DNA of 64,000 bases, taken from assembly GCF_030580675.1 (NCBI RefSeq), contig NZ_JAUQUB010000004.1:62001-126000 (forward strand), written 5' to 3'. Origin of the DNA: Antiquaquibacter soli (GTDB lineage Bacteria > Actinomycetota > Actinomycetes > Actinomycetales > Microbacteriaceae). This document shows, piece by piece, positions 1 to 64,000 of this stretch; the first letter of the stretch is position 1, and the number at the start of each line of letters is the position of its first letter. Both the position numbers and the translations under genes were made by a program. Below the pieces are notes generated by a model. That model saw nothing but the letters and a program-made list of their open reading frames with translations. It was not told where the DNA came from and made no database searches.

Positions 1-102
1 AGCTGGATGGTGCAGCGCGACCTGATCGCCCGGGGCGACTTCGACGAGATCGCCCGACTGAGCGCCGAGGCCGTCGCGCTCCTGGCCGGAGCCGAGGCGT
101 GA
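1..102 (+). CDS. eda: KDPG/KHG aldolase, C-terminal end (partial)
   Basis: Only the last 33 codons are in the window. They read through an SW-type segment (SWMVQRDLIARGDFDEI) to a TGA stop at 100-102. The ending, with the pattern W-(M/L)-V near the end of the barrel followed by an amphipathic helix, resembles the C-terminus of 2-keto-3-deoxy-6-phosphogluconate aldolases, which split KDPG into pyruvate and glyceraldehyde-3-phosphate. The stop overlaps the GTG of the next gene as GTGA, and that gene is a KDG kinase, the enzyme that makes KDPG. This supports the call more strongly than the short sequence itself. The rest of the protein lies upstream of the window. Confidence 0.7.
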   Translation, partial: SWMVQRDLIARGDFDEIARLSAEAVALLAGAEA

Positions 103-1043
103 GCGCGCGCGTCGTCACCCTGGGCGAGACGATGGCCCTCGTCCGCGCGGCCCACGTGGGCTCGCTCGCGACCGAGTCGGAGCTGCGTCTCGGCGTCGGC
201 GGTGCCGAGAGCAACGTGGCCATCGCCCTCACCCGGCTCGGCACCCCGACGACGTGGGTCGGCCGCGTCGGCTCCGATCCGCTCGGGGAGCGCATCCTCC
301 GCGAGCTCCGCGCCGAGGGGGTGGATGCCCGGGCCGTCGTCGACCCCGCGGCCCCCACCGGCCTCATGGTGAAGGAGAGCCGCACCCCCGCCTCGACGCG
401 CGTCATGTACTACCGGGCCGGCAGCGCCGGGAGCCGGCTCTCGCCGGTCGACCTCGCCGCCGCCGGCATCCGGGAGGCGGGCCTGCTCCATGTCTCGGGC
501 ATCACACCGGCCCTGAGCGACTCGGCGGCGGCCGCGGTCGACGCCGCCGTGGACGAGGCCGTGGCGGCGGGCATCCCGGTCTCCTTCGACGTCAATCACC
601 GTTCCTCGCTGTGGCGCGACCGCGACTTCGGTGCCGTGTACCGCGGGCTCGCCGCCCGCGCCGATATCGTCTTCGCGGGCGAGGACGAGGCCCGCCTGCT
701 CGCCGAGGGCTCGACGCCGGCGTCCCTCGCCCGGGCGATCGCCGCTCTCGGGCCGAGCCAGGTCGTCATCAAGCTCGGTGCGGACGGCTGCCTCGCCCTC
801 GTCGACGGCGTCGAGCACGCCCAGCCCGCCGTGCGCATCGAGCCCGTCGACACCGTCGGCGCCGGGGATGCCTTCGTCGCCGGATACCTCGCCGAGCTCC
901 TCGCCGGCCTCCCTGTTGCCGACCGCCTCGCGACCGCCGTCCGTACCGGCGCGTTCGCGTGCCTGAGCCCGGGCGACTGGGAGGGCTACCCCCGCCGAGC
1001 CGAGCTCGCCCTCCTCGACGGCGGCGAGCCGGTCGCCCGCTGA
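99..1043 (+). CDS. kdgK: 2-keto-3-deoxygluconate kinase (PfkB family)
   Basis: A 314-residue ribokinase/PfkB-family sugar kinase, a normal length for KDG kinases. The N-terminus carries the substrate-side glycines (GVGGAESNVAIALTRLG) and the C-terminal third the PfkB signature DTVGAGDAFVAGY, whose Asp is the catalytic base and whose GAGD forms the anion hole. It would phosphorylate 2-keto-3-deoxygluconate to KDPG with ATP in the cytosol. The GTG start at 99 overlaps the aldolase stop by four bases, so kinase and aldolase are translationally coupled and together convert KDG to pyruvate plus G3P. The family alone cannot exclude another 2-keto-sugar or fructose as substrate; the aldolase neighbour makes KDG the best guess. 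Confidence 0.88.
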   Translation: MSARVVTLGETMALVRAAHVGSLATESELRLGVGGAESNVAIALTRLGTPTTWVGRVGSDPLGERILRELRAEGVDARAVVDPAAPTGLMVKESRTPASTRVMYYRAGSAGSRLSPVDLAAAGIREAGLLHVSGITPALSDSAAAAVDAAVDEAVAAGIPVSFDVNHRSSLWRDRDFGAVYRGLAARADIVFAGEDEARLLAEGSTPASLARAIAALGPSQVVIKLGADGCLALVDGVEHAQPAVRIEPVDTVGAGDAFVAGYLAELLAGLPVADRLATAVRTGAFACLSPGDWEGYPRRAELALLDGGEPVAR

Positions 1044-1070
1044 TCCGCGCGCGCACCCGGGTGGGGATGC

Positions 1071-1076
1071 CACGAT
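1071..1076 (+). promoter_or_regulatory. -10 element of leaderless ltrA transcript
   Basis: CACGAT ends 7 nt before the ATG at 1084. No Shine-Dalgarno is visible, so it is read as a leaderless promoter that favours the ATG at 1084 over the one at 1075. It is the weakest match to TAnnnT in the set. Confidence 0.35.
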
Positions 1077-1083
1077 GGCTGCT

Positions 1084-2322
1084 ATGACCTCCCCGCGAGA
1101 ATCCCGCCTCCTGCGCATGACCGGCCGGGACCCCTTGGCGAAGCACCGCGCCGCGACGCCCCTCGAGCTGCTCTTCGACCTGACCTTCGTCGTCGCGTTC
1201 GGTATCGCCGCCGACCAGTTGGCCCACCTCATCGCGGTCGAGCACGTCGGCGCGGGGCTCCTGGGATTCTCGTTCGCGATGTTCGCGATCTGCTGGGCGT
1301 GGATCAACTTCACCTGGTTCGCGTCGGCTTTCGACACCGACGACTGGTTCTACCGGGTCACCACGATGGTGCAGATGATCGGCGTCATCGTGCTCGCTCT
1401 GGGGCTACCCGACCTGTTCCACTCCCTCGAGGAGGGGGCCCACGTCGACAACCGGGTGGTCGTCGCGGGGTACGTGGTCATGCGCGTCGCGCTCGTGGCG
1501 CAGTGGCTGCGTGCGGCGAAACAGGACCCGGCGCACCGCAGCACGGCGCTCTCCTACGCCCTGTTCGTCAGCCTCGCGCAAGCCGGTTGGGTCGTGGTCG
1601 CGATCCTCGACCTGCCCACGGCGTTGGCGCTCACGGTCTCGCTCGTGCTCTTCGGGGTCGAGTTCGCCGGGCCCGTGCTCGCCGAGCGCAAGGGCAGCGG
1701 TACTCCGTGGCATCCTCACCACATCGCCGAGCGCTACGGGCTCCTGACGATCATCGCGCTGGGAGAGGTCATCCTCGGAACGGTGACGTCGGTGTCGGCG
1801 CTCGTGGAGCGCCAGGACTGGAGCAGTGAGGCGATCCTCGTCGTCGTGGCGGGAGTGGGAATCGCCCTCGGGCTGTGGTGGGTCTACTTCCTGCTGCCCT
1901 CGGGCCCGCTCCTGGCTCGGCACCGCAACCGGTCGTTCGGGTGGGGATACGGCCACATCGTCGTGTTCGCCGCGATCGCCGCCGTCGGTGCGGGCCTCCA
2001 CGTCGTCGCCTACGTGATCGAGGGAGAGTCGCAGATCGGCGTCGTGGGAGCGGTGCTCGCGATCGCCATCCCGGTCGCGGTGTTCACCGTCGCGGCGCTG
2101 CTCATCTACGCCTACCTGTTCCGCCAGAACGACCCGTTCCACCTGCTGCTCTTCGTCGGGACGCTCGTGGTGCTCGCGCTCGCCGTGGTGCTCGCCCTGA
2201 TCGGCGCGTCGATCGGAGTGTGCCTGGTCGTGCTGACGCTCGCGCCGGCGGTGACGGTAGTCGGGTTCGAGACGGTCGGCTACCGCCACCAGGCGAGGGC
2301 TCTGGAGCGCGCGCTGAGCTAG
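1084..2322 (+). CDS. ltrA: Low temperature requirement A (LtrA) family membrane protein
   Basis: 412 residues from ATG 1084; an in-frame ATG at 1075 would add three residues. The N-terminal motif TPLELLFDLTFVVAFG is the hallmark of the bacterial LtrA family, first linked to growth at low temperature in Listeria; its molecular function remains unclear. The remainder is a chain of roughly ten to twelve hydrophobic segments, so this is an integral membrane protein. It follows kdgK by 40 bp and converges on the 6-phosphogluconate dehydrogenase gene, the two stop codons overlapping at 2319-2322 with no terminator between them. Nothing ties it functionally to the sugar genes around it. Confidence 0.85.
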   Translation: MTSPRESRLLRMTGRDPLAKHRAATPLELLFDLTFVVAFGIAADQLAHLIAVEHVGAGLLGFSFAMFAICWAWINFTWFASAFDTDDWFYRVTTMVQMIGVIVLALGLPDLFHSLEEGAHVDNRVVVAGYVVMRVALVAQWLRAAKQDPAHRSTALSYALFVSLAQAGWVVVAILDLPTALALTVSLVLFGVEFAGPVLAERKGSGTPWHPHHIAERYGLLTIIALGEVILGTVTSVSALVERQDWSSEAILVVVAGVGIALGLWWVYFLLPSGPLLARHRNRSFGWGYGHIVVFAAIAAVGAGLHVVAYVIEGESQIGVVGAVLAIAIPVAVFTVAALLIYAYLFRQNDPFHLLLFVGTLVVLALAVVLALIGASIGVCLVVLTLAPAVTVVGFETVGYRHQARALERALS

Positions 2323-3767
2323 TGCGAGGAGCCCTCGGACTCGATCTCCGAGCGGTCGCCCGACCACAGGGTGTGGAAGGTGCCCTCCTTGTCGACGCGC
2401 TTGTAGGTGTGCGCGCCGAAGAAGTCGCGCTGGCCCTGGACGAGAGCGGCGGGCAGTCGGTCGGCGCGCAGGCCGTCGTAGTAGGCGAGCGAGGAGCTGA
2501 ACGCGGGGGCGGGGATGCCGGCGTGCGCGGCATCCGCGACCACGTTCCGCCACGCGGTCTGAGCCTTCGCCATGACGTCCACGAAGAAGGGAGCCGTCAC
2601 GAGGGCGACGAGGCCAGGGTTCTCGGCGTACGCCTCCGTGATGCGGTTGAGGAAGCGGGCTCGGATGATGCAGCCCCCGCGCCAGATCTTCGCGATGTCC
2701 CCCTTCTTGATGTCCCAGCCGTACTGCTCGGCACCGGCGACGATCGCGTCGAAGCCCTGCGAGTAGGCGATGACCTTCGACGCGTAGAGCGCGAGGCGGA
2801 CGCCCTCGATGAAGGCCTCCGGGTCGGCTGGCTTGAACGCGTCCTCCGACGGGCCGGGGAGGCTGGATGCTGCGGCGCGCTGCGCCGGCTTCGACGAGAG
2901 CGACCGCGCGAACACGGCCTCGGCGATTCCAGAGACCGGGATGCCCAGGTCGAGCGAGGTCTGCACCGTCCACACGCCGGTGCCCTTGCTGCCCGCCTGG
3001 TCGAGGATGACGTCGACGAGCGGCTTGCCCGTCTCCGCGTCGACCTGCTTGAGCACCTCGGCGGTGATCTCGATGAGGTAGCTCTCGAGCTCACCCTTGT
3101 TCCACTCGGCGAAGATGTCGGCGATCTCGGCGGGGCTCTTGCCGGTGCCGCGGCGGATGAGGTCGTAGGCCTCGGCGATCAGCTGCATGTCGGCGTACTC
3201 GATGCCGTTGTGGATCATCTTCACGAAGTGGCCGGCGCCGTCCGTGCCGACGTGGGTGACGCACGGCTCGCCCTCGGCGACGGCGGCGATCGACTTGAGG
3301 ATCGGCCCGAGCGTCTGCCACGCCTCGGCCGATCCGCCCGGCATGATCGACGGGCCGTTGAGGGCGCCTTCCTCGCCGCCGGAGATCCCGGCGCCGACGA
3401 AGTTGATGCCCGTCTCGCGCACCGCGGCCTCGCGGCGGATGGTGTCGGTGAACAGGGCGTTGCCGCCGTCGACGATGATGTCGCCCGGCTCGAACACGGC
3501 CACGAGCTCGTCGATGACGGCATCCGTTCCCTTGCCGGCCTGGACCATGATGATCGCGGTGCGCGGCTTGGCGAGCGAGTCGGCGAACTCCTGGATGGTC
3601 TTCGCGGGGATGAAGCCCGCCTCCGGGTGCTCGTCGATGAGCGTCTCCGTGCGGGCCCACGTGCGGTTGTACACGGCGACCGTGTTGCCCTCGCGGCTGG
3701 CGAGGTTGCGGGCGAGGTTGCTACCCATCACCGCGAGTCCGACGACGCCGATGTTTGCCTGTGCCAC
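2319..3767 (-). CDS. gndA: 6-phosphogluconate dehydrogenase, decarboxylating
   Basis: 482 residues, full length for the long (homodimeric) form that converts 6-phosphogluconate to ribulose-5-phosphate with NADP+ and CO2 release. The N-terminal Rossmann motif GVVGLAVMGSNLARN is followed by the substrate segment GAGISGGEEGALNGPSIMPGG and the KMIHNGIEY region with the catalytic Lys; the C-terminus has the usual GAHTYKRVD. The start is a GTG whose Shine-Dalgarno AAGGAGAG sits 7 nt upstream in the divergent gap. It is transcribed divergently from gluconokinase, which produces its substrate, and converges with ltrA. Together with KDG kinase and the aldolase, the locus can feed gluconate into either the pentose phosphate or the Entner-Doudoroff route. 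Confidence 0.95.
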   Translation of the reverse strand: MAQANIGVVGLAVMGSNLARNLASREGNTVAVYNRTWARTETLIDEHPEAGFIPAKTIQEFADSLAKPRTAIIMVQAGKGTDAVIDELVAVFEPGDIIVDGGNALFTDTIRREAAVRETGINFVGAGISGGEEGALNGPSIMPGGSAEAWQTLGPILKSIAAVAEGEPCVTHVGTDGAGHFVKMIHNGIEYADMQLIAEAYDLIRRGTGKSPAEIADIFAEWNKGELESYLIEITAEVLKQVDAETGKPLVDVILDQAGSKGTGVWTVQTSLDLGIPVSGIAEAVFARSLSSKPAQRAAASSLPGPSEDAFKPADPEAFIEGVRLALYASKVIAYSQGFDAIVAGAEQYGWDIKKGDIAKIWRGGCIIRARFLNRITEAYAENPGLVALVTAPFFVDVMAKAQTAWRNVVADAAHAGIPAPAFSSSLAYYDGLRADRLPAALVQGQRDFFGAHTYKRVDKEGTFHTLWSGDRSEIESEGSSH

Positions 3768-3812
3768 GTGTGCTCTCCTTGCGGGTGCGGCGCGTTCCGC
3801 CGACTCGAAACC

Positions 3813-3822
3813 CCTGTACAGG
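3813..3822. promoter_or_regulatory. Palindrome in gndA-gntK divergent promoter
   Basis: CCTGTACAGG is a perfect 10-bp palindrome in the 71-bp gap between the divergent gndA and gntK starts, just upstream of the gntK -10 element. It could be a regulator half-site pair or chance; no regulator gene is adjacent. Confidence 0.3.
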
Positions 3823-3826
3823 CTAG

Positions 3827-3832
3827 TACCGT
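3827..3832 (+). promoter_or_regulatory. -10 element of leaderless gntK transcript
   Basis: TACCGT followed by exactly six bases (GGAGGG) and ATG 3839. The GGAGGG abuts the ATG, too close to act as a Shine-Dalgarno, so the leaderless reading fits better. Confidence 0.5.
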
Positions 3833-3838
3833 GGAGGG

Positions 3839-4339
3839 ATGTCTCCCGCCCCGCTCGTGGTCGTCATGGGCGTCAGCGGGTCCGGGAAGTCGACCGTCGG
3901 GGCGCTCGTGGCCGACCGGCTGGGCATCCCGTTCGCCGACGCGGACGACCTGCACCCGTCGGCCAATGTCGAGAAGATGCGCGCCGGGCACCCGCTCGAC
4001 GACGAGGACCGCGGGCCGTGGCTGGTTCTGGTCGGGGATGCCCTCGCCGCAGCCCGTGACACCGGTCTCGTCATGGCGTGCTCCTCGCTCAAGCGCGCGT
4101 ACCGCGACCTCATCCGCGACCGCGCCCCGGAGACCGTGTTCGTGTACCTCCACGGCTCCCGCGAGCTGCTCGTCGAGCGGATGTCGGCGCGCGAGGGCCA
4201 CTTCATGCCCTCGACCCTCCTCGACTCGCAGCTCGACACCCTCGAGCCGCCCGGAGCCGACGAGCGCTCGATCACCGTGGACGTCTCGGCGACACCGCGG
4301 GAGCTCGCCGAGCAAATCGCTGGTACTCTGGGTCACTGA
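3839..4339 (+). CDS. gntK: Gluconokinase
   Basis: 166 residues, typical of the P-loop (GntK/IdnK) type of gluconokinase that phosphorylates D-gluconate to 6-phosphogluconate with ATP. The Walker A motif MGVSGSGKSTVG lies at residues 9-20, then the conserved ADADDLHP substrate-binding stretch, the lid CSSLKRAYRD, and the C-terminal GHFMPSTLLDSQLDTLE segment, all in family order. It is divergent from gndA, which uses its product. It ends 137 bp before rplY, with two hairpins in between. Confidence 0.93.
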   Translation: MSPAPLVVVMGVSGSGKSTVGALVADRLGIPFADADDLHPSANVEKMRAGHPLDDEDRGPWLVLVGDALAAARDTGLVMACSSLKRAYRDLIRDRAPETVFVYLHGSRELLVERMSAREGHFMPSTLLDSQLDTLEPPGADERSITVDVSATPRELAEQIAGTLGH

Positions 4340-4350
4340 ACTTCGGCGAG

Positions 4351-4369
4351 GGAACCGGCATCCGGTTCC
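4351..4369 (+). terminator. Hairpin after gntK
   Basis: Perfect 8-bp stem GGAACCGG / CCGGTTCC closed by a CAT loop, 11 nt after the gntK stop. No U-tract follows, which is usual for the hairpins in this window. A second, 6-bp stem (ACGCAC-GA-GTGCGT, 4409-4422) lies further downstream in the rplY leader region. Confidence 0.55.
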
Positions 4370-4476
4370 GTAATCGACGCGGTGGGCGAGTCCGGCGGGC
4401 TTTTCCTCACGCACGAGTGCGTTCGAGTTGAACAACAGACACCGATCAGGGCGAGAGCCCAAGGAGACGATCCAGC

Positions 4477-5133
4477 ATGGCTGAGAAGGAAATCAGTAAC
4501 CACCTGGTGGCGGAAGCCCGCACCCAGTTCGGCAAGGGCGCGGCTCGCAAGATCCGCGCGATCGGCAAGATCCCCGCGGTCATCTACGGCCACGGCACGG
4601 AGCCGCAGCACGTGACCCTCCCGGGCCACGAGGTCTCGCTCCTCCTGCGCAAGGCGAACCAGGTGCTCGAGCTCGACATCGCGGGCAAGGAGCAGCTCGC
4701 GCTCGTCAAGGACGTGCAGAAGGACCCGGTGCGCCAGATCATCGAGCACATCGACCTCATCGTCGTGCGCAAGGGTGAGAAGGTCACCGTCGACGTCCCC
4801 GTGCACCTCGAGGGCGAGTCGGCCCCCGGCACGAGCGTCAACCAGGACGCCACCACGATCTCCCTCGAGGTCGAGGCCACCCACATCCCCGAGAACGTCG
4901 TCGTCTCGATCGAGGGACTCGGCGAGGGCACCCACGTCACCGCCGCCGATGTGACGCTGCCGAAGGGCGCGTCACTCGTGAGCGACCCCGAGACTCTCAT
5001 CGTCGGCATCACCGGCGAGGTCGCGCAGGACCTCGGCGACGAGACCGAGGCCGAGGCGGACGCCGCGGAGGCTGCCGAGGGCGACGCCGAGGAGGCCGCC
5101 GAGGAGGCTGCCGCCGAGGGCGACGCGGAGTAG
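4477..5133 (+). CDS. rplY: 50S ribosomal protein L25 / general stress protein Ctc
   Basis: 218 residues, the two-domain CTC/TL5 form: an N-terminal L25 domain (roughly residues 5-92, with GKGAARKIRAIGKIPAVIYG) that binds the 5S rRNA region of the large subunit, and a C-terminal TL5 beta domain to about residue 180. The last 35-40 residues are an Ala/Glu/Asp tail of near-repeats (EAAE, GDAE) likely to be disordered. ATG 4477 has a good Shine-Dalgarno AAGGAG about nine bases upstream. It precedes pth by 12 bp, and rplY-pth is a common bacterial pairing, so the two are probably cotranscribed. Confidence 0.95.
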   Translation: MAEKEISNHLVAEARTQFGKGAARKIRAIGKIPAVIYGHGTEPQHVTLPGHEVSLLLRKANQVLELDIAGKEQLALVKDVQKDPVRQIIEHIDLIVVRKGEKVTVDVPVHLEGESAPGTSVNQDATTISLEVEATHIPENVVVSIEGLGEGTHVTAADVTLPKGASLVSDPETLIVGITGEVAQDLGDETEAEADAAEAAEGDAEEAAEEAAAEGDAE

Positions 5134-5145
5134 CATCCACCCCTC

Positions 5146-5727
5146 GTGGACGATCTCTGGCTCGTAGCCGGGCTCGGCAACCCCGGGCCCGGCTACGCCG
5201 GCAATCGCCATAACGTCGGCCAGATGGTGCTGGCCGAGCTCGCCGACCGCATGTCGGCACCCTTCAAGAACCACAAGGCGAACGCCGCGGTCGCGGAGGG
5301 CCGCACCGCTCCCGGTGCGCCGCGCCTCGTTCTCGCCAAGCCCCACACCTACATGAACGTGTCGGGGGCGCCGATCGCCGCGCTGCTGCGCTTCTACAAG
5401 ATCGACCCGTCACGACTCATCGTCATCCACGACGAGCTCGACATCCCCTTCGACACCGTGCGCCTGAAGTTCGGGGGCGGGCACGGCGGCCACAACGGCG
5501 TCCGCGACACGATCGCCGCGATCGGCACGAACGAGTTCACCCGCGTCCGGGTGGGCATCGGCCGGCCCCCGGGCCGCCAGCCCGCCGCCGACTTCGTGCT
5601 GCGCGACTTCTCGGCCGACGAGCGCACGGTGCTCCCCAACCTCCTCGCCGATGCCGCGGACGCCGTCGAGCTCATCAGCACCGACGGACTGACGGCCGCG
5701 CAACTCAAGTTCCACACCGCGACCTGA
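5146..5727 (+). CDS. pth: Peptidyl-tRNA hydrolase
   Basis: 193 residues, normal length. It releases peptides from prematurely dissociated peptidyl-tRNA. The family landmarks are in place: AGLGNPGPGYAGNRHNVGQ with the catalytic His in NRHNVG, KPHTYMNVSG, and IHDELDIPFD with the Asp that positions that His, then GGGHGGHNGVRD and the FTRVRVGIGRP C-terminal segment. The start is GTG 5146, chosen because it gives the canonical LxxGLGNPG N-terminus. No clear Shine-Dalgarno precedes it, so coupling to rplY is likely. Confidence 0.95.
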   Translation: MDDLWLVAGLGNPGPGYAGNRHNVGQMVLAELADRMSAPFKNHKANAAVAEGRTAPGAPRLVLAKPHTYMNVSGAPIAALLRFYKIDPSRLIVIHDELDIPFDTVRLKFGGGHGGHNGVRDTIAAIGTNEFTRVRVGIGRPPGRQPAADFVLRDFSADERTVLPNLLADAADAVELISTDGLTAAQLKFHTAT

Positions 5728-5747
5728 GTGCTGTCGGACGGGGCAAC

Positions 5748-5753
5748 TAGACT
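5748..5753 (+). promoter_or_regulatory. -10 element of leaderless mfd transcript
   Basis: TAGACT ends six bases before the GTG at 5760, with no Shine-Dalgarno between. It suggests mfd has its own promoter in addition to any read-through from rplY-pth. Confidence 0.6.
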
Positions 5754-5759
5754 CGTTCG

Positions 5760-8700
5760 GTGACTCTCGCAGGAATTATCACGGGGCTTTCGCGCGCCCG
5801 CACGGTCGAGAGCGCCCTCTCCTTCGCCTCCCGCAGCGCCGACTTCTCGCTCGTCGACGGGCTCCGCGCGCCGCTGCTCGCCGCCCTCCTCGGCCCGGAT
5901 GACGCACCCCGCTCGCTCCTCGTCGTGACCGCCACCGGGCGCGAATCCGAGTCGCTCCGCCAGTCCCTCGCCGCTTACGCCCCGACCGCGCAGATCGTCG
6001 AGTTCCCCGCGTGGGAGACGCTCCCGCACGAGCGCCTGAGCCCGAGCGCGGAGACGGTCGGCAAGCGGATGCGCGCGCTGCGCGCCCTCCGCGACTGGCG
6101 AGCCGAGCCATCCGGTCACTTCGTGCTCGTCGCGTCGGTGCGCGCCGCCCTGCAGCCCCTCGCGGACAACCTCACGAGCATCGAGCCGATCGATCTCGTG
6201 GCGGGCGGTCGCGGGTACGACCTGCCCGAGCTGTCGTCGCGGCTCGTCGACCTCGCGTACGCGCGAGTCGACATGGTCACGCGGCGCGGCGAGTTCGCGG
6301 TGCGCGGCGGAATCCTCGACGTGTTCGCCCCGACCGACGAGCACCCGCTGAGACTGGAGTTCTTCGGGGACGAGCTCGAGCAGTTGCGCGCCTTCTCCGT
6401 TGCCGACCAGCGGTCGCTGCCGACCGTGATCGAGCGGGCCGAACTCGGCCCGAGTCGCGAGCTGCTGCTGAGCGAGTCCGTGCGCCAGAGGGCCCGGGAG
6501 ATGCAGCACGAGTTCCCGAGTCTGTCCACGATGCTCGCGAAGATCGGGGAGGGCATCCCCGTCGACGGCATGGAGTCGCTCGCGCCGGCGCTCGTGGACC
6601 GGCTCGTGCCGATCACCTCCTACCTTCCGCCGGATGCCGCGATCGCCGTGATCTCGCCGGAGCGGGTCTCCGGGCGCGCCGCAAACCTCGTCGAGACCAA
6701 CCGCGAGTTCCTCGCCGCCGCGTGGAACGCCGCGACCGCGGGCGCCGAGGCGCCGATCGATCTGGAGGCGGGCGAGTTCGTGACTCTCACGAGCCTGCGC
6801 GAGTCGGCGGGGGACCGCCCGTGGTGGACGCTCAGCCCGTTCGACTCCGGAGCCGAGCCGGAGGACGGCTACGTGCGCCTCGATGCCGCGACCGTCCCGA
6901 GCTTCGCGGGCCAGATCGACGGGGCGCTCGACCACGTGGCGGAGCTGCTGCGCGACGGGTGGAGCGTCGTCGTCGCCGCCGCCGGTCAGGGCCTCGTGGA
7001 GCGGGCATCCGATCTCCTCGCCGAGAAGGAGCTCTCGGGGCGAGCGGTCGAGGAGTTCCCGGCCGACCCGGAGCCCGGTGTCGCCTACCTGCTGCAGGCG
7101 GCGATCGACTCAGGCTTCGAGCTCGCGGAGTCGAGGCTCGCGGTGCTCAGCGAAGCGGAGTTCTTCGGCCGGGCCGCGGGCTACGACTCGCGCCAGGTCA
7201 AGAAGCTCGCGAGCCGCCGCCGCAACGTCGTCGATCCGCTCCAGCTCAAGGCGGGCGACTTCGTCGTGCACCAGACCCACGGCATCGGCAAGTTCCTGGA
7301 GCTCGTCCAGCGCGAAGTGTCGACGGGAGGCCGCAATGCGATCAAGACGCAGCGCGAGTTCCTCGTTCTCGAGTACGCGCCCAACAAGCGCGGCTACCCG
7401 GGGGACAAGCTCTTCGTGCCCACCGACCAGCTCGACCTGCTCTCGCGGTACGTCGGCGGCGAGGCCCCGGCCCTGTCCAAGATGGGCGGCAGCGACTGGG
7501 CCGCCGCGAAGGGCAAGGCGCGCAAGGCGGTTCGGGATATCGCGGTCGAGCTCGTCAAGCTCTACAGCGCCCGGATGGCGAGCAAGGGACACGCCTTCGG
7601 GCCGGACACCCCCTGGCAGCGCGAGCTCGAGGAGGCCTTCCCGTTCGCGGAGACGCCCGACCAGCTGCAGACGATCGACGAGGTCAAGGCCGACATGGAG
7701 CGGCCCATTCCGATGGACCGGCTGCTCTCCGGCGACGTCGGCTACGGCAAGACCGAGGTCGCCGTGCGCGCCGCGTTCAAGGCGGTTCAGGATGGCAAGC
7801 AGGTGGCCATGATCGTGCCCACCACCCTCCTCGTGCGGCAGCACCTCGAGACGTTCGCCGAGCGATTCGCCGGCTTCCCCGTGCACTTGCGCGCTCTCTC
7901 GCGCTTCCAGACCGACAAGGAGGCGAAGGAGACCATCGAGGGGCTCGCCGACGGCACGGTCGACGTCGTGATCGGCACCCACCGGTTGCTGAGCCCGAAC
8001 ATCCGCTTCAAAGACCTGGGTCTCGTCATCATCGACGAGGAGCAGCGCTTCGGAGTCGAGCACAAGGACGCCCTCAAGAAGCTCAAGACGAACGTCGACA
8101 TCCTCGCCATGACGGCGACGCCGATCCCGCGCACGCTCGAGATGGCGGTCACGGGCATCCGGGAGATGTCGACCCTCGCGACGCCGCCGGAGGACCGTCA
8201 CCCGATCCTGTCGTTCGTGGGCCCGTACTCGGAGAAGCAGGTGGCCGCCGCGATCCGCCGCGAGCTGCTGCGCGAGGGGCAGGTCTTCTACGTGCACAAC
8301 CGGGTGAGCTCGATCAACCGGGTCGCGTCGCAGATCGCCGAGCTCGTGCCCGAGGCGCGCGTCGCGGTCGCCCACGGTCAGATGTCGGAGAGCGCGCTCG
8401 AGCAGGTCATGGTCGACTTCTGGGAGCGCAAGTTCGACGTGCTCGTCGCGACGACGATCATCGAGACCGGCCTCGACATCGCCAACGCGAACACCCTCAT
8501 CATCGACCGCGCCGACAAGTACGGCCTCTCGCAGCTGCACCAGTTGCGCGGTCGCGTCGGCCGCGGTCGCGAGCGCGCGTACGCCTACTTCCTCTACGAC
8601 GAGCTCAAGCCGCTCAGCGAGACCGCCCACGAGCGGCTCAACACGATCGCCGCCAACAACGAGCTCGGCGCGGGCATGCAGATCGCCCTCAAGGACCTCG

Positions 8701-9314
8701 AGATCCGCGGGGCGGGCAACCTCCTCGGCGGCGAGCAGTCCGGTCACATCGCGGGAGTCGGATTCGACCTCTACCTCCGGATGATCGGCGAGGCGGTCTC
8801 GGTCTTCCGAGGCGACGTCGCCGAGGGGCAGACGGAGCTGCGGCTCGAGCTGCCCGTCGACGCCCACATCCCCGAGGACTACATCGAGTCGGAGCGCTTG
8901 CGGCTCGAGGCCTACCAGAAGCTCTCGACTGCGTCGGCACCCACGGCCGGCGATGACGCCCTCGACCGCGTCGTCGAGGAGCTCGCCGACCGCTACGGCG
9001 CCCCTCCCACGCAGGTCGACAACCTCGTCGCCGTCTCGCGGCTGCGGCGACTGGCCCAGAAGGCGGGTCTCGGAGAGGTCGTCGTCATGGGCGACAAGCT
9101 GCGCGTCGCGCCGCTCGAGCTCGCCGACTCCATCCAGGTGCGCCTGCAGCGCATGTACCCGGGAGCGCGCTACCTCGCAGCCGGGCGCGCGGTGCTCGCC
9201 CCGCTGCCGCAGGACCTGGATGACGCGGCTCTCATCGAGTGGACCCGCAGCTTCCTCGTCGCCATCGCCCCGGTGCCCTCGCCGGAGGCGGAGGGAAGCA
9301 CAGCACCCGCCTAG
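5760..9314 (+). CDS. mfd: Transcription-repair coupling factor Mfd
   Basis: 1184 residues, full length. Mfd displaces RNA polymerase stalled at DNA lesions and recruits UvrA. Visible in order: the UvrB-like N-terminal module with the family motif ETLPHERLSP around residue 90, the CarD-type RNA-polymerase-interaction domain (GDFVVHQTHGIGKF, about residues 500-515), the helicase core with Walker A GDVGYGKTE near 656, DEEQRF near 759 and the TATPIPRTLEMA motif III region, motif VI RGRVGRGRERAYAYF, and the C-terminal TRCF domain. It lies 32 bp after pth, on the same strand, with its own leaderless promoter. Confidence 0.97.
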   Translation: MTLAGIITGLSRARTVESALSFASRSADFSLVDGLRAPLLAALLGPDDAPRSLLVVTATGRESESLRQSLAAYAPTAQIVEFPAWETLPHERLSPSAETVGKRMRALRALRDWRAEPSGHFVLVASVRAALQPLADNLTSIEPIDLVAGGRGYDLPELSSRLVDLAYARVDMVTRRGEFAVRGGILDVFAPTDEHPLRLEFFGDELEQLRAFSVADQRSLPTVIERAELGPSRELLLSESVRQRAREMQHEFPSLSTMLAKIGEGIPVDGMESLAPALVDRLVPITSYLPPDAAIAVISPERVSGRAANLVETNREFLAAAWNAATAGAEAPIDLEAGEFVTLTSLRESAGDRPWWTLSPFDSGAEPEDGYVRLDAATVPSFAGQIDGALDHVAELLRDGWSVVVAAAGQGLVERASDLLAEKELSGRAVEEFPADPEPGVAYLLQAAIDSGFELAESRLAVLSEAEFFGRAAGYDSRQVKKLASRRRNVVDPLQLKAGDFVVHQTHGIGKFLELVQREVSTGGRNAIKTQREFLVLEYAPNKRGYPGDKLFVPTDQLDLLSRYVGGEAPALSKMGGSDWAAAKGKARKAVRDIAVELVKLYSARMASKGHAFGPDTPWQRELEEAFPFAETPDQLQTIDEVKADMERPIPMDRLLSGDVGYGKTEVAVRAAFKAVQDGKQVAMIVPTTLLVRQHLETFAERFAGFPVHLRALSRFQTDKEAKETIEGLADGTVDVVIGTHRLLSPNIRFKDLGLVIIDEEQRFGVEHKDALKKLKTNVDILAMTATPIPRTLEMAVTGIREMSTLATPPEDRHPILSFVGPYSEKQVAAAIRRELLREGQVFYVHNRVSSINRVASQIAELVPEARVAVAHGQMSESALEQVMVDFWERKFDVLVATTIIETGLDIANANTLIIDRADKYGLSQLHQLRGRVGRGRERAYAYFLYDELKPLSETAHERLNTIAANNELGAGMQIALKDLEIRGAGNLLGGEQSGHIAGVGFDLYLRMIGEAVSVFRGDVAEGQTELRLELPVDAHIPEDYIESERLRLEAYQKLSTASAPTAGDDALDRVVEELADRYGAPPTQVDNLVAVSRLRRLAQKAGLGEVVVMGDKLRVAPLELADSIQVRLQRMYPGARYLAAGRAVLAPLPQDLDDAALIEWTRSFLVAIAPVPSPEAEGSTAPA

Positions 9315-9322
9315 GCCGAAAG

Positions 9323-9360
9323 CCCCTAGCCTCGGGCGCGGGGTCGCTGCGAGGCTGGGG
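9323..9360. promoter_or_regulatory. Bulged inverted repeat between mfd and phosphoketolase
   Basis: Arms CCCC-T-AGCCTCG (9323-9334) and CGAGGCT-GGGG (9350-9360) pair over 11 bp with one bulged T and a 15-nt loop. The right arm contains the phosphoketolase -10 hexamer GAGGCT. It may terminate mfd, occlude the next promoter, or both. Confidence 0.4.
9351..9356 (+). promoter_or_regulatory. -10 element of leaderless phosphoketolase transcript
   Basis: GAGGCT ends six bases before ATG 9363; no Shine-Dalgarno at normal spacing. The A at position 2 and T at position 6 fit the nAnnnT pattern of the window. Confidence 0.45.
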
Positions 9361-9362
9361 CG

Positions 9363-11771
9363 ATGGATGCCGACTCCCTCGACTCGATCAACACGTGGTG
9401 GCGCGCCGCCAACTACCTGTCGGTGGGCCAGATCTACCTGCTCGACAACCCGCTGCTGCGCGAACCGCTGCGGCCGGAGCACATCAAGCCGCGTCTGCTC
9501 GGGCACTGGGGCACGACGCCCGGCCTGAACTTCATCTACGCGCACCTCAACCGCGTCATCCGCGAGCGCGACCTCGACACGATCTACGTGTGCGGTCCGG
9601 GCCACGGCGGGCCGGGGATGGTCGCGAACGCCTACCTCGACGGCACCTACTCCGAGCTGTACTCGTCGATCGACCGCTCCGAGGAGGGGGTGCGCCGGTT
9701 GTTCCGGCAGTTCTCGTTCCCCGGCGGCATCCCGAGCCACGCGGCGCCGGAGACTCCCGGGTCGATCAACGAGGGCGGCGAGCTCGGATACTCGCTGTCG
9801 CACGCCTACGGCGCCGCGTTCGACAACCCGGGCCTCACGGTCGCGGCGGTGGTCGGCGACGGCGAGGCGGAGACCGGCCCGCTCGCGACGGCGTGGCACG
9901 GCAACAAGTTCCTCGACCCGGTGCGCGATGGCGTCGTGCTGCCCATCCTCCACCTCAACGGGTTCAAGATCGCCAACCCGACGGTGCTCGCGCGAATCCC
10001 CGAGGAGGAGCTCCTCGAGCTCATGCGCGGCTACGGCTACACGCCGTACCTCGTCTCGGGCGGCTTCGACGGCGAGGATCCGATGCTCGTGCACGAGCGC
10101 TTCGCCGAGAGCCTCGACGCGGCCCTCGACCACATCGCGGCGATCAAGCGCAGCGCCGCCGACGGCTCGCTCGAGGGCAGGCCAGCGTGGCCGATGATCA
10201 TCCTGCGCACGCCCAAGGGGTGGACGTGCCCGCCGGTGATCGACGGACACCCTGCCGAGGGCAACTGGAGGTCCCACCAGGTGCCGCTCGCGAACGCCCG
10301 CGACACCGAGGAGCACACGCGGCTCCTCGAGGGGTGGTTGCGCTCCTACCGGCCGGAGGAGCTCTTCGACGAGTCGGGCGCTCTCGTTCCCGCGGCGACC
10401 GCGATCGCGCCGGACGGCGATCGGAGGATGAGCGCCAACCCGATCGCGAACGGCGGGCTGCTGCGGCGCGAGCTGGCGCTGCCCGACTTCCGCGACTACG
10501 CGGTGGAGGTGCCGGAGCCGGGCGGCTCGACGAGCAGTGCGACGACGGTGCTGGGGGAGTGGTTGCGGGATGTCATCCGCGCCAACCCCGACGCCTTCCG
10601 CATCTTCGGGCCGGATGAGACCGCATCCAACCGGCTGCAGGCGGTGTTCGAGGCGACAGCCAAGCAGTGGGACGCCGACTACGAGCCCATCGACGAGGAC
10701 AACCACCTCGCCCGCGCGGGCCGCGTCGTGGAGATGCTGAGCGAGCACCAGTGCCAGGGATGGCTCGAGGGCTACCTGCTCACCGGGCGGCACGGCCTGC
10801 TCAACTCCTACGAGGCATTCATCCACATCGTCGACTCCATGGTCAACCAGCACGCGAAGTGGCTGAAGGCGTCGAGCGAGGTGCCGTGGCGCCGGTCGAT
10901 CTCCTCCCTCAACTACCTGCTGAGCTCGCACGTGTGGCGGCAGGACCACAACGGCTTCTCACACCAGGACCCGGGGTTCATCGACCACGTCGTCAACAAG
11001 AAGGCCGACGTCGTGCGGGTCTACCTCCCGTTCGACGCGAACACGCTCCTGTCCACCTACGACCACTGCCTGCGCTCGGTCGATTACATCAACGTCGTCG
11101 TCGCCGGCAAGCAGCCGGCACCGAACTGGCTCAGCATGGAGCGCGCGATCGAGCACTGCACCCGCGGGCTCGGGCTGCTCGAGTGGGCCGGCACCGAGGT
11201 GGCAGGCGAGGAGCCGGATGCCGTGCTCGCGTGCGCGGGAGACGTGCCGACCGTCGAGGTGCTCGCGGCGGCCTCCATCCTCCGCGACCGGGTTCCGGGG
11301 CTTCGGCTGCGCGTCGTGAACGTCGTGGACCTCATGCGGCTGCAGAGCGAGGGCGAGCATCCGCACGGGCTCTCCGACGCGGCCTACGACGCCGTGTTCA
11401 CCCGCGACAAGCCGGTCGTCTTCGCGTACCACGGCTACCCGTGGCTCATCCACCGGCTCGCCTACAAGCGCGCCGGCCACGCGAACCTCCACGTTCGCGG
11501 GTACAAGGAGGAGGGGACCACGACCACGCCCTTCGATATGGTCATGCTCAACGACCTCGACCGCTACAAGCTGGTCATCGACGTCATCGATCGCGTGCCC
11601 GGTCTCGCCGAGCGCGAGGGCGCCCTGCGTCAGGAGATGCAGGATGCCCGGCTGCGCGCCAAGGCGTACACCCGCGAGTTCGGGGAGGACATCCCCGAGG
11701 TGGCGCAGTGGTCGTGGGCGGGTGCGGGCGCCGGTGCCGACGCCCGCGACACCGGCGGGGACAACGCCTGA
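9363..11771 (+). CDS. xfp: Xylulose-5-phosphate/fructose-6-phosphate phosphoketolase
   Basis: 802 residues, typical for bacterial phosphoketolases. It is TPP-dependent and cleaves xylulose-5-P (and often fructose-6-P) with phosphate to acetyl-phosphate plus G3P or erythrose-4-P. Visible landmarks: [19 protein letters not shown], the [19 protein letters not shown] signature, the TPP/Mg segment GDGEAETGP followed by [12 protein letters not shown], and the C-terminal [18 protein letters not shown]. It gives this organism a bypass from pentose phosphates directly to acetyl-P, complementing the gluconate/pentose-phosphate genes at the start of the window. It is monocistronic: no acetate kinase or phosphotransacetylase is adjacent, and a convergent SDR gene lies 16 bp downstream. 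Confidence 0.95.
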
Positions 11772-11787
11772 CCACTGGCCGCTGCGG

Positions 11788-12543
11788 TTACTGCGCCGCG
11801 TACCCGCCATCGACGAGGTGGTAGCTCCCGGTGATGAACGACGCGGCGTCGGAGGCGAGGAACGCGACGAGGGCGGCGACTTCCTCCGGCGTGCCGAGGC
11901 GGCCGAGCGCGTGCTTGCCGGCGAGGAACTCCTGCGCGCCGGCGTCGAGGTTCGAGTCGACGAGCGGGGTGTGGATGAAGCCGGGGCCGACCGCGTTGAC
12001 GCGCACCTTCTGCGCGCCGTACTCGAGGGCTGCGTTCTTGGTGAGGCCGAGCAGTCCGTGCTTCGCGGTGACATACGCAGATGACATCGGGAAGCCCACG
12101 GAGCCGAGCACGGAGGCCATGGTGATGATCGACCCGCCGCCGTTCGCGACCATCGCGGGCAGCTGCGCCTTGAGCCCGTAGAAGACGGCGTTGAGGTTGA
12201 CCTCGATCACCTTCTGCCAGCTGTCGAGCGGGTAGTCGCCGATCGTGGACGCCGCACCACCGATGCCGGCGTTGTTGACGGCGATCTTGAGGGGCGCGAG
12301 CGCGTTCGCGGCGGCGACGGCCGCCTCCGACGATGCCGGGTCCGAGGAGTCGGCGACGAAGGCCTCGGCGACTCCGCCTGCCTCCCGGATCTCGGCGACG
12401 ACGGCGTCGGCGCTCTCCTGCTTCAGGTCGGTGACGAGCACGGATGCCCCGCTCCGGGCGAGCTCGAGCGCGACGGCGCGACCGATCCCCGACCCCCCTC
12501 CGGTGACGATCGCGGACCGATCCTGGACGTCGTAGCTGGCCAT
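11788..12543 (-). CDS. SDR-family NAD(P)-dependent oxidoreductase
   Basis: 251 residues, a classical short-chain dehydrogenase/reductase. The cofactor motif TGGGSGIG is at the N-terminus, an Asp in the VTDLKQ segment at the end of beta-2 favours NAD(H) over NADP(H), NNAG follows, and the catalytic Ser (MASVLGS) and YVTAK Tyr/Lys are present. The substrate cannot be read from the sequence; closest types are 3-oxoacyl-ACP-reductase-like or sugar/alcohol dehydrogenases. The start has an unusually rich upstream purine run (GAGGAGAGGAAGAA). It is divergent from a TetR regulator, with a clear operator between them, so it is probably that repressor's target and responds to its inducer. Confidence 0.88.
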   Translation of the reverse strand: MASYDVQDRSAIVTGGGSGIGRAVALELARSGASVLVTDLKQESADAVVAEIREAGGVAEAFVADSSDPASSEAAVAAANALAPLKIAVNNAGIGGAASTIGDYPLDSWQKVIEVNLNAVFYGLKAQLPAMVANGGGSIITMASVLGSVGFPMSSAYVTAKHGLLGLTKNAALEYGAQKVRVNAVGPGFIHTPLVDSNLDAGAQEFLAGKHALGRLGTPEEVAALVAFLASDAASFITGSYHLVDGGYAAQ

Positions 12544-12564
12544 GGCTTCTTCCTCTCCTCAGTT

Positions 12565-12582
12565 AACCGACAGTTGTCGGTT
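12565..12582. promoter_or_regulatory. TetR-type operator between SDR and TetR genes
   Basis: AACCGACAGTTGTCGGTT: perfect 8-bp inverted arms (AACCGACA / TGTCGGTT) around a GT spacer, centred in the 78-bp gap between the divergent SDR (start 12543) and TetR (start 12622) genes. Size, symmetry and place match a TetR-dimer operator controlling both genes. Confidence 0.75.
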
Positions 12583-12621
12583 TGATCGTCATCCACATTA
12601 CGCTCGTGCGAGGAGGACATC

Positions 12622-13212
12622 ATGGATGCACGACAGCGCCGCAGCCGCGAGCGGCTCCACGCCGCCGTGCTCGAGCTCGCCGACGCGACTCGCGCCGACG
12701 ACCTGAGCGTCACCGCCATCGCCGAGCGGGCGGGCATCCATCGCTCCACGTTCTACGAGCACGCGGGCTCGCCCCTCGCGCTCCTGCGCTCCGCGCTCGC
12801 TGTGGAGCTGGATGCCGCACGCGAGCGCTACCTCGAGGGCGTCGACCCCGCGGCGCTGCCCGCCGCCCTCCGCGATGTCACTCGGGCCGTCCTCGAGCAC
12901 GTCCTCCGCCACGCGGACGTCTACCGGCGGGGGCTCGATTCCGGCGGCGGCCTCCACGACTTCCTCAGCGAGCACTTCCAGGGCTCGTCGCGGCTCCTGC
13001 TCGACCGCGGTCTCCTGCAGCCGCCCCCGGTCGCCGGGCTCGCCCCCGAGGTGGTCGCCGAGGCCTCCATCCGGTACGTCGCGGACGGCACGGTCGGCGC
13101 GATCGCCGTGTGGCTGCGCGAGCCGGCGCATCCCGAGGCATTCCTGGAGGCGGTCGCGCACCTCGTGCCGGGCTGGTGGCACATGGCCGATGCCGACGGC
13201 GGCAGGGGGTAG
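12622..13212 (+). CDS. TetR-family transcriptional regulator
   Basis: 196 residues. The N-terminal 50 residues form a TetR helix-turn-helix ([21 protein letters not shown]), with a divergent C-terminal ligand domain containing two conspicuous bulky stretches ([25 protein letters not shown]). It starts at ATG 12622 after a good Shine-Dalgarno (GAGGAGG, 12610-12616). It is divergent from the SDR gene and separated from the ABC exporter by only 10 bp, so an inducer might raise both, but the exporter has its own apparent promoter. Probably autoregulates through the 18-bp palindrome at 12565-12582. Confidence 0.88.
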
Positions 13213-13216
13213 AACT
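13211..13216 (+). promoter_or_regulatory. -10 element of leaderless ABC exporter transcript
   Basis: AGAACT ends six bases before ATG 13223 (overlapping the tetR stop). The GGAGG between is one base from the ATG, too close to serve as a Shine-Dalgarno. Position 2 is G, so the match rests on spacing and the terminal T; a one-base shift (TAGAAC) has TA but no final T. Confidence 0.35.
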
Positions 13217-13222
13217 GGAGGC

Positions 13223-15040
13223 ATGCCTCCAGGTCGCAACCGCCGCATCCAGCAGTCCAACTTCGGGCCGAAGCAGTACCTCGTCGCGGCGCGGGACATC
13301 GCGAAGCTCACGTGGGAGACGACGCCCGGCACGATCATCCTGCAAGCGGCGGGCGCGGTCATCACGGCCGTCCTGCCCATCGTCACCACCTACTTCGCTG
13401 CGCTGACGACGACGGCGCTCGGCGACGCGTTCGCCGGCGACCCGGATGCGGGGGCTCGTGCCATCGCGTACGTCATCGTCACGGGTGTGCTCGGTCTGCT
13501 CACGATGGGCTGGAACAGCCTGCAGCAGTACGTGCAGCGCCTCATGCGCTACAAGCTCGAGGCCAAGGTGAGCGACATCATGTACGAGCGGTTCCTGTCG
13601 CTGGAGTTCTGGCGCTACGACGACAAGGACACCATCGACATGTACGACCGGGCGCAGCGGTTCTCGCTGTTCTACTCGCAGGCGTTCACGACGCTCTCGC
13701 GCATGGCGTCGCAGGTTATCACGCTCGTCGCGAGCGTTGTCGCGCTGCTCCTCGTCGGCTGGTGGCTCGCGCTCATCCTCGTCGTCGCGATCATCCCGGG
13801 TGTGTACCTCCAGTTCTCGCTCTCGCGGGCGCAGGTGCGGCACTGGAACGCCACCGTCGACGTGCGCCGCGCGAAGGGGACGATCGAGCGGCAACTGTTC
13901 CAGCCCGAGCACATCGCGGAGCTCCGGCTGTACGGGATGGTGCGCTACCTGCTGAACCTCCGGCAGGATCTGCGCGACGCCGACGAGCGGGAGCGCATCG
14001 TGTTCGAGCGCCGGTTCATCCTCAAGCGGCTCGCCGCGGATGCGCTCGAGCTCGCCGCCCAGGTCGGCTCGCTGCTGTGGGTGACGGTGCAGATCATCGC
14101 CCACCTCCAGCCGATCGGCCAGTTCCTGTACGTGCAGCAGATCGTGCAGCGCGCGCTCGCCGCGATGAACAGCTTCGTCACGGAGGTGAGCTCGCTCGAC
14201 GAGCAGCTCGCGAACCTCTTCGACTACCAGGAGTTCATGGCGCTCGACGTGCGTCAGGGCGGCGACCGGGAGCTCGAGGGGCCGCCCGCGCGGATCGTCG
14301 TCGATTCGGTGAGCTTCCGCTACCCCTCCTCGGAGCGCGACGTGCTGCGGGATGTCTCGCTCAGCATCGATCGGGGGCAGCGGGTGGCCATCGTCGGCGA
14401 GAACGGGGCGGGAAAGTCGACCCTCATCAAGCTGTTGAGCGGGCTGTACTCGCCGACGGAGGGCTCGATCGCGCTCGACGGCACGCCCCTCGGGGAGTTC
14501 TCCCTCGACTCCTGGCACAAGCAGCTCGCCGTTCTCCAGCAGGACTACCTGAGCTACAGCTTCGCGACCGCGCGCGACAACGTGTACTACGGCAAGATCG
14601 CCAAACCCTTCGACCGGGAGGCGTTCGACGCCGCGCTCGCCAAAGCCGAGGCGGCGGAGTTCATCTCGAAGCTCCCGAAGGGGGAGGACAGCTACGTGTC
14701 GCCGTGGATGGCCCACCCCGACGGCACGAACGGCGTCGACCTCTCGGGCGGGCAGTGGCAGCGCATGGCGCTCGCCCGCAACTTCTACCGCCAGGCGCCC
14801 GTGATCATCCTCGACGAGCCGACCTCGGCGATCGACGCGCTCGCCGAGTCGCGAATCTTCAACCACCTCTTCGCCGACACCGAGCAGACGCTCATCATCA
14901 TCAGCCACCGCCTCACGACGATCGAGCGCGCCGACGTGATCTACATGCTCAAGGACGGTCGCGTGGTGGAGCGCGGCACGGCCGACGAGCTCATCGCGAA
15001 GAGGGGCGAGTTCTTCACGATGTTCGAGTCGCAGCTCTAG
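13223..15040 (+). CDS. ABC exporter, fused permease and ATPase
   Basis: 605 residues from ATG 13223 (MPPGRNRR). The N-terminal half has about six transmembrane segments of a type-IV exporter fold. The C-terminal half has Walker [10 protein letters not shown], signature [13 protein letters not shown] and Walker [12 protein letters not shown] followed by the ISHR H-loop, so the ATPase looks intact. It would work as a homodimer or with a partner not seen here. The unusual insertion of about 25 residues between Q-loop and signature ([19 protein letters not shown]) resembles lipid or peptide exporters of the MsbA/bacteriocin group, but the substrate is not readable. Its 3' end overlaps the convergent CPBP gene by 26 bp. 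Confidence 0.9.
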
Positions 15041-15809
15041 GCCGCGCGATGAACTTGTGCTCCCGTCCGTCGATGCGGTGGGCACCGTACACGGCGGTGG
15101 GGATGAGCACGAGCGAGCGCAGATCGAACAGGGCGTGCAGCAGGATCGGGACGACGATGGAGCCGGTCGCGATGTAGGACGCGGCGAGCACCCCGCCGAC
15201 GACCGTGGTGCCGACGACGCCGGCCACCCCCTGGTACACGTGGAGGGCGCCGAAGAGCAGCAGCGGCACGATCACGGCGACTGCCGCGCTCCCGGTCGCC
15301 GCAAAGACGAGTGCCGGCAGCGCGAGTCGGAACAGCAGCTCCTCGGACACGCCGGCGTTGATCGAGAGCAGCCAGCCCAGCCGCAGCTCCTGCCGGTTGC
15401 GCGGGAGCATCGCCGCGATGTCGCCGATCGTCGCGACGTCGTCCGGCGAGTGGCGGGCGGAGTGGATGCCGACAATCGTCAGCACCGCGAGGGCCACGGC
15501 CCCGCCCGAGATGATGCCCCACACGAGGCCCGGATCGATGGGCAGCCACGATTGCAGCTCGGCGAGGAGCGGGGCGACGAACCGGCCGGCGACGACCAGG
15601 ACGACAACTGCAACGCCGCCGATCGACCACAGCGAGTCGAGGAGCCACTTGCGCATCATCGCCTGGCGCTTGAGGGTAGTGCGGTAGCGGGTGAAGCGGC
15701 GGTACTCCCGACGGTCCTTGAGCGCGGTGCGCACGACGAGCAGGGCGAGCAGCGCCGCGAGGAGCACCCACGCGACGAGCGGGGTCCAGGGCCACGACGG
15801 GTCGAGCAT
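15015..15809 (-). CDS. CPBP family intramembrane metalloprotease
   Basis: 264 residues from ATG 15809. All three CPBP (Rce1/Abi) motifs are present inside hydrophobic segments: EELLFR at 156-161 (EExxxR), FGALH at 186-190 (FxxxH) and HALFD at 225-229 (HxxxD). About seven membrane helices. The family includes glutamic-type proteases that cut CAAX-like or bacteriocin-related substrates; bacterial substrates are mostly unknown. It converges on and overlaps the ABC exporter by 26 bp. A peptide exporter and a CPBP protease side by side can hint at peptide maturation and export, but they are on opposite strands and no small peptide gene is visible, so I do not infer a system. Confidence 0.85.
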
Positions 15810-15815
15810 CCCTCC

Positions 15816-15821
15816 ATCGTT
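15816..15821 (-). promoter_or_regulatory. -10 element of leaderless CPBP transcript
   Basis: On the minus strand AACGAT ends six bases before ATG 15809. The GGAGGG between abuts the start codon, as at gntK, so it is not spaced as a Shine-Dalgarno. Confidence 0.4.
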
Positions 15822-15865
15822 GCACGACGGAATATCTGCACCCCGTGCAAGGATTACTCCTCGAT

Positions 15866-17287
15866 ATGAGCAGCGACGTCGGTTTCCGGTCCGAGCGGGG
15901 GCCAGTCCTCGCATCCCTCATGGTGACGACGGGTCTCGTCGCGATCGACGCCACGGTGCTCGCGACGGCGGTACCGACGATCGTCGGCGAGCTCGGTGGC
16001 TTCGCGCAGTTCCCGTGGCTGTTCTCGGTCTACCTGCTCGCTCAAGCGGTCACCGTGCCGATCTACGCGAAGCTCTCCGATCTGTTCGGCCGCAAGCCGA
16101 TCATCCTCATCGGAATCGGCCTCTTCCTGCTGGGGTCGATCCTGTGCGGGGTCGCGTGGAGCATGCCGGCCCTCATCGCGTTCCGCGTGCTGCAGGGGCT
16201 GGGGGCGGGCGCCGTCCAACCGATGTCCATCACCATCCTCGGCGACATCTACTCGGTCGCCGAGCGCGCCCGCGTGCAGGGCTACGTCGCGAGCGTGTGG
16301 GCGGTCTCCTCCGTGGTCGGTCCGACCCTCGGCGGCCTCTTCGCCCAGTTCGACGCGTGGCGGTGGGTCTTCTTTGTCAACATCCCGCTGTGCCTGGTGG
16401 CGGGCTGGATGCTCGTGCGCCACTTCCACGAGAAGGTGGAGCGCCACTCGCACCGCATCGACTTCGCCGGCGCCGCACTCCTCGCGGCGTCGATGACGCT
16501 CCTCATCCTGGCCGTGCTCGAGGGCGGCCAGGCGTGGGCGTGGGACTCGTGGCAGTCGGTCGCCTCGTTCGCGGTGGGCGGCGCGCTGCTCGTCGCCTTC
16601 GTGCTCGTCGAGCGGCGGGCATCCGAGCCGATCCTGCCGCTGTGGGTGTTCACGCGACCGCTCCTGCTGACGACGACCCTCGCGGGCCTCGGGGTCGGCG
16701 CACTCCTGATCGGCCTCACCTCGTATGTGCCGACCTACCTCGAGGGCTCGTTGGGGGTGGTGCCGCTCGTCGCGGGTGCAGCGCTCGCCGCTCTCACTTT
16801 GGGCTGGCCGCTGTCGGCGTCGTTCTCCGGCCGCTTCTACCTGCGGCTGGGGTTCCGCACGACCGCGCTCATCGGCTCGGCGGTCTCGCTCGTCGGCACC
16901 GCGCTCCTCGCGGGTTTCGCGACGTCGCCGTCGGTCGCGGTGGTCACGATCGCCTCCTTCGTCATCGGTCTCGGGATGGGACTCCTCGCGACGGCCACGC
17001 TCATCGCCGCGCAGTCGTCGGTGGAGTGGAACGAGCGCGGCGTGGTGACCGGCACCAACCTGTTCGCGCGGTCGATCGGCTCGGCGGTCGGGGTGGCAGT
17101 GTTCGGTGCGATCGCGAACTCGGTGTTCGGCGACGCGGTCGAGCCTGCGCCGGAGGCGATCGTCGCGGGGTCCGCGGCGGTCTTCCTGGGTGTGCTCATC
17201 GTGATGGCCGCGACGTTCGTCGCGGTCCTCGCCATGCCGAAGACGCCGGTGCAGCCGGCTCCGACGGCGGAGCCGGCGGAGGCGTAA
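15866..17287 (+). CDS. MFS multidrug-type transporter (DHA2 family)
   Basis: 473 residues from ATG 15866; a GTG at 15845 would add seven residues. The N-terminal TM1 motif VAIDATVLATAVPTIV and the loop 2-3 motif KLSDLFGRKPI, the antiporter-type motif C region (WAVSSVVGPTLGGLFAQF) and about 14 hydrophobic segments place it in the 14-helix EmrB/QacA drug:H+ antiporter group. It exports hydrophobic compounds; substrate unknown. It stands alone, with a hairpin 16 bp after its stop separating it from the glnT module. Confidence 0.88.
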   Translation: MSSDVGFRSERGPVLASLMVTTGLVAIDATVLATAVPTIVGELGGFAQFPWLFSVYLLAQAVTVPIYAKLSDLFGRKPIILIGIGLFLLGSILCGVAWSMPALIAFRVLQGLGAGAVQPMSITILGDIYSVAERARVQGYVASVWAVSSVVGPTLGGLFAQFDAWRWVFFVNIPLCLVAGWMLVRHFHEKVERHSHRIDFAGAALLAASMTLLILAVLEGGQAWAWDSWQSVASFAVGGALLVAFVLVERRASEPILPLWVFTRPLLLTTTLAGLGVGALLIGLTSYVPTYLEGSLGVVPLVAGAALAALTLGWPLSASFSGRFYLRLGFRTTALIGSAVSLVGTALLAGFATSPSVAVVTIASFVIGLGMGLLATATLIAAQSSVEWNERGVVTGTNLFARSIGSAVGVAVFGAIANSVFGDAVEPAPEAIVAGSAAVFLGVLIVMAATFVAVLAMPKTPVQPAPTAEPAEA

Positions 17288-17302
17288 CAAACCTTTTACA
17301 TG

Positions 17303-17317
17303 CGGTGGCCTCCACCG
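17303..17317 (+). terminator. Hairpin between MFS gene and glnT
   Basis: CGGTGG-CCT-CCACCG, a perfect 6-bp stem with a three-base loop, 16 nt after the MFS stop. No U-tract follows. Confidence 0.4.
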
Positions 17318-17332
17318 TGACGTGACCGGGTT

Positions 17333-17360
17333 AGTGTACTGACAAGCAATTCAGTTCACT
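17333..17360. promoter_or_regulatory. Inverted repeat operator upstream of glnT/gmaS
   Basis: Arms AGTGTACTGA (17333-17342) and TCAGTTCACT (17351-17360) are complementary over ten bases with one mismatch, separated by 8 nt. It sits 34 bp before the chosen glnT start, where a repressor or activator would act. The XRE-cupin regulator at 22741-23322 closing the same gene row is the natural candidate to bind it. Confidence 0.6.
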
Positions 17361-17381
17361 TCCATGCAACACGACACGGTA

Positions 17382-17387
17382 GAGGAG
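17382..17387 (+). promoter_or_regulatory. Ribosome binding site deciding the glnT start
   Basis: GAGGAG lies six bases before GTG 17394, whereas the upstream in-frame ATG 17364 has no Shine-Dalgarno. This selects the 445-residue protein. Confidence 0.6.
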
Positions 17388-17393
17388 CCCGTC

Positions 17394-18731
17394 GTGACTG
17401 ACGTCATCACCATCCCAGCGACCACCCCGCTGGCACAGAAGGCAGCGGCCGATGGCGTCCGCTTCATCCTGGCGACCTTTGTCGACATGAACGGCAAGCC
17501 CTGCGCGAAGCTCGTGCCCATCGAGGCGCTCGACGAGCTCGAGGCGGGAGCCCTCGGCTTCGCCGGCTTCGCCGCGGGTGCCATCGGGCAGCGGCCCCAG
17601 GACCCCGACATCTGCGTCATCCCCGACCCCGACAGCTACGCGAACCTCGACTTCATCAAGCCGGGCCTCGCGATGGTGCAGTGCGACCCGTACGTGAACG
17701 GCGAGCCGTGGCCGTTCGCGCCGCGCGTGATCCTCAAGAACGTCCTCGAGACGCTCCGGGGCAAGGGGATGACCGCCATGGTGGGAGCGGAGATCGAGTA
17801 CTTCCTGCTCGCCCGCGACGCCGACGGCAGCATCCACACGGCCGACACTCGCGACTCCTCGGGGCAGCCCTGCTACGACGCCCGCGGGGTGACCCGCATG
17901 TTCGAGCACCTCGCGACGACGAGCAAGGCGATGAACGACCTCGGCTGGGGCAACTACGCCAACGACCACGAGGACGGCAACGGCCAGTTCGAGCAGAACT
18001 TCACCTTCGCCGACGCCCTCACCACGGCGGACCGCGTCATCACCCTGCGCTACATCATCTCGATGGTGGCCGAGGCGCAGGGCATGACGGCGACCTTCAT
18101 GCCCAAGCCCTTCTCCAACCGCTCGGGCAACGGGATGCACCTGCACCTGTCGCTCTGGAGCGAATCGGGCGACTCACTCTTCCCGGCCGAGGGCGACGCG
18201 CACGGCCTCGGCCTGAGCTCCACGGCGTACAGCTTCATCGCGGGCATCCTCGACCACGCGCCCGCGCTGCAGGCCTTCATCGCGCCCTCGGTGAACTCCT
18301 ACAAGCGCTCGGGAGCCCGCACGACCACGAGCGGGGCGACGTGGTCGCCGCGCGTCGCCGACTTCGGCGGCAACGACCGGACGCACTTCATCCGGGTGCC
18401 CGACGGCAACCGCATCGAGCTCCGCGGCGGCGACGGATCCGCCAACCCGTACCTCGCGATCGCGGCGGCCCTCACCGCGGGGCTGCACGGCATCTCGCGC
18501 GGCGCGAATCCGGGGGCGCCCAACGGACCGGGCATCCCCGGCGACGCCGCAACCCCGCTTCCGCCGACCCTCCTGCACGCCGTCGAGGCGCTGCGCACGA
18601 GCGAGCTGCTCGCTGAAGCATTCGGCCCGGCCGTCACCGCTTACTACGCCGACGTCAAGGAGGAGGAGTTCCTCACCTGGCACAACACGGTCACCCCCTG
18701 GGAGATCGACCGCTACCTGACCGCGTTCTGA
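17394..18731 (+). CDS. glnT: Glutamine-synthetase-like ligase (GlnT / gamma-glutamylmethylamide synthetase type)
   Basis: 445 residues from GTG 17394; an in-frame ATG at 17364 would give 455. It has the glutamine synthetase catalytic core: GAEIEYFLL (metal-binding Glu), NGQFEQNF, the ATP segment NGMHLHLSLW, and the C-terminal KRSG...NRIELRGGDGSANPYLA arginine region. It is the short GlnT/GmaS form, not the 470-residue GlnA. Followed by three genes of the mgsABC (glxBCD) type, this is the arrangement of gmaS-mgsABC clusters, where the ligase condenses glutamate with methylamine (or ammonia) to gamma-glutamylmethylamide. Glutamine formation is the alternative. An inverted repeat lies upstream at 17333-17360. 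Confidence 0.82.
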   Translation: MTDVITIPATTPLAQKAAADGVRFILATFVDMNGKPCAKLVPIEALDELEAGALGFAGFAAGAIGQRPQDPDICVIPDPDSYANLDFIKPGLAMVQCDPYVNGEPWPFAPRVILKNVLETLRGKGMTAMVGAEIEYFLLARDADGSIHTADTRDSSGQPCYDARGVTRMFEHLATTSKAMNDLGWGNYANDHEDGNGQFEQNFTFADALTTADRVITLRYIISMVAEAQGMTATFMPKPFSNRSGNGMHLHLSLWSESGDSLFPAEGDAHGLGLSSTAYSFIAGILDHAPALQAFIAPSVNSYKRSGARTTTSGATWSPRVADFGGNDRTHFIRVPDGNRIELRGGDGSANPYLAIAAALTAGLHGISRGANPGAPNGPGIPGDAATPLPPTLLHAVEALRTSELLAEAFGPAVTAYYADVKEEEFLTWHNTVTPWEIDRYLTAF

Positions 18732-18757
18732 GAACCACGAGAAAGAAGACACGACCC

Positions 18758-19654
18758 ATGTGCGGCATCGCTGCCCTTCAACTGAAGGACCCCGCCCTGC
18801 GCTCGCAGCTCGGCACCCTCATGCACGGCATGCTGTGCGAGATCGTCGAGCGCGGCCCCGACTCTGCCGGGATCTCCGTGTACGGGGATGCCCGGCTCAA
18901 CCCCGAGGGGGTGGCGACCGTGAGCCTCCTCGATGCGGGCCGTCCCGACGGCGATATCGCCGCGGCGCTCACCGACCTGCTGGGGGTGCCCGCGACGGTA
19001 ACCACGCTCGGGGACACGACGCTCGCGAGCGCCGCAGCATCCACCGACGAGCTCTCCGCCGCTCTCCGCATCGCCGCCCCGGGCGCCCGCCAGATCGGCC
19101 GCGGCGACTCCGTCGCTACGCTCAAGGGCATCGGCGACCCGGTCGGGCTCGCCGAGCAGTTCGGTCTCGAGTCGGTGAGCGGCACGCAAGGCGTCTCGCA
19201 CACCCGGATGGCGACGGAGTCGGCCGTCACGGCGTCCGGCTCGCACCCGTTCACCGTCGCCGACGACCTCTGCCTCGTGCACAACGGGTCGTTCTCCAAC
19301 CACGCGAGCATCCGGCGCACCCTGAAGGCGCAGGGGGTCGAGTTCGACAGCGACAACGACTCCGAGGTGGCCGCGCGCTACCTCGCGACGCGCCTGCAGG
19401 CGGGGGACACCCTGCCCGAGGCGCTCGAGAACCTCAAGGCCGTGTTCGACGGCTTCTACACGCTCGTCGTGACGACCGCCGACGGCCTCGCGGTGCTGCG
19501 CGACCCGATCGCGTGCAAGCCGGCGATCATCGCCGAGACGGACCAGTGGGTCGCTATGGCGAGCGAGTACCGCGCCCTCGCGGGCCTTCCGGGCATCGAG
19601 GATGCCCGCATCTTCGAGCCCGAGCCGGGGGAGGTGTACTCGTGGACGTTCTAG
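18758..19654 (+). CDS. mgsA: Class II glutamine amidotransferase, N-methylglutamate synthase subunit A type
   Basis: 298 residues beginning MCGIAAL: Cys2 becomes the N-terminal nucleophile after Met removal, as in all Ntn-type class II glutaminases. Further family motifs are RGPDSAGIS, HTRMATES (His/Thr-Arg), HNGSFSNH and DNDSEVAARYLATRL. It corresponds to the stand-alone glutaminase domain of glutamate synthase (GlxB/MgsA). In N-methylglutamate synthase it releases ammonia or methylamine from glutamine or gamma-glutamylmethylamide for the FMN subunit. It is 26 bp after glnT and overlaps the next gene by 13 bp. Confidence 0.85.
   Translation: MCGIAALQLKDPALRSQLGTLMHGMLCEIVERGPDSAGISVYGDARLNPEGVATVSLLDAGRPDGDIAAALTDLLGVPATVTTLGDTTLASAAASTDELSAALRIAAPGARQIGRGDSVATLKGIGDPVGLAEQFGLESVSGTQGVSHTRMATESAVTASGSHPFTVADDLCLVHNGSFSNHASIRRTLKAQGVEFDSDNDSEVAARYLATRLQAGDTLPEALENLKAVFDGFYTLVVTTADGLAVLRDPIACKPAIIAETDQWVAMASEYRALAGLPGIEDARIFEPEPGEVYSWTF
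19627..19634 (+). promoter_or_regulatory. Ribosome binding site deciding the mgsB start
   Basis: GGGGGAGG, 7 nt before GTG 19642, within the end of mgsA. It supports the overlapping start over a second GTG at 19663, which has only two bases between an AGAGGAGA run and the start. Confidence 0.5.
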
Positions 19655-20325
19655 AGGAGACCGTGGTCGATCTCGCCTCGACGCCCGTGCGCGAGCTCAA
19701 CAAGGCGCTGCACGAGGCGGAGCCGGGGAGCCGCTGGCGCGTCGAGAACCCGCGCGGGGCCCACAACGTCGCCGTCGGAATCCACGAGGACATCCGCGTG
19801 ACGGTGGAGGGCCACGTCGGCTACTTCGCCGCGGGGATGCACCAGAAGGGGTGGCTCGAGATCGTCGGCAACGCCGGCACGGGCCTCGCCGAGAACATCA
19901 TGTCGGGAACCGTGCACGTCACGGGCAGCACCTCGCAGTCGACGGGCGCGACCGGTCACGGCGGCCTGATCGTCGTCGACGGTTCGACGGGAGCCCGCTG
20001 CGGCATCGCCATGAAGGGCGTCGACATCGTCGTGGGCGGCGACATCGGCCACATGTCGGCGTTCATGGCGCAGGCCGGCCGGCTCGTCGTGTGCGGCGAC
20101 GCGGGCGAGGCGCTCGGCGACTCCATCTACGAGGCCCGCATCTACGTCAAGGGCACGGTCGCCTCTCTCGGGGCCGACTGCATCGAGAAGCCCATGCGCG
20201 ACGAGCACCTCGCTGAGCTCGGCGACCTGCTTGCCGCAGCCGGCCGCAGCGACGACCCCGCGGACTTCCGCCGGTACGGGTCCGCGCGCACGCTCTACCA
20301 CTTCCACTCCCACAACACCTACTAA
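19642..20325 (+). CDS. mgsB: GXGXG-domain subunit, N-methylglutamate synthase subunit B / GlxC type
   Basis: 227 residues from GTG 19642. This is the free-standing C-terminal beta-helix (GXGXG) domain of glutamate synthase: a run of glycine-rich turns such as GNAGTGLAENIMSGTVHV, GATGHGGLIVVDG and GGDIGHMSAFMAQAG. In GltB this domain is structural and links the glutaminase and FMN halves. Here it is its own gene, as in glxC/mgsB. It overlaps mgsA by 13 bp and is 13 bp before mgsC, so the three subunits are stoichiometrically coupled. Confidence 0.85.
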   Translation: MDVLEETVVDLASTPVRELNKALHEAEPGSRWRVENPRGAHNVAVGIHEDIRVTVEGHVGYFAAGMHQKGWLEIVGNAGTGLAENIMSGTVHVTGSTSQSTGATGHGGLIVVDGSTGARCGIAMKGVDIVVGGDIGHMSAFMAQAGRLVVCGDAGEALGDSIYEARIYVKGTVASLGADCIEKPMRDEHLAELGDLLAAAGRSDDPADFRRYGSARTLYHFHSHNTY

Positions 20326-20338
20326 AGGGCACCGCTTC

Positions 20339-21652
20339 ATGGACACCAGCGCACTCCGCGAATCCGCGACGTTCGACCGGGCGACGATCAGACGCATCCA
20401 GCAGGCGGCCGAGACGGGCGTCTATCACATCCGGGGATGGGGGGCGAAGCGGCCACTGCCGCACTTCGACGACCTGCTCTTCCTCGGGGCGAGCATGTCG
20501 CGCTACCCCCTCGAGGGCTACCGCGAGGCGTGCGGCACCGACGTCGTGCTCGGCGACCGCCACGCGTCGAAGCCCTTGCACCTCGACATCCCGGTGACGA
20601 TCGCGGGCATGAGCTTCGGCGCGCTGTCGGCCAACGCGAAGGAGGCGCTCGGGCGCGGGGCATCCGAGGCGGGCACGTCGACGACCACCGGTGACGGCGG
20701 CATGACACCGGAGGAGCGCGGCCACTCCCGGCATCTCGTCTACCAGTACCTTCCGAGCCGGTACGGCATGAACCCCGACGACCTGCGCAAGGCGGACGCG
20801 ATCGAGGTCGTGCTCGGACAGGGCGCCAAGCCCGGCGGCGGCGGGATGCTGCTCGGCCAGAAGATCACCGAGCGAGTGGCGGGCATGCGCACTCTCCCCG
20901 TCGGCATCGACCAGCGCTCGCCGTCGCGCCATCCGGACTGGACCGGTCCCGACGACCTCACGATCAAGATCGCGGAGCTGCGCGAGATCACCGACTGGGA
21001 GAAGCCGATCTTCGTCAAGATCGGAGCATCCCGCCCGTACTATGACACGTCGCTCGCCGTGAAGGCGGGGGCCGACGTCGTCGTGCTCGACGGCATGCAG
21101 GGCGGCACGGCGGCGACCCAGGAGGTGTTCATCGAGCACGTCGGAATTCCGATCCTCGCCGCCATCCCGATGGCGGTCGAGGCGCTGCAGGAGCTCGGAG
21201 TGCATCGCCAGGTGCAGCTCATCGTCTCGGGAGGCATCCGCACCGGCGCCGACGTGGCCAAGGCGCTCGCGCTCGGAGCCGATGCGGTGTCGATCGGAAC
21301 CGCAGCGCTCATCGCTCTCGGAGACAACTCGCCGCAGTTCGCCGACGAGTACGAGAAGATCGGCTCGGCCCCGGGTTTCTACGACGACTTCCAGGACGGC
21401 CGCGACCCCGCGGGCATCTCCACGCAGGACCCCGAGCTCATGGCGCGCCTCGATCCGATCGAGGGCGGACGGCGCATCGCCAACTACTTGCGCGTGCTCA
21501 CGCTCGAGGCGCAGACGATCGCGCGCGCGTGCGGCAAGTCGCACGTGCGCAACCTCGAGCCGGAGGACCTCGTCGCCCTCACGCTCGAGTCGGCGGCGAT
21601 GGCGCGCGTGCCCCTCGCGGGCACGAACTGGATCCCCGGAACCGAGCTGTGA
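20339..21652 (+). CDS. mgsC: FMN-binding glutamate-synthase-type subunit, N-methylglutamate synthase subunit C / GlxD type
   Basis: 437 residues from ATG 20339. It has the FMN barrel of glutamate synthases: TIAGMSFGALSANAKEAL, VFVKIGAS-type strand, GADVVVLDGMQGGTAAT and the phosphate-binding IVSGGIRTGADVAKALALGA. The C-terminal DPAGISTQDPELMARLDP and CGKSHVRNLEPEDLVAL are typical of GlxD/MgsC proteins. The whole chain has only two cysteines, so the three-Cys [3Fe-4S] site of GltB is not present here. It would transfer the amine (ammonia or methylamine) to 2-oxoglutarate. The stop overlaps the next GTG as GTGA. Confidence 0.85.
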   Translation: MDTSALRESATFDRATIRRIQQAAETGVYHIRGWGAKRPLPHFDDLLFLGASMSRYPLEGYREACGTDVVLGDRHASKPLHLDIPVTIAGMSFGALSANAKEALGRGASEAGTSTTTGDGGMTPEERGHSRHLVYQYLPSRYGMNPDDLRKADAIEVVLGQGAKPGGGGMLLGQKITERVAGMRTLPVGIDQRSPSRHPDWTGPDDLTIKIAELREITDWEKPIFVKIGASRPYYDTSLAVKAGADVVVLDGMQGGTAATQEVFIEHVGIPILAAIPMAVEALQELGVHRQVQLIVSGGIRTGADVAKALALGADAVSIGTAALIALGDNSPQFADEYEKIGSAPGFYDDFQDGRDPAGISTQDPELMARLDPIEGGRRIANYLRVLTLEAQTIARACGKSHVRNLEPEDLVALTLESAAMARVPLAGTNWIPGTEL

Positions 21653-22731
21653 GGGCGGTCGTCGCGGGTGCCGGACTCGCGGGCGCTGCGGCGGCGTGGC
21701 GGCTCGCCGCCGGGGGAGACGACGTCGTCCTCGTGGAGGCGTTCACGCCGGCGCACGGCGGCGGGAGCTCGCACGGGAGTGCCCGAATCTTCCGGCACGC
21801 GTATCCCGACGCCTTCCACGCGGAGCTCACGGTGCGGGCGCTCGAGCGGTGGCGCGAGCTCGAGGACGCGGCGGGCGTCGCGCTCGTGCGGCAGACCGGC
21901 GGACTCGACTTCGGTGCCCACCGCGACCTCGACGGCATCGCCGCGTCGCTCTCGGCGCTCGGCCTCGAGCACGAGCGGCTGAGCCGCGATGCGGCCCGCG
22001 AGCGCTTCCCGCACATCGCCTTCGACACCGATGCCGTGTGGCACGCCGGGGCCGGGGTCCTGGATGCCGACCTCGCCGTGCACTCGATGGTGGGCCTCGC
22101 CGCCGACGCCGGAGCCGAGGTCATCACGGGAGAGCCCGTCGCCGGCGTCGCGAAGCGCGGCCCGGAGTGGGTCGTCGACCTCGGCGACCGGCAGCTCGTC
22201 GCCGACGTCGTGGTCCTTGCGGTCGGAGCGTGGCTCCCGGAGCTCGCCGCAGACCTGCCTCTCCCGCAACTCCCGGCTCTCACCGTCTCCCAGCAGAACG
22301 CGTTCTTCTTCGAGCGCCCCGCGGAGCTCGACGACTGGCCGATCTTCGTCCACAAGGGCGACCTCTCGGTGTACTCGCTCCCCGCCGCTCGCGACCTGCC
22401 GGCCGCGTTCAAGATCGCCGAGCACGACGGCGGGTCGCGCACGACCGCGAGCGGCAGGGACGGAGTGGTGGATGCCGCGGCTCGCGACCGCATCATCCGC
22501 TACGTCACCGAGTTCCTGCCCGCCGTCGAGCCCCAGCCCCTCGCCGCCCAGACGTGCCTCTACACGTCGACGCCGAGCGAGAACTTCATCATCGACTCCG
22601 TCGACGGACTCGTGATCGCCTCGCCCTGCTCGGGTCACGGGGCGAAGTTCGCCCCGCTCACGGGGTCGATCATCGCCGATGTCGCGCGCGGTGCCCGCGC
22701 TCCCGAGCCCTTCCTCCTCGCCTCGCACTAG
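21649..22731 (+). CDS. Monomeric sarcosine oxidase / N-methyltryptophan oxidase-like flavoenzyme
   Basis: 360 residues from GTG 21649. It opens with the FAD Rossmann motif VAGAGLAGAAAAWRLA, then the MSOX/MTOX family segment GSSHGSARIFRHAYPDAF. Near the C-terminus are CLYTSTPSENFIIDS, whose Cys303 aligns with the cysteine carrying covalent FAD in MSOX/MTOX, and PCSGHGAKFAP. The family oxidises N-methyl groups of secondary amino acids with O2, giving formaldehyde, H2O2 and the free amino acid. It is translationally coupled to mgsC, so N-methylglutamate is an attractive substrate: it would replace the four-subunit N-methylglutamate dehydrogenase (mgdABCD) absent here. Substrate identity is inference. 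Confidence 0.8.
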   Translation: MRAVVAGAGLAGAAAAWRLAAGGDDVVLVEAFTPAHGGGSSHGSARIFRHAYPDAFHAELTVRALERWRELEDAAGVALVRQTGGLDFGAHRDLDGIAASLSALGLEHERLSRDAARERFPHIAFDTDAVWHAGAGVLDADLAVHSMVGLAADAGAEVITGEPVAGVAKRGPEWVVDLGDRQLVADVVVLAVGAWLPELAADLPLPQLPALTVSQQNAFFFERPAELDDWPIFVHKGDLSVYSLPAARDLPAAFKIAEHDGGSRTTASGRDGVVDAAARDRIIRYVTEFLPAVEPQPLAAQTCLYTSTPSENFIIDSVDGLVIASPCSGHGAKFAPLTGSIIADVARGARAPEPFLLASH

Positions 22732-22734
22732 GGT
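22729..22734 (+). promoter_or_regulatory. -10 element of leaderless XRE-cupin transcript
   Basis: TAGGGT, overlapping the stop of the oxidase gene, ends six bases before GTG 22741. It implies the regulator can be expressed apart from the operon. Confidence 0.55.
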
Positions 22735-22740
22735 CGGAGT

Positions 22741-23322
22741 GTGGCGGAGGAGCGGGCACTCGAGGAGATCATCGCCGAGCGCGTGAAGCAATACCGCGTG
22801 GCGGCGGGGATGTCGGCGGCGGAGCTCGCCCAGCGCACGGAGCTCTCGAAGGCGATGATCTCGCGGATCGAGGCGGCCGCGACCTCCTCGAGCCTCACGA
22901 CTCTGCAGCGGCTCGCCAAGGGTCTCGGGGTTCCCGTCACCGCCCTGTTCCGCGGCGCCGACACCGACCGGGAGGCGGTCTTCACGCCCGCGGGCGCCGG
23001 CGGCATCACGGTGCGCAGCGGCACGCGCCTCGGCCACGAGTACCAGCTGCTCGGCGCCTTGCGCGGGGTGGAGGGTGCCCTCGAGCCAACGCTCGTGACG
23101 CTCACGGAGCGGTCGGCCGTGTTCCCCCTGTTCCAGCATCCGGGCACCGAGTTCCTGTACATGCTCGAGGGCGAGATGGTCTACGGGCACGGCGCCTATA
23201 CGTACACGCTGCGCCCCGGTGATTCGCTGCTCATCGACGGCGAGGGGCCGCACGGCCCGCAGGAGCTCGTCGAGGTGCCGATCCGCTTCCTCGCGATCGC
23301 CCAGAACCACGTCTACGGCTAG
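22741..23322 (+). CDS. XRE-family regulator with C-terminal cupin
   Basis: 193 residues. Residues about 8-62 form a HTH_3 domain (YRVAAGMSAAELAQRTELSKAMISRIEAA), followed by a cupin_2 beta-barrel (HPGTEFLYMLEGEMVYGHGAY...LRPGDSLLIDGEGPHGP). This PuuR-like architecture commonly regulates amine, polyamine and amino-acid catabolism, with the cupin sensing a small ligand. It is the last gene of the glnT-mgsABC-oxidase row, 9 bp after the oxidase. The inverted repeat at 17333-17360 is a plausible target. GTG start with a leaderless-type promoter. Confidence 0.88.
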   Translation: MAEERALEEIIAERVKQYRVAAGMSAAELAQRTELSKAMISRIEAAATSSSLTTLQRLAKGLGVPVTALFRGADTDREAVFTPAGAGGITVRSGTRLGHEYQLLGALRGVEGALEPTLVTLTERSAVFPLFQHPGTEFLYMLEGEMVYGHGAYTYTLRPGDSLLIDGEGPHGPQELVEVPIRFLAIAQNHVYG

Positions 23323-23327
23323 TTCTT

Positions 23328-23885
23328 CTAGCACTGCCCCCAGAGCCCGACCCGGTCGGCGTACGCCGCGTCTTCGGCGTCATGCAGCTCGTCGGTGTAC
23401 AGCCAGTTGGGGGAGTACTGCTCGATCTCGGCGGCCCCCACTCGCACCATCTCGACGTTCACGTTCGTGCCGTCGGGCAGGAACACGAACAGCAACGACC
23501 GACCGTACTGGTCGAGCGGCTCGACGTCCTCGAGCACCCAGACGGTCGAGCCCTCGGGGAGGAGGCCGCGCAACTCGCTCGTGGCCTGATCGCCCCAGCA
23601 CTCCGCAACCTCCCCGATCTCCGGGGTGTTGATGCCGAGCAGTCGCACCTTGCGCCCATCCTCAAGAAATAGGGTGTCACCGTCGTGGACGTACCTCACG
23701 ACGGCGGGTGTCGCGCCCGCGGGGATGCCCGAGGCGCCGGCATCCGGCGCACGCGTCGACTCGCCCGCCTCGACCGACCCGGCGGACCCGGTGGCCTGCG
23801 GCACGGGGTTCCAGCCGGTGAGCACGGCCCAGCCGAGCAGCGCGATGCATCCGATCAGGAGCAGGACGGTCAGCACTCGGCGCAC
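23328..23885 (-). CDS. Thermonuclease (SNase-like) family protein, membrane-anchored or secreted
   Basis: 185 residues from GTG 23885. A hydrophobic segment (residues 5-23, signal anchor or signal peptide) and a linker rich in Gly/Ala/Ser precede an SNase OB-fold: the metal-binding HDGDT Asp70, catalytic RLLGINTPE (Arg81, Glu89) and DQYGRSL with Arg129. All residues needed for phosphodiester cleavage are there. It probably acts outside the membrane on nucleic acids, for example for nutrient recovery; the role is inferred. It is divergent from mazG with 48 bp between the starts, and converges on the XRE-cupin gene with 5 bp between. Confidence 0.88.
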   Translation of the reverse strand: MRRVLTVLLLIGCIALLGWAVLTGWNPVPQATGSAGSVEAGESTRAPDAGASGIPAGATPAVVRYVHDGDTLFLEDGRKVRLLGINTPEIGEVAECWGDQATSELRGLLPEGSTVWVLEDVEPLDQYGRSLLFVFLPDGTNVNVEMVRVGAAEIEQYSPNWLYTDELHDAEDAAYADRVGLWGQC

Positions 23886-23891
23886 GATCCC

Positions 23892-23897
23892 AGTCTG
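23892..23897 (-). promoter_or_regulatory. -10 element of leaderless nuclease transcript
   Basis: On the minus strand CAGACT ends six bases before GTG 23885. It mirrors an identical CAGACT for mazG on the other strand. Confidence 0.5.
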
Positions 23898-23921
23898 ACG
23901 GATGCCCGTGCCGGAGGCTGC

Positions 23922-23927
23922 CAGACT
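23922..23927 (+). promoter_or_regulatory. -10 element of leaderless mazG transcript
   Basis: CAGACT ends six bases before ATG 23934, selecting that start. Confidence 0.5.
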
Positions 23928-23933
23928 GGGCGC

Positions 23934-24581
23934 ATGGAGTCGACGCATCCGAAGCTCGAGGAACTCATCGCCGTGCTCGAGAGGCTGCGCGCTCCCGGAG
24001 GCTGCGCGTGGGATCGCGAGCAGACCCACGAGTCGCTCGTGCAGTACCTCATCGAGGAGACGTACGAGCTCGTCGATGCGATCGAGTCGGGCGACTGCGA
24101 CGAGATGGTCGAGGAGCTCGGCGACGTGCTGTACCAGGTCATCTTCCACTCCGACATCGCGGCGGAGGAGGGGCGCTTCACGCTCGAGGACGTCGCCGCG
24201 CACATGACGGCGAAGATGATCGGCCGCCACCCGCACGTCTTCGGCGACGCCGTCGCCGACACCCCGGACGCGGTGATGGAGAACTGGGACGTGCTCAAGC
24301 GCGCCGAGAAGCCCGGCCGCACGAGCGTTCTCGACGGAGTCCCGCAGGGGATGCCCGCGCTCGCCCTCGCCGACAAGCTCCTCGGCCGGGCGCACAAGGT
24401 GGGGCTGCTGGATGCCACGCAGCCCGGCGCCGTGAATGTGCAGACGGAGGACGAGCTCGGCCCGCTCCTGCTCGCGATCGTGGCATCCGCGAAGGCCAAC
24501 GGGCTCGACTCGGAGCGCGCCTTGCGATCGGCGCTGCGCGAGCTCCAGTCGGAGATCCGGGCGGCCGAGACCGCCGGGTAG
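23934..24581 (+). CDS. mazG: Nucleoside triphosphate pyrophosphohydrolase MazG
   Basis: 215 residues from ATG 23934. The first half is a MazG domain with CAWDREQTHESLVQYLIEETYEL and EELGDVLYQVIFHS, containing the ExxE...ExxD acidic residues that bind Mg2+ (EEXXE and EXXD). The second half is a shorter partner domain (GRHPHVFGD, ALAL ADKLLGRAHKVG). It hydrolyses (d)NTPs to NMPs plus pyrophosphate, a housecleaning or ppGpp-linked function. A strong hairpin follows 4 bp after the stop. In many actinobacteria mazG precedes eno; here a TetR and hisS gene intervene. Confidence 0.92.
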   Translation: MESTHPKLEELIAVLERLRAPGGCAWDREQTHESLVQYLIEETYELVDAIESGDCDEMVEELGDVLYQVIFHSDIAAEEGRFTLEDVAAHMTAKMIGRHPHVFGDAVADTPDAVMENWDVLKRAEKPGRTSVLDGVPQGMPALALADKLLGRAHKVGLLDATQPGAVNVQTEDELGPLLLAIVASAKANGLDSERALRSALRELQSEIRAAETAG

Positions 24582-24584
24582 AGC

Positions 24585-24617
24585 GGTGCCCTCTCCAACC
24601 CGAATGGAGAGGGCACC
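24585..24617 (+). terminator. Terminator hairpin after mazG
   Basis: A perfect 13-bp stem, GGTGCCCTCTCCA / TGGAGAGGGCACC, with a 7-nt loop, beginning 4 nt after the mazG stop. No U-tract. The remaining 185 bp to the next start contain no gene I can support. Confidence 0.75.
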
Positions 24618-24790
24618 GGGGCACCCGCGGCCGAAGCACGCGGCTTGCCCCTCGGACCGGTGGATTTACCCGAGCCACCGGCCCTGTCGGAGGCGAAGTC
24701 CCCCCGAACTTCTCAGGGCGCGCCGGACCGTCGTCGACGGAACGCCGGGACCAGAGTACAACGATGGCAGCGATACCGCAAAACAGTCGT

Positions 24791-24796
24791 TATGGT
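24791..24796 (+). promoter_or_regulatory. -10 element of leaderless TetR transcript
   Basis: TATGGT ends six bases before ATG 24803; no Shine-Dalgarno. It is one of the clearest TAnnnT matches here and sits after an A/T-richer stretch. Confidence 0.55.
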
Positions 24797-24802
24797 TATG
24801 GC

Positions 24803-25399
24803 ATGGCCAGGACCCCTGACCCGGCACGGAAGCCCGCACTGCTCGAGCAGACGCTCGACTACCTCCTCGACAAGCCGCTGTCGGAGCTGTCGTTCCGCAC
24901 CCTCGCGAAGGCGCTCGGCGTCTCCACGTACGTGCTCGTTTACCACTTCGGCTCCCGCGCCGAACTCGTCCGCGACATCGTCGAGGCGATCTCCGCGCGC
25001 ACGACCGTGATCCAGGCCCGCCTCACCCCGGAGTCGAGCCTCGACGACTACATCGAGGGGCTCGTGCTCTCGTGGGAGTGGGCGGTGCAGCCCCGCAACC
25101 GGCAGCTGCAGCGACTCGAGTTCGAGGCCGGGATGCTCGAGGCCGTGCACCCCGACGGGCTCTCGACCACGCGCGCGCTGTACGAGCGGTGGATGTCGAT
25201 CGGTCGCCGAGCGCTCGAGGAGCTCGGACTCGCGCCGGAGGATGCGGACGCGGAGACGCGCCTGATCGTCAACACCTTCCACGGCATCCAGTACGACCTC
25301 GTGCTCAACGGGGACGCCGAGTCGGCAACGGCGTCGCTCCATCGGGCGGCCGAGCAGCATCGTGAGCGCGTCGCGGCGCTCCTGAGCGAGCGAGCGTGA
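24803..25399 (+). CDS. TetR-family transcriptional regulator
   Basis: 198 residues from ATG 24803. N-terminal TetR HTH: LSFRTLAKALGVSTYVLVYHFGSRAELVRDIV. The C-terminal domain is a typical all-helical ligand pocket of unknown specificity, with a Trp/aromatic-rich stretch (LVLSWEWAVQPRNRQLQRLEFE). No divergent target is adjacent: mazG upstream ends in a terminator and hisS follows 29 bp downstream with its own promoter. It may regulate itself or a distant locus. Confidence 0.85.
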   Translation: MARTPDPARKPALLEQTLDYLLDKPLSELSFRTLAKALGVSTYVLVYHFGSRAELVRDIVEAISARTTVIQARLTPESSLDDYIEGLVLSWEWAVQPRNRQLQRLEFEAGMLEAVHPDGLSTTRALYERWMSIGRRALEELGLAPEDADAETRLIVNTFHGIQYDLVLNGDAESATASLHRAAEQHRERVAALLSERA

Positions 25400-25416
25400 G
25401 CGCCCCGGCGACCTGA

Positions 25417-25422
25417 GACAAT
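25417..25422 (+). promoter_or_regulatory. -10 element of leaderless hisS transcript
   Basis: GACAAT ends six bases before ATG 25429. Confidence 0.5.
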
Positions 25423-25428
25423 CGAGGC

Positions 25429-26706
25429 ATGGCCTCTGTCGTGAACCCTCCGCGCGGCATGCGCGACTTCCTCCCTGCGGACAAGGCCCGTCGGGAGCGC
25501 GTGCTGTCGGTGATCCGCTCGAGCTACCGCGCCCACGGCTTCGACGAGATCGAGACGCCCGTCGTCGAGGACTCGTCGCGGCTGCACTCCGGCCTCGGCG
25601 GCGACAACGAGAAGCTCGCGTTCGCGGTCATGAAGCGCGGGCTCACCGTGGACGACCTGCGCGCGGCGGGAGAGCCGCTCGACCTCGCCGACCTGGGTCT
25701 GCGATTCGACCTCACCGTTCCGCTCGCCCGCTTCTACGCGTCGCACCGCGCCGAGCTGCCGACGGTGTTCCGCGCCATCCAGATCGCTCCGGTGTGGCGA
25801 GCCGAGCGACCGCAGAAGGGCCGCTACCGCCAGTTCGTGCAGTGCGACATCGACATCATCGGCGAAGCGGGGCCGTCGGCGGAGGTCGAGCTCATCACGG
25901 CGACCGCCGCGACGCTCGCCGCCCTCGGCATCTCGGGGGCGAGCATCCGGGTCAACGACCGTCGGCTGCTGGCGAGCGCGCTGACCGTCCTCGGCTTCCC
26001 CGCGGCAGAGCACGACTCGGCCCTCATCACGATCGACAAGCTCGACAAGCTCGGTCAGGATGGCGTGCTCGCCGAGCTGCGCGAGCGCGGGTTCGACTCC
26101 GCCGCCGCCGATGCGCTCGAGTCGTTCTTCCGCAGGCCGACGACGATGGAGTACCTCCCGTTCGGCGAGGCGGCGATCCGCAAGGCCCTTCCGGAGGGAG
26201 CAGACCCGGTCGCGGTCGCCGAACTCGCCGCGATCGGCGAGGCCGTCAACGAGGTCGCGGGCGGGCAGGTCGTCGTGTTCGACCCGTGGCTCGTGCGCGG
26301 CATGGGGTACTACACGGGCACGATCTTCGAGGTCGCCCACCCGGAGCTCGGCTACTCGATCGGGGGAGGGGGCCGCTACGACGGCATGATCGGCCGCTTC
26401 CTCGGCACGGATGTCCCGGCCGCAGGCTTCTCGCTCGGCTTCGAGCGACTGGTCGACCTCGTCGACCTGCCGGACGCCGACGGCGCGGATGCTGTGGCCC
26501 TGCTGCACGACGGGACGGTGCCGCTCGCCTCGCTCGCCCGGCTCCAGGGCGACCTCGTCGCCCGCGGCCTGCGGGTGCGGGTGGAGCGCAAGCCCCGCAA
26601 CCTCGGCCCGCTGTTCGCCCACCTCGCGGCCTCCGGCTTCTCGCGCGTGGCCACCGTCACGCCCGAGTCGACGGCCGACTCGCTCGAATTCAAGCCGCTG
26701 CGCTAG
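25429..26706 (+). CDS. hisS: Histidyl-tRNA synthetase
   Basis: 425 residues, class II aminoacyl-tRNA synthetase. Motif 1 is in NPPRGMRDFLP and the following helix; motif 2 is around FRAIQIAPVWRAERPQKGRYRQFVQ, with histidine-binding DLTVPLARF nearby; the histidine-A type segment is RGMGYYTGTIFEV and motif 3 AAGFSLGFERL. The C-terminal anticodon-binding domain is short but complete. Its sequence (VVNPPRGMRDFLP) matches the actinobacterial HisS branch in overall length. It is 51 bp before eno. Confidence 0.95.
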   Translation: MASVVNPPRGMRDFLPADKARRERVLSVIRSSYRAHGFDEIETPVVEDSSRLHSGLGGDNEKLAFAVMKRGLTVDDLRAAGEPLDLADLGLRFDLTVPLARFYASHRAELPTVFRAIQIAPVWRAERPQKGRYRQFVQCDIDIIGEAGPSAEVELITATAATLAALGISGASIRVNDRRLLASALTVLGFPAAEHDSALITIDKLDKLGQDGVLAELRERGFDSAAADALESFFRRPTTMEYLPFGEAAIRKALPEGADPVAVAELAAIGEAVNEVAGGQVVVFDPWLVRGMGYYTGTIFEVAHPELGYSIGGGGRYDGMIGRFLGTDVPAAGFSLGFERLVDLVDLPDADGADAVALLHDGTVPLASLARLQGDLVARGLRVRVERKPRNLGPLFAHLAASGFSRVATVTPESTADSLEFKPLR

Positions 26707-26712
26707 CAGTAG

Positions 26713-28038
<1,326 letters not shown>

Positions 28039-28048
28039 TCGCGCCCGC

Positions 28049-28082
28049 CCGATGGCCCTCGCCCCGTGGCGGGGGCCATCGG
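28049..28082 (+). terminator. Terminator hairpin after eno
   Basis: A 15-bp stem (one G-U pair) from 28049-28063 and 28068-28082 around a CCGT loop, 10 nt after the eno stop. No U-tract. It separates eno from the ftsB promoter. Confidence 0.75.
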
Positions 28083-28142
28083 CGTGCCCGGGCCAGTGAC
28101 GGGACAGGCCGCGTCGCGAGGCATCCTCGCAGCCTCACCGCC

Positions 28143-28148
28143 TACCCT
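28143..28148 (+). promoter_or_regulatory. -10 element of leaderless ftsB transcript
   Basis: TACCCT ends six bases before GTG 28155. It would drive the ftsB-DUF501-subtilase operon. Confidence 0.55.
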
Positions 28149-28154
28149 GGGAGG

Positions 28155-28661
28155 GTGGCGCGACAGACTCGGCAGAAGGACGGCACCCGGCGGGTGCCGG
28201 TCACGCTGCCTCGCGAGGAGACGGCGCCCGAGGGATGGCTCCGCAACCTCCGCTTCTCGGGCTTCACGCTCCTCATGCTCGCGCTCGTCATCCTCGCCGT
28301 CATCGTGCTCGCGCCGAACCTGCGCATCCTGCTCGAGCAGCGCGCGCAGATCGCCCAGCTGGAGCAGACCGTCGCCGAGGCCGAGTCGTCGGTGGGCGAG
28401 CTCACCGAGGAGGTCGACCGGTGGAAGGACCCCGCGTACATCGAGGCACAGGCCCGCGAGCGGCTCAACTACGTGCTGCCCGGCGACATCAGCTACCTCG
28501 TCGTGGGCGACACGGGAGCCCAGCAGGGCACCGAGAACGGCCTGCCCATCAGCGACCAGATCCAGACCACGAAGACGGACTGGCTCGCGACGCTGCTCTC
28601 ATCGATCTACACCGCCGGGCTGACGACAGCTCCGGCCCAGGACCTGGAGACCGTGCCATGA
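28155..28661 (+). CDS. ftsB: Septum formation initiator, FtsB/DivIC family
   Basis: 168 residues. A basic N-terminus, one transmembrane segment (about residues 38-58), then a coiled coil (LLEQRAQIAQLEQTVAEAESSVGELTEEVDRWKD) followed by the family motif DPAYIEAQARERLNYVLPGD. FtsB-type proteins bridge FtsL and FtsQ in the divisome. The position after eno is conserved in actinobacteria. It overlaps the next gene as ATGA. Confidence 0.9.
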   Translation: MARQTRQKDGTRRVPVTLPREETAPEGWLRNLRFSGFTLLMLALVILAVIVLAPNLRILLEQRAQIAQLEQTVAEAESSVGELTEEVDRWKDPAYIEAQARERLNYVLPGDISYLVVGDTGAQQGTENGLPISDQIQTTKTDWLATLLSSIYTAGLTTAPAQDLETVP

Positions 28662-29173
28662 CCCGGCCCCCGTTCGACCCGCCCTCCGAGGACGACATCG
28701 CCGAGGTGTCGCGCCAGCTGGGGCGACCGGCCCGCGACGTCGTCGGCATCGCAGCCCGCTGCGCGTGCGGACGGCCGACCGTCGTCTCGACGAAGCCGCG
28801 CTTGACCGACGGCACCCCCTTCCCGACGTTCTACTACCTCACCCACCCCGCCGCGACGGCGGCCGTCTCGACGCTCGAGGCGGAGGGCAGGATGCCCGAG
28901 CTCGCCGCGCTCCTCGAGGGTGCCACCGCGGAGCTCTACCGGTCCGCGCACGAGCAGTACCTGGCCGATCGCGGGCAGTTCGGCGACGTGCCCGAGATCG
29001 ACGGGATCTCCGCGGGCGGGATGCCCGACCGCGTGAAGTGCCTGCACGCCCTCGTCGGCCACGCCCTCGCCGCCGGACCCGGAGTCAACCCGATCGGGGA
29101 CGTGGCGCTCGCCGAGTGCGGGTGGAGCCCCGAGGTCTGCCAGTGCGCCGTCACTGTGGAGGTGGCGGGATGA
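28658..29173 (+). CDS. DUF501 domain-containing protein
   Basis: 171 residues from ATG 28658. DUF501 proteins are actinobacterial, of unknown function, and usually lie downstream of eno-ftsB as here. Visible: CACGRPTVVSTKPRLTDGTPFPTFYYLTHP and the C-terminal DRVKCLHALVGHALAAGPGVNPIGD, which carry the conserved cysteines and histidines (CxC near residue 29; VKCLH). The residues could bind a metal, but this is not established. Both ends overlap neighbours by four bases, so it is fully embedded in the operon. Confidence 0.88.
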   Translation: MTRPPFDPPSEDDIAEVSRQLGRPARDVVGIAARCACGRPTVVSTKPRLTDGTPFPTFYYLTHPAATAAVSTLEAEGRMPELAALLEGATAELYRSAHEQYLADRGQFGDVPEIDGISAGGMPDRVKCLHALVGHALAAGPGVNPIGDVALAECGWSPEVCQCAVTVEVAG

Positions 29174-30408
29174 CGCGCCGCGTCGCTGCGGCCGTGGTGC
29201 TCGGGCTCGTGGCATCCGTCGCCCTCGGTGCCGCCCCGGCATCCGCCGACGCCGTCCGCGACGGCGAGTACTGGCTCGACGAGTACGGCATCCGCGCGGC
29301 GTGGGCGACGACCCAGGGCGCGGGAATCACGATCGCCGTCATCGACACGGGCGTCGACGGCTCAGTGCCGGAGCTGCGCGGCGCCGTTACCGGCGGAGCC
29401 GACTTCTCGGGCCTCGGGTCCTCCAACGGCCAGACGCCGGTGGGGTCGACCGGCTCCGACCACGGCACGATGGTCGCCTCGCTCGCGGCGGGCCGGGGCA
29501 CCGGGGGAGACAACGGCGTCATCGGCTCGGCGCCGGCAGCGAACATCCTGTCCGTCTCGATCGGCTTCGGCGAGGGCACGATGAGCTCGGACGACCAGAT
29601 CGCCGCCGCGGTCAAGTGGTCGGTGGACAACGGCGCCGACATCATCAACATGTCGCTCACCCGCAACACGATCGACTGGCCTGAGAGCTGGGACGATGCG
29701 TTCCTGTACGCGGCGGAGCACGACGTCGTGGTCGTCGCGGCGGCGGGCAACCGCGGCAGCGGCACGACGCAGGTCGGCGCCCCCGCGACGATGCCGGGCG
29801 TGCTCACGGTCGCCGGGGTGGATGCTGCGGGGGAGGCGAGCTTCGACGCGTCATCCCAGGGCATCACCATCGCCGTCGCCGCGCCGAGCGAGAACCTCGT
29901 CGGCGTCGTGCCCGGCGGAGGGCACGTCCGCTGGAACGGCACGAGCGGCGCGGCGCCGATCGTCTCGGGCATCGTCGCGCTCGTGATGGCCGCGCACCCG
30001 GGCCTCGACGCCGCGAACGTCATCAACCGAGTTGTCTCCACGGCGCGCGATGCGGGCGCGGCAGGAGCCGACCCCATCTACGGCTTCGGACTCGTGGATG
30101 CCGCGGCGGCCGTCACCGCGTCGGTGCCGACGGTCGGCGCCAACCCCATGGGGGAGCTGTCCGAGTGGATCACGCTCTACCGCCGGGCGGACTCGACCCC
30201 CGCACCGCTGCCGAGCGGAGTGCCGTACACGGTGCCGGAGCCCATCGCCCTCGCACCGTCGAGCCCGCTCGGCACGCTCCTGCCGACGGTGAACGAGTTG
30301 CGGGTGGCGGGCATCCCCCTCCTGGTCTTCGCCGTGTTCCTCGCGATCGCCGGCGCGGCCGTCGCGCTTGGTATCAGACGGACAAAGAGGGCCCGAAAGT
30401 CGGAGTAG
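29170..30408 (+). CDS. Secreted, C-terminally membrane-anchored S8 subtilisin-like serine protease
   Basis: 412 residues from ATG 29170. A signal peptide (about 1-26, ending AxA), then a subtilase domain with catalytic Asp59 (AVIDTGVDG), His98 (GSDHGTMVAS), the oxyanion Asn (AAGNRGSG) and Ser259 (GTSGAAPIVSG). A Ser/Pro-rich spacer and a C-terminal membrane helix ending in basic residues (GIRRTKRARKSE) anchor it facing outwards. This layout resembles mycosins of type VII secretion, but no ESX genes are present here. It is overlapped with DUF501 by four bases, so it belongs to the ftsB operon, hinting at a cell-envelope or division role. Confidence 0.88.
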   Translation: MTRRVAAAVVLGLVASVALGAAPASADAVRDGEYWLDEYGIRAAWATTQGAGITIAVIDTGVDGSVPELRGAVTGGADFSGLGSSNGQTPVGSTGSDHGTMVASLAAGRGTGGDNGVIGSAPAANILSVSIGFGEGTMSSDDQIAAAVKWSVDNGADIINMSLTRNTIDWPESWDDAFLYAAEHDVVVVAAAGNRGSGTTQVGAPATMPGVLTVAGVDAAGEASFDASSQGITIAVAAPSENLVGVVPGGGHVRWNGTSGAAPIVSGIVALVMAAHPGLDAANVINRVVSTARDAGAAGADPIYGFGLVDAAAAVTASVPTVGANPMGELSEWITLYRRADSTPAPLPSGVPYTVPEPIALAPSSPLGTLLPTVNELRVAGIPLLVFAVFLAIAGAAVALGIRRTKRARKSE

Positions 30409-30446
30409 AGTTTTAGCGACCTTCCACCAGAGAGAGCATCCCACCC

Positions 30447-31769
30447 GTGCCCAAAATCCTGATCGTCGGCGGCGGCTACGCCGGTTTCTACACTGCCAAG
30501 AAGCTTGAGAAGTGGCTCGGCCGCAACGAGGCCCAGGTGACGATGGTGGACCCGCTGCCGTACCTGACCTACCAGCCGTTCCTCCCGGAGGTCGCCGCGG
30601 GCTCGATCGAGCCGCGCCACGCTGTCGTCTCGCACCGCCGTCACCTCAAGCGCACGCGCGTCATCAACGCGCGAGTGACGTACGTCAACCACGCGGAGAA
30701 GACCGCGACGATCACGCCCGAGCTCGGCGAGCCGTGGCAGGAGACCTACGACATCGTCGTCATGACGGCGGGCGCCGTCTCGCGCACGTTCCCGATCCCG
30801 GGTGTCGCCGACAACGCGATCGGCCTCAAGAACATCGAGGAGGCGATCGCGGTCCGCGACCGCATCATCAAGAACTTCGAGCTCGCTGCCAACCTGCCCG
30901 AGGGCAGTGAGGAGAAGAAGCGTCTCCTGACGTTCGTCGTCGTCGGTGGCGGCTTCGCCGGCATCGAGGCGTTCGCCGAGATGCGCTCGCTCGCCTCGTC
31001 GCTCGTGCGGCAGTTCCCGACCATCTCGTTCGAGGAGACGCACTTCCACCTCATCGAGGCGATGGGCCGCATCATGCCCGAGGTGTCGCTCGAGACGAGC
31101 AAGTGGGTCATCAAGTCCCTCGACCAGCGTGGCGCGACCATCCACCTCGACACGCAGCTCAGCTCGGCGGTCGACGGCAGGATCGAGCTGTCGACGGGCG
31201 AGTCCTTCGAGGCCGACACGATCGTCTGGACGGCCGGCGTCATGGCCAACCCGATGATCCGCAACACCGACCTCCCGATCGAGGAGCGCGGCCGCCTCCG
31301 CGCGAACGCGGCGCTCCAGATCGTGAACGACGAGGGCCCGGTGGCGGATGCGTGGACCGCTGGCGACGTCGCCGCCGTGCCCGACCTCACCGGCGCCGGC
31401 GTCGGCGGATTCTGCGTGCCGAACGCGCAGCACGCCGTCCGCCAGGCCAAGCTCCTCGCGAAGAACATCACGGCTTCGCTCCGCGGGGAGGACCCCAAGG
31501 AGTACTTCCACAAGAGCCTCGGCGCGGTTGCCGGTCTCGGCCTCTACAACGGCGTCTACCAGTGGCGCAAGATCGCCATCAAGGGCTTCGTCGCCTGGAT
31601 CATGCACCGCGGCTACCACGGCCTGGCGATCCCGATGTGGGAGCGCAAGATCCGCGTCTTCGGCAACTGGATCATGAACTTCCTGCTGCGCCGCGACACG
31701 GTTCAGCTCTCGACCCGCATCGCTCCGCGCGCGGCGTTCGAGGAGTTCGCCTCGCGCCCCAAGGCGTAG
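30447..31769 (+). CDS. ndh: Type II NADH dehydrogenase (NADH:quinone oxidoreductase)
   Basis: 440 residues. A FAD Rossmann motif at the N-terminus (ILIVGGGYAGFYTAKKL) and an NADH-binding one in the middle (VVVGGGFAGIEAFAE). The TAGDVAAVPD segment near residue 310 binds FAD, and the C-terminus has the aromatic/basic amphipathic helices expected for monotopic membrane association (WERKIRVFGNWIMNFLLRR). It oxidises NADH with menaquinone or other quinones without pumping protons. The GTG start has a weak Shine-Dalgarno AGAGAGAG about 8 nt upstream. A TAGAGT hexamer (30406-30411) overlapping the upstream stop may be its own -10. Confidence 0.93.
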   Translation: MPKILIVGGGYAGFYTAKKLEKWLGRNEAQVTMVDPLPYLTYQPFLPEVAAGSIEPRHAVVSHRRHLKRTRVINARVTYVNHAEKTATITPELGEPWQETYDIVVMTAGAVSRTFPIPGVADNAIGLKNIEEAIAVRDRIIKNFELAANLPEGSEEKKRLLTFVVVGGGFAGIEAFAEMRSLASSLVRQFPTISFEETHFHLIEAMGRIMPEVSLETSKWVIKSLDQRGATIHLDTQLSSAVDGRIELSTGESFEADTIVWTAGVMANPMIRNTDLPIEERGRLRANAALQIVNDEGPVADAWTAGDVAAVPDLTGAGVGGFCVPNAQHAVRQAKLLAKNITASLRGEDPKEYFHKSLGAVAGLGLYNGVYQWRKIAIKGFVAWIMHRGYHGLAIPMWERKIRVFGNWIMNFLLRRDTVQLSTRIAPRAAFEEFASRPKA

Positions 31770-31796
31770 CGCCGAGCCGGTCGGTACGCTGGGGCC

Positions 31797-31813
31797 GGAT
31801 GCTCCGAGCATCC
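31797..31813 (+). terminator. Hairpin between ndh and the tRNA-like gene
   Basis: GGATGCT-CCG-AGCATCC, a perfect 7-bp stem, ending 4 nt before the tRNA 5' end. It may terminate ndh, or be part of the tRNA leader driven from a TACGCT hexamer at 31785-31790. Confidence 0.45.
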
Positions 31814-31817
31814 GCTC

Positions 31818-31891
31818 GCCCCGGTAGCCCAATTGGCAGAGGCAGGCGACTTAAAATCGTCACAGTCTGGGTTCGACCCCCAGCCGGGGCA
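31818..31891 (+). tRNA. tRNA-Leu-like gene with UAA anticodon and short variable loop
   Basis: A 74-nt cloverleaf: 7-bp acceptor (GCCCCGG / CCGGGGC), Leu-like D-arm with a three-base-pair stem and loop AATTGGCAGA, anticodon stem GGCGA/TCGTC with loop CTTAAAA, T-arm CTGGG-TTCGACC-CCCAG, A73 as discriminator, CCA not encoded. The anticodon at 31852-31854 is UAA, reading the leucine codon UUA. But the variable region is only five bases (ACAGT), whereas leucine tRNAs carry a long extra arm. The A73 and D-loop fit leucine; the variable arm does not. Whether it is charged with leucine, is a minor isoacceptor or has another role cannot be decided here. Confidence 0.8.
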
Positions 31892-31900
31892 CCGATTCTT

Positions 31901-31964
31901 CGCCGAGTGTTCCGATTGTGCCGCTTCGAGCAGGTCTGAAGCGGCCATATCGGAACACTCGGCG
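31901..31964. repeat. Long interrupted palindrome downstream of tRNA-like gene
   Basis: A 16-bp perfect outer stem (31901-31916 with 31949-31964) encloses a 3x3 internal loop, an inner 8-bp stem (GCCGCTTC / GAAGCGGC, 31920-31927 and 31938-31945) and a 10-nt loop. It is far longer than the terminators elsewhere here and has no U-tract. It may be a terminator or processing signal for the tRNA transcript, a structured RNA, or a remnant of a small mobile repeat. Confidence 0.65.
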
Positions 31965-32053
31965 TTCTGCGTTGGGGGCTGACTGTTTCGCGCGCGTAAA
32001 ACCTGAGCGAGTGTCTTGCGTGCGGGTCACTCGTCTGGGACAGTTGACCCACT

Positions 32054-32680
32054 GTGACCGCATCCCCTCGAATCCCCGCCTCCGAGCGCCGTGAGCTGCT
32101 CGTGCGCGCCGCCCTGCGGGTCATCGCCGAGCGCGGTGTCGCCGGGGCGACGACCCGGGCGATCGTCGCCGAGGCCGGGATGTCGCTCGCGAGCTTCCAC
32201 TACGCGTTCCGGTCGCACGACGAGATGATGCGCGAGCTCATCGCCCACGTGGTCGGGCAGGAGTCGGCATCGGTGTTCGCCGTGCTGCAGCCGGGAGCGG
32301 GCATCCGCGAGCTCCTCTCCGCGGGGTTCAACGCGTTCCTCGACTACGTCATCGCCGACCCCGGCCACGAGCAGGTGATGCAGGAGCTCCTGCAGTACAC
32401 GATGCGCACGCCCGGGCTCGAGCACCTCGCCAAGGAGCAGTACGACAGCTACCGCGGCGCCGTGACCGAGATCCTCGTCGGGGGAGCGGCCGCCGCGGGC
32501 GTCACGTGGAGCCGACCCGTGCACGAGGTCGCGCGGCTGATCGTCACGACGACCGACGGCGTCACGCTCGCCTACCTCGCCGACCGCGACGAGGCCGCGG
32601 CCCGACGCACGCTCGACTTCGCCGCCGACAGCATCGCCACCCTGGCCGTCCCGATCGCCGTACGAGAGGCAGCGCAGTGA
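32054..32680 (+). CDS. TetR-family regulator of the MFS-PLP-oxidase-GH1 operon
   Basis: 208 residues, GTG start. N-terminal TetR HTH: GVAGATTRAIVAEAGMSLASFHYAFRSHDEMMREL. It overlaps the MFS gene by four bases (GTGA), so this regulator is the first gene of a five-gene operon and likely controls it by autoregulation. Upstream, arms GGGTCA (32024-32029) and TGACCC (32045-32050) are inverted around 15 nt and could be its operator, the second arm lying just before the start. The ligand is unknown but presumably a substrate or product of the operon. Confidence 0.85.
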   Translation: MTASPRIPASERRELLVRAALRVIAERGVAGATTRAIVAEAGMSLASFHYAFRSHDEMMRELIAHVVGQESASVFAVLQPGAGIRELLSAGFNAFLDYVIADPGHEQVMQELLQYTMRTPGLEHLAKEQYDSYRGAVTEILVGGAAAAGVTWSRPVHEVARLIVTTTDGVTLAYLADRDEAAARRTLDFAADSIATLAVPIAVREAAQ

Positions 32681-33957
32681 CCGCACCCCACCACGCCGAG
32701 ACGCACCACCACGCCGAGGCGCCCGCGCCGTTCGCCGAGCCCACGAAGACCGTCACGGGCGGCTGGATCGCGCTGTTCGCGACCGCATGGCTCGGGATCT
32801 GGATGGCCCAGCTCACGCCCGTCCAACTGCTGCTGCCCCTTCAGGTCGAGGCCCAGCTGCACGCGACAAACTGGGTCGACAACGTCGTCGCGTTCGGGCT
32901 CGTCTCCGGCATCGCGGGAGCGTTCGCCCTCATCGCCTACCCGCTCACGGGGGCGCTCTCCGACCGCACGACGGGTCGCTTCGGGCGACGGCGCCCGTGG
33001 ATCCTCGCGGGCACGCTCGTCTTCGCCGGCTCGCTCGTGCTCCTCGGCCTGCAGTCGGACATCGTCGGCATCGGGGTGTTCTGGTCGCTCGCGCTCATCG
33101 GCTACTGCATCCTCACGGCGGCCCTCACCGCGGTCATCTCCGACCAGGTCCCCGTCGGTCAGCGCGGGTTCGTCTCCGGGTGGATCTCGGCTCCGCAGGC
33201 GATCGGCACCATTCTCGGTCTCGTGCTCGTCACCGCCCTCGCGCTCGGCCAGTTCCTGGGCTACACCCTCGTCGCGGTGCTGCTCGTGCTCCTTGTCCTC
33301 CCGTTCGTTCTCTGGGTGCCGGACGCCCCGCTCGACCGCGCACCGCGACTGACCTTCCGCGCGCTCATCGAGGGCTTCTGGATCAGCCCGCGCTCCTACC
33401 CGGACTTCGGCTGGACGCTGCTCTCCCGCGTGCTCGTGAACTTCGGCAACGCGTTCGGCACCGCGCTGCTGCTCCAGTTCCTCATGTACGGGCTCGAGCT
33501 CGCCGATGCGGAGGACATGCTCATCGTCCTCAGCGTCATCTACATGGTGTTCGTCATCATCGCCTCCCTCGTGTTCGGAAAGCTCTCCGACCGCCTGGGC
33601 AGGCGCAAGCCGTTCGTCTTCGTGGCGGCGGCGCTGCAGGGCGTCGCCGCGCTGCTGCTCGCGTTCGCCCCGGATGTCACGATCGCGATGATCGCCGCGG
33701 GTCTCCTCGGCCTCGGCTACGGCACGTTCCTCTCCGTCGACCAAGCCCTCGCGACCCAGGTGCTTCCCGACCCGCACACCCGCGGCAAGGACCTCGGCAT
33801 CATGAACATCGCCACGGCCGTTCCCCAAGCGGTTGCGCCGCTCCTCGGCGCGTTCGTCGTCGCCCTCCTGGTGGGCTTCCAGGGCCTCTTCATCCTCTCC
33901 GCGGTCGCCGCCCTCCTCGGTGCGATCGCGGTCCTCCCGATCCGGAGCGTGCGCTGA
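32677..33957 (+). CDS. MFS sugar-type transporter
   Basis: 426 residues from GTG 32677. A cytoplasmic N-terminus unusually rich in histidine (APHHAETHHHAE) precedes twelve hydrophobic segments. The loop after TM2 is SDRTTGRFGRRRPWI, the DRTTGRFGRRRP pattern typical of GPH-like and related glycoside importers, and SDRLGRRKPFV occurs in the second half. The importer role is inferred from that motif and from the glycosidase in the same operon. Stop and next start overlap (TGATG). The His-rich tail could bind metals or be incidental. Confidence 0.82.
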   Translation: MTAPHHAETHHHAEAPAPFAEPTKTVTGGWIALFATAWLGIWMAQLTPVQLLLPLQVEAQLHATNWVDNVVAFGLVSGIAGAFALIAYPLTGALSDRTTGRFGRRRPWILAGTLVFAGSLVLLGLQSDIVGIGVFWSLALIGYCILTAALTAVISDQVPVGQRGFVSGWISAPQAIGTILGLVLVTALALGQFLGYTLVAVLLVLLVLPFVLWVPDAPLDRAPRLTFRALIEGFWISPRSYPDFGWTLLSRVLVNFGNAFGTALLLQFLMYGLELADAEDMLIVLSVIYMVFVIIASLVFGKLSDRLGRRKPFVFVAAALQGVAALLLAFAPDVTIAMIAAGLLGLGYGTFLSVDQALATQVLPDPHTRGKDLGIMNIATAVPQAVAPLLGAFVVALLVGFQGLFILSAVAALLGAIAVLPIRSVR

Positions 33958-35183
33958 TGGACCTCACCCGACCGACGTCGCAGCCCTGGCTCGAGCCGAG
34001 CAGCTATTGGGGCGGGATGACCGCCGCCACGGCATCCCTCGACACCCCGATCGGTGCGCTCAACCGCGTCGCGCTCGCGCACAACGCCCACGACATGCTC
34101 GACCGCGCGAACGGCACGACGATCCGGGTGGCGAGCAAATCGATCCGCGTGCGCGGCGTCATCGAGCAGGTGCTCGCACTGCCCGGCTATGCGGGCGTTC
34201 TCGCGTACACCCTGCCGGAGGCGCTGTGGCTCGCCGAGACGATCGACGATGTGGTCGTCGGCTACCCGAGCGTCGACCGCGAGGCGATCAGGATTCTCGC
34301 GACGACGCCCGAACTCGCCCGCAGGGTGACGGTGATGGTGGACTCGGTCGCGCAACTCGACGTGATCGACTCGGTTCTGCTCGCGGGTCAGCGGGAGAGC
34401 ATCCGCGTCTGCCTCGAGCTCGATGCCTCGTGGGATTCGCCGATCCTCGGCCACATCGGCGTCTTCCGGTCGCCAGTGCACACCGCGGACGCCGCCCGGG
34501 CCCTCGCCCTCGAGATCGTCGGCCGCCCCGGGTTCGAGCTCGTCGGCATCATGGCGTACGAGGCCCAGATCGCGGGGCTCACCAACCGGCCGCCGGGGAA
34601 GCCGCTTCGCGGTCGCATCGTCGACTGGATCCAGCGCAGTTCGGCGGCCGAGCTCGCCGAGCGCCGCGGTCGCGCGGTCGCCGCGGTGCGGGAGATCGCC
34701 GACCTGCAGTTCGTCAACGGAGGCGGCACCGGTTCCCTCGAGCGGACGTCGGCGGACCCCTCGGTGACCGAGATCGCTGCGGGAAGCGGCCTCTTCGGCC
34801 CGCACCTGTTCGACGGCTACAGCCACTTCCGGCCAGCGCCGGCGGCAGCCTTCGCCCTCTCGGTGGTGCGCAAGCCCAGCCCGGAGATCGCGACGCTCCT
34901 CGGCGGCGGATGGATCGCCTCCGGCCCGGCCGCTCCCGACCGACTGCCCCAGCTCGCGTGGCCGCAGGGGCTGCGCTACGAGCCGCGCGAGGGCGCGGGA
35001 GAGGTGCAGTCGCCGCTGCGGGGCCTTGCCGCGGAAGATCTCAGGGTCGGCGACCGGGTGTGGCTGCGGCACACGAAGGCGGGGGAGCTCAGCGAGCACC
35101 TCACCGAGTTCGCCGTCGTCGACGGCGACAGTATCGTGGAATCGCTCCCGACCTACCGGGGCGAGGGAAAGGCGTTCCTGTGA
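33957..35183 (+). CDS. PLP-dependent alanine-racemase-fold enzyme (amino acid deaminase/aldolase type)
   Basis: 408 residues from ATG 33957. The alanine-racemase-type PLP barrel: Schiff-base Lys61 in RVASKSIRVRG, FVNGGGTGSLE for the PLP phosphate, and a C-terminal beta domain. This is the group of D-threonine aldolase / D-serine deaminase-like proteins, in which a C-terminal His and Cys/Asp bind a divalent metal; a His-rich segment (LRHTKAGELSEHLTEF) lies there but the exact ligands are unclear. The likely reaction is deamination or aldol cleavage of a D-beta-hydroxy amino acid. It is sandwiched between the transporter and an aldonolactone oxidase with 1-4 bp overlaps. Confidence 0.78.
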   Translation: MDLTRPTSQPWLEPSSYWGGMTAATASLDTPIGALNRVALAHNAHDMLDRANGTTIRVASKSIRVRGVIEQVLALPGYAGVLAYTLPEALWLAETIDDVVVGYPSVDREAIRILATTPELARRVTVMVDSVAQLDVIDSVLLAGQRESIRVCLELDASWDSPILGHIGVFRSPVHTADAARALALEIVGRPGFELVGIMAYEAQIAGLTNRPPGKPLRGRIVDWIQRSSAAELAERRGRAVAAVREIADLQFVNGGGTGSLERTSADPSVTEIAAGSGLFGPHLFDGYSHFRPAPAAAFALSVVRKPSPEIATLLGGGWIASGPAAPDRLPQLAWPQGLRYEPREGAGEVQSPLRGLAAEDLRVGDRVWLRHTKAGELSEHLTEFAVVDGDSIVESLPTYRGEGKAFL

Positions 35184-36523
35184 CCGACATCCGTTCTCCG
35201 CTGGTCCGTGCCGGAGTTCTCGAGCCCGGCGGCCGCTGGCGCAACTGGGGCCGCTCCGAGTCCTCCCGCCCCCGTGTCGTCGCGCGCGCGCACGACGTGG
35301 AGGAGGTCGCGGAGACGATCGCGTTCGCCCGTGACGAGGGGCTCACGGTCAAGCCGATCGGTGCGGGCCACAGCTTCACCGCGATCGGCGCGACCGACGG
35401 GGTCCAGCTCGACATCTCGGCGATCGACGGCGTGCTGAACGTCGATGGCACCCTCGTCACCCTCGGAGCCGGCACCAACCTCTACCAGTTGCCGTCTCTT
35501 CTCGAGCCGCACGGTCTCGCGCTCACCAACATGGGCGACATCGACCGGCAGACGATCGCCGGGGCGACCTCGACGGGCACCCACGGCACGGGGGCGGCCT
35601 TCGGCGGACTGGCTACGCAGCTGCGCGGAGTGACCCTGGTCACGGCTAGCGGGGAGATCCTCACGGTGAGCGCGGAGCAGAACCCGGAGCTCCTCCCGGC
35701 GGCCGTGCTCGGTCTCGGCGCGCTCGGCGTGCTCGTCGATGTGACGGTGGAGTGCGTGCCCGCGTTCGTGCTGAGCGCCGTGGAGAAGCCGGAGCCCATC
35801 GGCACCGTTCTCGCGGAGTGGAGCGAGAGGATCGCCGAGAGCGACCACTTCGAGTTCTACGTCTGGCCGCACACCGACACGGTCCTCACGAAGACGAACA
35901 CGAGACTGCCGATCGACGCCGAGCGCAACCCCCTGGGCGGATTCCAGCGCTGGTTCGATGATGACTTCATGGCTAACGGCGTCTACCGCGCGACCCTCAA
36001 CCTCGGCAGGGCCATCCCGCCCGTCATCCCGCCGCTCAACCGCCTCTCGGTCAGGCTCACCGGCGACCGGCGGTTCACGGATGTCTCGACCGAGGTGTTC
36101 ACGACGAGCCGCACGGTGCGCTTCCGGGAGATGGAGTACGCGCTCCCGGTCGAGGTCATTCCCGAGGCGGTGGAGCGAATCCGGCGGCTCATCGACGAGA
36201 AGGGGTGGCGCATCTCCTTCCCGATCGAGGTGCGCGCGTCGGCTCCCGACGACCTGTGGCTCTCGACGGCGAGCGGCCGGGCGACCGGCTACATCGCGGT
36301 GCACCGCTACTTCCGGGAGGACCCGACCGAGTACTTCACGGCCATCGAGGCGATCTTCCGCGAGTACGACGGCCGCCCGCACTGGGGCAAGATGCACACG
36401 CGCGCCGCCGAGGACCTCGCGCCGACGTATCCCCGCTTCGGCGACTTCGTGGCGCTGCGCGACCGGCTCGATCCGGACCGCGTCTTCGCCAACCCCTACC
36501 TCGACCGCGTGCTCGGCGCATGA
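35180..36523 (+). CDS. FAD-dependent aldonolactone oxidase (D-arabinono-1,4-lactone / L-gulonolactone oxidase family)
   Basis: 447 residues from GTG 35180. N-terminal PCMH/FAD-binding domain with IGAGHSFTAIGATDG and TSTGTHGTGAAFGG, the GTHGTG motif contacting the flavin pyrophosphate. C-terminal ALO domain ending in HWGKMHT and DPDRVFANPYLDRVLG, diagnostic of the family. It would oxidise a sugar acid lactone or sugar alcohol with O2 or another acceptor, giving H2O2. I do not see a covalent-FAD His in the expected place beyond GHSF and leave the linkage open. Overlaps the PLP gene (GTGA) and the GH1 gene (ATGA). Confidence 0.85.
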   Translation: MTDIRSPLVRAGVLEPGGRWRNWGRSESSRPRVVARAHDVEEVAETIAFARDEGLTVKPIGAGHSFTAIGATDGVQLDISAIDGVLNVDGTLVTLGAGTNLYQLPSLLEPHGLALTNMGDIDRQTIAGATSTGTHGTGAAFGGLATQLRGVTLVTASGEILTVSAEQNPELLPAAVLGLGALGVLVDVTVECVPAFVLSAVEKPEPIGTVLAEWSERIAESDHFEFYVWPHTDTVLTKTNTRLPIDAERNPLGGFQRWFDDDFMANGVYRATLNLGRAIPPVIPPLNRLSVRLTGDRRFTDVSTEVFTTSRTVRFREMEYALPVEVIPEAVERIRRLIDEKGWRISFPIEVRASAPDDLWLSTASGRATGYIAVHRYFREDPTEYFTAIEAIFREYDGRPHWGKMHTRAAEDLAPTYPRFGDFVALRDRLDPDRVFANPYLDRVLGA

Positions 36524-37920
36524 GCTGGGCGGCCGAACCGAAGAGGCTCGCCGCCCTGCTGCCCGACGGCTTCGCCCTCGGGGTCGCGACGGCGGCCACT
36601 CAGATCGAGGGCGCGGTGACCGCCGGTGGTCGCGGCCCGTCGACGTGGGACGCCTTCGCGGCGCAGCCGGGCCGCATCGTCGACGGCACCACTCCCGAGG
36701 TCACGACCGACCACTTCCACCGTTATCGCGAGGACGTGCAGCTCATGCGCGACCTCGGCGTCGACGCCTACCGATTCTCGATCGGCTGGCCCCGGGTGCA
36801 GCCCGACGGGGCGGGGCCGGCGAGCGCCGAGGGGCTCGCCTTCTACGACCGGCTCGTCGACGAACTCCTCGAGCAGGGCATCCGGCCCGTCGCGACCCTC
36901 TTCCACTGGGACATGCCCGAGCCGCTTCAGGCCGCAGGCGGCTGGATGACGCGGGACACCGCATCCCGGTTCGCCGACTTCACGGCCCTCGCCGCCGCCG
37001 CGCTCGGCGACCGTGTCGACAAGTGGATCACCCTCAACGAGCCGACGACCGTGACGCTCAACGGGTACGCGCTCGGCATCCACGCGCCCGGTGAGCAGCT
37101 CCTCTTCGGGGCGCTCACGGCGGTGCACCACCAGTTGCTCGGGCACGGCCTCGCCGTGCAGGCGTTGCGCGCAGCATCCGTCGCCGGCGAAATCGGCGTG
37201 ACCAACGTGCACTCTCCCGTGGTGCCCGCGCGGCGCGGCTTCGTCACGAGCCAGTACACGAAGGTCTTCGATCTCGTGCACAACCGCATCTATGCCGACC
37301 CGGTGCTGCTGGGGCGCTATCCGAAGGTGCCGTTCCTCGCGCGCAAGGAGTTCCGCGCCCTCACGGAGACCGATCCGGCGGATCTGGCGATCATCCACCA
37401 GCCGATCGACTTCTACGGACTCAACTACTACATGCCGACGCGGATCGCGGCCGGAGCGCCGACCGATGCTGCAACGCCCGACGGCGACGCGGAGGCGATG
37501 AAGGAGCTGCCCTTCCACCTCGCCGAGTGGCCGGAGTACCCGAAGACCGGCTTCGGCTGGCCGATCGCGCCGCAGTTCCTCGCGGAGTCGTTGCGCGACT
37601 ACGTCGCCCGGTACGGCGACGCTCTGCCGCCGGTCTACATCACCGAGGGCGGGGCGAGCTTCCCCGACCGGGTCGGCCCGGATGGCTCGGTCGACGACTC
37701 CGCTCGGATCGAGTTCCTCGGCGACCACATCGCCGCCGCGCTCTCCGTGGAGGGCGTGGATCTGCGCGGCTACTTCGTCTGGACCCTCATGGACAACTGG
37801 GAGTGGGCGGCGGGATTCACCGAGCGCTTCGGCCTCGTGCACGTCGACTTCGACTCGCTCGAGCGCACCCCGAAGGCGTCGTACCACTGGCTCCGGAAGG
37901 TCATCGCCGCCCGCGGCTGA
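36520..37920 (+). CDS. GH1 family glycosidase (beta-glucosidase type)
   Basis: 466 residues from ATG 36520, normal for GH1. N-terminal GVATAATQIEGAVTAGGRGPSTWD, acid/base Glu174 in TLNEP, the FYGLNYY segment and nucleophile Glu376 in VYITEGGASFPD, then WTLMDNWEWAAGFTERFGLVHVDF. It is cytosolic (no signal peptide), so it would cleave a beta-glycoside imported by the operon's MFS protein. The nucleophile motif reads TEGG where the family consensus is TENG; the Asn to Gly change is uncommon but may be a lineage feature. Last gene of the operon, followed by an 8-bp hairpin. Confidence 0.9.
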   Translation: MSWAAEPKRLAALLPDGFALGVATAATQIEGAVTAGGRGPSTWDAFAAQPGRIVDGTTPEVTTDHFHRYREDVQLMRDLGVDAYRFSIGWPRVQPDGAGPASAEGLAFYDRLVDELLEQGIRPVATLFHWDMPEPLQAAGGWMTRDTASRFADFTALAAAALGDRVDKWITLNEPTTVTLNGYALGIHAPGEQLLFGALTAVHHQLLGHGLAVQALRAASVAGEIGVTNVHSPVVPARRGFVTSQYTKVFDLVHNRIYADPVLLGRYPKVPFLARKEFRALTETDPADLAIIHQPIDFYGLNYYMPTRIAAGAPTDAATPDGDAEAMKELPFHLAEWPEYPKTGFGWPIAPQFLAESLRDYVARYGDALPPVYITEGGASFPDRVGPDGSVDDSARIEFLGDHIAAALSVEGVDLRGYFVWTLMDNWEWAAGFTERFGLVHVDFDSLERTPKASYHWLRKVIAARG

Positions 37921-37938
37921 TGTTCACGCGACACCCAC

Positions 37939-37964
37939 CCGGGTGATGCCGTCCGTTCACCCGG
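37939..37964 (+). terminator. Hairpin after GH1 gene
   Basis: CCGGGTGA (37939-37946) pairs with TCACCCGG (37957-37964) around 10 nt, 18 nt after the stop. No U-tract. Confidence 0.5.
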
Positions 37965-37970
37965 TGGCGG

Positions 37971-37976
37971 GAGCCT
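37971..37976 (+). promoter_or_regulatory. -10 element of leaderless phosphoesterase transcript
   Basis: GAGCCT ends six bases before GTG 37983, just after the operon terminator. Confidence 0.45.
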
Positions 37977-37982
37977 GGCGCC

Positions 37983-40900
37983 GTGATCCGGCTCTCCCGC
38001 GCCCTCGTCGCCACTGCAACCCTGTCCGCGCTGCTCGCGGTGGGCATCCCGGTCACCGCCCACGCGGCGGAGGATCCCGCCGAGGGCGCCCCCCGCATCC
38101 TCATCAACGAGCTCGCGAACGGCGGACCGCGGTCCGACTCCGACTCGTTCTTCGAGCTGCGCAACTGGGGCGATGAGCCGGTCGACCTGACGGGCTGGCA
38201 GGTGTTCCGCTGCAGCGCGCAAGGGCTGCGGAGCAATGTCGGTCGGACGGAGGGCGACCTCGCGGGCATCGTGCTGCAGCCGGGTGAGATCGTCACCGTC
38301 AGCCGGGTCGGGATGCCCGGCCGCCTGCACATCACGGAGGCTTTCGCCCTCACCGGCTTCGGTCTCTACCTCGAGGACCCCGACGACCGACTCGCGGACG
38401 CCGTCGGCGTGTACCCGAACGAGCCGTGGATGACCGAGTCGGAGTGCACCGTCGGGCGCAACCTGCCGAACCGGCTCGACTTCGCGGCGGGGGAGAGCTG
38501 GCAGCGCGTCTCCGCCACGGGCGACCTCGAGCGCGACTTCGTCGTCGCGCCGGCCACGATCGATGCCCCCAATCGCACGGCTCCGTCCGCCTCCGCCGAG
38601 TCGCCCGTCGTGATCTCCGAGGTCGCGCCCTTCGGCCCGGCGGGAGCCGAGGACGAGTTCGTCGAGCTGGAGAACACCGGCACCGAGGCCGTCGACGTGG
38701 GCGGCTGGCAGCTCTACCGGTGCACGGCGTCGGGCCGAGCCAACCCCGGCTCGCTCGAACTCGTCGTTCCCGACGGCACACTGCTCGCTGCGGGCGAGCG
38801 CTGGGTTATCGGTGGCGACAGATTCGCGGGGGAGCGGGATGCCGCGCTCGGCCACTCCCTCGCCAACGTCGAGTTCGGCGTGCTCCTCCGCACCGGCTCG
38901 GGCGCTCTCGTCGACCGGGTCGCGGTCTCCGCCCACGACGACTCGGCGTGCCAGGACGGCGACGGCAAGCTCCGGGCGATCCTCGACGGCGTCGCGGGGG
39001 AGTCGTACCAGCGCACCGCCGACGGCGAGTACCTCGTCGCCCCGCGCACCCCGGGCACCTCCAACGCCGTCGTCGCCGAGAGCGTGCTGGACGCGCATCC
39101 CACCGTCGCGACGGGGGTCGCGATCAGCGAGCTCGCCACCGATCCCTCGACCGAGGGGATGCCCGCGGGCAGCGTCCAGCGCAATTTCATCGAGCTCGGC
39201 AACTACGGCACGACCCCGGTGGATCTGAGCAACTGGACGGTCCGCCGGTGCCAAGCCGATGGAACGCGGGCCGCCGAGCTGCAGTTCACGGTCCCCGAGG
39301 GCACGCGGGTCGAGCCGGGCGGTGTCTTCCTCGCCGCGCGATCGGGTACCGACGCGGCCTCGATCGCGGACGTCACCTACGACGAGTCTCTGAACTTCCT
39401 CGGCACCGGACTCTGGATCGAGGATGCTGACGGCAACCGCGTCGACCGGGTCGGGGTCTACGCCACCAACGAGATGGACTCCAGCAACGTCGTGGGCAGC
39501 CCGTGCACGAACGGCGCGGCGCTCACGGTGTACCTCCCCGATCGGATGCTCGGCGAGACGTTCCACCGTGCCCAGTTCACCGGCTCGGACGCCGATGACT
39601 ACGTGGCTGCACCGGCGACTCCGGGAGTGATCGACGACCTCGACTGGACCGACCCCACCGCTCGCGTCGCGACCGTCGAGACCGCCGCGCTCGCGGTGCC
39701 GGTGCGGGAGCGCGCCGTCGCCGGGGATGAGCCGACGGCCGCGGCGACCGTGGTGGAGGCGTGGGGCGGGGTGTCCGCGGCGCCGCTCACGCACCGGTCG
39801 GCTCCGGGGGAGGAGGAGCTCGACCCGGGGCATCCCGCCCCTGTGTCCGACGAGGGTTGGGGTCTGCCCTACGTGCGCCTCGTGCTCGACGCGAGTGCCC
39901 TGTCGAGCGGGGACCTCGTCGGCTGGAGCGGGTCGACTGTCGACCGAGGCGAGCTCCAATTGAGCGTGTGGTCGCCCGGCGGGTGGCGGCTCATCGACTC
40001 AGGCCCCTCGGGGCTCCTCTCCGGGGCGCTCGCCGACGGCGACATCGTCAACGGCCGCGTCGAGCTGCTCGTGCAGGACGGGCCGCGCTCGACCCCGACC
40101 GTGACCACCGAGCGCGACGGGATGCTCGAGGACCCGACCGACTACGACTTCGCGATCACCCACATCACCGATACCCAGTACCTCACGGAGAGCTACCCGG
40201 AGGTGTACGCGCAGCTCGCGAGCTGGGTCGCCGACAACGCCGAGTCGCGCGAGATCGCGTTCGCGGTGCACACGGGCGACCTCATCCAGAACTGGGTGGA
40301 CCCCGATCAGAACGAGACGCGCGCCCGGGCCGAGTTCGAGCGGGCATCGGCCATCCAGTCCATCCTCGAGGACGCCGGCGTGGCGTCGAGCGTGCTGCCG
40401 GGCAATCACGACAACAAGCGCGGGGTGACCAACGACCTCTTCAACGAGTACTTCCCGCCGAGCCGCTACGAGAGCAACGACTGGTACGGAGGCTCGATCG
40501 CGCCGGGCGACAACAGTGCGAGCTGCTCGACGTTCGACGAGGCGGGCGCGCGGTTCCTCGTGCTGAGCCTGCCGTACGCCTACGGCGAGCGCGAGATCGC
40601 GTGGGCAGAGCAGGTCGTCGCCGCGCACCCCGATCACAACGTGATCGTCGCCACCCACGAGCACGTGCAGCCGAAGACGCTCGAGGTCGGGGCGCTGCGG
40701 TCGACCGGATCCCGCTGGGTGTCGCGGGGCGGCGAGCTCTGGGAGCGCGTGATCGCCCCGAACCGCAACGTCGTGATGGTGCTCTCCGGCCACTTCCACG
40801 GGCTCGGCCAGATCGTCACCGAGAACGCGGGAGGCATTCCCGGCCACACCGTCGTCGAGGTGCTCGCCGACTACCAGGAGTTCCGCACCCATACGGGCGA

Positions 40901-41186
40901 GCGTGCGACGGGGTTCTTCAGGATGCTCCAGTTCGACCTCGACGGCGGAGCGGTCGCCGTCGACACTCGATCGGTCCGGCTCGCGGAGCCCTACAGCGCC
41001 GACTTCGACTACCACCAGTTCCTGCCGGACAACGGGCAGCCCTCGATCATCTCCAACTCGCGGCCGTGGAACATCGTCGGGGCGGGGCTCCAGGGGCGCT
41101 ACTCGGCCGAGGACGACGAGTTCACGGCGTGGCTGGCGTTCCAGCATCCGAAGCTCGTGGCGACGGATGCTGTGCTCGCCGGCTGA
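37983..41186 (+). CDS. Secreted metallophosphoesterase with three lamin-tail domains
   Basis: 1067 residues, GTG start, signal peptide about 1-28 (ending AHA-AED). Three lamin-tail (LTD) Ig-like domains follow, each opening with a similar strand: ILINELANGG (39), VVISEVAPFG (209), VAISELATDP (378), and each sharing FFELRNWG/FVELENTG/FIELGNYG plus GWQ/NWT R-C patterns with paired cysteines. After a linker comes a calcineurin-like domain: HITDTQY (about 725), HTGDLIQNW (765), GNHDN (806), THEHVQ (893), GHFHG (936), covering the five metal-ligand blocks. No C-terminal anchor is seen. It probably releases phosphate from an extracellular phosphodiester such as nucleic acid or teichoic acid; substrate unknown. 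Confidence 0.85.
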   Translation: MIRLSRALVATATLSALLAVGIPVTAHAAEDPAEGAPRILINELANGGPRSDSDSFFELRNWGDEPVDLTGWQVFRCSAQGLRSNVGRTEGDLAGIVLQPGEIVTVSRVGMPGRLHITEAFALTGFGLYLEDPDDRLADAVGVYPNEPWMTESECTVGRNLPNRLDFAAGESWQRVSATGDLERDFVVAPATIDAPNRTAPSASAESPVVISEVAPFGPAGAEDEFVELENTGTEAVDVGGWQLYRCTASGRANPGSLELVVPDGTLLAAGERWVIGGDRFAGERDAALGHSLANVEFGVLLRTGSGALVDRVAVSAHDDSACQDGDGKLRAILDGVAGESYQRTADGEYLVAPRTPGTSNAVVAESVLDAHPTVATGVAISELATDPSTEGMPAGSVQRNFIELGNYGTTPVDLSNWTVRRCQADGTRAAELQFTVPEGTRVEPGGVFLAARSGTDAASIADVTYDESLNFLGTGLWIEDADGNRVDRVGVYATNEMDSSNVVGSPCTNGAALTVYLPDRMLGETFHRAQFTGSDADDYVAAPATPGVIDDLDWTDPTARVATVETAALAVPVRERAVAGDEPTAAATVVEAWGGVSAAPLTHRSAPGEEELDPGHPAPVSDEGWGLPYVRLVLDASALSSGDLVGWSGSTVDRGELQLSVWSPGGWRLIDSGPSGLLSGALADGDIVNGRVELLVQDGPRSTPTVTTERDGMLEDPTDYDFAITHITDTQYLTESYPEVYAQLASWVADNAESREIAFAVHTGDLIQNWVDPDQNETRARAEFERASAIQSILEDAGVASSVLPGNHDNKRGVTNDLFNEYFPPSRYESNDWYGGSIAPGDNSASCSTFDEAGARFLVLSLPYAYGEREIAWAEQVVAAHPDHNVIVATHEHVQPKTLEVGALRSTGSRWVSRGGELWERVIAPNRNVVMVLSGHFHGLGQIVTENAGGIPGHTVVEVLADYQEFRTHTGERATGFFRMLQFDLDGGAVAVDTRSVRLAEPYSADFDYHQFLPDNGQPSIISNSRPWNIVGAGLQGRYSAEDDEFTAWLAFQHPKLVATDAVLAG

Positions 41187-41200
41187 CGTCGTGGGTGCGG

Positions 41201-42373
41201 CTAGACCGCGGTAGCGGCGTCGAAGGCGGCCGACCGGGCGAGCTGGGCGGCGAGGGATGCCGCCCCGTCGAGCACGGCGTCCTCGCCCGCGGTCGCGGTC
41301 AGCACGGCGACTCCCGCGTGGGGGAAGGCGTCGGCGAGCCGATCCGCGACGGGCCCCGTCAGGAGGTCCCCGTTGCCGCCGATCGCACCGCCCAGGATGA
41401 CCGCTTCCGGATCGAGTACGAGGCCGAGGGTCGCGATCACGCGCGCGAGCCGCGCGGCCGTCCGATCCACGACGCGGAGTGCCGCGGCATCCCCGGTCCT
41501 CGCCCGCTCGAACACGTCGCGCGCCGAGAGAGTCGAGGGCAGGCCCTCCTCGGCGGCGTCCGCGGCGACGCTCGCGCTGCCCAGTGTGCCGTCGACGACG
41601 TCGTCGCGGCCCGGGAGGTAGTTCACCTCGCCCGCCGCTCCTCGAGTACCGCGGTGGACCCGGCCGCCGATCACGATGCCGGCTCCGACGCTCGCCCCGA
41701 CGCTCAGGAGCACGAAGTCGGAGAGCTCCCGCGCCGCGCCGACGCGCTGCTCGGCGATCGCCGCGAGGTTGGTGTCGTTCTCCAGGGTCACGGCGAACGG
41801 GAGCGCGGCGGCGAGCGCCTCGGGCAGTCCCCGGCCCTCGTCGGCGAGGCCGTCGGCGAGCAGCAGGGCGCCCGACGCGGTGACGGTCGCGGCGACTCCG
41901 ACCACCGCGCCGGCCAGGTCGGCGAGGGCGAGTCCCGCCGTCGCGCAGCACCGCTCGATCACCGCCGCGACCTCGGCCGCGGTCGCCGCCGCCGAGGAGT
42001 GCTCGGCGGGAGCATCCGCCCGTGCGAGCACCTCTCCCGTCGTCCCCACGAGCACCGCCCTCACACGGTGGTGCCCGACGTCCACGGCTGCGGCCACCCG
42101 GTATCGCTCGTCGAGGGCGTAGAGCGTCGCGACGGGACCTCGACGGTCGGAGTCGTGCCCCGCGACGACGACGATGCCGCGGCGCTCGAGCTCCGCGAGG
42201 GTCTGGGCGACCGCCGTCTTCGACAGCCCGGACGCCCGCCGGATCTCCGGGCGAGCGACGGGGGCCAGCCGCGCGACGATGTCGAGAACGGCGCGGGCGT
42301 TGATCGACCAGAGCAGGCTCGGCGATCCCGCGGGCGGAACCCCGTGGGCCGGTGAGGCGGGCTCCAGGGTCAT
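41201..42373 (-). CDS. ROK-family transcriptional repressor
   Basis: 390 residues from ATG 42373. An N-terminal winged HTH (RPEIRRASGLSKTAVAQTLAELERRG) joined to a ROK/hexokinase-fold sensor with VDVGHHRVRAVLVG, the ROK signature region (VTLENDTNLAAIAEQRVGAA) and GASVGAGIVIGGRV. The usual ROK zinc motif (CxCGxxGCxE) is absent after GEVNYLPG, so this sensor is likely non-metal and probably without kinase activity. It is coupled to the MFS gene by an ATGA overlap and divergent from a catabolic operon, the classical place of a XylR/NagC-like repressor. Direct repeats at 43744-43775 are its candidate site. Confidence 0.85.
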   Translation of the reverse strand: MTLEPASPAHGVPPAGSPSLLWSINARAVLDIVARLAPVARPEIRRASGLSKTAVAQTLAELERRGIVVVAGHDSDRRGPVATLYALDERYRVAAAVDVGHHRVRAVLVGTTGEVLARADAPAEHSSAAATAAEVAAVIERCCATAGLALADLAGAVVGVAATVTASGALLLADGLADEGRGLPEALAAALPFAVTLENDTNLAAIAEQRVGAARELSDFVLLSVGASVGAGIVIGGRVHRGTRGAAGEVNYLPGRDDVVDGTLGSASVAADAAEEGLPSTLSARDVFERARTGDAAALRVVDRTAARLARVIATLGLVLDPEAVILGGAIGGNGDLLTGPVADRLADAFPHAGVAVLTATAGEDAVLDGAASLAAQLARSAAFDAATAV

Positions 42374-43707
42374 GGCACGAGCGGCTGGACGGGCAGCTCG
42401 GCGTCGGGCTCGTCCTCGCGGTCGGCGCCCGGCACCGTGACATCCCGCTGCTTCAGGAAGAGCGCGATGACGAAGGAGATCACGAGGAACCCGAGCGGCA
42501 CGGCGGAGGTGAGGAAGATGAACGTCCCGGCGGGGTCGGGCCCCGCCTGCTCGCCGCTCACGTAGCCGAAGAGACCGCCCACGATCGCGAAGGCGAGGGC
42601 GGTGAGCAGCGCCGACGTCCTTGCCATGAAATTGGCGACGGCGGTGTAGATCCCCTCGCGACGGCGGCCGGTCTTGGCGGCATCCACATCGATGATCTGC
42701 GACTGCACGAGCTGCGGGATCACGAAGTGACCGGCGATGCCGATCGAGAGGATGGCGCCGGCGACGAGCCCCGAGATGAAGTCGCGAGCGAAGAACAACG
42801 GCAGCACGGTGAGGGCGAAGACGGCGATCGACACCTTGTAGCTGCGCAGGATGCCCACCCGTCGCACGACGAAGTACCAGGCGACCGCCATCGGGATGAC
42901 GAGCGCGAAGGTGGTCAGCAGCGTGATGGACACCAGGCCGCCCTCGATGAGGAGCACGTACTTCGCGTAGAAGGCGATCGTCGAGGAGATGAGTCCGACG
43001 ACGGCGGCGGCGAACGTGTACGACACGTTGTAGATCCAGAACGGGCCGTTCTTGAGGGTGATCGCGAACGCCTCCCGCAAGGGCAGCGGCTCCTCGACGG
43101 AGGCCTGCGGGTTCTCCCGGGTGAACGCGATGGAGATCACCATGAGCACGACGAAGGCGATCGCGTAGGCGATCGCCATCCCGGAGAAGCCGACCGAGTC
43201 GTACAGCAGCGGCGTCACGGCGGTGCCGACGAGGAGCGCGACGATGTAGAACGCCTGCTGGATGACGGAGACGCGCGTGCGCCGGTTGGCGTCGGTGAAG
43301 ATCTCGGGGAAGAGCGAGAGGTAGTTGACCGAGATGATCGCCATCGCCGTCTCGAAGAGCAGCATGAAGGCGAGGAACCAGAAGAACAGCCCCAGGCCCT
43401 CGACCGCGTCCGGCACGCTGTAGAGCAGGACGAAGAAGAGGGCGTAGAGGGGGATGCCCGTCACGATCCACGGCGTACGGCGACCCCATCGCGTGCGCGT
43501 CTTGTCGCTGAGGAACCCGCTCACCGGCTGGACGGCCGCATCCCACACGACGTAGATGGAGCGGGCGATCGCGTACAGGCCGACCGCGAGCCCGAGGGTG
43601 TCGATGTAGTAGAAGCTGTAGAAGAGCGAGAACGCGGTGCTCGGCAGCATGATGGCGAGGTTGCCCAGGCCGTAGGTGAGCGGGGAGTTGATCGCCTTCG
43701 TCGCCAT
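42370..43707 (-). CDS. MFS (GPH-like) sugar transporter
   Basis: 445 residues, about twelve membrane segments. It has the GPH-family hallmark in loop 2-3, SDKTRTRWGRRTPWI, preceded by a conserved aspartate in WDAAVQPVSGFLSD, and the mid-protein loop with RRRVGILRSYK-like basic residues. GPH transporters move glycosides with Na+ or H+. The start at 43707 has a Shine-Dalgarno GAAAGG. Divergent from the operon at 43802-50148 with a 94-bp shared promoter region, so it most likely imports that operon's substrate. Confidence 0.85.
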   Translation of the reverse strand: MATKAINSPLTYGLGNLAIMLPSTAFSLFYSFYYIDTLGLAVGLYAIARSIYVVWDAAVQPVSGFLSDKTRTRWGRRTPWIVTGIPLYALFFVLLYSVPDAVEGLGLFFWFLAFMLLFETAMAIISVNYLSLFPEIFTDANRRTRVSVIQQAFYIVALLVGTAVTPLLYDSVGFSGMAIAYAIAFVVLMVISIAFTRENPQASVEEPLPLREAFAITLKNGPFWIYNVSYTFAAAVVGLISSTIAFYAKYVLLIEGGLVSITLLTTFALVIPMAVAWYFVVRRVGILRSYKVSIAVFALTVLPLFFARDFISGLVAGAILSIGIAGHFVIPQLVQSQIIDVDAAKTGRRREGIYTAVANFMARTSALLTALAFAIVGGLFGYVSGEQAGPDPAGTFIFLTSAVPLGFLVISFVIALFLKQRDVTVPGADREDEPDAELPVQPLVP

Positions 43708-43739
43708 GGCGCGCCTTTCGTCGGGTGGGCCGCTAGCCG

Positions 43740-43775
43740 GTAGGCAACTTTATGACCTACTCTGTGAGCAACTTT
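43740..43775. promoter_or_regulatory. Candidate ROK operator between MFS and catabolic operon
   Basis: GCAACTTT occurs twice in the same orientation, at 43744-43751 and 43768-43775, 24 bp apart start to start. The first copy is flanked by inverted GTAGG (43740-43744) / CCTAC (43756-43760). This is the A/T-richest part of the 94-bp divergent promoter region. Confidence 0.55.
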
Positions 43776-43801
43776 GTAGCACGAGGGAGACGCGCGGAGC
43801 A

Positions 43802-45196
43802 ATGACCGATCCGACGAGCCCGATCCCGGGCATCCGCACCGGCCGCCAGCCCGTCCGCGGGCACGACGACCCGGCCGGCGACTTGCGCGTCTTCGCCGTC
43901 CAGTACCGGCTCGACGTCGCCCACGCCGACAGTTACGAGTCCTACCGCTCCGCAATGCGCGAGCTCATGGACTCGCTCGTCGTGCCGCACCTCGTGCCCG
44001 GCCGACCGGCTCTCGTGGTGTTCCCCGAGGCGGTCGGGCTGCCGACCGTCGCGATCGGGGCCCGGGGCGAGGCGTTCCGAGCCCTGCCCTCGGCCCCCGC
44101 GGTCGAGGCGCCCGCCGCGCTCGCCGCCGGGATGGGGATGCTCGCCGCCGCCTACGAGCGCCAGCTGGTGGGGTACATCGGCCTGTTCGGAGAGCTCGAC
44201 CCTCGATCGGCCCTGCTCCTGGCAGCCACGGACACCGCGGCGCGCGCGTTCTCCCAGACGTTCAGCGACATCGCGCGCGACTACGGCGTGTGGGTCGTCG
44301 CCGGCAACTATCAGCCGCCCTACCGAGAGACGCGCGACCCCGAGGAGGTCGCTCTCTTCGGCGACCCCGAGGTCGCGGACGGCGTCGCCTACGTCGCCAC
44401 GACCCCGCACGTCACGAACGCGACGTTCCTCTGGTCTCCCGATACCGTGCGCGCCGACGCCCCGGCAGGCGAGTCGAACCTCGTCGTGCGCAACGAGAAG
44501 ATCCCCTTGACCGACATGGAGCTCGACTTCCTCGGCCTCGCCGAGGGACCCGCGGAGGGCGAGGATGCCCGGCGCAACGCCGGCTGGGTCGATGTCGCCG
44601 GCTTCCGCGTCGGCTTCGCCACGAGCCTGCCCGCGTTCGCCTACGGCTACCCCTTCGGCCAGCGGCCCGACGGCTTCGACCCGTTCGCCGACCTGCGGGA
44701 GAGCTACGCGGCCGCTCAGGACGCCCTCGACGTGGACGTGATGATCCAGGCCGACGCCAACCCCGGGCCCTGGGCTTTCCCCGTGGAGAGCGGCGCGTGG
44801 CAGCCGCTCGAGTGGATGGGGTCGACGTGGCGGGCGGTCGCCGACCCGACGGTGCGGTTCCGCTACAACGTCACCCCGATGATGACGGGCAACCTCGTCG
44901 ACCTCTTCTTCGACGGCCAGTCGTCGATCACGTCCCGGGTCGCCTCGGGCGATCCCGCTCGCTTCGTGGGCAACGGCGAGAGCGGCACCGCCGAGTACGA
45001 CGTCTACGCCGGTGACAAGACCGAGTTCCTGGCGATCTCCGACTGGGTGGTCGACGACGGCCCGCGGGAGGAGCTCGTGCAGCTCACCGGGGCGCTGTCG
45101 CCGGGGTCCGGTCATCCGCTCGAGGGGCAGCAGATCGAGACGGCGATCTACGCCGACCTCGTCCTGCCCGACGGGGACGGTGGTGCTCGTGCGTGA
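43802..45196 (+). CDS. Nitrilase-fold protein lacking the catalytic cysteine
   Basis: 464 residues from ATG 43802 with Shine-Dalgarno GAGGGAG. It resembles the carbon-nitrogen hydrolase fold: a VVFPEAVG strand carries Glu76, RNEKIPLTDMELDFL carries Lys233, and FRVGFATSLPAFAYGYPFG is where the catalytic Cys normally sits after a hydrophobic strand. That position is Thr274-Ser275, and the protein has no cysteine anywhere. The active triad is thus E-K-(T/S), not E-K-C. Either it uses a Ser/Thr nucleophile, or it binds without cleaving. It is 466-residue-class, longer than typical 260-330-residue nitrilases. First gene of a five-gene operon with 4-14-base overlaps or short gaps. Confidence 0.65.
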   Translation: MTDPTSPIPGIRTGRQPVRGHDDPAGDLRVFAVQYRLDVAHADSYESYRSAMRELMDSLVVPHLVPGRPALVVFPEAVGLPTVAIGARGEAFRALPSAPAVEAPAALAAGMGMLAAAYERQLVGYIGLFGELDPRSALLLAATDTAARAFSQTFSDIARDYGVWVVAGNYQPPYRETRDPEEVALFGDPEVADGVAYVATTPHVTNATFLWSPDTVRADAPAGESNLVVRNEKIPLTDMELDFLGLAEGPAEGEDARRNAGWVDVAGFRVGFATSLPAFAYGYPFGQRPDGFDPFADLRESYAAAQDALDVDVMIQADANPGPWAFPVESGAWQPLEWMGSTWRAVADPTVRFRYNVTPMMTGNLVDLFFDGQSSITSRVASGDPARFVGNGESGTAEYDVYAGDKTEFLAISDWVVDDGPREELVQLTGALSPGSGHPLEGQQIETAIYADLVLPDGDGGARA

Positions 45197-46160
45197 CTCG
45201 GCGTGGGGGTTCCCGATCATCGACGTGCACTGCCACTTCCCGGTGCCCGACGAGTACCCGAACTGGCTCGAGCAGACCTACGTCGCGGAGCACGGCGTCG
45301 AGAAGTGGCAGAAGGTGCGCTCGGACTGGCGCTGGTACCAGGAGGAGTGGTGGTCGCGCTTCGGGTTCCCGTTCCCCGAGGACGTCGAGCCCGCCGCCGA
45401 CGTGCAGGCGCGGCGCTGGCAGGAGGAGGTGGATGCGGCGTCGCTCGAGGCGGTCGTCTTCATGACCGGCGGAAGCAACGACACTCTCGCGACGGCCCTC
45501 GAGGGCCATCCGCGGATGCTCGGCTTCGCCCACCACGACCCGTTCTCGCCCGCCGCCGCTGCCGAGCTGCGCCGCGCCGTCGCGGAGCGCGGCCTGCGCG
45601 GGTACAAGGTGATCGCCCCCGCGCTGCCCGGGCCCATCGACTCCCGGGAGCTGTACCCGGTGTGGGCGGTCGCGGAGGAGCTGGGCATCCCGGTGCTCGT
45701 CCACTTCGGTACGAACGACGGCGGAGGCGGTACCGCCTGGCACGAGAACATCAGCCCCCTGCGACTGCACGATGTGGCGAAGGCGTTCCCGACCGTGCCG
45801 TTCATCGTGCCGCACTTCGGCTGCTCGTACCCCGGCGAGCTCCTGCAGCTCATGTGGGCGTGCCGCAATGTGCACGTCGACACGTCCGGTAACAACGAGT
45901 GGATTCGCTGGATGCCCTACCCGCTGTCCCTCGCCGACCTCTTCCACCGCTTCCACGACACCGTCGGGCCGGAGCGGATCCTGTTCGGCTCGGACTCGGC
46001 GTCGTTCCCGCGCGGACTCGCACGGAAGTACTACGAGCTCCAGCTCGAGGCGGTCGCGGAGGCGGGCATCCCGGACGCGGATCGCGATCTCGTCTTCGCG
46101 GGCAACGCGGCTCGGCTCCTCGGGCTCGACGGCACGCTCGACGGCGACGGGGAGGGCTGA
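45183..46160 (+). CDS. Amidohydrolase-family metal-dependent hydrolase
   Basis: 325 residues from GTG 45183 (GTG 45189 is two codons downstream; a GGGGA run upstream suits the first better). N-terminal metal-binding IIDVHCHFPVP (HxH), later YKVIAPALPG, LVHFGTND (His), FIVPHFGCSYP (His) and FGSDSASFPRG (Asp), the five-ligand pattern of a COG2159/amidohydrolase_2 TIM barrel. These enzymes decarboxylate or hydrolyse small carboxylates, amides or lactones. Starts inside the nitrilase-fold gene (14 bp overlap) and ends 4 bp before the next start, so it is fully coupled. Confidence 0.85.
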   Translation: MLVRDSAWGFPIIDVHCHFPVPDEYPNWLEQTYVAEHGVEKWQKVRSDWRWYQEEWWSRFGFPFPEDVEPAADVQARRWQEEVDAASLEAVVFMTGGSNDTLATALEGHPRMLGFAHHDPFSPAAAAELRRAVAERGLRGYKVIAPALPGPIDSRELYPVWAVAEELGIPVLVHFGTNDGGGGTAWHENISPLRLHDVAKAFPTVPFIVPHFGCSYPGELLQLMWACRNVHVDTSGNNEWIRWMPYPLSLADLFHRFHDTVGPERILFGSDSASFPRGLARKYYELQLEAVAEAGIPDADRDLVFAGNAARLLGLDGTLDGDGEG

Positions 46161-46164
46161 GGCG

Positions 46165-48006
46165 ATGTCCGAATCGCTGACGACGTTCGCGCCGATCGAG
46201 ACGCCGGAGTCGCTGCACCCGACCGGGAGCCTGCTCGTCGCCCTCCCCGAGATCGATGACCGCGGCTGGTGCCGCTCGATCAACATCGCGCACGAGGGCC
46301 AGCGCGGTCTCGTCGCGGCGCACTCCGATTCCGCGCTGATCCGCCCGGTCGTCACCGTCGACGGCGTCGAGGCCTCGCCCGGTCTCGAGTGGAGGAGGCT
46401 CGGCCACTGGGTCCCCTCGGCGCGCGGCTCGGACGAGCGCGGCGAACTCGGCCTCGCCTACCTCGCGCCGGTCGCCGAGCAGGGCGTCGTCGCGCGGGTG
46501 GAGTGGACGAACACCACCGGCTCCCCTCAGGAGGTGGCGCTCGCGTTCACGGGGGAGTGGAGCGCCGTGCAGGTGCACCACTTCAAGGCCAAGCGGCTGT
46601 CCGTGGGGCTGCGCGAGCGCGATGACGAGTGGACCGGCGCGCGCACCGTGTACGCCGGCGCGGACCGCCTCCTGCTGTCGATCTCGTGGCGGGCGGGGGA
46701 GGGCGCGGCGCACGGCGGGCATCCCGCGCACGGCTGGCTCACCGAGCGCTCCGGGACCCTCGAGCCCGGCGACTCCCTGTCGCTGGAGGTCTTCATCGGT
46801 GTCGCCACGGAACCCGACGGCTCGGGCGCCACCGCGCTGCACTTGCGGCGGCGAGGCGCCGACGCGCTCCTCGCCGGAACGCTCGACTGGCTGGATGCCC
46901 GGTCCCTCGGCACGGGCGACGACGCGCTCGACGCGCGCCTCAACGAGAACCTCTTCTTCAGCTACTTCTTCGCCCAGGCGGACTGCCTCGACTCCGGTCG
47001 CGCGGTGATGCTCACCTCGCGCAGCCCGCGCTACTACGTCTCGGGCGCCTTCTGGAGTCGTGACGCGTACTGGTGGACCTTCCCCGCGATCCTGCTCGCC
47101 GACCCCGCCCGGGCGCGTCGCGTGCTCGTCGAGTCGATCGCCTCCGCGGGGTCCGACATAGCCCACCACGCCCTGTACATCACGGGTCAGCGGCTCTACC
47201 CGGGCTTCGAGCTCGACGAGCTCACGGCGCCGCTCCTCGCGATCTGGCGCTACACCGACTCCACGGGTGACCGCTCGGTGCTCCGCGAGCCGGCGATCGC
47301 CGCCTTCCTCGACCACTACCGCGCGGAGCTCGCGGAGTGGTTCGACGCCGACCTCGGCCTGTACGGCACCTTCCTGCTCCCGACCGACGATCCCACCGAC
47401 TTCCCGTTCGTGACGACGGACAACGCGACCGTCGCGGTCGGCTTCCGCATCCTCGCGGCCTTCGACGAGAGCCCGACCGCCGCAGCGCGGCTCCTCGACC
47501 GCGCCCTCTCGGTCGAGCTCGCCCTCGTCGACCGCGCGATCACGGCCGACGGCCGCTGGGCCTGGGCGATCGACTCGAGCGGCGCGCACGAGCTGCGCGA
47601 GGAGCCGCCCCTCGGCCTGCGGCTCCTCGACTACTTCGGAGTCGTGGACGCCCCGGCGCGGGCCGCGACCGAGCGATGGCTCGTGACCGACTACGAGTAC
47701 CACTTCGGCGGCGCGTATCCCGGAGCGGGGGCCCCCCACTTCGCGAGCCCCTCGTCGTTCGACCTCGGCAACCGGATGCTCACGGCCAATGCGGACCTCG
47801 GAGACCCGGTCGAGCAGTTCGTGGCGGCTCCCCTCGACAACGGCCTCGGCTGCGAGTCCTGGGATCCGCTCACCGGGCAGGTCGTGACGGGGGCGGCGAT
47901 GGCGAGTGTCGCGGGCTTCCTCGCCTGGACGGCGTGGGCGAACCGCACCGGCCACCGGCGCTGGAACGACCCGTTCGGCAGCGGCGCGCAAGGCGGTCCC
48001 CGGTGA
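46165..48006 (+). CDS. Six-hairpin (alpha/alpha)6 glycosidase-like protein
   Basis: 613 residues from ATG 46165 with GGAGGG nearby. An N-terminal beta-sandwich (about 1-240) precedes an alpha/alpha barrel with RSPRYYVSGAFWSRDAYWW and GGAYPGAGAPHFASPSSFD, the aromatic-plus-acidic pattern of six-hairpin glycosidases (GH15/GH63/GH78-type folds). I cannot assign a glycoside hydrolase family; Asp and Glu residues in SRDAYWW, LLPTDDPTDF and the LREEPPLGLRLLDYFG region are candidates for catalysis. No signal peptide, so it acts inside the cell on an imported oligosaccharide or glycoside. Overlaps the next gene as GTGA. Confidence 0.55.
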   Translation: MSESLTTFAPIETPESLHPTGSLLVALPEIDDRGWCRSINIAHEGQRGLVAAHSDSALIRPVVTVDGVEASPGLEWRRLGHWVPSARGSDERGELGLAYLAPVAEQGVVARVEWTNTTGSPQEVALAFTGEWSAVQVHHFKAKRLSVGLRERDDEWTGARTVYAGADRLLLSISWRAGEGAAHGGHPAHGWLTERSGTLEPGDSLSLEVFIGVATEPDGSGATALHLRRRGADALLAGTLDWLDARSLGTGDDALDARLNENLFFSYFFAQADCLDSGRAVMLTSRSPRYYVSGAFWSRDAYWWTFPAILLADPARARRVLVESIASAGSDIAHHALYITGQRLYPGFELDELTAPLLAIWRYTDSTGDRSVLREPAIAAFLDHYRAELAEWFDADLGLYGTFLLPTDDPTDFPFVTTDNATVAVGFRILAAFDESPTAAARLLDRALSVELALVDRAITADGRWAWAIDSSGAHELREEPPLGLRLLDYFGVVDAPARAATERWLVTDYEYHFGGAYPGAGAPHFASPSSFDLGNRMLTANADLGDPVEQFVAAPLDNGLGCESWDPLTGQVVTGAAMASVAGFLAWTAWANRTGHRRWNDPFGSGAQGGPR

Positions 48007-48809
48007 CGCTCGTGATCGCCCATCGCGGGGCGAGCGCCGACGCCCCGGAGCAGTCCCGCGCGGCCTACGAGCTGGCACTCGAGCAGGGCGCGGACGGGGT
48101 CGAGTGCGACGTGCGGGTCACAGCGGACGGCGAGGTCGTCTGCTTCCACGACGCCACCCTCGATCGCACGCTCGGGGTCCCGGGCTCGGTGGTCGACCTC
48201 ACCCTCGAGCAGCTGCGGGCGCTCGACCCGGGGCTCGTGACCCTCGGAGAGCTGCTGCAGTTGCTCCGGGATGCCCGGCGCCCGCTCGTCCTCGCGGTCG
48301 AGCTGAAGCATCCGAACCCCGTCGGCACCGCCCTCGAGGCGGCCGTCGTCGGCGTCCTGGACGCCGCGGGCTGGGACCGTGCCAGGGCGCGCGTCGACGA
48401 CGTGACGGTGAGCCTCATGAGCTTCAACCCGCTCAGCGTCGCCGCCCTCGGCATCGATCCGCGGCTCGTGATGATCCTCACGGGCGTCATCACGATCGAC
48501 GACGTCGCCGCCGAGCTACCCCCGGGCGCCGCGGGGGAGGCTGCGGCCGCGGAGCTCGAGCGGGCGCTCGCCGCGGGACTTCAGCTTCTCGACGGGGCGG
48601 TCGTCGGCGGGGCGGGTCCCGAGCTGGAGTTCTGCCGGCAGCAGCCCGACCGCGTCCGATCGTGGATCGCCGCGGGGCTCACCGTCCGGGTCTGGACCGC
48701 GGACGACCCCGCCGACGTCGACTTCCTCGTGGAGCTGGGCGTTCCCGAGATCACCACGAACCGCCCTGCCGCGGTTCTCGAGCAGCTCGGGAGGGCTCAT
48801 GCGCAGTGA
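48003..48809 (+). CDS. Glycerophosphodiester phosphodiesterase family protein
   Basis: 268 residues from GTG 48003. GDPD motifs: VIAHRGASADAPEQSRAAY with the catalytic HR, GVECDVRVTADGEVVCFHD with metal-binding Glu/Asp and the second catalytic His, AVELKHPN for the next Glu, and a C-terminal RVWTADD. All the active-site positions are filled. It would hydrolyse a glycerophosphodiester to glycerol-3-phosphate and an alcohol; no signal peptide, so intracellular. Placed between a glycosidase-like protein and an amine oxidase. MAO gene begins 11 bp inside its 3' end. Confidence 0.88.
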   Translation: MTLVIAHRGASADAPEQSRAAYELALEQGADGVECDVRVTADGEVVCFHDATLDRTLGVPGSVVDLTLEQLRALDPGLVTLGELLQLLRDARRPLVLAVELKHPNPVGTALEAAVVGVLDAAGWDRARARVDDVTVSLMSFNPLSVAALGIDPRLVMILTGVITIDDVAAELPPGAAGEAAAAELERALAAGLQLLDGAVVGGAGPELEFCRQQPDRVRSWIAAGLTVRVWTADDPADVDFLVELGVPEITTNRPAAVLEQLGRAHAQ

Positions 48810-50148
48810 CGTCATCGTCGTGGGGGCGGGGCTGGCGGGTCTCGCCGCGGCTCGCGCGCTCGTGGCGGCAGGGGCATCCGTGACCGTCCTGGAGGCGCGT
48901 GACCGGGTCGGCGGGCGCACCGAGGGCGGGGTGCTCTCCGACGGGCAGTGGATCGAGCTCGGCGGGCAGTGGCTCGGCCCGGGGCACGACCGGATGTACG
49001 GGCTCGTCGCGGAGCTCGGCCTCGAGACGGTCCCCACTTACAACACGGGCAAGACGGTCATCCACCTCGGCGGGCGCCGCACGCTCATGGGCGAGCTCAA
49101 GGGCGCCGTCCCGAGGCTCGACCCCTTCTCCCTCGTCGATCTCGGCCAGGGACTCGCTCGCTTCGCCGCCCTCTCCCGGCGAGTGCCCCTCGAGCGGCCG
49201 TGGGACACCCCCGACGCGACGGTGCTCGACGGGCAGACCTTCGAGTCCTGGATCCGCCGCACTCTCAAGACGAAGAACGGACGCGAGTACTTCCGTGTCG
49301 CGTGCGAGGCGGTCATGTCGGCCGAGCCCGGCGACCTGTCGCTCCTGCACGCCGCGTTCTACAGCAAGAGCGGCACCGACCTCGAGACCCTCATGGCGGT
49401 CGACCAGGGGGCGCAGCAAGACCGCGTGCTCGGGGGATCGGTGCTGGTGAGCGAGCGGATGGCGGAGTCGCTCGGCGACCGCGTCGTCCTCGGTGCGCCG
49501 GTGCGCCGCATCGCCCAGTCGGGGTCGGGTGTCACCGTCACCACGCGCGACGGTCGCGATTTCGACGCCGACCGCGTCATCGTGACGCTCCCGCCGACGC
49601 TCGCCGGTCGACTCGAGTACGAGCCGGCGCTGCCGAGCTGGCGCGATCAGCTCACCCAGCGCGTGCCGGCGGGGTCCGTCATCAAGCAGTACCTCGTGTA
49701 CGAGTCGCCCTTCTGGCGCGAGGACGGCCTCAACGGTCAAGCGGGCTCCGACCGCGGCCCGGTGAAGGTCACCTTCGACAACTCGCCTCCCGGCTACGAG
49801 CGAGGCATCCTGCTCGGCTTCATGGAGGGCGCGGATGGCCGTGAATACGCCCGGCGCTCGCCGGAGGAGCGGCGGCAGGCGTTCATCGACTCGGTGGTGC
49901 CCTACTTCGGCGGGCGGGCGAGGGACGCCGTCGAGTACCACGAGCGCGACTGGATGGCCGAGGAGTTCAGTCGGGGATGCTACGGCGCCCACTTCACACC
50001 CGGCACCTGGACCTCCTACGGACCAGCCCTGCGCGAGCCCGTCGGAGGCATCCACTGGGCGGGCACGGAGTGCTCGCCGGTCTTCAACGGCTACATGGAG
50101 GGCGCCGTGCGCTCGGGGGAGTCCGCGGCCGAGGCGGTACTGGCGTAG
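48799..50148 (+). CDS. Flavin-containing monoamine oxidase-family protein
   Basis: 449 residues from ATG 48799. FAD Rossmann motif VIVVGAGLAGLAAARAL, then EARDRVGGRTEGG, the GGQWLGPGHDRM segment, VIVTLPPTLAGRLEYEPALP, and near the C-terminus SRGCYGAHFTPG and GIHWAGTECSPVFNGYMEGAVRSG. Cys394 in the RGCY motif corresponds to the cysteine that carries covalent FAD in mammalian MAO and putrescine oxidases. It should oxidise a primary amine to an aldehyde with release of ammonia and H2O2. Last gene of the five-gene operon; a convergent acyltransferase-like gene starts 10 bp beyond. Confidence 0.9.
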   Translation: MRSDVIVVGAGLAGLAAARALVAAGASVTVLEARDRVGGRTEGGVLSDGQWIELGGQWLGPGHDRMYGLVAELGLETVPTYNTGKTVIHLGGRRTLMGELKGAVPRLDPFSLVDLGQGLARFAALSRRVPLERPWDTPDATVLDGQTFESWIRRTLKTKNGREYFRVACEAVMSAEPGDLSLLHAAFYSKSGTDLETLMAVDQGAQQDRVLGGSVLVSERMAESLGDRVVLGAPVRRIAQSGSGVTVTTRDGRDFDADRVIVTLPPTLAGRLEYEPALPSWRDQLTQRVPAGSVIKQYLVYESPFWREDGLNGQAGSDRGPVKVTFDNSPPGYERGILLGFMEGADGREYARRSPEERRQAFIDSVVPYFGGRARDAVEYHERDWMAEEFSRGCYGAHFTPGTWTSYGPALREPVGGIHWAGTECSPVFNGYMEGAVRSGESAAEAVLA

Positions 50149-50158
50149 CGCGATCCGC

Positions 50159-50791
50159 CTACTCGCGCGCCCGGCCCAGCGCGCCCTCGTCCATCGGCGG
50201 CATCTCCTCGGTGAGCTGGCGCGCCCGGTTGGGGTGGCGCAGCGCCGCGGTGAAGACCTGCCCCAACGCGGTCCGGCGCCCGTCGCCGTGGAGCTTTCCC
50301 GCCCAGCCGTTGGCCTGATGGAAGGCGTCCGCCGTGTACAGGAGGGTGGATGCGACGAACCGTCGCCTCCACTCGGGTGCGACGAAGATCTGGTGCACGA
50401 GACCGTCGCGCGGGTACCACCGAACCGCCCCCGCCTGCTCGCCATTGGGGACGCGAGCGGTGGCGAACGCGTACCGGGAGATGATCGTGCCCGCGGGGAA
50501 GCGGTCGCCACCGAACGCGACGAGGTTCGTCGCCGCGGGCGAGGCCGATGGTTCGTCGACCCAGACGAACCAGAGGGCCGGCTGCTCGGGCAGGAGGTAC
50601 CGGCCGATCGCGACGTGGGCGAGTCCGGCATCCGCCTCGGTGACGCTCCACGCCGCCTCGATGTCGGGCTCCGCGCCACCGTCGTCGATCGTGCCGTCGG
50701 CCACCGAGTCGTCCCCGTAGGCGGCGACGTCCCACAGCCCGGAGGACAGGCGGCCGCGTCGCACGTACCGTGCGTTCCGAGCAGTCTTCAT
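50159..50791 (-). CDS. GNAT-like putative acyltransferase
   Basis: 210 residues, ATG 50791. A weak GNAT-like core: a beta strand then VHQIFVAPEWRRRFVASTLLYTADAFHQANGW, which resembles motif A (acetyl-CoA pyrophosphate loop, R/Q-x-x-G-x-G/A) with WRRRFVAS in place of the standard glycines, and FATARVPNGEQAGAVRWY before it. Assignment is tentative; I find no close family. It stands alone, converging on the amine oxidase gene and divergent from an LAATG surface protein. Confidence 0.45.
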   Translation of the reverse strand: MKTARNARYVRRGRLSSGLWDVAAYGDDSVADGTIDDGGAEPDIEAAWSVTEADAGLAHVAIGRYLLPEQPALWFVWVDEPSASPAATNLVAFGGDRFPAGTIISRYAFATARVPNGEQAGAVRWYPRDGLVHQIFVAPEWRRRFVASTLLYTADAFHQANGWAGKLHGDGRRTALGQVFTAALRHPNRARQLTEEMPPMDEGALGRARE

Positions 50792-50797
50792 ACTGCT

Positions 50798-50803
50798 ATT
50801 GTC
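50798..50803 (-). promoter_or_regulatory. -10 element of leaderless acyltransferase-like transcript
   Basis: On the minus strand GACAAT ends six bases before ATG 50791, the same hexamer and spacing as hisS. Confidence 0.5.
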
Positions 50804-50850
50804 GAGCCCAGCGCTCTCCGCGCGCTCCGACCACCCTGGGGGACCCCATC

Positions 50851-51957
50851 GTGAAGAAGACCATCGCCGCTCTCGGCGCGTCCGTTCTCGGCCTCGGATC
50901 GGCCGTCGCCGTCGGTGCCGCCCCCGCGAACGCGGAGCCGGCCCCGGTGACCGATTGCGCGAACATCGAGGAGCAGATCGGCTCGCTCGGCTCGTCGAAC
51001 GACCCCGCCGAGATGTGGTTCGAGAACTGCATCCCCCAGTACGGCCTGGGCAAGGTCGAGTTCACGATCGTCCCCGACGAGGACAACCCGGCTGTCGACT
51101 TCCCCGAGGACTTCGTCACTCTTGACGATGCGGCCTATGAGGACTCTCCGATCACCGTGACGACCACGACCGACGCCGCCGCGCTCCAGGCCTACTTCGG
51201 TGCGGAGGACGCTCCCTACTCGATCGCGCCGATCCTCCCGCAGACCATCCTCGACGAGGAGTCGAACTCGCAGACCTACGGCGCCACGGTGATCGCCAAG
51301 ATCTCTTCCCTCACGGCGGCGGACCCGGAGACGGTCCCCGCCGACGTCGTGTCGCTGTGCGAGTACGACGAGCTCGACTTCGGCGGATACGTCGCCTCGT
51401 ACGACCCCATCGACACCACCTTCACGCAGACCGTCGACGGTGCCGAGTGGACGTATACGATCACCGGTCAGTCGCCGGACAGCTACTTCCTCATCACGAC
51501 CGTGGACGAGGTCCCGTTCCTCTGCATCACCGACGGGGAGAACGCCGCGTGGGGCCCCCTGTCGAGTGGTGGGTACATCTACCTCGGAGTCGTGCTGCCG
51601 TTCATCCCCGAGACGTTCTCCGGGCCGACCTCGTTCGAGCAGTCGGCCGACGCGAGCGCGTCGGAGATCCGCGAGCTCCTCGACGGGACGATCGAGCCCG
51701 CGGCGATCGGCGACAGCGGCCTCTACACGCTCGGCGTCTTCGAGCGGCTGGGAGTCCCGGCACCCGGTCCGGCGCTCGCGGCGACGGGGTCGGACGGCAA
51801 CGCGCTGATCCTCCCGGCGATCATCGTCGGCGGCGTCGTGGTGCTCGGTGGAGCGCTCATCGCGGTCAGCGTCATCCGCCGTCGTCGCACGAACCCCGCT
51901 ACCGAGACCGTCGCCCCGGCGGAGTCCTCGGCTCCTCCGACCGACCCGGCCGTCTAG
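50851..51957 (+). CDS. Secreted protein with LAATG sortase-type sorting signal
   Basis: 368 residues from GTG 50851 with GGGGGA about 8 nt before. Signal peptide about 1-29 (AxANA-EP). The middle is acidic and Thr/Ser rich with a few paired cysteines (DCANIEEQ, NCIPQ, LCEYDE, LCITDG). The C-terminus has LAATGSDG at about residues 309-316, a membrane helix and a RRRR stop-transfer, followed by a Ser/Pro tail. LAxTG is the sorting signal of class E sortases of actinobacteria. So it is likely covalently cell-wall-anchored. No sortase gene lies in the window. Function unknown. Confidence 0.8.
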   Translation: MKKTIAALGASVLGLGSAVAVGAAPANAEPAPVTDCANIEEQIGSLGSSNDPAEMWFENCIPQYGLGKVEFTIVPDEDNPAVDFPEDFVTLDDAAYEDSPITVTTTTDAAALQAYFGAEDAPYSIAPILPQTILDEESNSQTYGATVIAKISSLTAADPETVPADVVSLCEYDELDFGGYVASYDPIDTTFTQTVDGAEWTYTITGQSPDSYFLITTVDEVPFLCITDGENAAWGPLSSGGYIYLGVVLPFIPETFSGPTSFEQSADASASEIRELLDGTIEPAAIGDSGLYTLGVFERLGVPAPGPALAATGSDGNALILPAIIVGGVVVLGGALIAVSVIRRRRTNPATETVAPAESSAPPTDPAV

Positions 51958-51986
51958 CGACGCGGCCCGCTCCGGGGCGAGCGCCG

Positions 51987-51992
51987 TAGGAT
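51987..51992 (+). promoter_or_regulatory. -10 element of leaderless mtlD transcript
   Basis: TAGGAT ends six bases before ATG 51999. Confidence 0.55.
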
Positions 51993-51998
51993 TTCCCC

Positions 51999-53123
51999 AT
52001 GAGAACCGCGGTGCACTTCGGAGCTGGCAACATCGGGCGCGGGTTCGTCGCGCAGTTCCTGCACGAGAGCGGGTACGAGGTCGTCTTCGCCGACGTGAGC
52101 GAGGAGCTCATCGGAGCCCTGCAGAAGCAGCCGAGCTACCGGGTTCTCGAAGTCGGCGAAGGTGCTCAGGACCGCGTCGTCGACGGCTACCGGGCCATCA
52201 ACTCGAAGACCCACGAGGCCGACGTGATCGCAGAGATCGCGAACGCCGAGATCGTCACGACGGCCGTCGGAGCGCGCATCCTGCAGTTCGTCGCGCCGGT
52301 CATCGCGAAGGGCCTCGCCGCGCGCACGCGCCCCGAGCCGCTCGTCGTCATCGCGTGCGAGAACGCCATCGGCGGCACCGACATCCTCGCTGCGGAGGTG
52401 CGCAAGCACGACCCCGCCGACAACGCAGTCTTCGCGAACTGCGCGATCGACCGCATTGTGCCCGAGCAGTCGGGCGGCCTGGATGTCACGATCGAGTCCT
52501 TCTTCGAGTGGGTCGTCGACCGCACCCCGTTCGCCGGCGCCACGCCCGAGATCCACGGTGTCACGTGGGTCGACGATCTCGGACCGTTCATCGAGCGCAA
52601 GCTCTTCACCGTCAACACCGCCCACGCCGCGGCGGCGTACCACGGCATCGACCGCGGCTGGGTCTCGATCCGCGAGGCCCTCGCGACCCCGGAGCTCCAG
52701 GCGGAGATCCGCGCCGTGCTGGCCGAGACCAAGGAGCTGCTCGTCGTCAAGCACGGCTTCGACCCCGACGAACAGCAGGCGTACATCGAGAAGACGCTCA
52801 AGCGCATCTCGAACCCCCACCTCCCCGACACGTGCGAACGGGTGGGTCGGAGTCCTCTTCGCAAGCTCTCCCGGCACGAGAGGTTCATCGGCCCTGCCGC
52901 CGAACTCGCCGAGCGCGGGCTCGAGGTATGGAACCTCCTCAACGCCGTCGGCGCCGCCTTGCGCTTCGACGTGGAGGAGGACGCGGAGAGCGTGGAGCTC
53001 CAGGCGCTGCTGTCGGGAGGGGCGCCCGCGGATGCTCTCGCTGAGACCATCACCGGGCTCGAGCCGTCGCATCCGCTCTTCCCGCACGTCGTCGAGGTCA
53101 TCGAGTTGAGGCTCGCGCAGTGA
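51999..53123 (+). CDS. mtlD: Mannitol-1-phosphate 5-dehydrogenase
   Basis: 374 residues, the polyol-specific long-chain dehydrogenase type. N-terminal NAD-binding FGAGNIGRGFVAQFL, VACENAIGGTDIL, catalytic KLFTVNTAHAAAAYHG with the Lys-Asn-His triad, and the C-terminal helix set. It oxidises mannitol-1-phosphate to fructose-6-phosphate with NAD+. No mannitol PTS genes are nearby, so import lies elsewhere or it serves mannitol synthesis. Overlaps the next small membrane protein as GTGA. Confidence 0.92.
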   Translation: MRTAVHFGAGNIGRGFVAQFLHESGYEVVFADVSEELIGALQKQPSYRVLEVGEGAQDRVVDGYRAINSKTHEADVIAEIANAEIVTTAVGARILQFVAPVIAKGLAARTRPEPLVVIACENAIGGTDILAAEVRKHDPADNAVFANCAIDRIVPEQSGGLDVTIESFFEWVVDRTPFAGATPEIHGVTWVDDLGPFIERKLFTVNTAHAAAAYHGIDRGWVSIREALATPELQAEIRAVLAETKELLVVKHGFDPDEQQAYIEKTLKRISNPHLPDTCERVGRSPLRKLSRHERFIGPAAELAERGLEVWNLLNAVGAALRFDVEEDAESVELQALLSGGAPADALAETITGLEPSHPLFPHVVEVIELRLAQ

Positions 53124-53515
53124 CGGCGGACGCCGCCGACCCGGACGAGGAGGCACTCGGCTGGGCGGGCGACGAGCGCGATGCCGCCGCTGTCCCGCCG
53201 CCGAGAGCGCGCGAGCCCCGAGAGGGCGACTCGATCCCCGGTCCGCTCCTGATCACCTATGGCATCCTCGCGGGGCTCTACCTGATCTACACCGTGGGGT
53301 GGATCATCACCGTCACTCGGTCGTCGACGAGCCTGCCGAGCCTGCTCGGCGAGATCATGTTCCAGCTCGGCGAGTTCCTCGCGATCGCGAGCCCGGCCCT
53401 GTGGTTCGCCGCCGTGCTCGTGCTGACGCGGCGCCGCAAGCCGGTCGTTCGCCTGCTGTGGTTGCTCATCGGGCTCACCGTCGTCGTGCCCTGGCCCTTC
53501 CTGCTGGGGGTGTGA
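53120..53515 (+). CDS. Small membrane protein of unknown function
   Basis: 131 residues, GTG start. An acidic and proline-rich N-terminus (residues 1-40) precedes three hydrophobic segments (TYGILAGLYLIYTVGWII; LAIASPALWFAAVLVL; LLWLLIGLTVVVPWPFLL), so an integral membrane protein with the N-terminus probably inside. I recognise no family. Coupled to mtlD by four bases; linked to the next gene with a 1-bp gap. Possibly only cotranscribed. Confidence 0.7.
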   Translation: MTADAADPDEEALGWAGDERDAAAVPPPRAREPREGDSIPGPLLITYGILAGLYLIYTVGWIITVTRSSTSLPSLLGEIMFQLGEFLAIASPALWFAAVLVLTRRRKPVVRLLWLLIGLTVVVPWPFLLGV

Positions 53516-53516
53516 G

Positions 53517-53933
53517 ATGACCGACTCGACCCCTGAGGCGACACCCACCCCTGAGGCCCCGACTCCTGAGGCCTTCGAAGGGCCCGCCCCCGCTCCCGGA
53601 TACGGCTGGCCCTCCGTGGTCGTCGCCGCTCTCTTCGGCCTCTTCTACGCCTACGACCTGTGGGAGGCGGTCTCGACGTTCTTCGAGCTGCCCACCTTCT
53701 ACGAGGCGTTCGGCTTCGACGTCGCCCAGCTGCCGTGGTGGGTCCTCGTACTGATGCTCGTGCTGCCGGTCGTCGTGTTCCTGCTCGCCCTCTGGGCCGG
53801 GCGGCGCCGGTCGCTCGCCGAGCGTGCGCTGCTCCTCCTGGTCGGGCTGTCCGTGGTGGCGGCCCTGAGCCTCGGACTCATCGCGCTCGAGGCCGTCTTG
53901 CGGCCGGCGCTCCTCTCCGGCGTCCTCGGCTGA
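53517..53933 (+). CDS. Small membrane protein with Pro/Thr/Glu-rich N-terminus
   Basis: 138 residues from ATG 53517. The first 25 residues repeat PEATPTPEAPTPEA and end in a proline linker, then three to four membrane segments. Its C-terminal half resembles the preceding protein in pattern (alternating basic loop RRRRSLAERALL and hydrophobic stretch), so the two may be paralogues. Function unknown. Followed by 68 bp holding the PadR operator. Confidence 0.65.
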   Translation: MTDSTPEATPTPEAPTPEAFEGPAPAPGYGWPSVVVAALFGLFYAYDLWEAVSTFFELPTFYEAFGFDVAQLPWWVLVLMLVLPVVVFLLALWAGRRRSLAERALLLLVGLSVVAALSLGLIALEAVLRPALLSGVLG

Positions 53934-53971
53934 TCTCCTATCGCCTCGAGGCGGAGCTGCGTCTGTTGCAA

Positions 53972-53990
53972 TAGTGTGTGGCACACAGTA
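53972..53990. promoter_or_regulatory. Operator-like palindrome upstream of padR
   Basis: TAGTGTGTGGCACACAGTA: inner 6-bp arms TGTGTG / CACACA around one G, outer TA pairs with one mismatch. It lies just upstream of and overlaps the padR -10 element, a fitting autoregulatory site. Confidence 0.55.
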
Positions 53991-53994
53991 ATGT
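53989..53994 (+). promoter_or_regulatory. -10 element of leaderless padR transcript
   Basis: TAATGT ends 7 bases before ATG 54002 and overlaps the palindrome by two bases. It favours ATG 54002 over an upstream GTG at 53978. Confidence 0.5.
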
Positions 53995-54001
53995 AACTCG
54001 T

Positions 54002-54337
54002 ATGTACGAAGACGAGGTCCTCGCGACCCACCGCCAGGAGGTGCGCCGCGGCACCGTGGTGCTCGCGTGCCTGCTGACCCTCGCGCAGCCGAACTACGGC
54101 TACGCGCTCCTCGAGTCGCTCGAGCGGGCTGGCTTCCCCGTCGACGCCAACACGCTCTACCCCCTCCTGCGGCGCCTCGAGAAGCAGGGGCTGTTGTCGA
54201 GCGAGTGGAACACGGACGAGGCCCGGCCCCGCAAGTTCTACGCGACGAGCCCCGACGGCGCCGCGCTCGCGGAACTGCTCTACCGGGACTGGGTCGACAT
54301 CGACCGGTCCCTCCGAACCCTGAAAGGCACGACATGA
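54002..54337 (+). CDS. PadR-family transcriptional regulator
   Basis: 111 residues from ATG 54002; a GTG at 53978 would add 8 residues but lies inside the operator. A winged-helix PadR domain: YGYALLESLERAGFPVDANTLYPLLRRLEKQGLLSSEWN followed by the wing EARPRKFYATSPDG. PadR proteins repress stress and detoxification genes, often beside a permease-prefix-domain protein, exactly as here (ATGA overlap). Confidence 0.9.
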   Translation: MYEDEVLATHRQEVRRGTVVLACLLTLAQPNYGYALLESLERAGFPVDANTLYPLLRRLEKQGLLSSEWNTDEARPRKFYATSPDGAALAELLYRDWVDIDRSLRTLKGTT

Positions 54338-55263
54338 GCCCCACCCTCACCGACCGCTACGTGTCGGCCCTCACCCGGTTGCTGCCGGCGCGGCAGCGCA
54401 AAGACATCGCTCAAGAACTGCGCGCCTCGATCGCGGACGCCGTCGACGAGCGGCTCGACGCGGGCGCCAGCGAGCGGGATGCCGAGCGCGAGACCCTCGC
54501 CGAGCTCGGGGACCCCGTCCTCCTCGCCGCCCGCTACACCGATCGCCCCACCGCGCTCATCGGCCCGCGCTACTACGGGGACTACCGTCGGCTCCTCGGC
54601 GTCCTGACGACGATCGGCCCGGGCACCGCGATCGTCGTCACCGTGGCGCAAGTGCTCTACGCGGTGCCGCTCGGGCTCGCGCTGCTCGCGGGCGTCGGTG
54701 CGGGGCTCGCCGCGACCGCCGTGTCCGCGGCGGCGCTCACTGCGCTCTTCGCCGTCGTCGAGCGGCTTCCGCGCCGAGCGGAGCCGTGGGCGCCCGTGAA
54801 CCTGCCGGAGGGCGGCGACAGCGTCGGCAGCGCGCTCGGCGGAATCGCGTTCCTCCTCGGGGTGGGGGCGCTCCTCGTGCTCTCGCCGTGGTTCACGACA
54901 GTCGTCGATCCCAGCGGCCAGGGCATCCCGGTGCTCTCCCCGGCACTGTGGCCGGCCTGGGCGCCGCTCATCGTGGGAGTGCTGGCACTGGCGATCGTGT
55001 TCGCCGTCGTCACGGAGTACGCCGGGTGGAGCATCCCGCTCGCCCTCGCCAACGCGATCGTGGTCCTCGGCGGCTTCGGGCTCTTCGTCGTGGCAGCAAC
55101 GAACGACCTGTTCCTCAACGCCGCCTTCTTCGACACGATCGGCTGGGGCGCCGGTGCGGCGGGCACGATCACCGTCGTGGTGATCGCCCTGCTCGGTGTC
55201 AACGCGATCGTCGAGACGATCGGCGGCTTCGTGAAGGCGCGCCGACGGGCGGCGGCGTCATGA
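54334..55263 (+). CDS. Permease-prefix (HAAS) domain membrane protein
   Basis: 309 residues from ATG 54334. The first 75 residues form a cytosolic helical permease-prefix domain (DRYVSALTRLLPARQRKDIAQELRASIADAVDERL...DPVLLAARY), which in this PadR-linked group contacts the regulator or membrane. About six to seven membrane segments follow. Likely a sensor or transporter accessory for the PadR response. Overlaps padR and the MDR gene by four bases each. Confidence 0.8.
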   Translation: MSPTLTDRYVSALTRLLPARQRKDIAQELRASIADAVDERLDAGASERDAERETLAELGDPVLLAARYTDRPTALIGPRYYGDYRRLLGVLTTIGPGTAIVVTVAQVLYAVPLGLALLAGVGAGLAATAVSAAALTALFAVVERLPRRAEPWAPVNLPEGGDSVGSALGGIAFLLGVGALLVLSPWFTTVVDPSGQGIPVLSPALWPAWAPLIVGVLALAIVFAVVTEYAGWSIPLALANAIVVLGGFGLFVVAATNDLFLNAAFFDTIGWGAGAAGTITVVVIALLGVNAIVETIGGFVKARRRAAAS

Positions 55264-56216
55264 GGGCCGCGATCCGGGAGCGCTACGGCGACCCCCTCGA
55301 CGTCGTGCGTGTCGTCGACCGACCCGAGCCGCAGCTCGAGCCCGACCGGGTGCTCGTCGAGGTGGCTGCGGGCGGGCTCAACTCCCTCGACTGGCGGCTG
55401 ACGCGGGCGACGCCGCGGCTCGTGCGCGCCTCCGAAGGGCTTCGCGCTCCCCGCGACCCCCGGCTCGGCGAGGACGTCTCCGGGACCGTCGTCGCCGTCG
55501 GCTCCGCCGTCACGCGATTCGCTCCCGGCGACCGCGTGTTCGGTCAGGGCAGGGGAGCCTTCGCGGAGCGGGTCGCGCCGCGGGAGAAGTTCCTCGCCCC
55601 CGCGCCCTCGGCGATCACCCTCGCGGATGCCGCCTCCCTCGCCGTCGCGGGGACGACCGCGCTGCAGGCGATCCAGTTCGCGTCCGGCACGGGGCCGGGG
55701 CTCGGGCCGGGGAGCCGGGTCCTCGTGATCGGCGCGGCCGGGGGAGTAGGTACGTTCGCCGTCCAGCTCGCCGCGTCGACCGGCGCCGAGGTGACGGGTG
55801 TGTGCTCCGGTGCCAAGGCCGACTTCGTCCGGTCGCAGGGCGCCGCCCACGTGATCGACTACACCACGCAGGACATCGCCGGCGAGTACGACCTCATCGT
55901 CGAGCTCGCCGTCGCAGCTCCGCTGCGACGCACGGCATCGCTCCTTCGCCCCGGCGGCACCCTCGTCCTGTCGTCCGGCGACGGCGGAGCGCTGCTCGGG
56001 CCGCTCCCGCGCATCGCGGCCGCGGCGTTCGACCGCCGCATCCGCATGCTCGCCGCGCAGACGACGACCGACAGCCTGCTCGAGGTCGCCCGGCTCGTCG
56101 ATGCGGGGGCGCTGCGACCGGTGATCACCGACCGTTACCCTCTCGAGCGCGCCGCCGACGCGATCGCCCACCTCGAGCGGGGCCACACGCTCGGCAAGGT
56201 ACTCCTGGAGCCCTGA
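55260..56216 (+). CDS. NADP-dependent MDR oxidoreductase (quinone oxidoreductase-like)
   Basis: 318 residues from ATG 55260. Zinc-lacking medium-chain dehydrogenase: N-terminal GroES-like region with EVAAGGLNSLDWRLT, GEDVSGTVVAVGSAV and the Rossmann VLVIGAAGGVGTFAVQLAA. No catalytic zinc cysteines, so it is of the quinone oxidoreductase/zeta-crystallin type and would reduce quinones or enones with NADPH. Coupled to padR and the HAAS protein, it fits an oxidative or electrophile-stress operon. A strong hairpin follows. Confidence 0.9.
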   Translation: MRAAIRERYGDPLDVVRVVDRPEPQLEPDRVLVEVAAGGLNSLDWRLTRATPRLVRASEGLRAPRDPRLGEDVSGTVVAVGSAVTRFAPGDRVFGQGRGAFAERVAPREKFLAPAPSAITLADAASLAVAGTTALQAIQFASGTGPGLGPGSRVLVIGAAGGVGTFAVQLAASTGAEVTGVCSGAKADFVRSQGAAHVIDYTTQDIAGEYDLIVELAVAAPLRRTASLLRPGGTLVLSSGDGGALLGPLPRIAAAAFDRRIRMLAAQTTTDSLLEVARLVDAGALRPVITDRYPLERAADAIAHLERGHTLGKVLLEP

Positions 56217-56220
56217 GCGC

Positions 56221-56250
56221 GCGGCCCGGCGTCACGTGGCGCCGGGCCGC
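56221..56250 (+). terminator. Terminator hairpin after MDR oxidoreductase
   Basis: A perfect 11-bp stem GCGGCCCGGCG / CGCCGGGCCGC with an 8-nt loop, 4 nt after the stop. No U-tract. Confidence 0.7.
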
Positions 56251-56324
56251 CCGCTCGCCCAGTAAAGTGGCTTGCGTTGCGCGCGACACCGCGCCGCTCT
56301 CCGCTACTCGAAGGACTCGATCCC

Positions 56325-57917
56325 GTGGCCAAGCCGATCGTGCTGATCGCCGAAGAACTCTCTCCCGCTACCGTCGAGGCGCTCGGCCCCGACTTCGACA
56401 TCCGCTCCGTGGACGGCACCGACCGCCCCGCGCTGCTCGCGGCCCTCGCAGATGCCCACGCCATCCTCATCCGCTCCGCGACGACGGTGGATGCCGAGGC
56501 CATCGCCGCGGCGAAGCAGCTCAAGGTCATCGCCCGCGCCGGAGTCGGCCTCGACAACGTCGACATCAAGTCGGCGACCGAGGCCGGCGTCATGGTCGTC
56601 AACGCGCCGACCTCCAACATCATCTCGGCGGCCGAGCTCACGGTCGGTCACATCCTCAGCCTCGCCCGGCACATCCCCGCGGCCCACGCGAGCCTCGCCG
56701 CCGGCACCTGGAAGCGCTCCGCCTACACGGGCGTCGAGCTCTTCGAGAAGACGGTCGGCATCATCGGTCTCGGCCGCATCGGCGCGCTCATCACGGCGCG
56801 CCTCCAGGCGTTCGGGATGACGGTGGTCGCGTACGACCCGTACGTCACGAGCGCGCGCGCCCAGCAGCTCGGCGTGACGCTATTGACCCTCGACGAACTC
56901 CTCGCCCAGTCGGACTTCATCTCCATCCATATGCCGAAGACCCCCGAGACCACGGGGATGATCTCGACCGACCAGTTCGCCCTCATGAAGCCGAGCGCGT
57001 TCATCGTCAACGTGGCTCGCGGTGGGCTCATCGACGAGGCCGCGCTCTTCACGGCGCTGAAGTCGAAGCGAATCGCGGGCGCGGGGCTGGATGTCTTCGT
57101 CTCGGAGCCCCCGACCGACTCGCCGCTGCTCGGGCTCGACAACGTCGTGCTCACGCCGCACCTCGGGGCGTCCACCGACGAGGCGCAGGAGAAGGCGGGA
57201 GTCTCCGTGGCCCGCTCGGTGCGCCTCGCCCTCGACGGCGAGCTCGTCCCCGACGCGGTGAACGTCGCCGGTGGCGTCATCGACCCGCAGGTTCGGCCGG
57301 GCATCCCGCTCATGGAGAAGCTCGGCCAGGTCTTCTCGGGGCTCGCCGACTCGCCGATCACGAGCGTCGACGTCGAAGTGCGCGGTGAGATCGCCGACCT
57401 CGGGGTCGACGTGCTGAAGCTCGCCGCGCTCAAGGGCATCTTCTCGAACATCGTCAGCGAGTCGGTGAGCTACGTGAACGCGCCGCTGCTCGCTGAGGCG
57501 CGCGGCGTCTCCGTCCGCCTCCTCACGGATGCCACGAGCGACGAGTACCGCAACCTGCTCACCATCCGCGGCGCCTTGAGCGACGGGTCGCAGATCTCGG
57601 TGTCCGGAACGCTCACCGGCACCCGCCAGACCCAGAAGATCGTCGAGATCAACGGCTACGACGTCGAGGTCCCCATCGCGGAGCACCTCATCGTCATGGT
57701 CTACACCGACCGCCCCGGCATCGTCGCGGTGTACGGCAAGGAGTTCGGCGAGGCATCCATCAACATCGCCGGAATGCAGATCGCGCGCCAGAGCGCCGGA
57801 GGGCAGGCCCTCTCCGTGCTCACCGTCGACTCCCCGGTGCCCGACGAGCTGCTCGCGAAGGTCGCCTCGGCGATCGACGCGAGCCTGCTGCGCGAGATCG
57901 ACATCGTCGAGCCGTAG
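56325..57917 (+). CDS. serA: D-3-phosphoglycerate dehydrogenase
   Basis: 530 residues from GTG 56325; AAGGA nine bases upstream decides the start over an upstream candidate. The long (type I) form of PGDH, which makes phosphohydroxypyruvate, first step of serine synthesis. Visible: GVGLDNVDIKSATEAG, NAD-binding GIIGLGRIGALI, catalytic NVARGG (Arg) and PHLGAST (His), an intervening domain and a C-terminal ACT domain (VMVYTDRPGIVAVYGKEFGE) that probably binds serine for feedback inhibition. It precedes leuB-ilvE, an amino-acid-biosynthesis row. Confidence 0.95.
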   Translation: MAKPIVLIAEELSPATVEALGPDFDIRSVDGTDRPALLAALADAHAILIRSATTVDAEAIAAAKQLKVIARAGVGLDNVDIKSATEAGVMVVNAPTSNIISAAELTVGHILSLARHIPAAHASLAAGTWKRSAYTGVELFEKTVGIIGLGRIGALITARLQAFGMTVVAYDPYVTSARAQQLGVTLLTLDELLAQSDFISIHMPKTPETTGMISTDQFALMKPSAFIVNVARGGLIDEAALFTALKSKRIAGAGLDVFVSEPPTDSPLLGLDNVVLTPHLGASTDEAQEKAGVSVARSVRLALDGELVPDAVNVAGGVIDPQVRPGIPLMEKLGQVFSGLADSPITSVDVEVRGEIADLGVDVLKLAALKGIFSNIVSESVSYVNAPLLAEARGVSVRLLTDATSDEYRNLLTIRGALSDGSQISVSGTLTGTRQTQKIVEINGYDVEVPIAEHLIVMVYTDRPGIVAVYGKEFGEASINIAGMQIARQSAGGQALSVLTVDSPVPDELLAKVASAIDASLLREIDIVEP

Positions 57918-57945
57918 CCCGCGAGTCGGCGGCCCCGCGCCGCGA

Positions 57946-57951
57946 TAGCCT
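57946..57951 (+). promoter_or_regulatory. -10 element of leaderless leuB transcript
   Basis: TAGCCT ends six bases before ATG 57958; GGAG lies only two bases from the ATG, too near for a Shine-Dalgarno. Confidence 0.55.
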
Positions 57952-57957
57952 GGAGCC

Positions 57958-59001
57958 ATGCCCAGCACCCTCGATCTTGCAGTCATCCCCGGCGACGGAA
58001 TCGGACCGGAGGTGATCGCCGAGGCACTCAAGGTGCTGCGATCGACCGGCGTGGATGTCTCGACCACCGAGTACCCCTTCGGGGCGACCCACTACCTCGC
58101 CACCGGCCGCATCCTTGAGCAGGAGGACCTCGACGCGCTCGCGAAGCACGACGCGATCCTCCTCGGCGCCGTCGGCGGCGACCCGCGCGACCCCAAGCTC
58201 GCTGGCGGCATCATCGAGCGCGGACTCCTGCTGAAGCTGCGCTTCGCGTTCGACCACTACGTCAACCTGCGCCCCACGCGCATCTACCCGAGCGTCGCCT
58301 CCCCGCTCGCGAACCCCGGCGAGGTCGACTTCGTCGTCGTGCGAGAGGGGACCGAGGGCCCGTACGTCGGCAACGGCGGCATCATCCGCCGCGGAACGCC
58401 GCAGGAGATCGCCAACGAGGTGAGCGTCAACACGGCCTTCGGCGTCGAGCGGGTCGTGAAGTTCGCGTTCGACCAGGCCGAGAAGCGGCGCGGCAAGCTC
58501 ACCCTCGTGCACAAGACGAACGTTCTCACCAACGCCGGTCAGCTCTGGCAGCGCATCGTCCAGGCGGAGGCGGCCAATCACCCGTCCGTGGACTGGGACT
58601 ACCTCCACGTCGACGCCGCGACCATCTTCTTCGTCACGGATCCTGCTAGATTCGACGTGATCGTCACGGACAACCTCTTCGGCGACATCCTCACCGACCT
58701 CGCGGCCGCGATCAGCGGCGGCATCGGACTGGCGGCCTCGGGCAACATCAATCCGGACGGCGCCTTCCCCTCGATGTTCGAGCCCGTGCACGGCTCGGCG
58801 CCGGACATCGCGGGCAAGCAGCTCGCGGACCCCACGGCCGCGATCCTGTCCGTCTCGCTCCTCCTCGCCTCCCGCGGCGAGCAGGAGGCGGCGGACCGGA
58901 TCAGCGCCGCCGTGGAGGCCGACCTCGCCGCCCGAGGAGACGCCCGACGCAGCACCGCCGAAATCGGCGACGCGATCGCGGCAGCAGTAGCGCAGAATTG
59001 A
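57958..59001 (+). CDS. leuB: 3-isopropylmalate dehydrogenase
   Basis: 347 residues. Beta-decarboxylating dehydrogenase of leucine synthesis: N-terminal [13 protein letters not shown], the substrate Arg/Tyr region [22 protein letters not shown] and the metal-binding [17 protein letters not shown]-terminal [13 protein letters not shown] binds NAD. It fits between serA and ilvE; no leuCD or leuA is present here. Actinobacteria commonly pair leuB with ilvE. Confidence 0.95.
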
Positions 59002-59027
59002 ATCCTTCCGTTCCTTAAGGACACCCC

Positions 59028-60134
59028 ATGAAGAACCTCCTCGCACCGGCGACCCTCGAGTTCGCCATCACCCCCAACGAGAACGCCCGCTCGGCCGCCG
59101 AGCACGCCGACATCATCGCGGAGCCCGGCTTCGGCAAGCACTTCACCGACCACATGGTCGACATCTGCTGGTCGGAGTGGGGCGGATGGCACCGACCGCG
59201 AGTCCAGCCGTACGGCCCCATCTCGCTCGACCCGGCGGCTGCGGTGCTCCACTACGCCCAGGAGATCTTCGAGGGGCTCAAGGCGTACCGCTGGGCAGAC
59301 GGCTCGATCTGGTCGTTCCGCCCCGACGCGAACGCGGCGCGTCTGCAGCGCTCCGCTCGGCGCATGGCGCTCCCGGAGCTGCCCACCGAGTACTTCATCG
59401 AGTCGCTCAAGCAGCTCATCGCGGTCGACGGCCGCTGGGTTCCGTCGGCCCCCGAGACGAGCCTGTACATCCGGCCCTTCATGTTCGCCAAGGAGGCATT
59501 CCTCGGCGTGCGTCCGGCGAAGAAGGTGAACTACTACGTGATCGCGAGCCCCGCGGGCGCGTACTTCCACGGCGGCATCGAGCCGCTCTCCATCTGGCTG
59601 TCGACGACCTACTCGCGCGCGGGCAAGGGCGGCACGGGCGCGGCGAAGACGGGCGGCAACTACGCCTCGAGCCTCGTCGCCCAGCAGGAGGCGTACGACC
59701 ACGGCTGCGCCCAGGTGCTCTTCCTCGACTCCGAGGAGGGAAAGTACCTCGAGGAGCTCGGCGGCATGAACATCGTGCTCGTGAAGAAGGACGGCACGCT
59801 CGTCACCCCCGCGTCGGACAGCATCCTCGAGGGCATCACCCGCGACTCCATCCTGCAGCTCGCCGAGGACCGCGGCCACCGAGTGGAGCGCCGCCGCGTC
59901 AGCATCGAGGAGTGGCGCGAGGGCGCCGCGAACGGCGACATCGTCGAGGCGTTCGCGTGCGGCACCGCGGCGGTCGTGACGCCCATCGGGCTCATCAAGG
60001 CCGAGGACTTCGAGATCGGTTCGGCGGATGCACTACCGGGCGAGCTGACGATGTCGCTGCGCGAGGAGCTCACGGGCATCCAGTACGGCCGCGTCGAGGA
60101 CCGGCACGGCTGGATGCTGCGGCTCGACGCCTAG
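59028..60134 (+). CDS. ilvE: Branched-chain amino acid aminotransferase
   Basis: 368 residues, class IV PLP aminotransferase; start ATG 59028 with AAGGA upstream. Family landmarks: [30 protein letters not shown], the PLP-lysine segment [13 protein letters not shown] with Lys207, and [22 protein letters not shown]-type region. It transaminates 2-keto acids of leucine, isoleucine and valine with glutamate. It directly follows leuB by 26 bp, and its stop overlaps that of the convergent alpha/beta hydrolase. Confidence 0.95.
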
Positions 60135-60775
60135 GCCGACCCGCTCTCTGAGGCCCTCGAAGCGAACTCCGCGACGGCGTCGCCGATCGTCTCGAGGTGG
60201 TCCCGCTTCGAGAACCCGGACACGCTCTTGCGCGGCACGAGGCCGTGGTCGCCGTCGGGCAGCCACAGCACCTCGATGGCGGGGGAGAGCGTATAGCCCG
60301 CAACATCCGCAGGTGTGCCGAACTCGTCGCGCTCGCCCTGCACGATGAGGGTCGGCGTCCTCAGGTGCTCGAGGTGCGCGGTGCGGGTCTGCTCGGGCTT
60401 GCCCGGCGGGTGGAACGGGTAGCCGAGGCACGCGACGCCCTGCACGAGCCCGGCATCCGCGGCGTGGTCGGCGACCATCGTCGCGACGCGGCCGCCCATC
60501 GACCGGCCGCCGATGAGGAGCGAGCCGCCACCGACAGCGGCGATCGCGTCGCGGTACTCGCCGAGCAGCGTGTCTGCGCGCGGCGGCGGCTTGCGGGTGC
60601 CCGACCGACGCGCGGCCATGTATGCGAACTCGAAGCGGGCGACCCGGATGCCCCGCGCCACGAGCACGGCGGCGACGTCGTTCATCCCAGGGGAGTCCAT
60701 CGGCGCTCCTGCGCCGTGGGCGAGCAGGATCGTCGTCGAGTACGAGTCGGGCACATCCCACAGCAGCTCCGTCAT
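60131..60775 (-). CDS. Alpha/beta hydrolase (KANL3/Tex30-like)
   Basis: 214 residues from ATG 60775; an ATG at 60784 would add three residues but the -10 element favours 60775. The nucleophile elbow [10 protein letters not shown] (Ser), an [12 protein letters not shown] oxyanion-hole region, a VQGERDEFG acid and the C-terminal [11 protein letters not shown] with the catalytic His describe an alpha/beta hydrolase of the predicted KANL3/Tex30-like group. Substrate unknown. It is divergent from the FAH-family gene, with the two -10 elements overlapping, and converges on ilvE. Confidence 0.85.
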
Positions 60776-60782
60776 GTCTTGC

Positions 60783-60788
60783 ATCGTA
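60783..60788 (-). promoter_or_regulatory. -10 element of leaderless alpha/beta hydrolase transcript
   Basis: On the minus strand TACGAT ends 7 bases before ATG 60775. It overlaps by two bases the plus-strand -10 TAGGCT (60787-60792). Confidence 0.5.
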
Positions 60789-60792
60789 GGCT
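60787..60792 (+). promoter_or_regulatory. -10 element of leaderless FAH-family transcript
   Basis: TAGGCT ends six bases before GTG 60799, sharing two bases with the opposite -10 element. Confidence 0.55.
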
Positions 60793-60798
60793 CGTAGG

Positions 60799-61560
60799 GT
60801 GAAGATCGCGCGATTCTCCAGCCCCGGCAGCGACCCCCGGTTCGGCATCGTCGACGACGACGAGGTGGTCGTCCTCCAGGGCGACCCGATGTTCGTCGGT
60901 TTCGAGACCACGGACGAGCGGCTGCCTCTCGCCGACGTCCGGCTGCTCGCCCCCGTCATCCCGCGCTCGAAGGTCGTCGCGGTGGGGCGCAACTACCGGG
61001 CGCACGCCGAGGAGCTCGGCAACGAGGTGCCCGCCGAGCCGCTGCTGTTCTTCAAGCCCAACACCTCCGTGATCGGACCGGGGGAGGCCATCGTCCTCCC
61101 GCCGCAGAGCGAGCAGGTCGACTTCGAGGGCGAGCTCGCCGTCGTCATCGGCGCGCTCGCGAAGAACGTGACTGCCGCAGACGCCGCGAGTGTGATCTTC
61201 GGCTACACCGTCGCGAACGACGTGACGGCGCGCGACCTCCAGGCGAAGGACGGGCAGTGGGCTCGAGCAAAGGGCTTCGACACCTTCTGCCCGATCGGAC
61301 CGGTCATCGAGACCGAGTTCGTCGTCGGTGACCAGGTCATCGGTACACGGGTCAACGAGCAGATCAAGCAGGCCGGGTCCCTCAAGGACCTCGTTCACTC
61401 GGTGCCCGCGCTCATCGAGTACATCTCCGCGGCCTTCACGCTCCTCCCCGGAGACGTGATCCTCACGGGTACTCCGGCGGGGGTCGGCCCGATCGTCTCG
61501 GGTGACAGCGTCGAGGTGACGGTGGAGGGCATCGGCTCGCTCACCAACCCCGTGCGCTGA
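60799..61560 (+). CDS. Fumarylacetoacetate hydrolase family protein
   Basis: 253 residues from GTG 60799. FAH core: VGRNYRAHAEELGNE, the metal-binding E-x-E of VDFEGELAVVIG, the Asp in ANDVTARDLQ, and the Lys/Gly segment FTLLPGDVILTGTPAGVGPI. Family members cleave fumarylpyruvate/acylpyruvates or isomerise/decarboxylate 2-oxohept-enedioate-type compounds. It is a stand-alone gene beside an alpha/beta hydrolase; together they could act in aromatic degradation or acylpyruvate clean-up, but that is a guess. gltX follows after 36 bp. Confidence 0.88.
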   Translation: MKIARFSSPGSDPRFGIVDDDEVVVLQGDPMFVGFETTDERLPLADVRLLAPVIPRSKVVAVGRNYRAHAEELGNEVPAEPLLFFKPNTSVIGPGEAIVLPPQSEQVDFEGELAVVIGALAKNVTAADAASVIFGYTVANDVTARDLQAKDGQWARAKGFDTFCPIGPVIETEFVVGDQVIGTRVNEQIKQAGSLKDLVHSVPALIEYISAAFTLLPGDVILTGTPAGVGPIVSGDSVEVTVEGIGSLTNPVR

Positions 61561-61582
61561 TCCCGCACGGGTGACGCGGCCC

Positions 61583-61588
61583 TAGACT
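61583..61588 (+). promoter_or_regulatory. -10 element of leaderless gltX transcript
   Basis: TAGACT ends 8 bases before ATG 61597. It favours ATG 61597 over an in-frame TTG at 61588. Confidence 0.5.
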
Positions 61589-61596
61589 TGAGCGCG

Positions 61597-63072
61597 ATGT
61601 CTGCGCCATTCTCCACCGCCACCGGGTCCGATGTCCGCGTCCGGTTCTGCCCTTCGCCGACCGGAACCCCGCACGTCGGCCTCATCCGCACCGCCCTGTT
61701 CAACTGGGCCTACGCCCGCCACACGGGCGGCACGATGGTGTTCCGCATCGAGGACACGGATGCCGCGCGCGACAGCGAGGAGAGCTACCTGCAGCTCCTC
61801 GACGCGCTGCGCTGGCTCCGGATCGACTGGGACGAGGGCATCGACGTCGGCGGGCCCCAGGCGCCGTACCGGCAGTCGCAGCGCACGGACATCTACCTCG
61901 ACGTGATCGAGAAGCTGAAGGCATCCGGCCACCTCTACGAGTCGTTCGTCACTCCCGAGGAGATGGAGGCGCGCAACCGCGCGAACGGCCGCGACCCGCA
62001 GCAGGGCTACGACAACTTCGAGCGCGACCTCACCGACGAGCAGCGCGCCGCCTACCGCGCCGAGGGGCGTCAGCCGGCGCTGCGGCTGCGGGTGCCGGAC
62101 AGCGACCTGAGCTTCACCGACCTGGTTCGCGGCGAGATCACCTTCCCGGCCGGGTCGTTCACCGATTTCGTCGTGGTGCGGCCGAACGGCGCGCCGCTCT
62201 ACACATTCGTGAACCCGGTGGATGACGCGCTCATGGGCATCACCCACGTCCTCCGCGGGGAGGACCTCCTGTCGTCCACGCCTCGGCAGATCGCGCTGTA
62301 CTCCGCGCTCATCGAGATCGGGCTGACCACGTTCATCCCGCGCTTCGGCCACCTGCCCTACGTGATGGGCGAGGGCAACAAGAAGCTCTCGAAGCGCGAC
62401 CCCGAGTCGAACCTGTTCCACCACCGCGACCGCGGCTTCATCCCGGAAGGGCTCGTCAACTACCTGGCCCTCCTCGGCTGGTCGCTCTCTGCGGACCGCG
62501 ACGTGTTCTCCATCGAGGAGCTCGTCGCCGCGTTCGACGTGGAGAGCGTCAACCCGAACCCGGCACGCTTCGACGTCAAGAAGGCCGAGTCGATCAACGG
62601 CGACCACATCCGCCTGCTCTCCGCTGACGATCTCGCCGAGCGACTGGAGGCGTACCTGCCGGGCCTCATCACGACCGATGAGCGCCGTCAGAAGCTGCGG
62701 GATGCGACGCCCCTCGTCCAGGAGCGCATGCAGCTGCTCGGCGAGGCGCCGGGCCTGCTCGGCTTCCTCTTCACCGCGGACGACGACCTCGTCGTCGAGC
62801 CCGACGCGCTCCCGGGCCCCGAGGGCGCCGAGGTCCTCGACGCCGCATTGCGCGTCCTTCCGGGTCTCGACAGCTTCGGACACGCGGCCATCGAGGAGGC
62901 GCTGCGCGCCGAGCTCATCGACACCCTCGGTCTCAAGCCGCGGGTGGCATTCGGTCCGCTGCGGTCCGCGATCTCCGGTCGACGCATCAGCCCGCCGCTG
63001 TTCGAGTCGATGGAGCTGCTCGGCAAGGAGTCGACGCTCAAGCGCATCGAGAGGCTCCGGGCGCAGCTGTGA
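61597..63072 (+). CDS. gltX: Glutamyl-tRNA synthetase
   Basis: 491 residues from ATG 61597. Class I synthetase: HIGH-type [52 protein letters not shown] equivalent [11 protein letters not shown]. The C-terminal anticodon-binding domain is complete. It likely is the discriminating GluRS or the non-discriminating type used with GatCAB; gatCAB genes are not here. Stop overlaps the next GTG. Confidence 0.95.
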
Positions 63073-63740
63073 TGGCGGCGCGGAGGAGGCCCTGGCTGGC
63101 GTGGCTGCCGGCCGTCATCCTCTCCGTCGTGATCGTCGGCGTGCTCGTCGTCGCGGGGGTCCTCCTGCAGGGCGGGCTGGGCAAGCCGACGCCGAAGCCC
63201 ACCGAGGGCCAGGTCACCGACCTCAACTGGTCGAGCTTCACCGAGACGGGGCTCGACTACATCCGTTCGTCGCGCGACGTGCGCATCGACCTCTCGCGAC
63301 CGCCGGTGGAGGCGGCAGCGATCGGACTGGACCCGGATGCGACGCTCGTCCTCGAGCGCATCGACAACCTCGACGTCCAGCTCGACTACGACCTCATCCT
63401 CAACGGCGGCGGCGAGGCGCCGGGCGGTCTCCGACTGACGGCGTCGGAGATCCGCATCACGACGGCGGGCGGACTCGTCACGCGCGTCGAGGCGGACCTC
63501 GTCGACGTGCTGCCGTTCCGCCAGGCGCTCGATCGCTTCGAGCGGGAGTCGGCGACCTCGGGGTGGACCCTCGATCGAGACGCCATCTTCGCCATGGTCG
63601 AGGAGGCGACCCGGGCGGGGGAGCCCTACGAGGTCGCCGTCGGGCCCTCGGACCGCCTCGGTCTCGCCCTCTCGGCGACGGCATCGTGCGACACGAGCGG
63701 CTATTGCGCCCTCACCTACTCGGCAGCGCCGGTCGGCTGA
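63069..63740 (+). CDS. Membrane-anchored protein of unknown function
   Basis: 223 residues from GTG 63069 (ATG 63072 is one codon on). A short basic N-terminus then one transmembrane segment (about 11-35), and a linker KPTPKPTE before an extracytoplasmic domain of about 180 residues, with two cysteines near the C-terminus (SCDTSGYC) probably forming a disulfide. No family recognised. Coupled to gltX by a GTGA overlap; its content (beta-rich, Arg/Asp) resembles lipid- or ligand-binding domains only vaguely. Confidence 0.65.
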
Positions 63741-63744
63741 CGCT
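63739..63744 (+). promoter_or_regulatory. -10 element of leaderless GNAT transcript
   Basis: GACGCT, overlapping the upstream stop, ends six bases before ATG 63751. The A and T positions fit the pattern, though it is one of the weaker matches. Confidence 0.35.
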
Positions 63745-63750
63745 GCCATC

Positions 63751-64000
63751 ATGGTGAGCATGATCATCCGGGATGCCACGCACGCCGACCTCGGCGCGAT
63801 CCTCGAGATCCACAACGCCGCGATCCGCGACTCACTCGCCATCTGGACCGAGGAGGAGGCGGACCTCGCGGACCGGGAGGCGTGGCTCGCCGATCACGAG
63901 GCGGTCGGGCATCCCGTTCTCGTCGCGGAGGTCGAGGGCCGCGTCGCCGGTTACGCCGCGTACGGGCCGTGGCGTTCCAAGACGGGCTACCGGTTCACCG
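63751..64000 (+). CDS. GNAT N-acetyltransferase, phosphinothricin acetyltransferase-like (partial)
   Basis: The first 83 codons run off the window. From ATG 63751 (or ATG 63760, three codons on) it reads MIIRDATHADLGAILEIHN, then EVEGRVAGYAAYGPWRSKTGY, which is the N-terminal half of phosphinothricin N-acetyltransferase-type (PAT/YncA-like) enzymes: an IRxAxxxDxxxIxxIxN start and GYAxxGPxRxKxGYR before the acetyl-CoA loop. It would acetylate an amino group of a small compound. Specificity toward phosphinothricin is not proven by this segment. Confidence 0.78.
   Translation, partial: MVSMIIRDATHADLGAILEIHNAAIRDSLAIWTEEEADLADREAWLADHEAVGHPVLVAEVEGRVAGYAAYGPWRSKTGYRFT

Follow-up and report, generated by a model that had tools for sequence, protein, structure and literature searches.

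A candidate mobile catabolic cassette in Antiquaquibacter soli pairs a ROK–importer arm with GH125-related, nitrilase-like and GDPD–MAO enzymes

Seven genes in the window – the whole 64,000-nucleotide stretch of Antiquaquibacter soli DNA analysed here – are found again in two further genomes with order and orientation conserved, and we lean, with somewhat more than even confidence, towards reading them as a self-contained mobile catabolic cassette for one imported compound. Its inferred substrate is best read as an amine or N-acyl amine, glycosylated and carrying a phosphodiester, that the cell imports. An earlier note had proposed a single, probably catabolic locus from the letters of the DNA, and the conserved order together with a shared promoter element bears this out.

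Organisation of the locus

The minus strand carries two genes that overlap by 4 bp. The first (41201–42373) encodes a ROK-family repressor, in which a MarR_2-type winged-helix HTH (28.8 bits) and a ROK domain (PF00480, 118 bits) are both present and both above cut-off; the protein, with its HTH domain, is read as a repressor rather than a kinase. The second (42370–43707) encodes an MFS_2/GPH-like cation symporter, the putative importer, which scores 195 bits against PF13347 (MFS_2), above the cut-off, and 138.7 bits against TIGR00792 (gph), under the cut-off of 231.35.

On the plus strand lie the genes for a nitrilase-superfamily homologue (43802–45196), an Amidohydro_2 family protein (45189–46160; GTG start; PF04909, 125.3 bits, above cut-off), a GH125-related, glycosidase-like six-hairpin protein (46165–48006), a glycerophosphodiester phosphodiesterase (GDPD) family enzyme (48003–48809; GTG start; PF03009, 123.8 bits, above cut-off) and a flavin monoamine oxidase (MAO; 48799–50148; PF01593, 273.7 bits, above cut-off). 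Their junctions, of which three are overlaps (8, 4 and 11 bp) and the other is a gap of 4 bp, confirm the tight five-gene operon described before, and inspection of the protein starts agrees that none of the five enzymes has a signal peptide.

The operon and the importer–repressor pair share, as the earlier note also had it, a divergent gap of 94 bp (43708–43801). Within it, a 27-bp block (43740–43766) is identical at 18 of 27 columns across the three cassettes, a level reached by none of 300 shuffle sets, and its degenerate pattern, allowing up to three mismatches, has a single match in the host genome. We regard this block as a candidate operator and/or promoter for both divergent arms.

Sugar operons with a GPH symporter and a ROK repressor place the transporter–repressor pair divergently from hydrolases, and this locus has the same arrangement; it differs from them in an enzyme set that also comprises the nitrilase homologue, an Amidohydro_2 protein, GDPD and MAO, which to our knowledge are not usual in such operons.

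Distribution and mobility

The two further sets (loci L011 and L012) lie in Glaciibacter flavus and Homoserinibacter sp. GY 40078, the latter outside the window's genus, and this recurrence makes the grouping more than chance. The conserved limits run from ROK to MAO: within 5–7 kb on either side of the L011 and L012 cassettes there is no match to the MPE, GNAT and mtlD proteins that flank the set in the window. Identity to the window proteins in L011 and L012 is 61% and 46% for the ROK orthologues, which occupy the same place, 72% and 69% for the importer, and 70–74% for the Amidohydro_2 protein.

Among 21 genomes of the genus, only the host itself has the gene for the first, nitrilase-like enzyme. 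The congener G1048 lacks the cassette, with 9 bp separating the MPE stop (4183) from the mtlD start (4193); G1041 and G1038, which also lack mtlD, carry MPE, and the 15 kb covered there contain none of the cassette genes; G1053 and G1046 carry mtlD, and neither MPE nor a cassette gene is found in 10–12 kb. The seven genes appear to travel between genomes as a unit, although the congeners may have lost them rather than the host gained them. The earlier note had made its reading depend on conservation beyond close relatives, which holds in part: the full set occurs in three species and at least two genera of one family (Microbacteriaceae), and only parts of it are found outside that family, which counts against the cassette reading, as does a G+C content of 0.718 that does not stand out from 0.70–0.71. 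A tblastn search of PLSDB plasmids with the nitrilase-like protein (E ≤ 1e-5) gave no match.

A biosynthetic or modification locus, as opposed to a catabolic one, would fit the fact that neither Pfam nor NCBIfam assigns a sugar kinase or an aldehyde dehydrogenase in the cassette. We nonetheless consider it highly improbable, given an importer with a ROK repressor, hydrolytic and oxidative families with no transferase or ligase assigned, and a patchy, accessory distribution.

A GH125-related six-hairpin protein

The six-hairpin protein, named only by its fold in the earlier note, can be described more closely. Its score against Pfam GH125 (PF06824; 14.9 bits, E 0.012) is under the gathering score of 23.4, and a profile of four sequences, A4, matches GH125 chains with E-values from 2.9e-14 to 2.9e-7. 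In an alignment with 3qt3, counted by eye, D408 and E564 fall on the acid D220 and the base E393 of CpGH125, an enzyme in which Arg405 coordinates the nucleophilic water (PMC9425025). In the window protein the Arg405 position is taken by G576, invariant across the four A4 sequences, and loss of this water-holding arginine may affect specificity or even activity, a point against the cassette reading. On these profile and residue comparisons the protein is GH125-related and predicted to be glycosidase-like, with the catalytic Asp and Glu kept. GH125-like proteins of the same bacterial family have W-L-R-D where it has W-S-R-D (eight genomes matched, six of them partially; five are ordinary GH125 by motif, and L107 was left out). 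The AlphaFold model is poor (mean pLDDT 51.9); the Foldseek ranking of GH94, GH116 and GH65 (best E 3e-9) came with TM-scores of at most 0.35, and the sequence-profile match to GH125 was preferred.

ROK neighbours probably occur in cytoplasmic GH125 glycan-degradation loci. The window protein resembles the GH125 proteins of C. acnes and Streptococcus in having no signal peptide, in belonging to a set that looks glycoside-degrading, and in keeping the Asp acid and Glu base; it differs in its longer N-terminal region, in Gly for Arg, and in its partners, which are GDPD, MAO and a nitrilase homologue. The GH125 enzymes of C. acnes and Streptococcus are exo-alpha-1,6-mannosidases encoded in cytoplasmic glycan-degradation loci (PMC6160142).

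Six-hairpin matches were found in three of 396 genomes of an Actinomycetota phylum sample, one of them, in G1021, truncated where the contig ends. The 17 of 396 genomes that have a nitrilase-like match include all three, which speaks for the cassette reading, as does the retention of the GH125 acid and base.

The nitrilase-like protein and its serine

The first enzyme has no match in Pfam (E ≤ 0.1), NCBIfam (E ≤ 0.01) or the PDB (E ≤ 1). Its relatives were sorted by eye into classes A, B and C; class A, which includes the window protein, aligns with class B in hhalign (probability 99.9, E 3.2e-37), and both class B members scanned, of five in the class, score above the PF00795 cut-off. The best Foldseek match of the AlphaFold model – a low-confidence one, with a mean pLDDT of 52.8 – is a CN hydrolase (E 3.4e-4). 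Through this chain of profiles and the structural match, the protein is identified, indirectly, as a remote member of the nitrilase superfamily (PF00795).

The Glu-Lys-Cys triad is incomplete: Glu76 and Lys233 are present, and the catalytic Cys is replaced by Ser275. The same serine is found in all 14 class A sequences, the window's included, and all five of class B, making 19 of 20 class A/B sequences overall (the count is without L047, a frame-broken gene, L055, a fragment with Cys by reading, and L056, which gave no tblastn hit; L086–L088 were excluded for wrong reading frames, as was one alignment, A5, containing a wrong-frame sequence). The outgroup sequences L053 and L057 have Cys. All 19 sequences with the serine keep Glu and Lys, and since these persist beside the serine in a clade spanning the phylum sample, the gene is not decayed; what stands of the former label 'pseudo-nitrilase' is the Cys-to-Ser replacement and not the suggestion of decay. 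Like Nit2-type amidases of the CN_hydrolase superfamily, the window protein keeps Glu and Lys; it differs from them in its length of 464 aa, which includes an additional conserved stretch at the C-terminus, in Ser for Cys, and in the GDPD fusions among its relatives.

The replacement may abolish catalysis, which would weigh against the cassette reading. The homologue could then be a true pseudoenzyme – a non-catalytic subunit or binding protein beside four active enzymes – a possibility that overlaps the other readings and that we hold to be unlikely, though of appreciable weight. The serine across classes A and B speaks for it, as does the exception, L048, in which Glu, Lys and Ser are lost together (to A, R and G); the 19 of 19 conservation of Glu and Lys, needless in a pure scaffold, speaks against it, and so do the GDPD domain fused to it and the export-like signals that it carries in several lineages.

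Such a fusion is seen at four loci (L014, L041, L042 and L044; the Pfam check covers L042 only). At eight of the 14 class A loci a strong MAO match is no more than 4 kb from the nitrilase-like domain, 3.6–3.8 kb away in the three cassettes and within 1 kb in L013, L038, L039, L040 and L042. In other lineages, then, fusions and neighbours independently support the proposed link between the nitrilase-like protein, GDPD and MAO; against the cassette reading, the flanking stretch examined has no strong MAO at the remaining six of the 14. In some relatives the nitrilase-like enzyme, GDPD and MAO have apparent export signals, with no importer match in the stretch examined, which fits an external substrate processed outside or inside the cell.

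Amidohydrolase, GDPD and MAO

In the Amidohydro_2 protein, H14, H16, H172, H209 and D269, which we take to be metal ligands, are invariant in the three orthologues. The GDPD motif, HR...ExD...HD, is present in the alignment of the GDPD protein. The best-scoring solved relative of the MAO is the bacterial monoamine oxidase 8p84 (E 3e-115, full-length alignment); with human MAO B (1gos, E 8.7e-82) the segments GCY, GSVIK and GYMEG align. Counterparts of MAO B Cys397, presumably the FAD-binding residue, and of Lys296, Tyr398 and Tyr435, which we likewise assume to belong to the active site, are kept. The enzyme shares these motif residues with 8p84; what sets it apart is an operon that also encodes GDPD and a nitrilase homologue.

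DavBA pairs an enzyme of the flavin amine-oxidase fold with a nitrilase-superfamily amidase, a layout that this locus repeats. A DavBA-like oxidative route (lysine monooxygenase plus 5-aminovaleramidase), in which the MAO-like flavoenzyme would form an amide for the nitrilase homologue to hydrolyse, is however barely probable: the window enzyme has its closest matches among the true amine oxidases (8p84, MAO B, MAO A and putrescine oxidase), with the Cys, the Lys and both Tyr kept, and L-amino acid oxidases score far lower against it (best E 7.4e-26).

One pathway or two

Partial loci raise the question of whether the seven genes serve a single substrate. Near the 20 class A/B loci, some on contigs that end early, importer matches are found at six and six-hairpin matches at four, and both counts tell against the cassette reading. 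Locus L049 unites a nitrilase-like gene, an MFS gene and a six-hairpin gene, in favour of the cassette reading, whereas the kynureninase and BshB1 deacetylase genes that adjoin the last tell against it; PIG-L/BshB1 and kynureninase were discarded as pathway clues, both being above NCBIfam cut-offs for other pathways.

Two pathways might have been co-transferred, with importer, ROK and GH125-like protein serving glycosides while the nitrilase-like protein, GDPD and MAO, under the same promoter, scavenge phosphorus and nitrogen from different compounds. The nitrilase-like gene does accompany GDPD or MAO, with no importer or six-hairpin match, in L013, L014, L038–L042 and L044, and L049 has no GDPD or MAO match. 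We still judge this arrangement distinctly unlikely: the genes overlap in one operon, the divergent promoter element is conserved in three cassettes, and both sub-modules have the nitrilase-like gene in common.

Proposed function

Under the preferred reading of one cassette for one compound, whose order of reactions is likewise inferred, the GPH-like symporter would import a small glycoside, and the ROK repressor on the 27-bp element would sense the sugar or the glycoside and free both divergent promoters. The GH125-related enzyme would take off the sugar through an Asp/Glu mechanism, and GDPD would cleave a phosphodiester bond of the aglycone. The Ser-type homologue (Glu-Lys-Ser) would hydrolyse an amide (or ester) to give a primary amine, and MAO would oxidise this, yielding H2O2, ammonia and an aldehyde. 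At some step the Amidohydro_2 enzyme would act on a product as a lactonase, hydratase or decarboxylase. The glycosylated glycerophospho-amine head group put forward in the earlier note would be one candidate for such a compound, and the joint action of all five enzymes on one molecule is itself putative.

A bolder version, speculative and in our view rather doubtful, would make the Cys-to-Ser clade a Ser-Glu-Lys amidase acting directly after GDPD and before MAO, in a three-step glycerophospho-N-acyl-amine route (phosphodiester, amide, amine). This route would be exported in, for example, Hamadaea (L013) and a Thermoleophilaceae MAG (L014); in Microbacteriaceae it would be internalised and, joined by a ROK switch, an importer and a GH125-like glycosidase, would travel as a mobile cassette.

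That no described pathway is known to have this set, as the earlier note said, agrees with the papers listed on the gene set, the nitrilase–GDPD link and the Ser/Cys replacement, whose titles and abstract openings describe no such cluster and no serine nitrilase clade. If the cassette reading is true, the locus would give a handle on a protein family found across the Actinomycetota sample whose main branch escapes Pfam, and a natural test of the nitrilase scaffold working with serine. It would also represent a mobile cassette serving a so far unrecognised class of nutrient, and the region of the divergent promoters, next to the ROK gene, would be a ready reporter with which to identify that nutrient.

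Layout and conservation of the cassette

The gene coordinates in the window bear out the seven positions of the earlier note: a ROK gene (41201–42373, minus strand) and an importer gene (42370–43707, minus), which overlap by 4 bp, are separated by a 94-bp divergent gap from a plus-strand operon encoding a nitrilase-like protein (43802–45196), an Amidohydro_2 enzyme (45189–46160), a six-hairpin protein (46165–48006), a GDPD protein (48003–48809) and an MAO (48799–50148), with junctions of −8, +4, −4 and −11 bp. Above the Pfam cut-offs, the cassette proteins match ROK with a MarR_2 HTH, MFS_2, Amidohydro_2, GDPD and Amino_oxidase; the nitrilase-like protein of the window has no Pfam match, and the sole match of the six-hairpin protein – GH125 – is weak. 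For the five enzymes, no listed NCBIfam match (25 of 90 listed for the MAO) reaches its own cut-off.

The idea that the seven families keep a conserved order also held. Two further Microbacteriaceae, Glaciibacter flavus (locus L011) and Homoserinibacter sp. GY 40078 (L012), carry all seven genes in the order and orientation of the window, at 46–75% identity. The window's flanking proteins – MPE (metallophosphoesterase), GNAT and mtlD – are unmatched within 5–7 kb on each side of these two cassettes, so the conserved unit spans ROK to MAO. Directly adjoining the Glaciibacter cassette (L011:2096–7244), on the strand opposite ROK, are MFS-like, GH3-type glycosidase, dehydrogenase and GDSL-type genes, named by eye or from below-cut-off matches.

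A scan of 84,980 species, with one genome per species and patterns from the single nitrilase-like protein that detect close relatives only, confirmed four loci. Within the family, the nitrilase-like protein occurs in 2/299 genomes and the full-length six-hairpin protein in 2/398 (the window's own and Homoserinibacter in both cases), with partial matches to the latter in six further genomes; within the genus, the nitrilase-like gene occurs in one of 21 genomes, the window's own.

The site of the cassette can be compared in congeners. In G1048, mtlD begins at 4193, directly after the end of MPE at 4183, whereas in the window the two genes are 10.8 kb apart; G1041 and G1038 have MPE with neither mtlD nor cassette genes within 15 kb, and G1053 and G1046 have mtlD with neither MPE nor cassette genes within 10–12 kb. 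The simplest reading is the gain of a mobile cassette in the window's genome (3.22 Mb), the alternative being its loss in the congeners; the G+C content of the cassette (0.718) is near that of its surroundings (0.70–0.71), so composition carries no signal.

Two surface-type or signal-bearing proteins lie nearby. Upstream (37983–41186, plus) is a protein of 1067 aa with a signal-like start, in which Pfam places three lamin-tail matches and one calcineurin-like phosphoesterase domain; it is patchy in the genus (4/21 genomes, own counted). Downstream (50770–51957, plus) is a surface-type protein that matches nothing in Pfam and whose end, made up of an LAATG-like motif, a hydrophobic stretch and arginines, looks by eye like a sortase signal.

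The divergent promoter region

An ungapped block of 27 bp (window 43740–43766) is common to the three divergent gaps; 18 of its columns are the same in each gap, against at most 12 among 300 dinucleotide-shuffled sets. The window copy includes GTAGG-N11-CCTAC, and a degenerate form of this block, with three mismatches allowed, occurs once in the host genome (reversed control, 0). These results speak for a dedicated switch, in the simplest case a candidate ROK operator and/or the promoters.

The nitrilase-like protein and its serine

A five-relative profile matches 5/394 class-sample and 17/396 phylum-sample genomes, own genome and weak matches included. By eye, the proteins were sorted into a close group (class A, including the window protein) and two remote ones: class B, of which some members have a C-terminal repeat region, and class C, which has Cys. 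Both class B members that were scanned score above the PF00795 cut-off. Where solved Nit2-type structures read ICYD, class B reads ISKD in the alignment, and classes A and B align with their serines in register (hhalign prob 99.9, E 3.2e-37). Since Ser stands at the Cys position in 14/14 class A and 5/5 class B sequences, it is a widely shared, conserved feature, with a putative catalytic role; Glu and Lys are retained in all 19, and the class C proteins L053 and L057 combine the same two residues with Cys.

One protein of the same clade (L048:8567–9928), with A, R and G in place of Glu, Lys and Ser, is likely a true pseudoenzyme. The class B proteins of L049, L051, L052 and L054 have a long C-terminal repeat region, BNR/sialidase-like by eye, for which a weak BNR_2 match in L052 is the sole Pfam sign.

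Links to the other cassette families

In L014 (from a Thermoleophilaceae MAG), L041, L042 and L044, the nitrilase-like domain is fused behind an N-terminal GDPD domain whose start is signal-like; the Pfam check of this fusion covered L042. Of the 14 class A loci, eight have a strong MAO match no more than 4 kb from the nitrilase-like domain; three of the eight represent one cassette type and three others (L038–L040) one family. In the three cassettes (window, L011, L012) the distance is 3.6–3.8 kb; it is at most 1 kb in L013, L038, L039, L040 and L042; in L038 the two genes overlap by 4 bp. With six PF01593 matches in the 3.2 Mb of the window's own genome, we estimate chance proximity at near 2% per locus. 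The class A loci L014, L041, L043, L044, L045 and L046 have no strong MAO match in the stretch examined. A frame-broken nitrilase-like gene (L047:3566–5238) adjoins a distant flavin amine oxidase, the amine-oxidase match being weak only.

In family f56 (L049–L051), a remote MFS gene adjoins the class B gene, and L049 has a six-hairpin gene too (32% identity). Three of 396 phylum-sample genomes have a six-hairpin match (that of G1021 covering positions 7–176 only, at a contig end), and each of these three also belongs to the 17 genomes that match the nitrilase-like profile; two are of one genus, which leaves two lineages. In the surroundings of the 20 class A/B loci taken together, an importer match occurs in six and a six-hairpin match in four.

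By inspection, export-signal-like starts are found in the nitrilase-like protein of L013 and L038–L040 and in the MAO of L038 and L042, that of L038 scoring 18.9 bits against the Tat profile, under the cut-off of 22.7. Export in relatives and import in the window's cassette would both point to an external substrate.

Residues of the enzymes

A four-sequence profile of the six-hairpin protein matches the GH125 chains 3p2c (E 2.9e-14) and 3qt3 (CpGH125; E 4.5e-8). By counting in the 3qt3 alignment, D220 and E393 correspond to window D408 and E564. D220 is the proposed catalytic acid, and E393 holds the nucleophilic water with R405 (PMC9425025); Asp220 is named as well in PMC9883506. Unlike CpGH125, the window protein has glycine (G576) at the position of R405. 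Separate GH125-like proteins exist in the window's bacterial family, as judged from the motifs of five loci. The six-hairpin protein is thus GH125-related yet distinct, and probably a glycosidase; that the sugar might be mannose is a guess from this kinship.

The window MAO retains the active-site Cys and Lys of MAO B and its two Tyr, so oxidation of a primary amine can be expected. The GDPD protein retains the residues of the GDPD motif.

Proposed route

The analysis shows the gene content, its conservation, the presence or absence of the cassette at its site, the promoter element and the conserved residues, whereas we infer all reaction steps. Import of the substrate would come first; the sugar would be removed, an event that ROK would sense, after which the phosphodiester and then an amide (or ester) would be cleaved, the amine being oxidised last. 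The Amidohydro_2 enzyme would act within the route, without an assigned place in the order. In the titles and abstract starts covered, which leave most subscription papers outside, no account of the cluster, the nitrilase–GDPD fusion or the serine nitrilase clade was found. We read it as a transporter–repressor catabolic cassette, of a known kind, with an unusual enzyme set.
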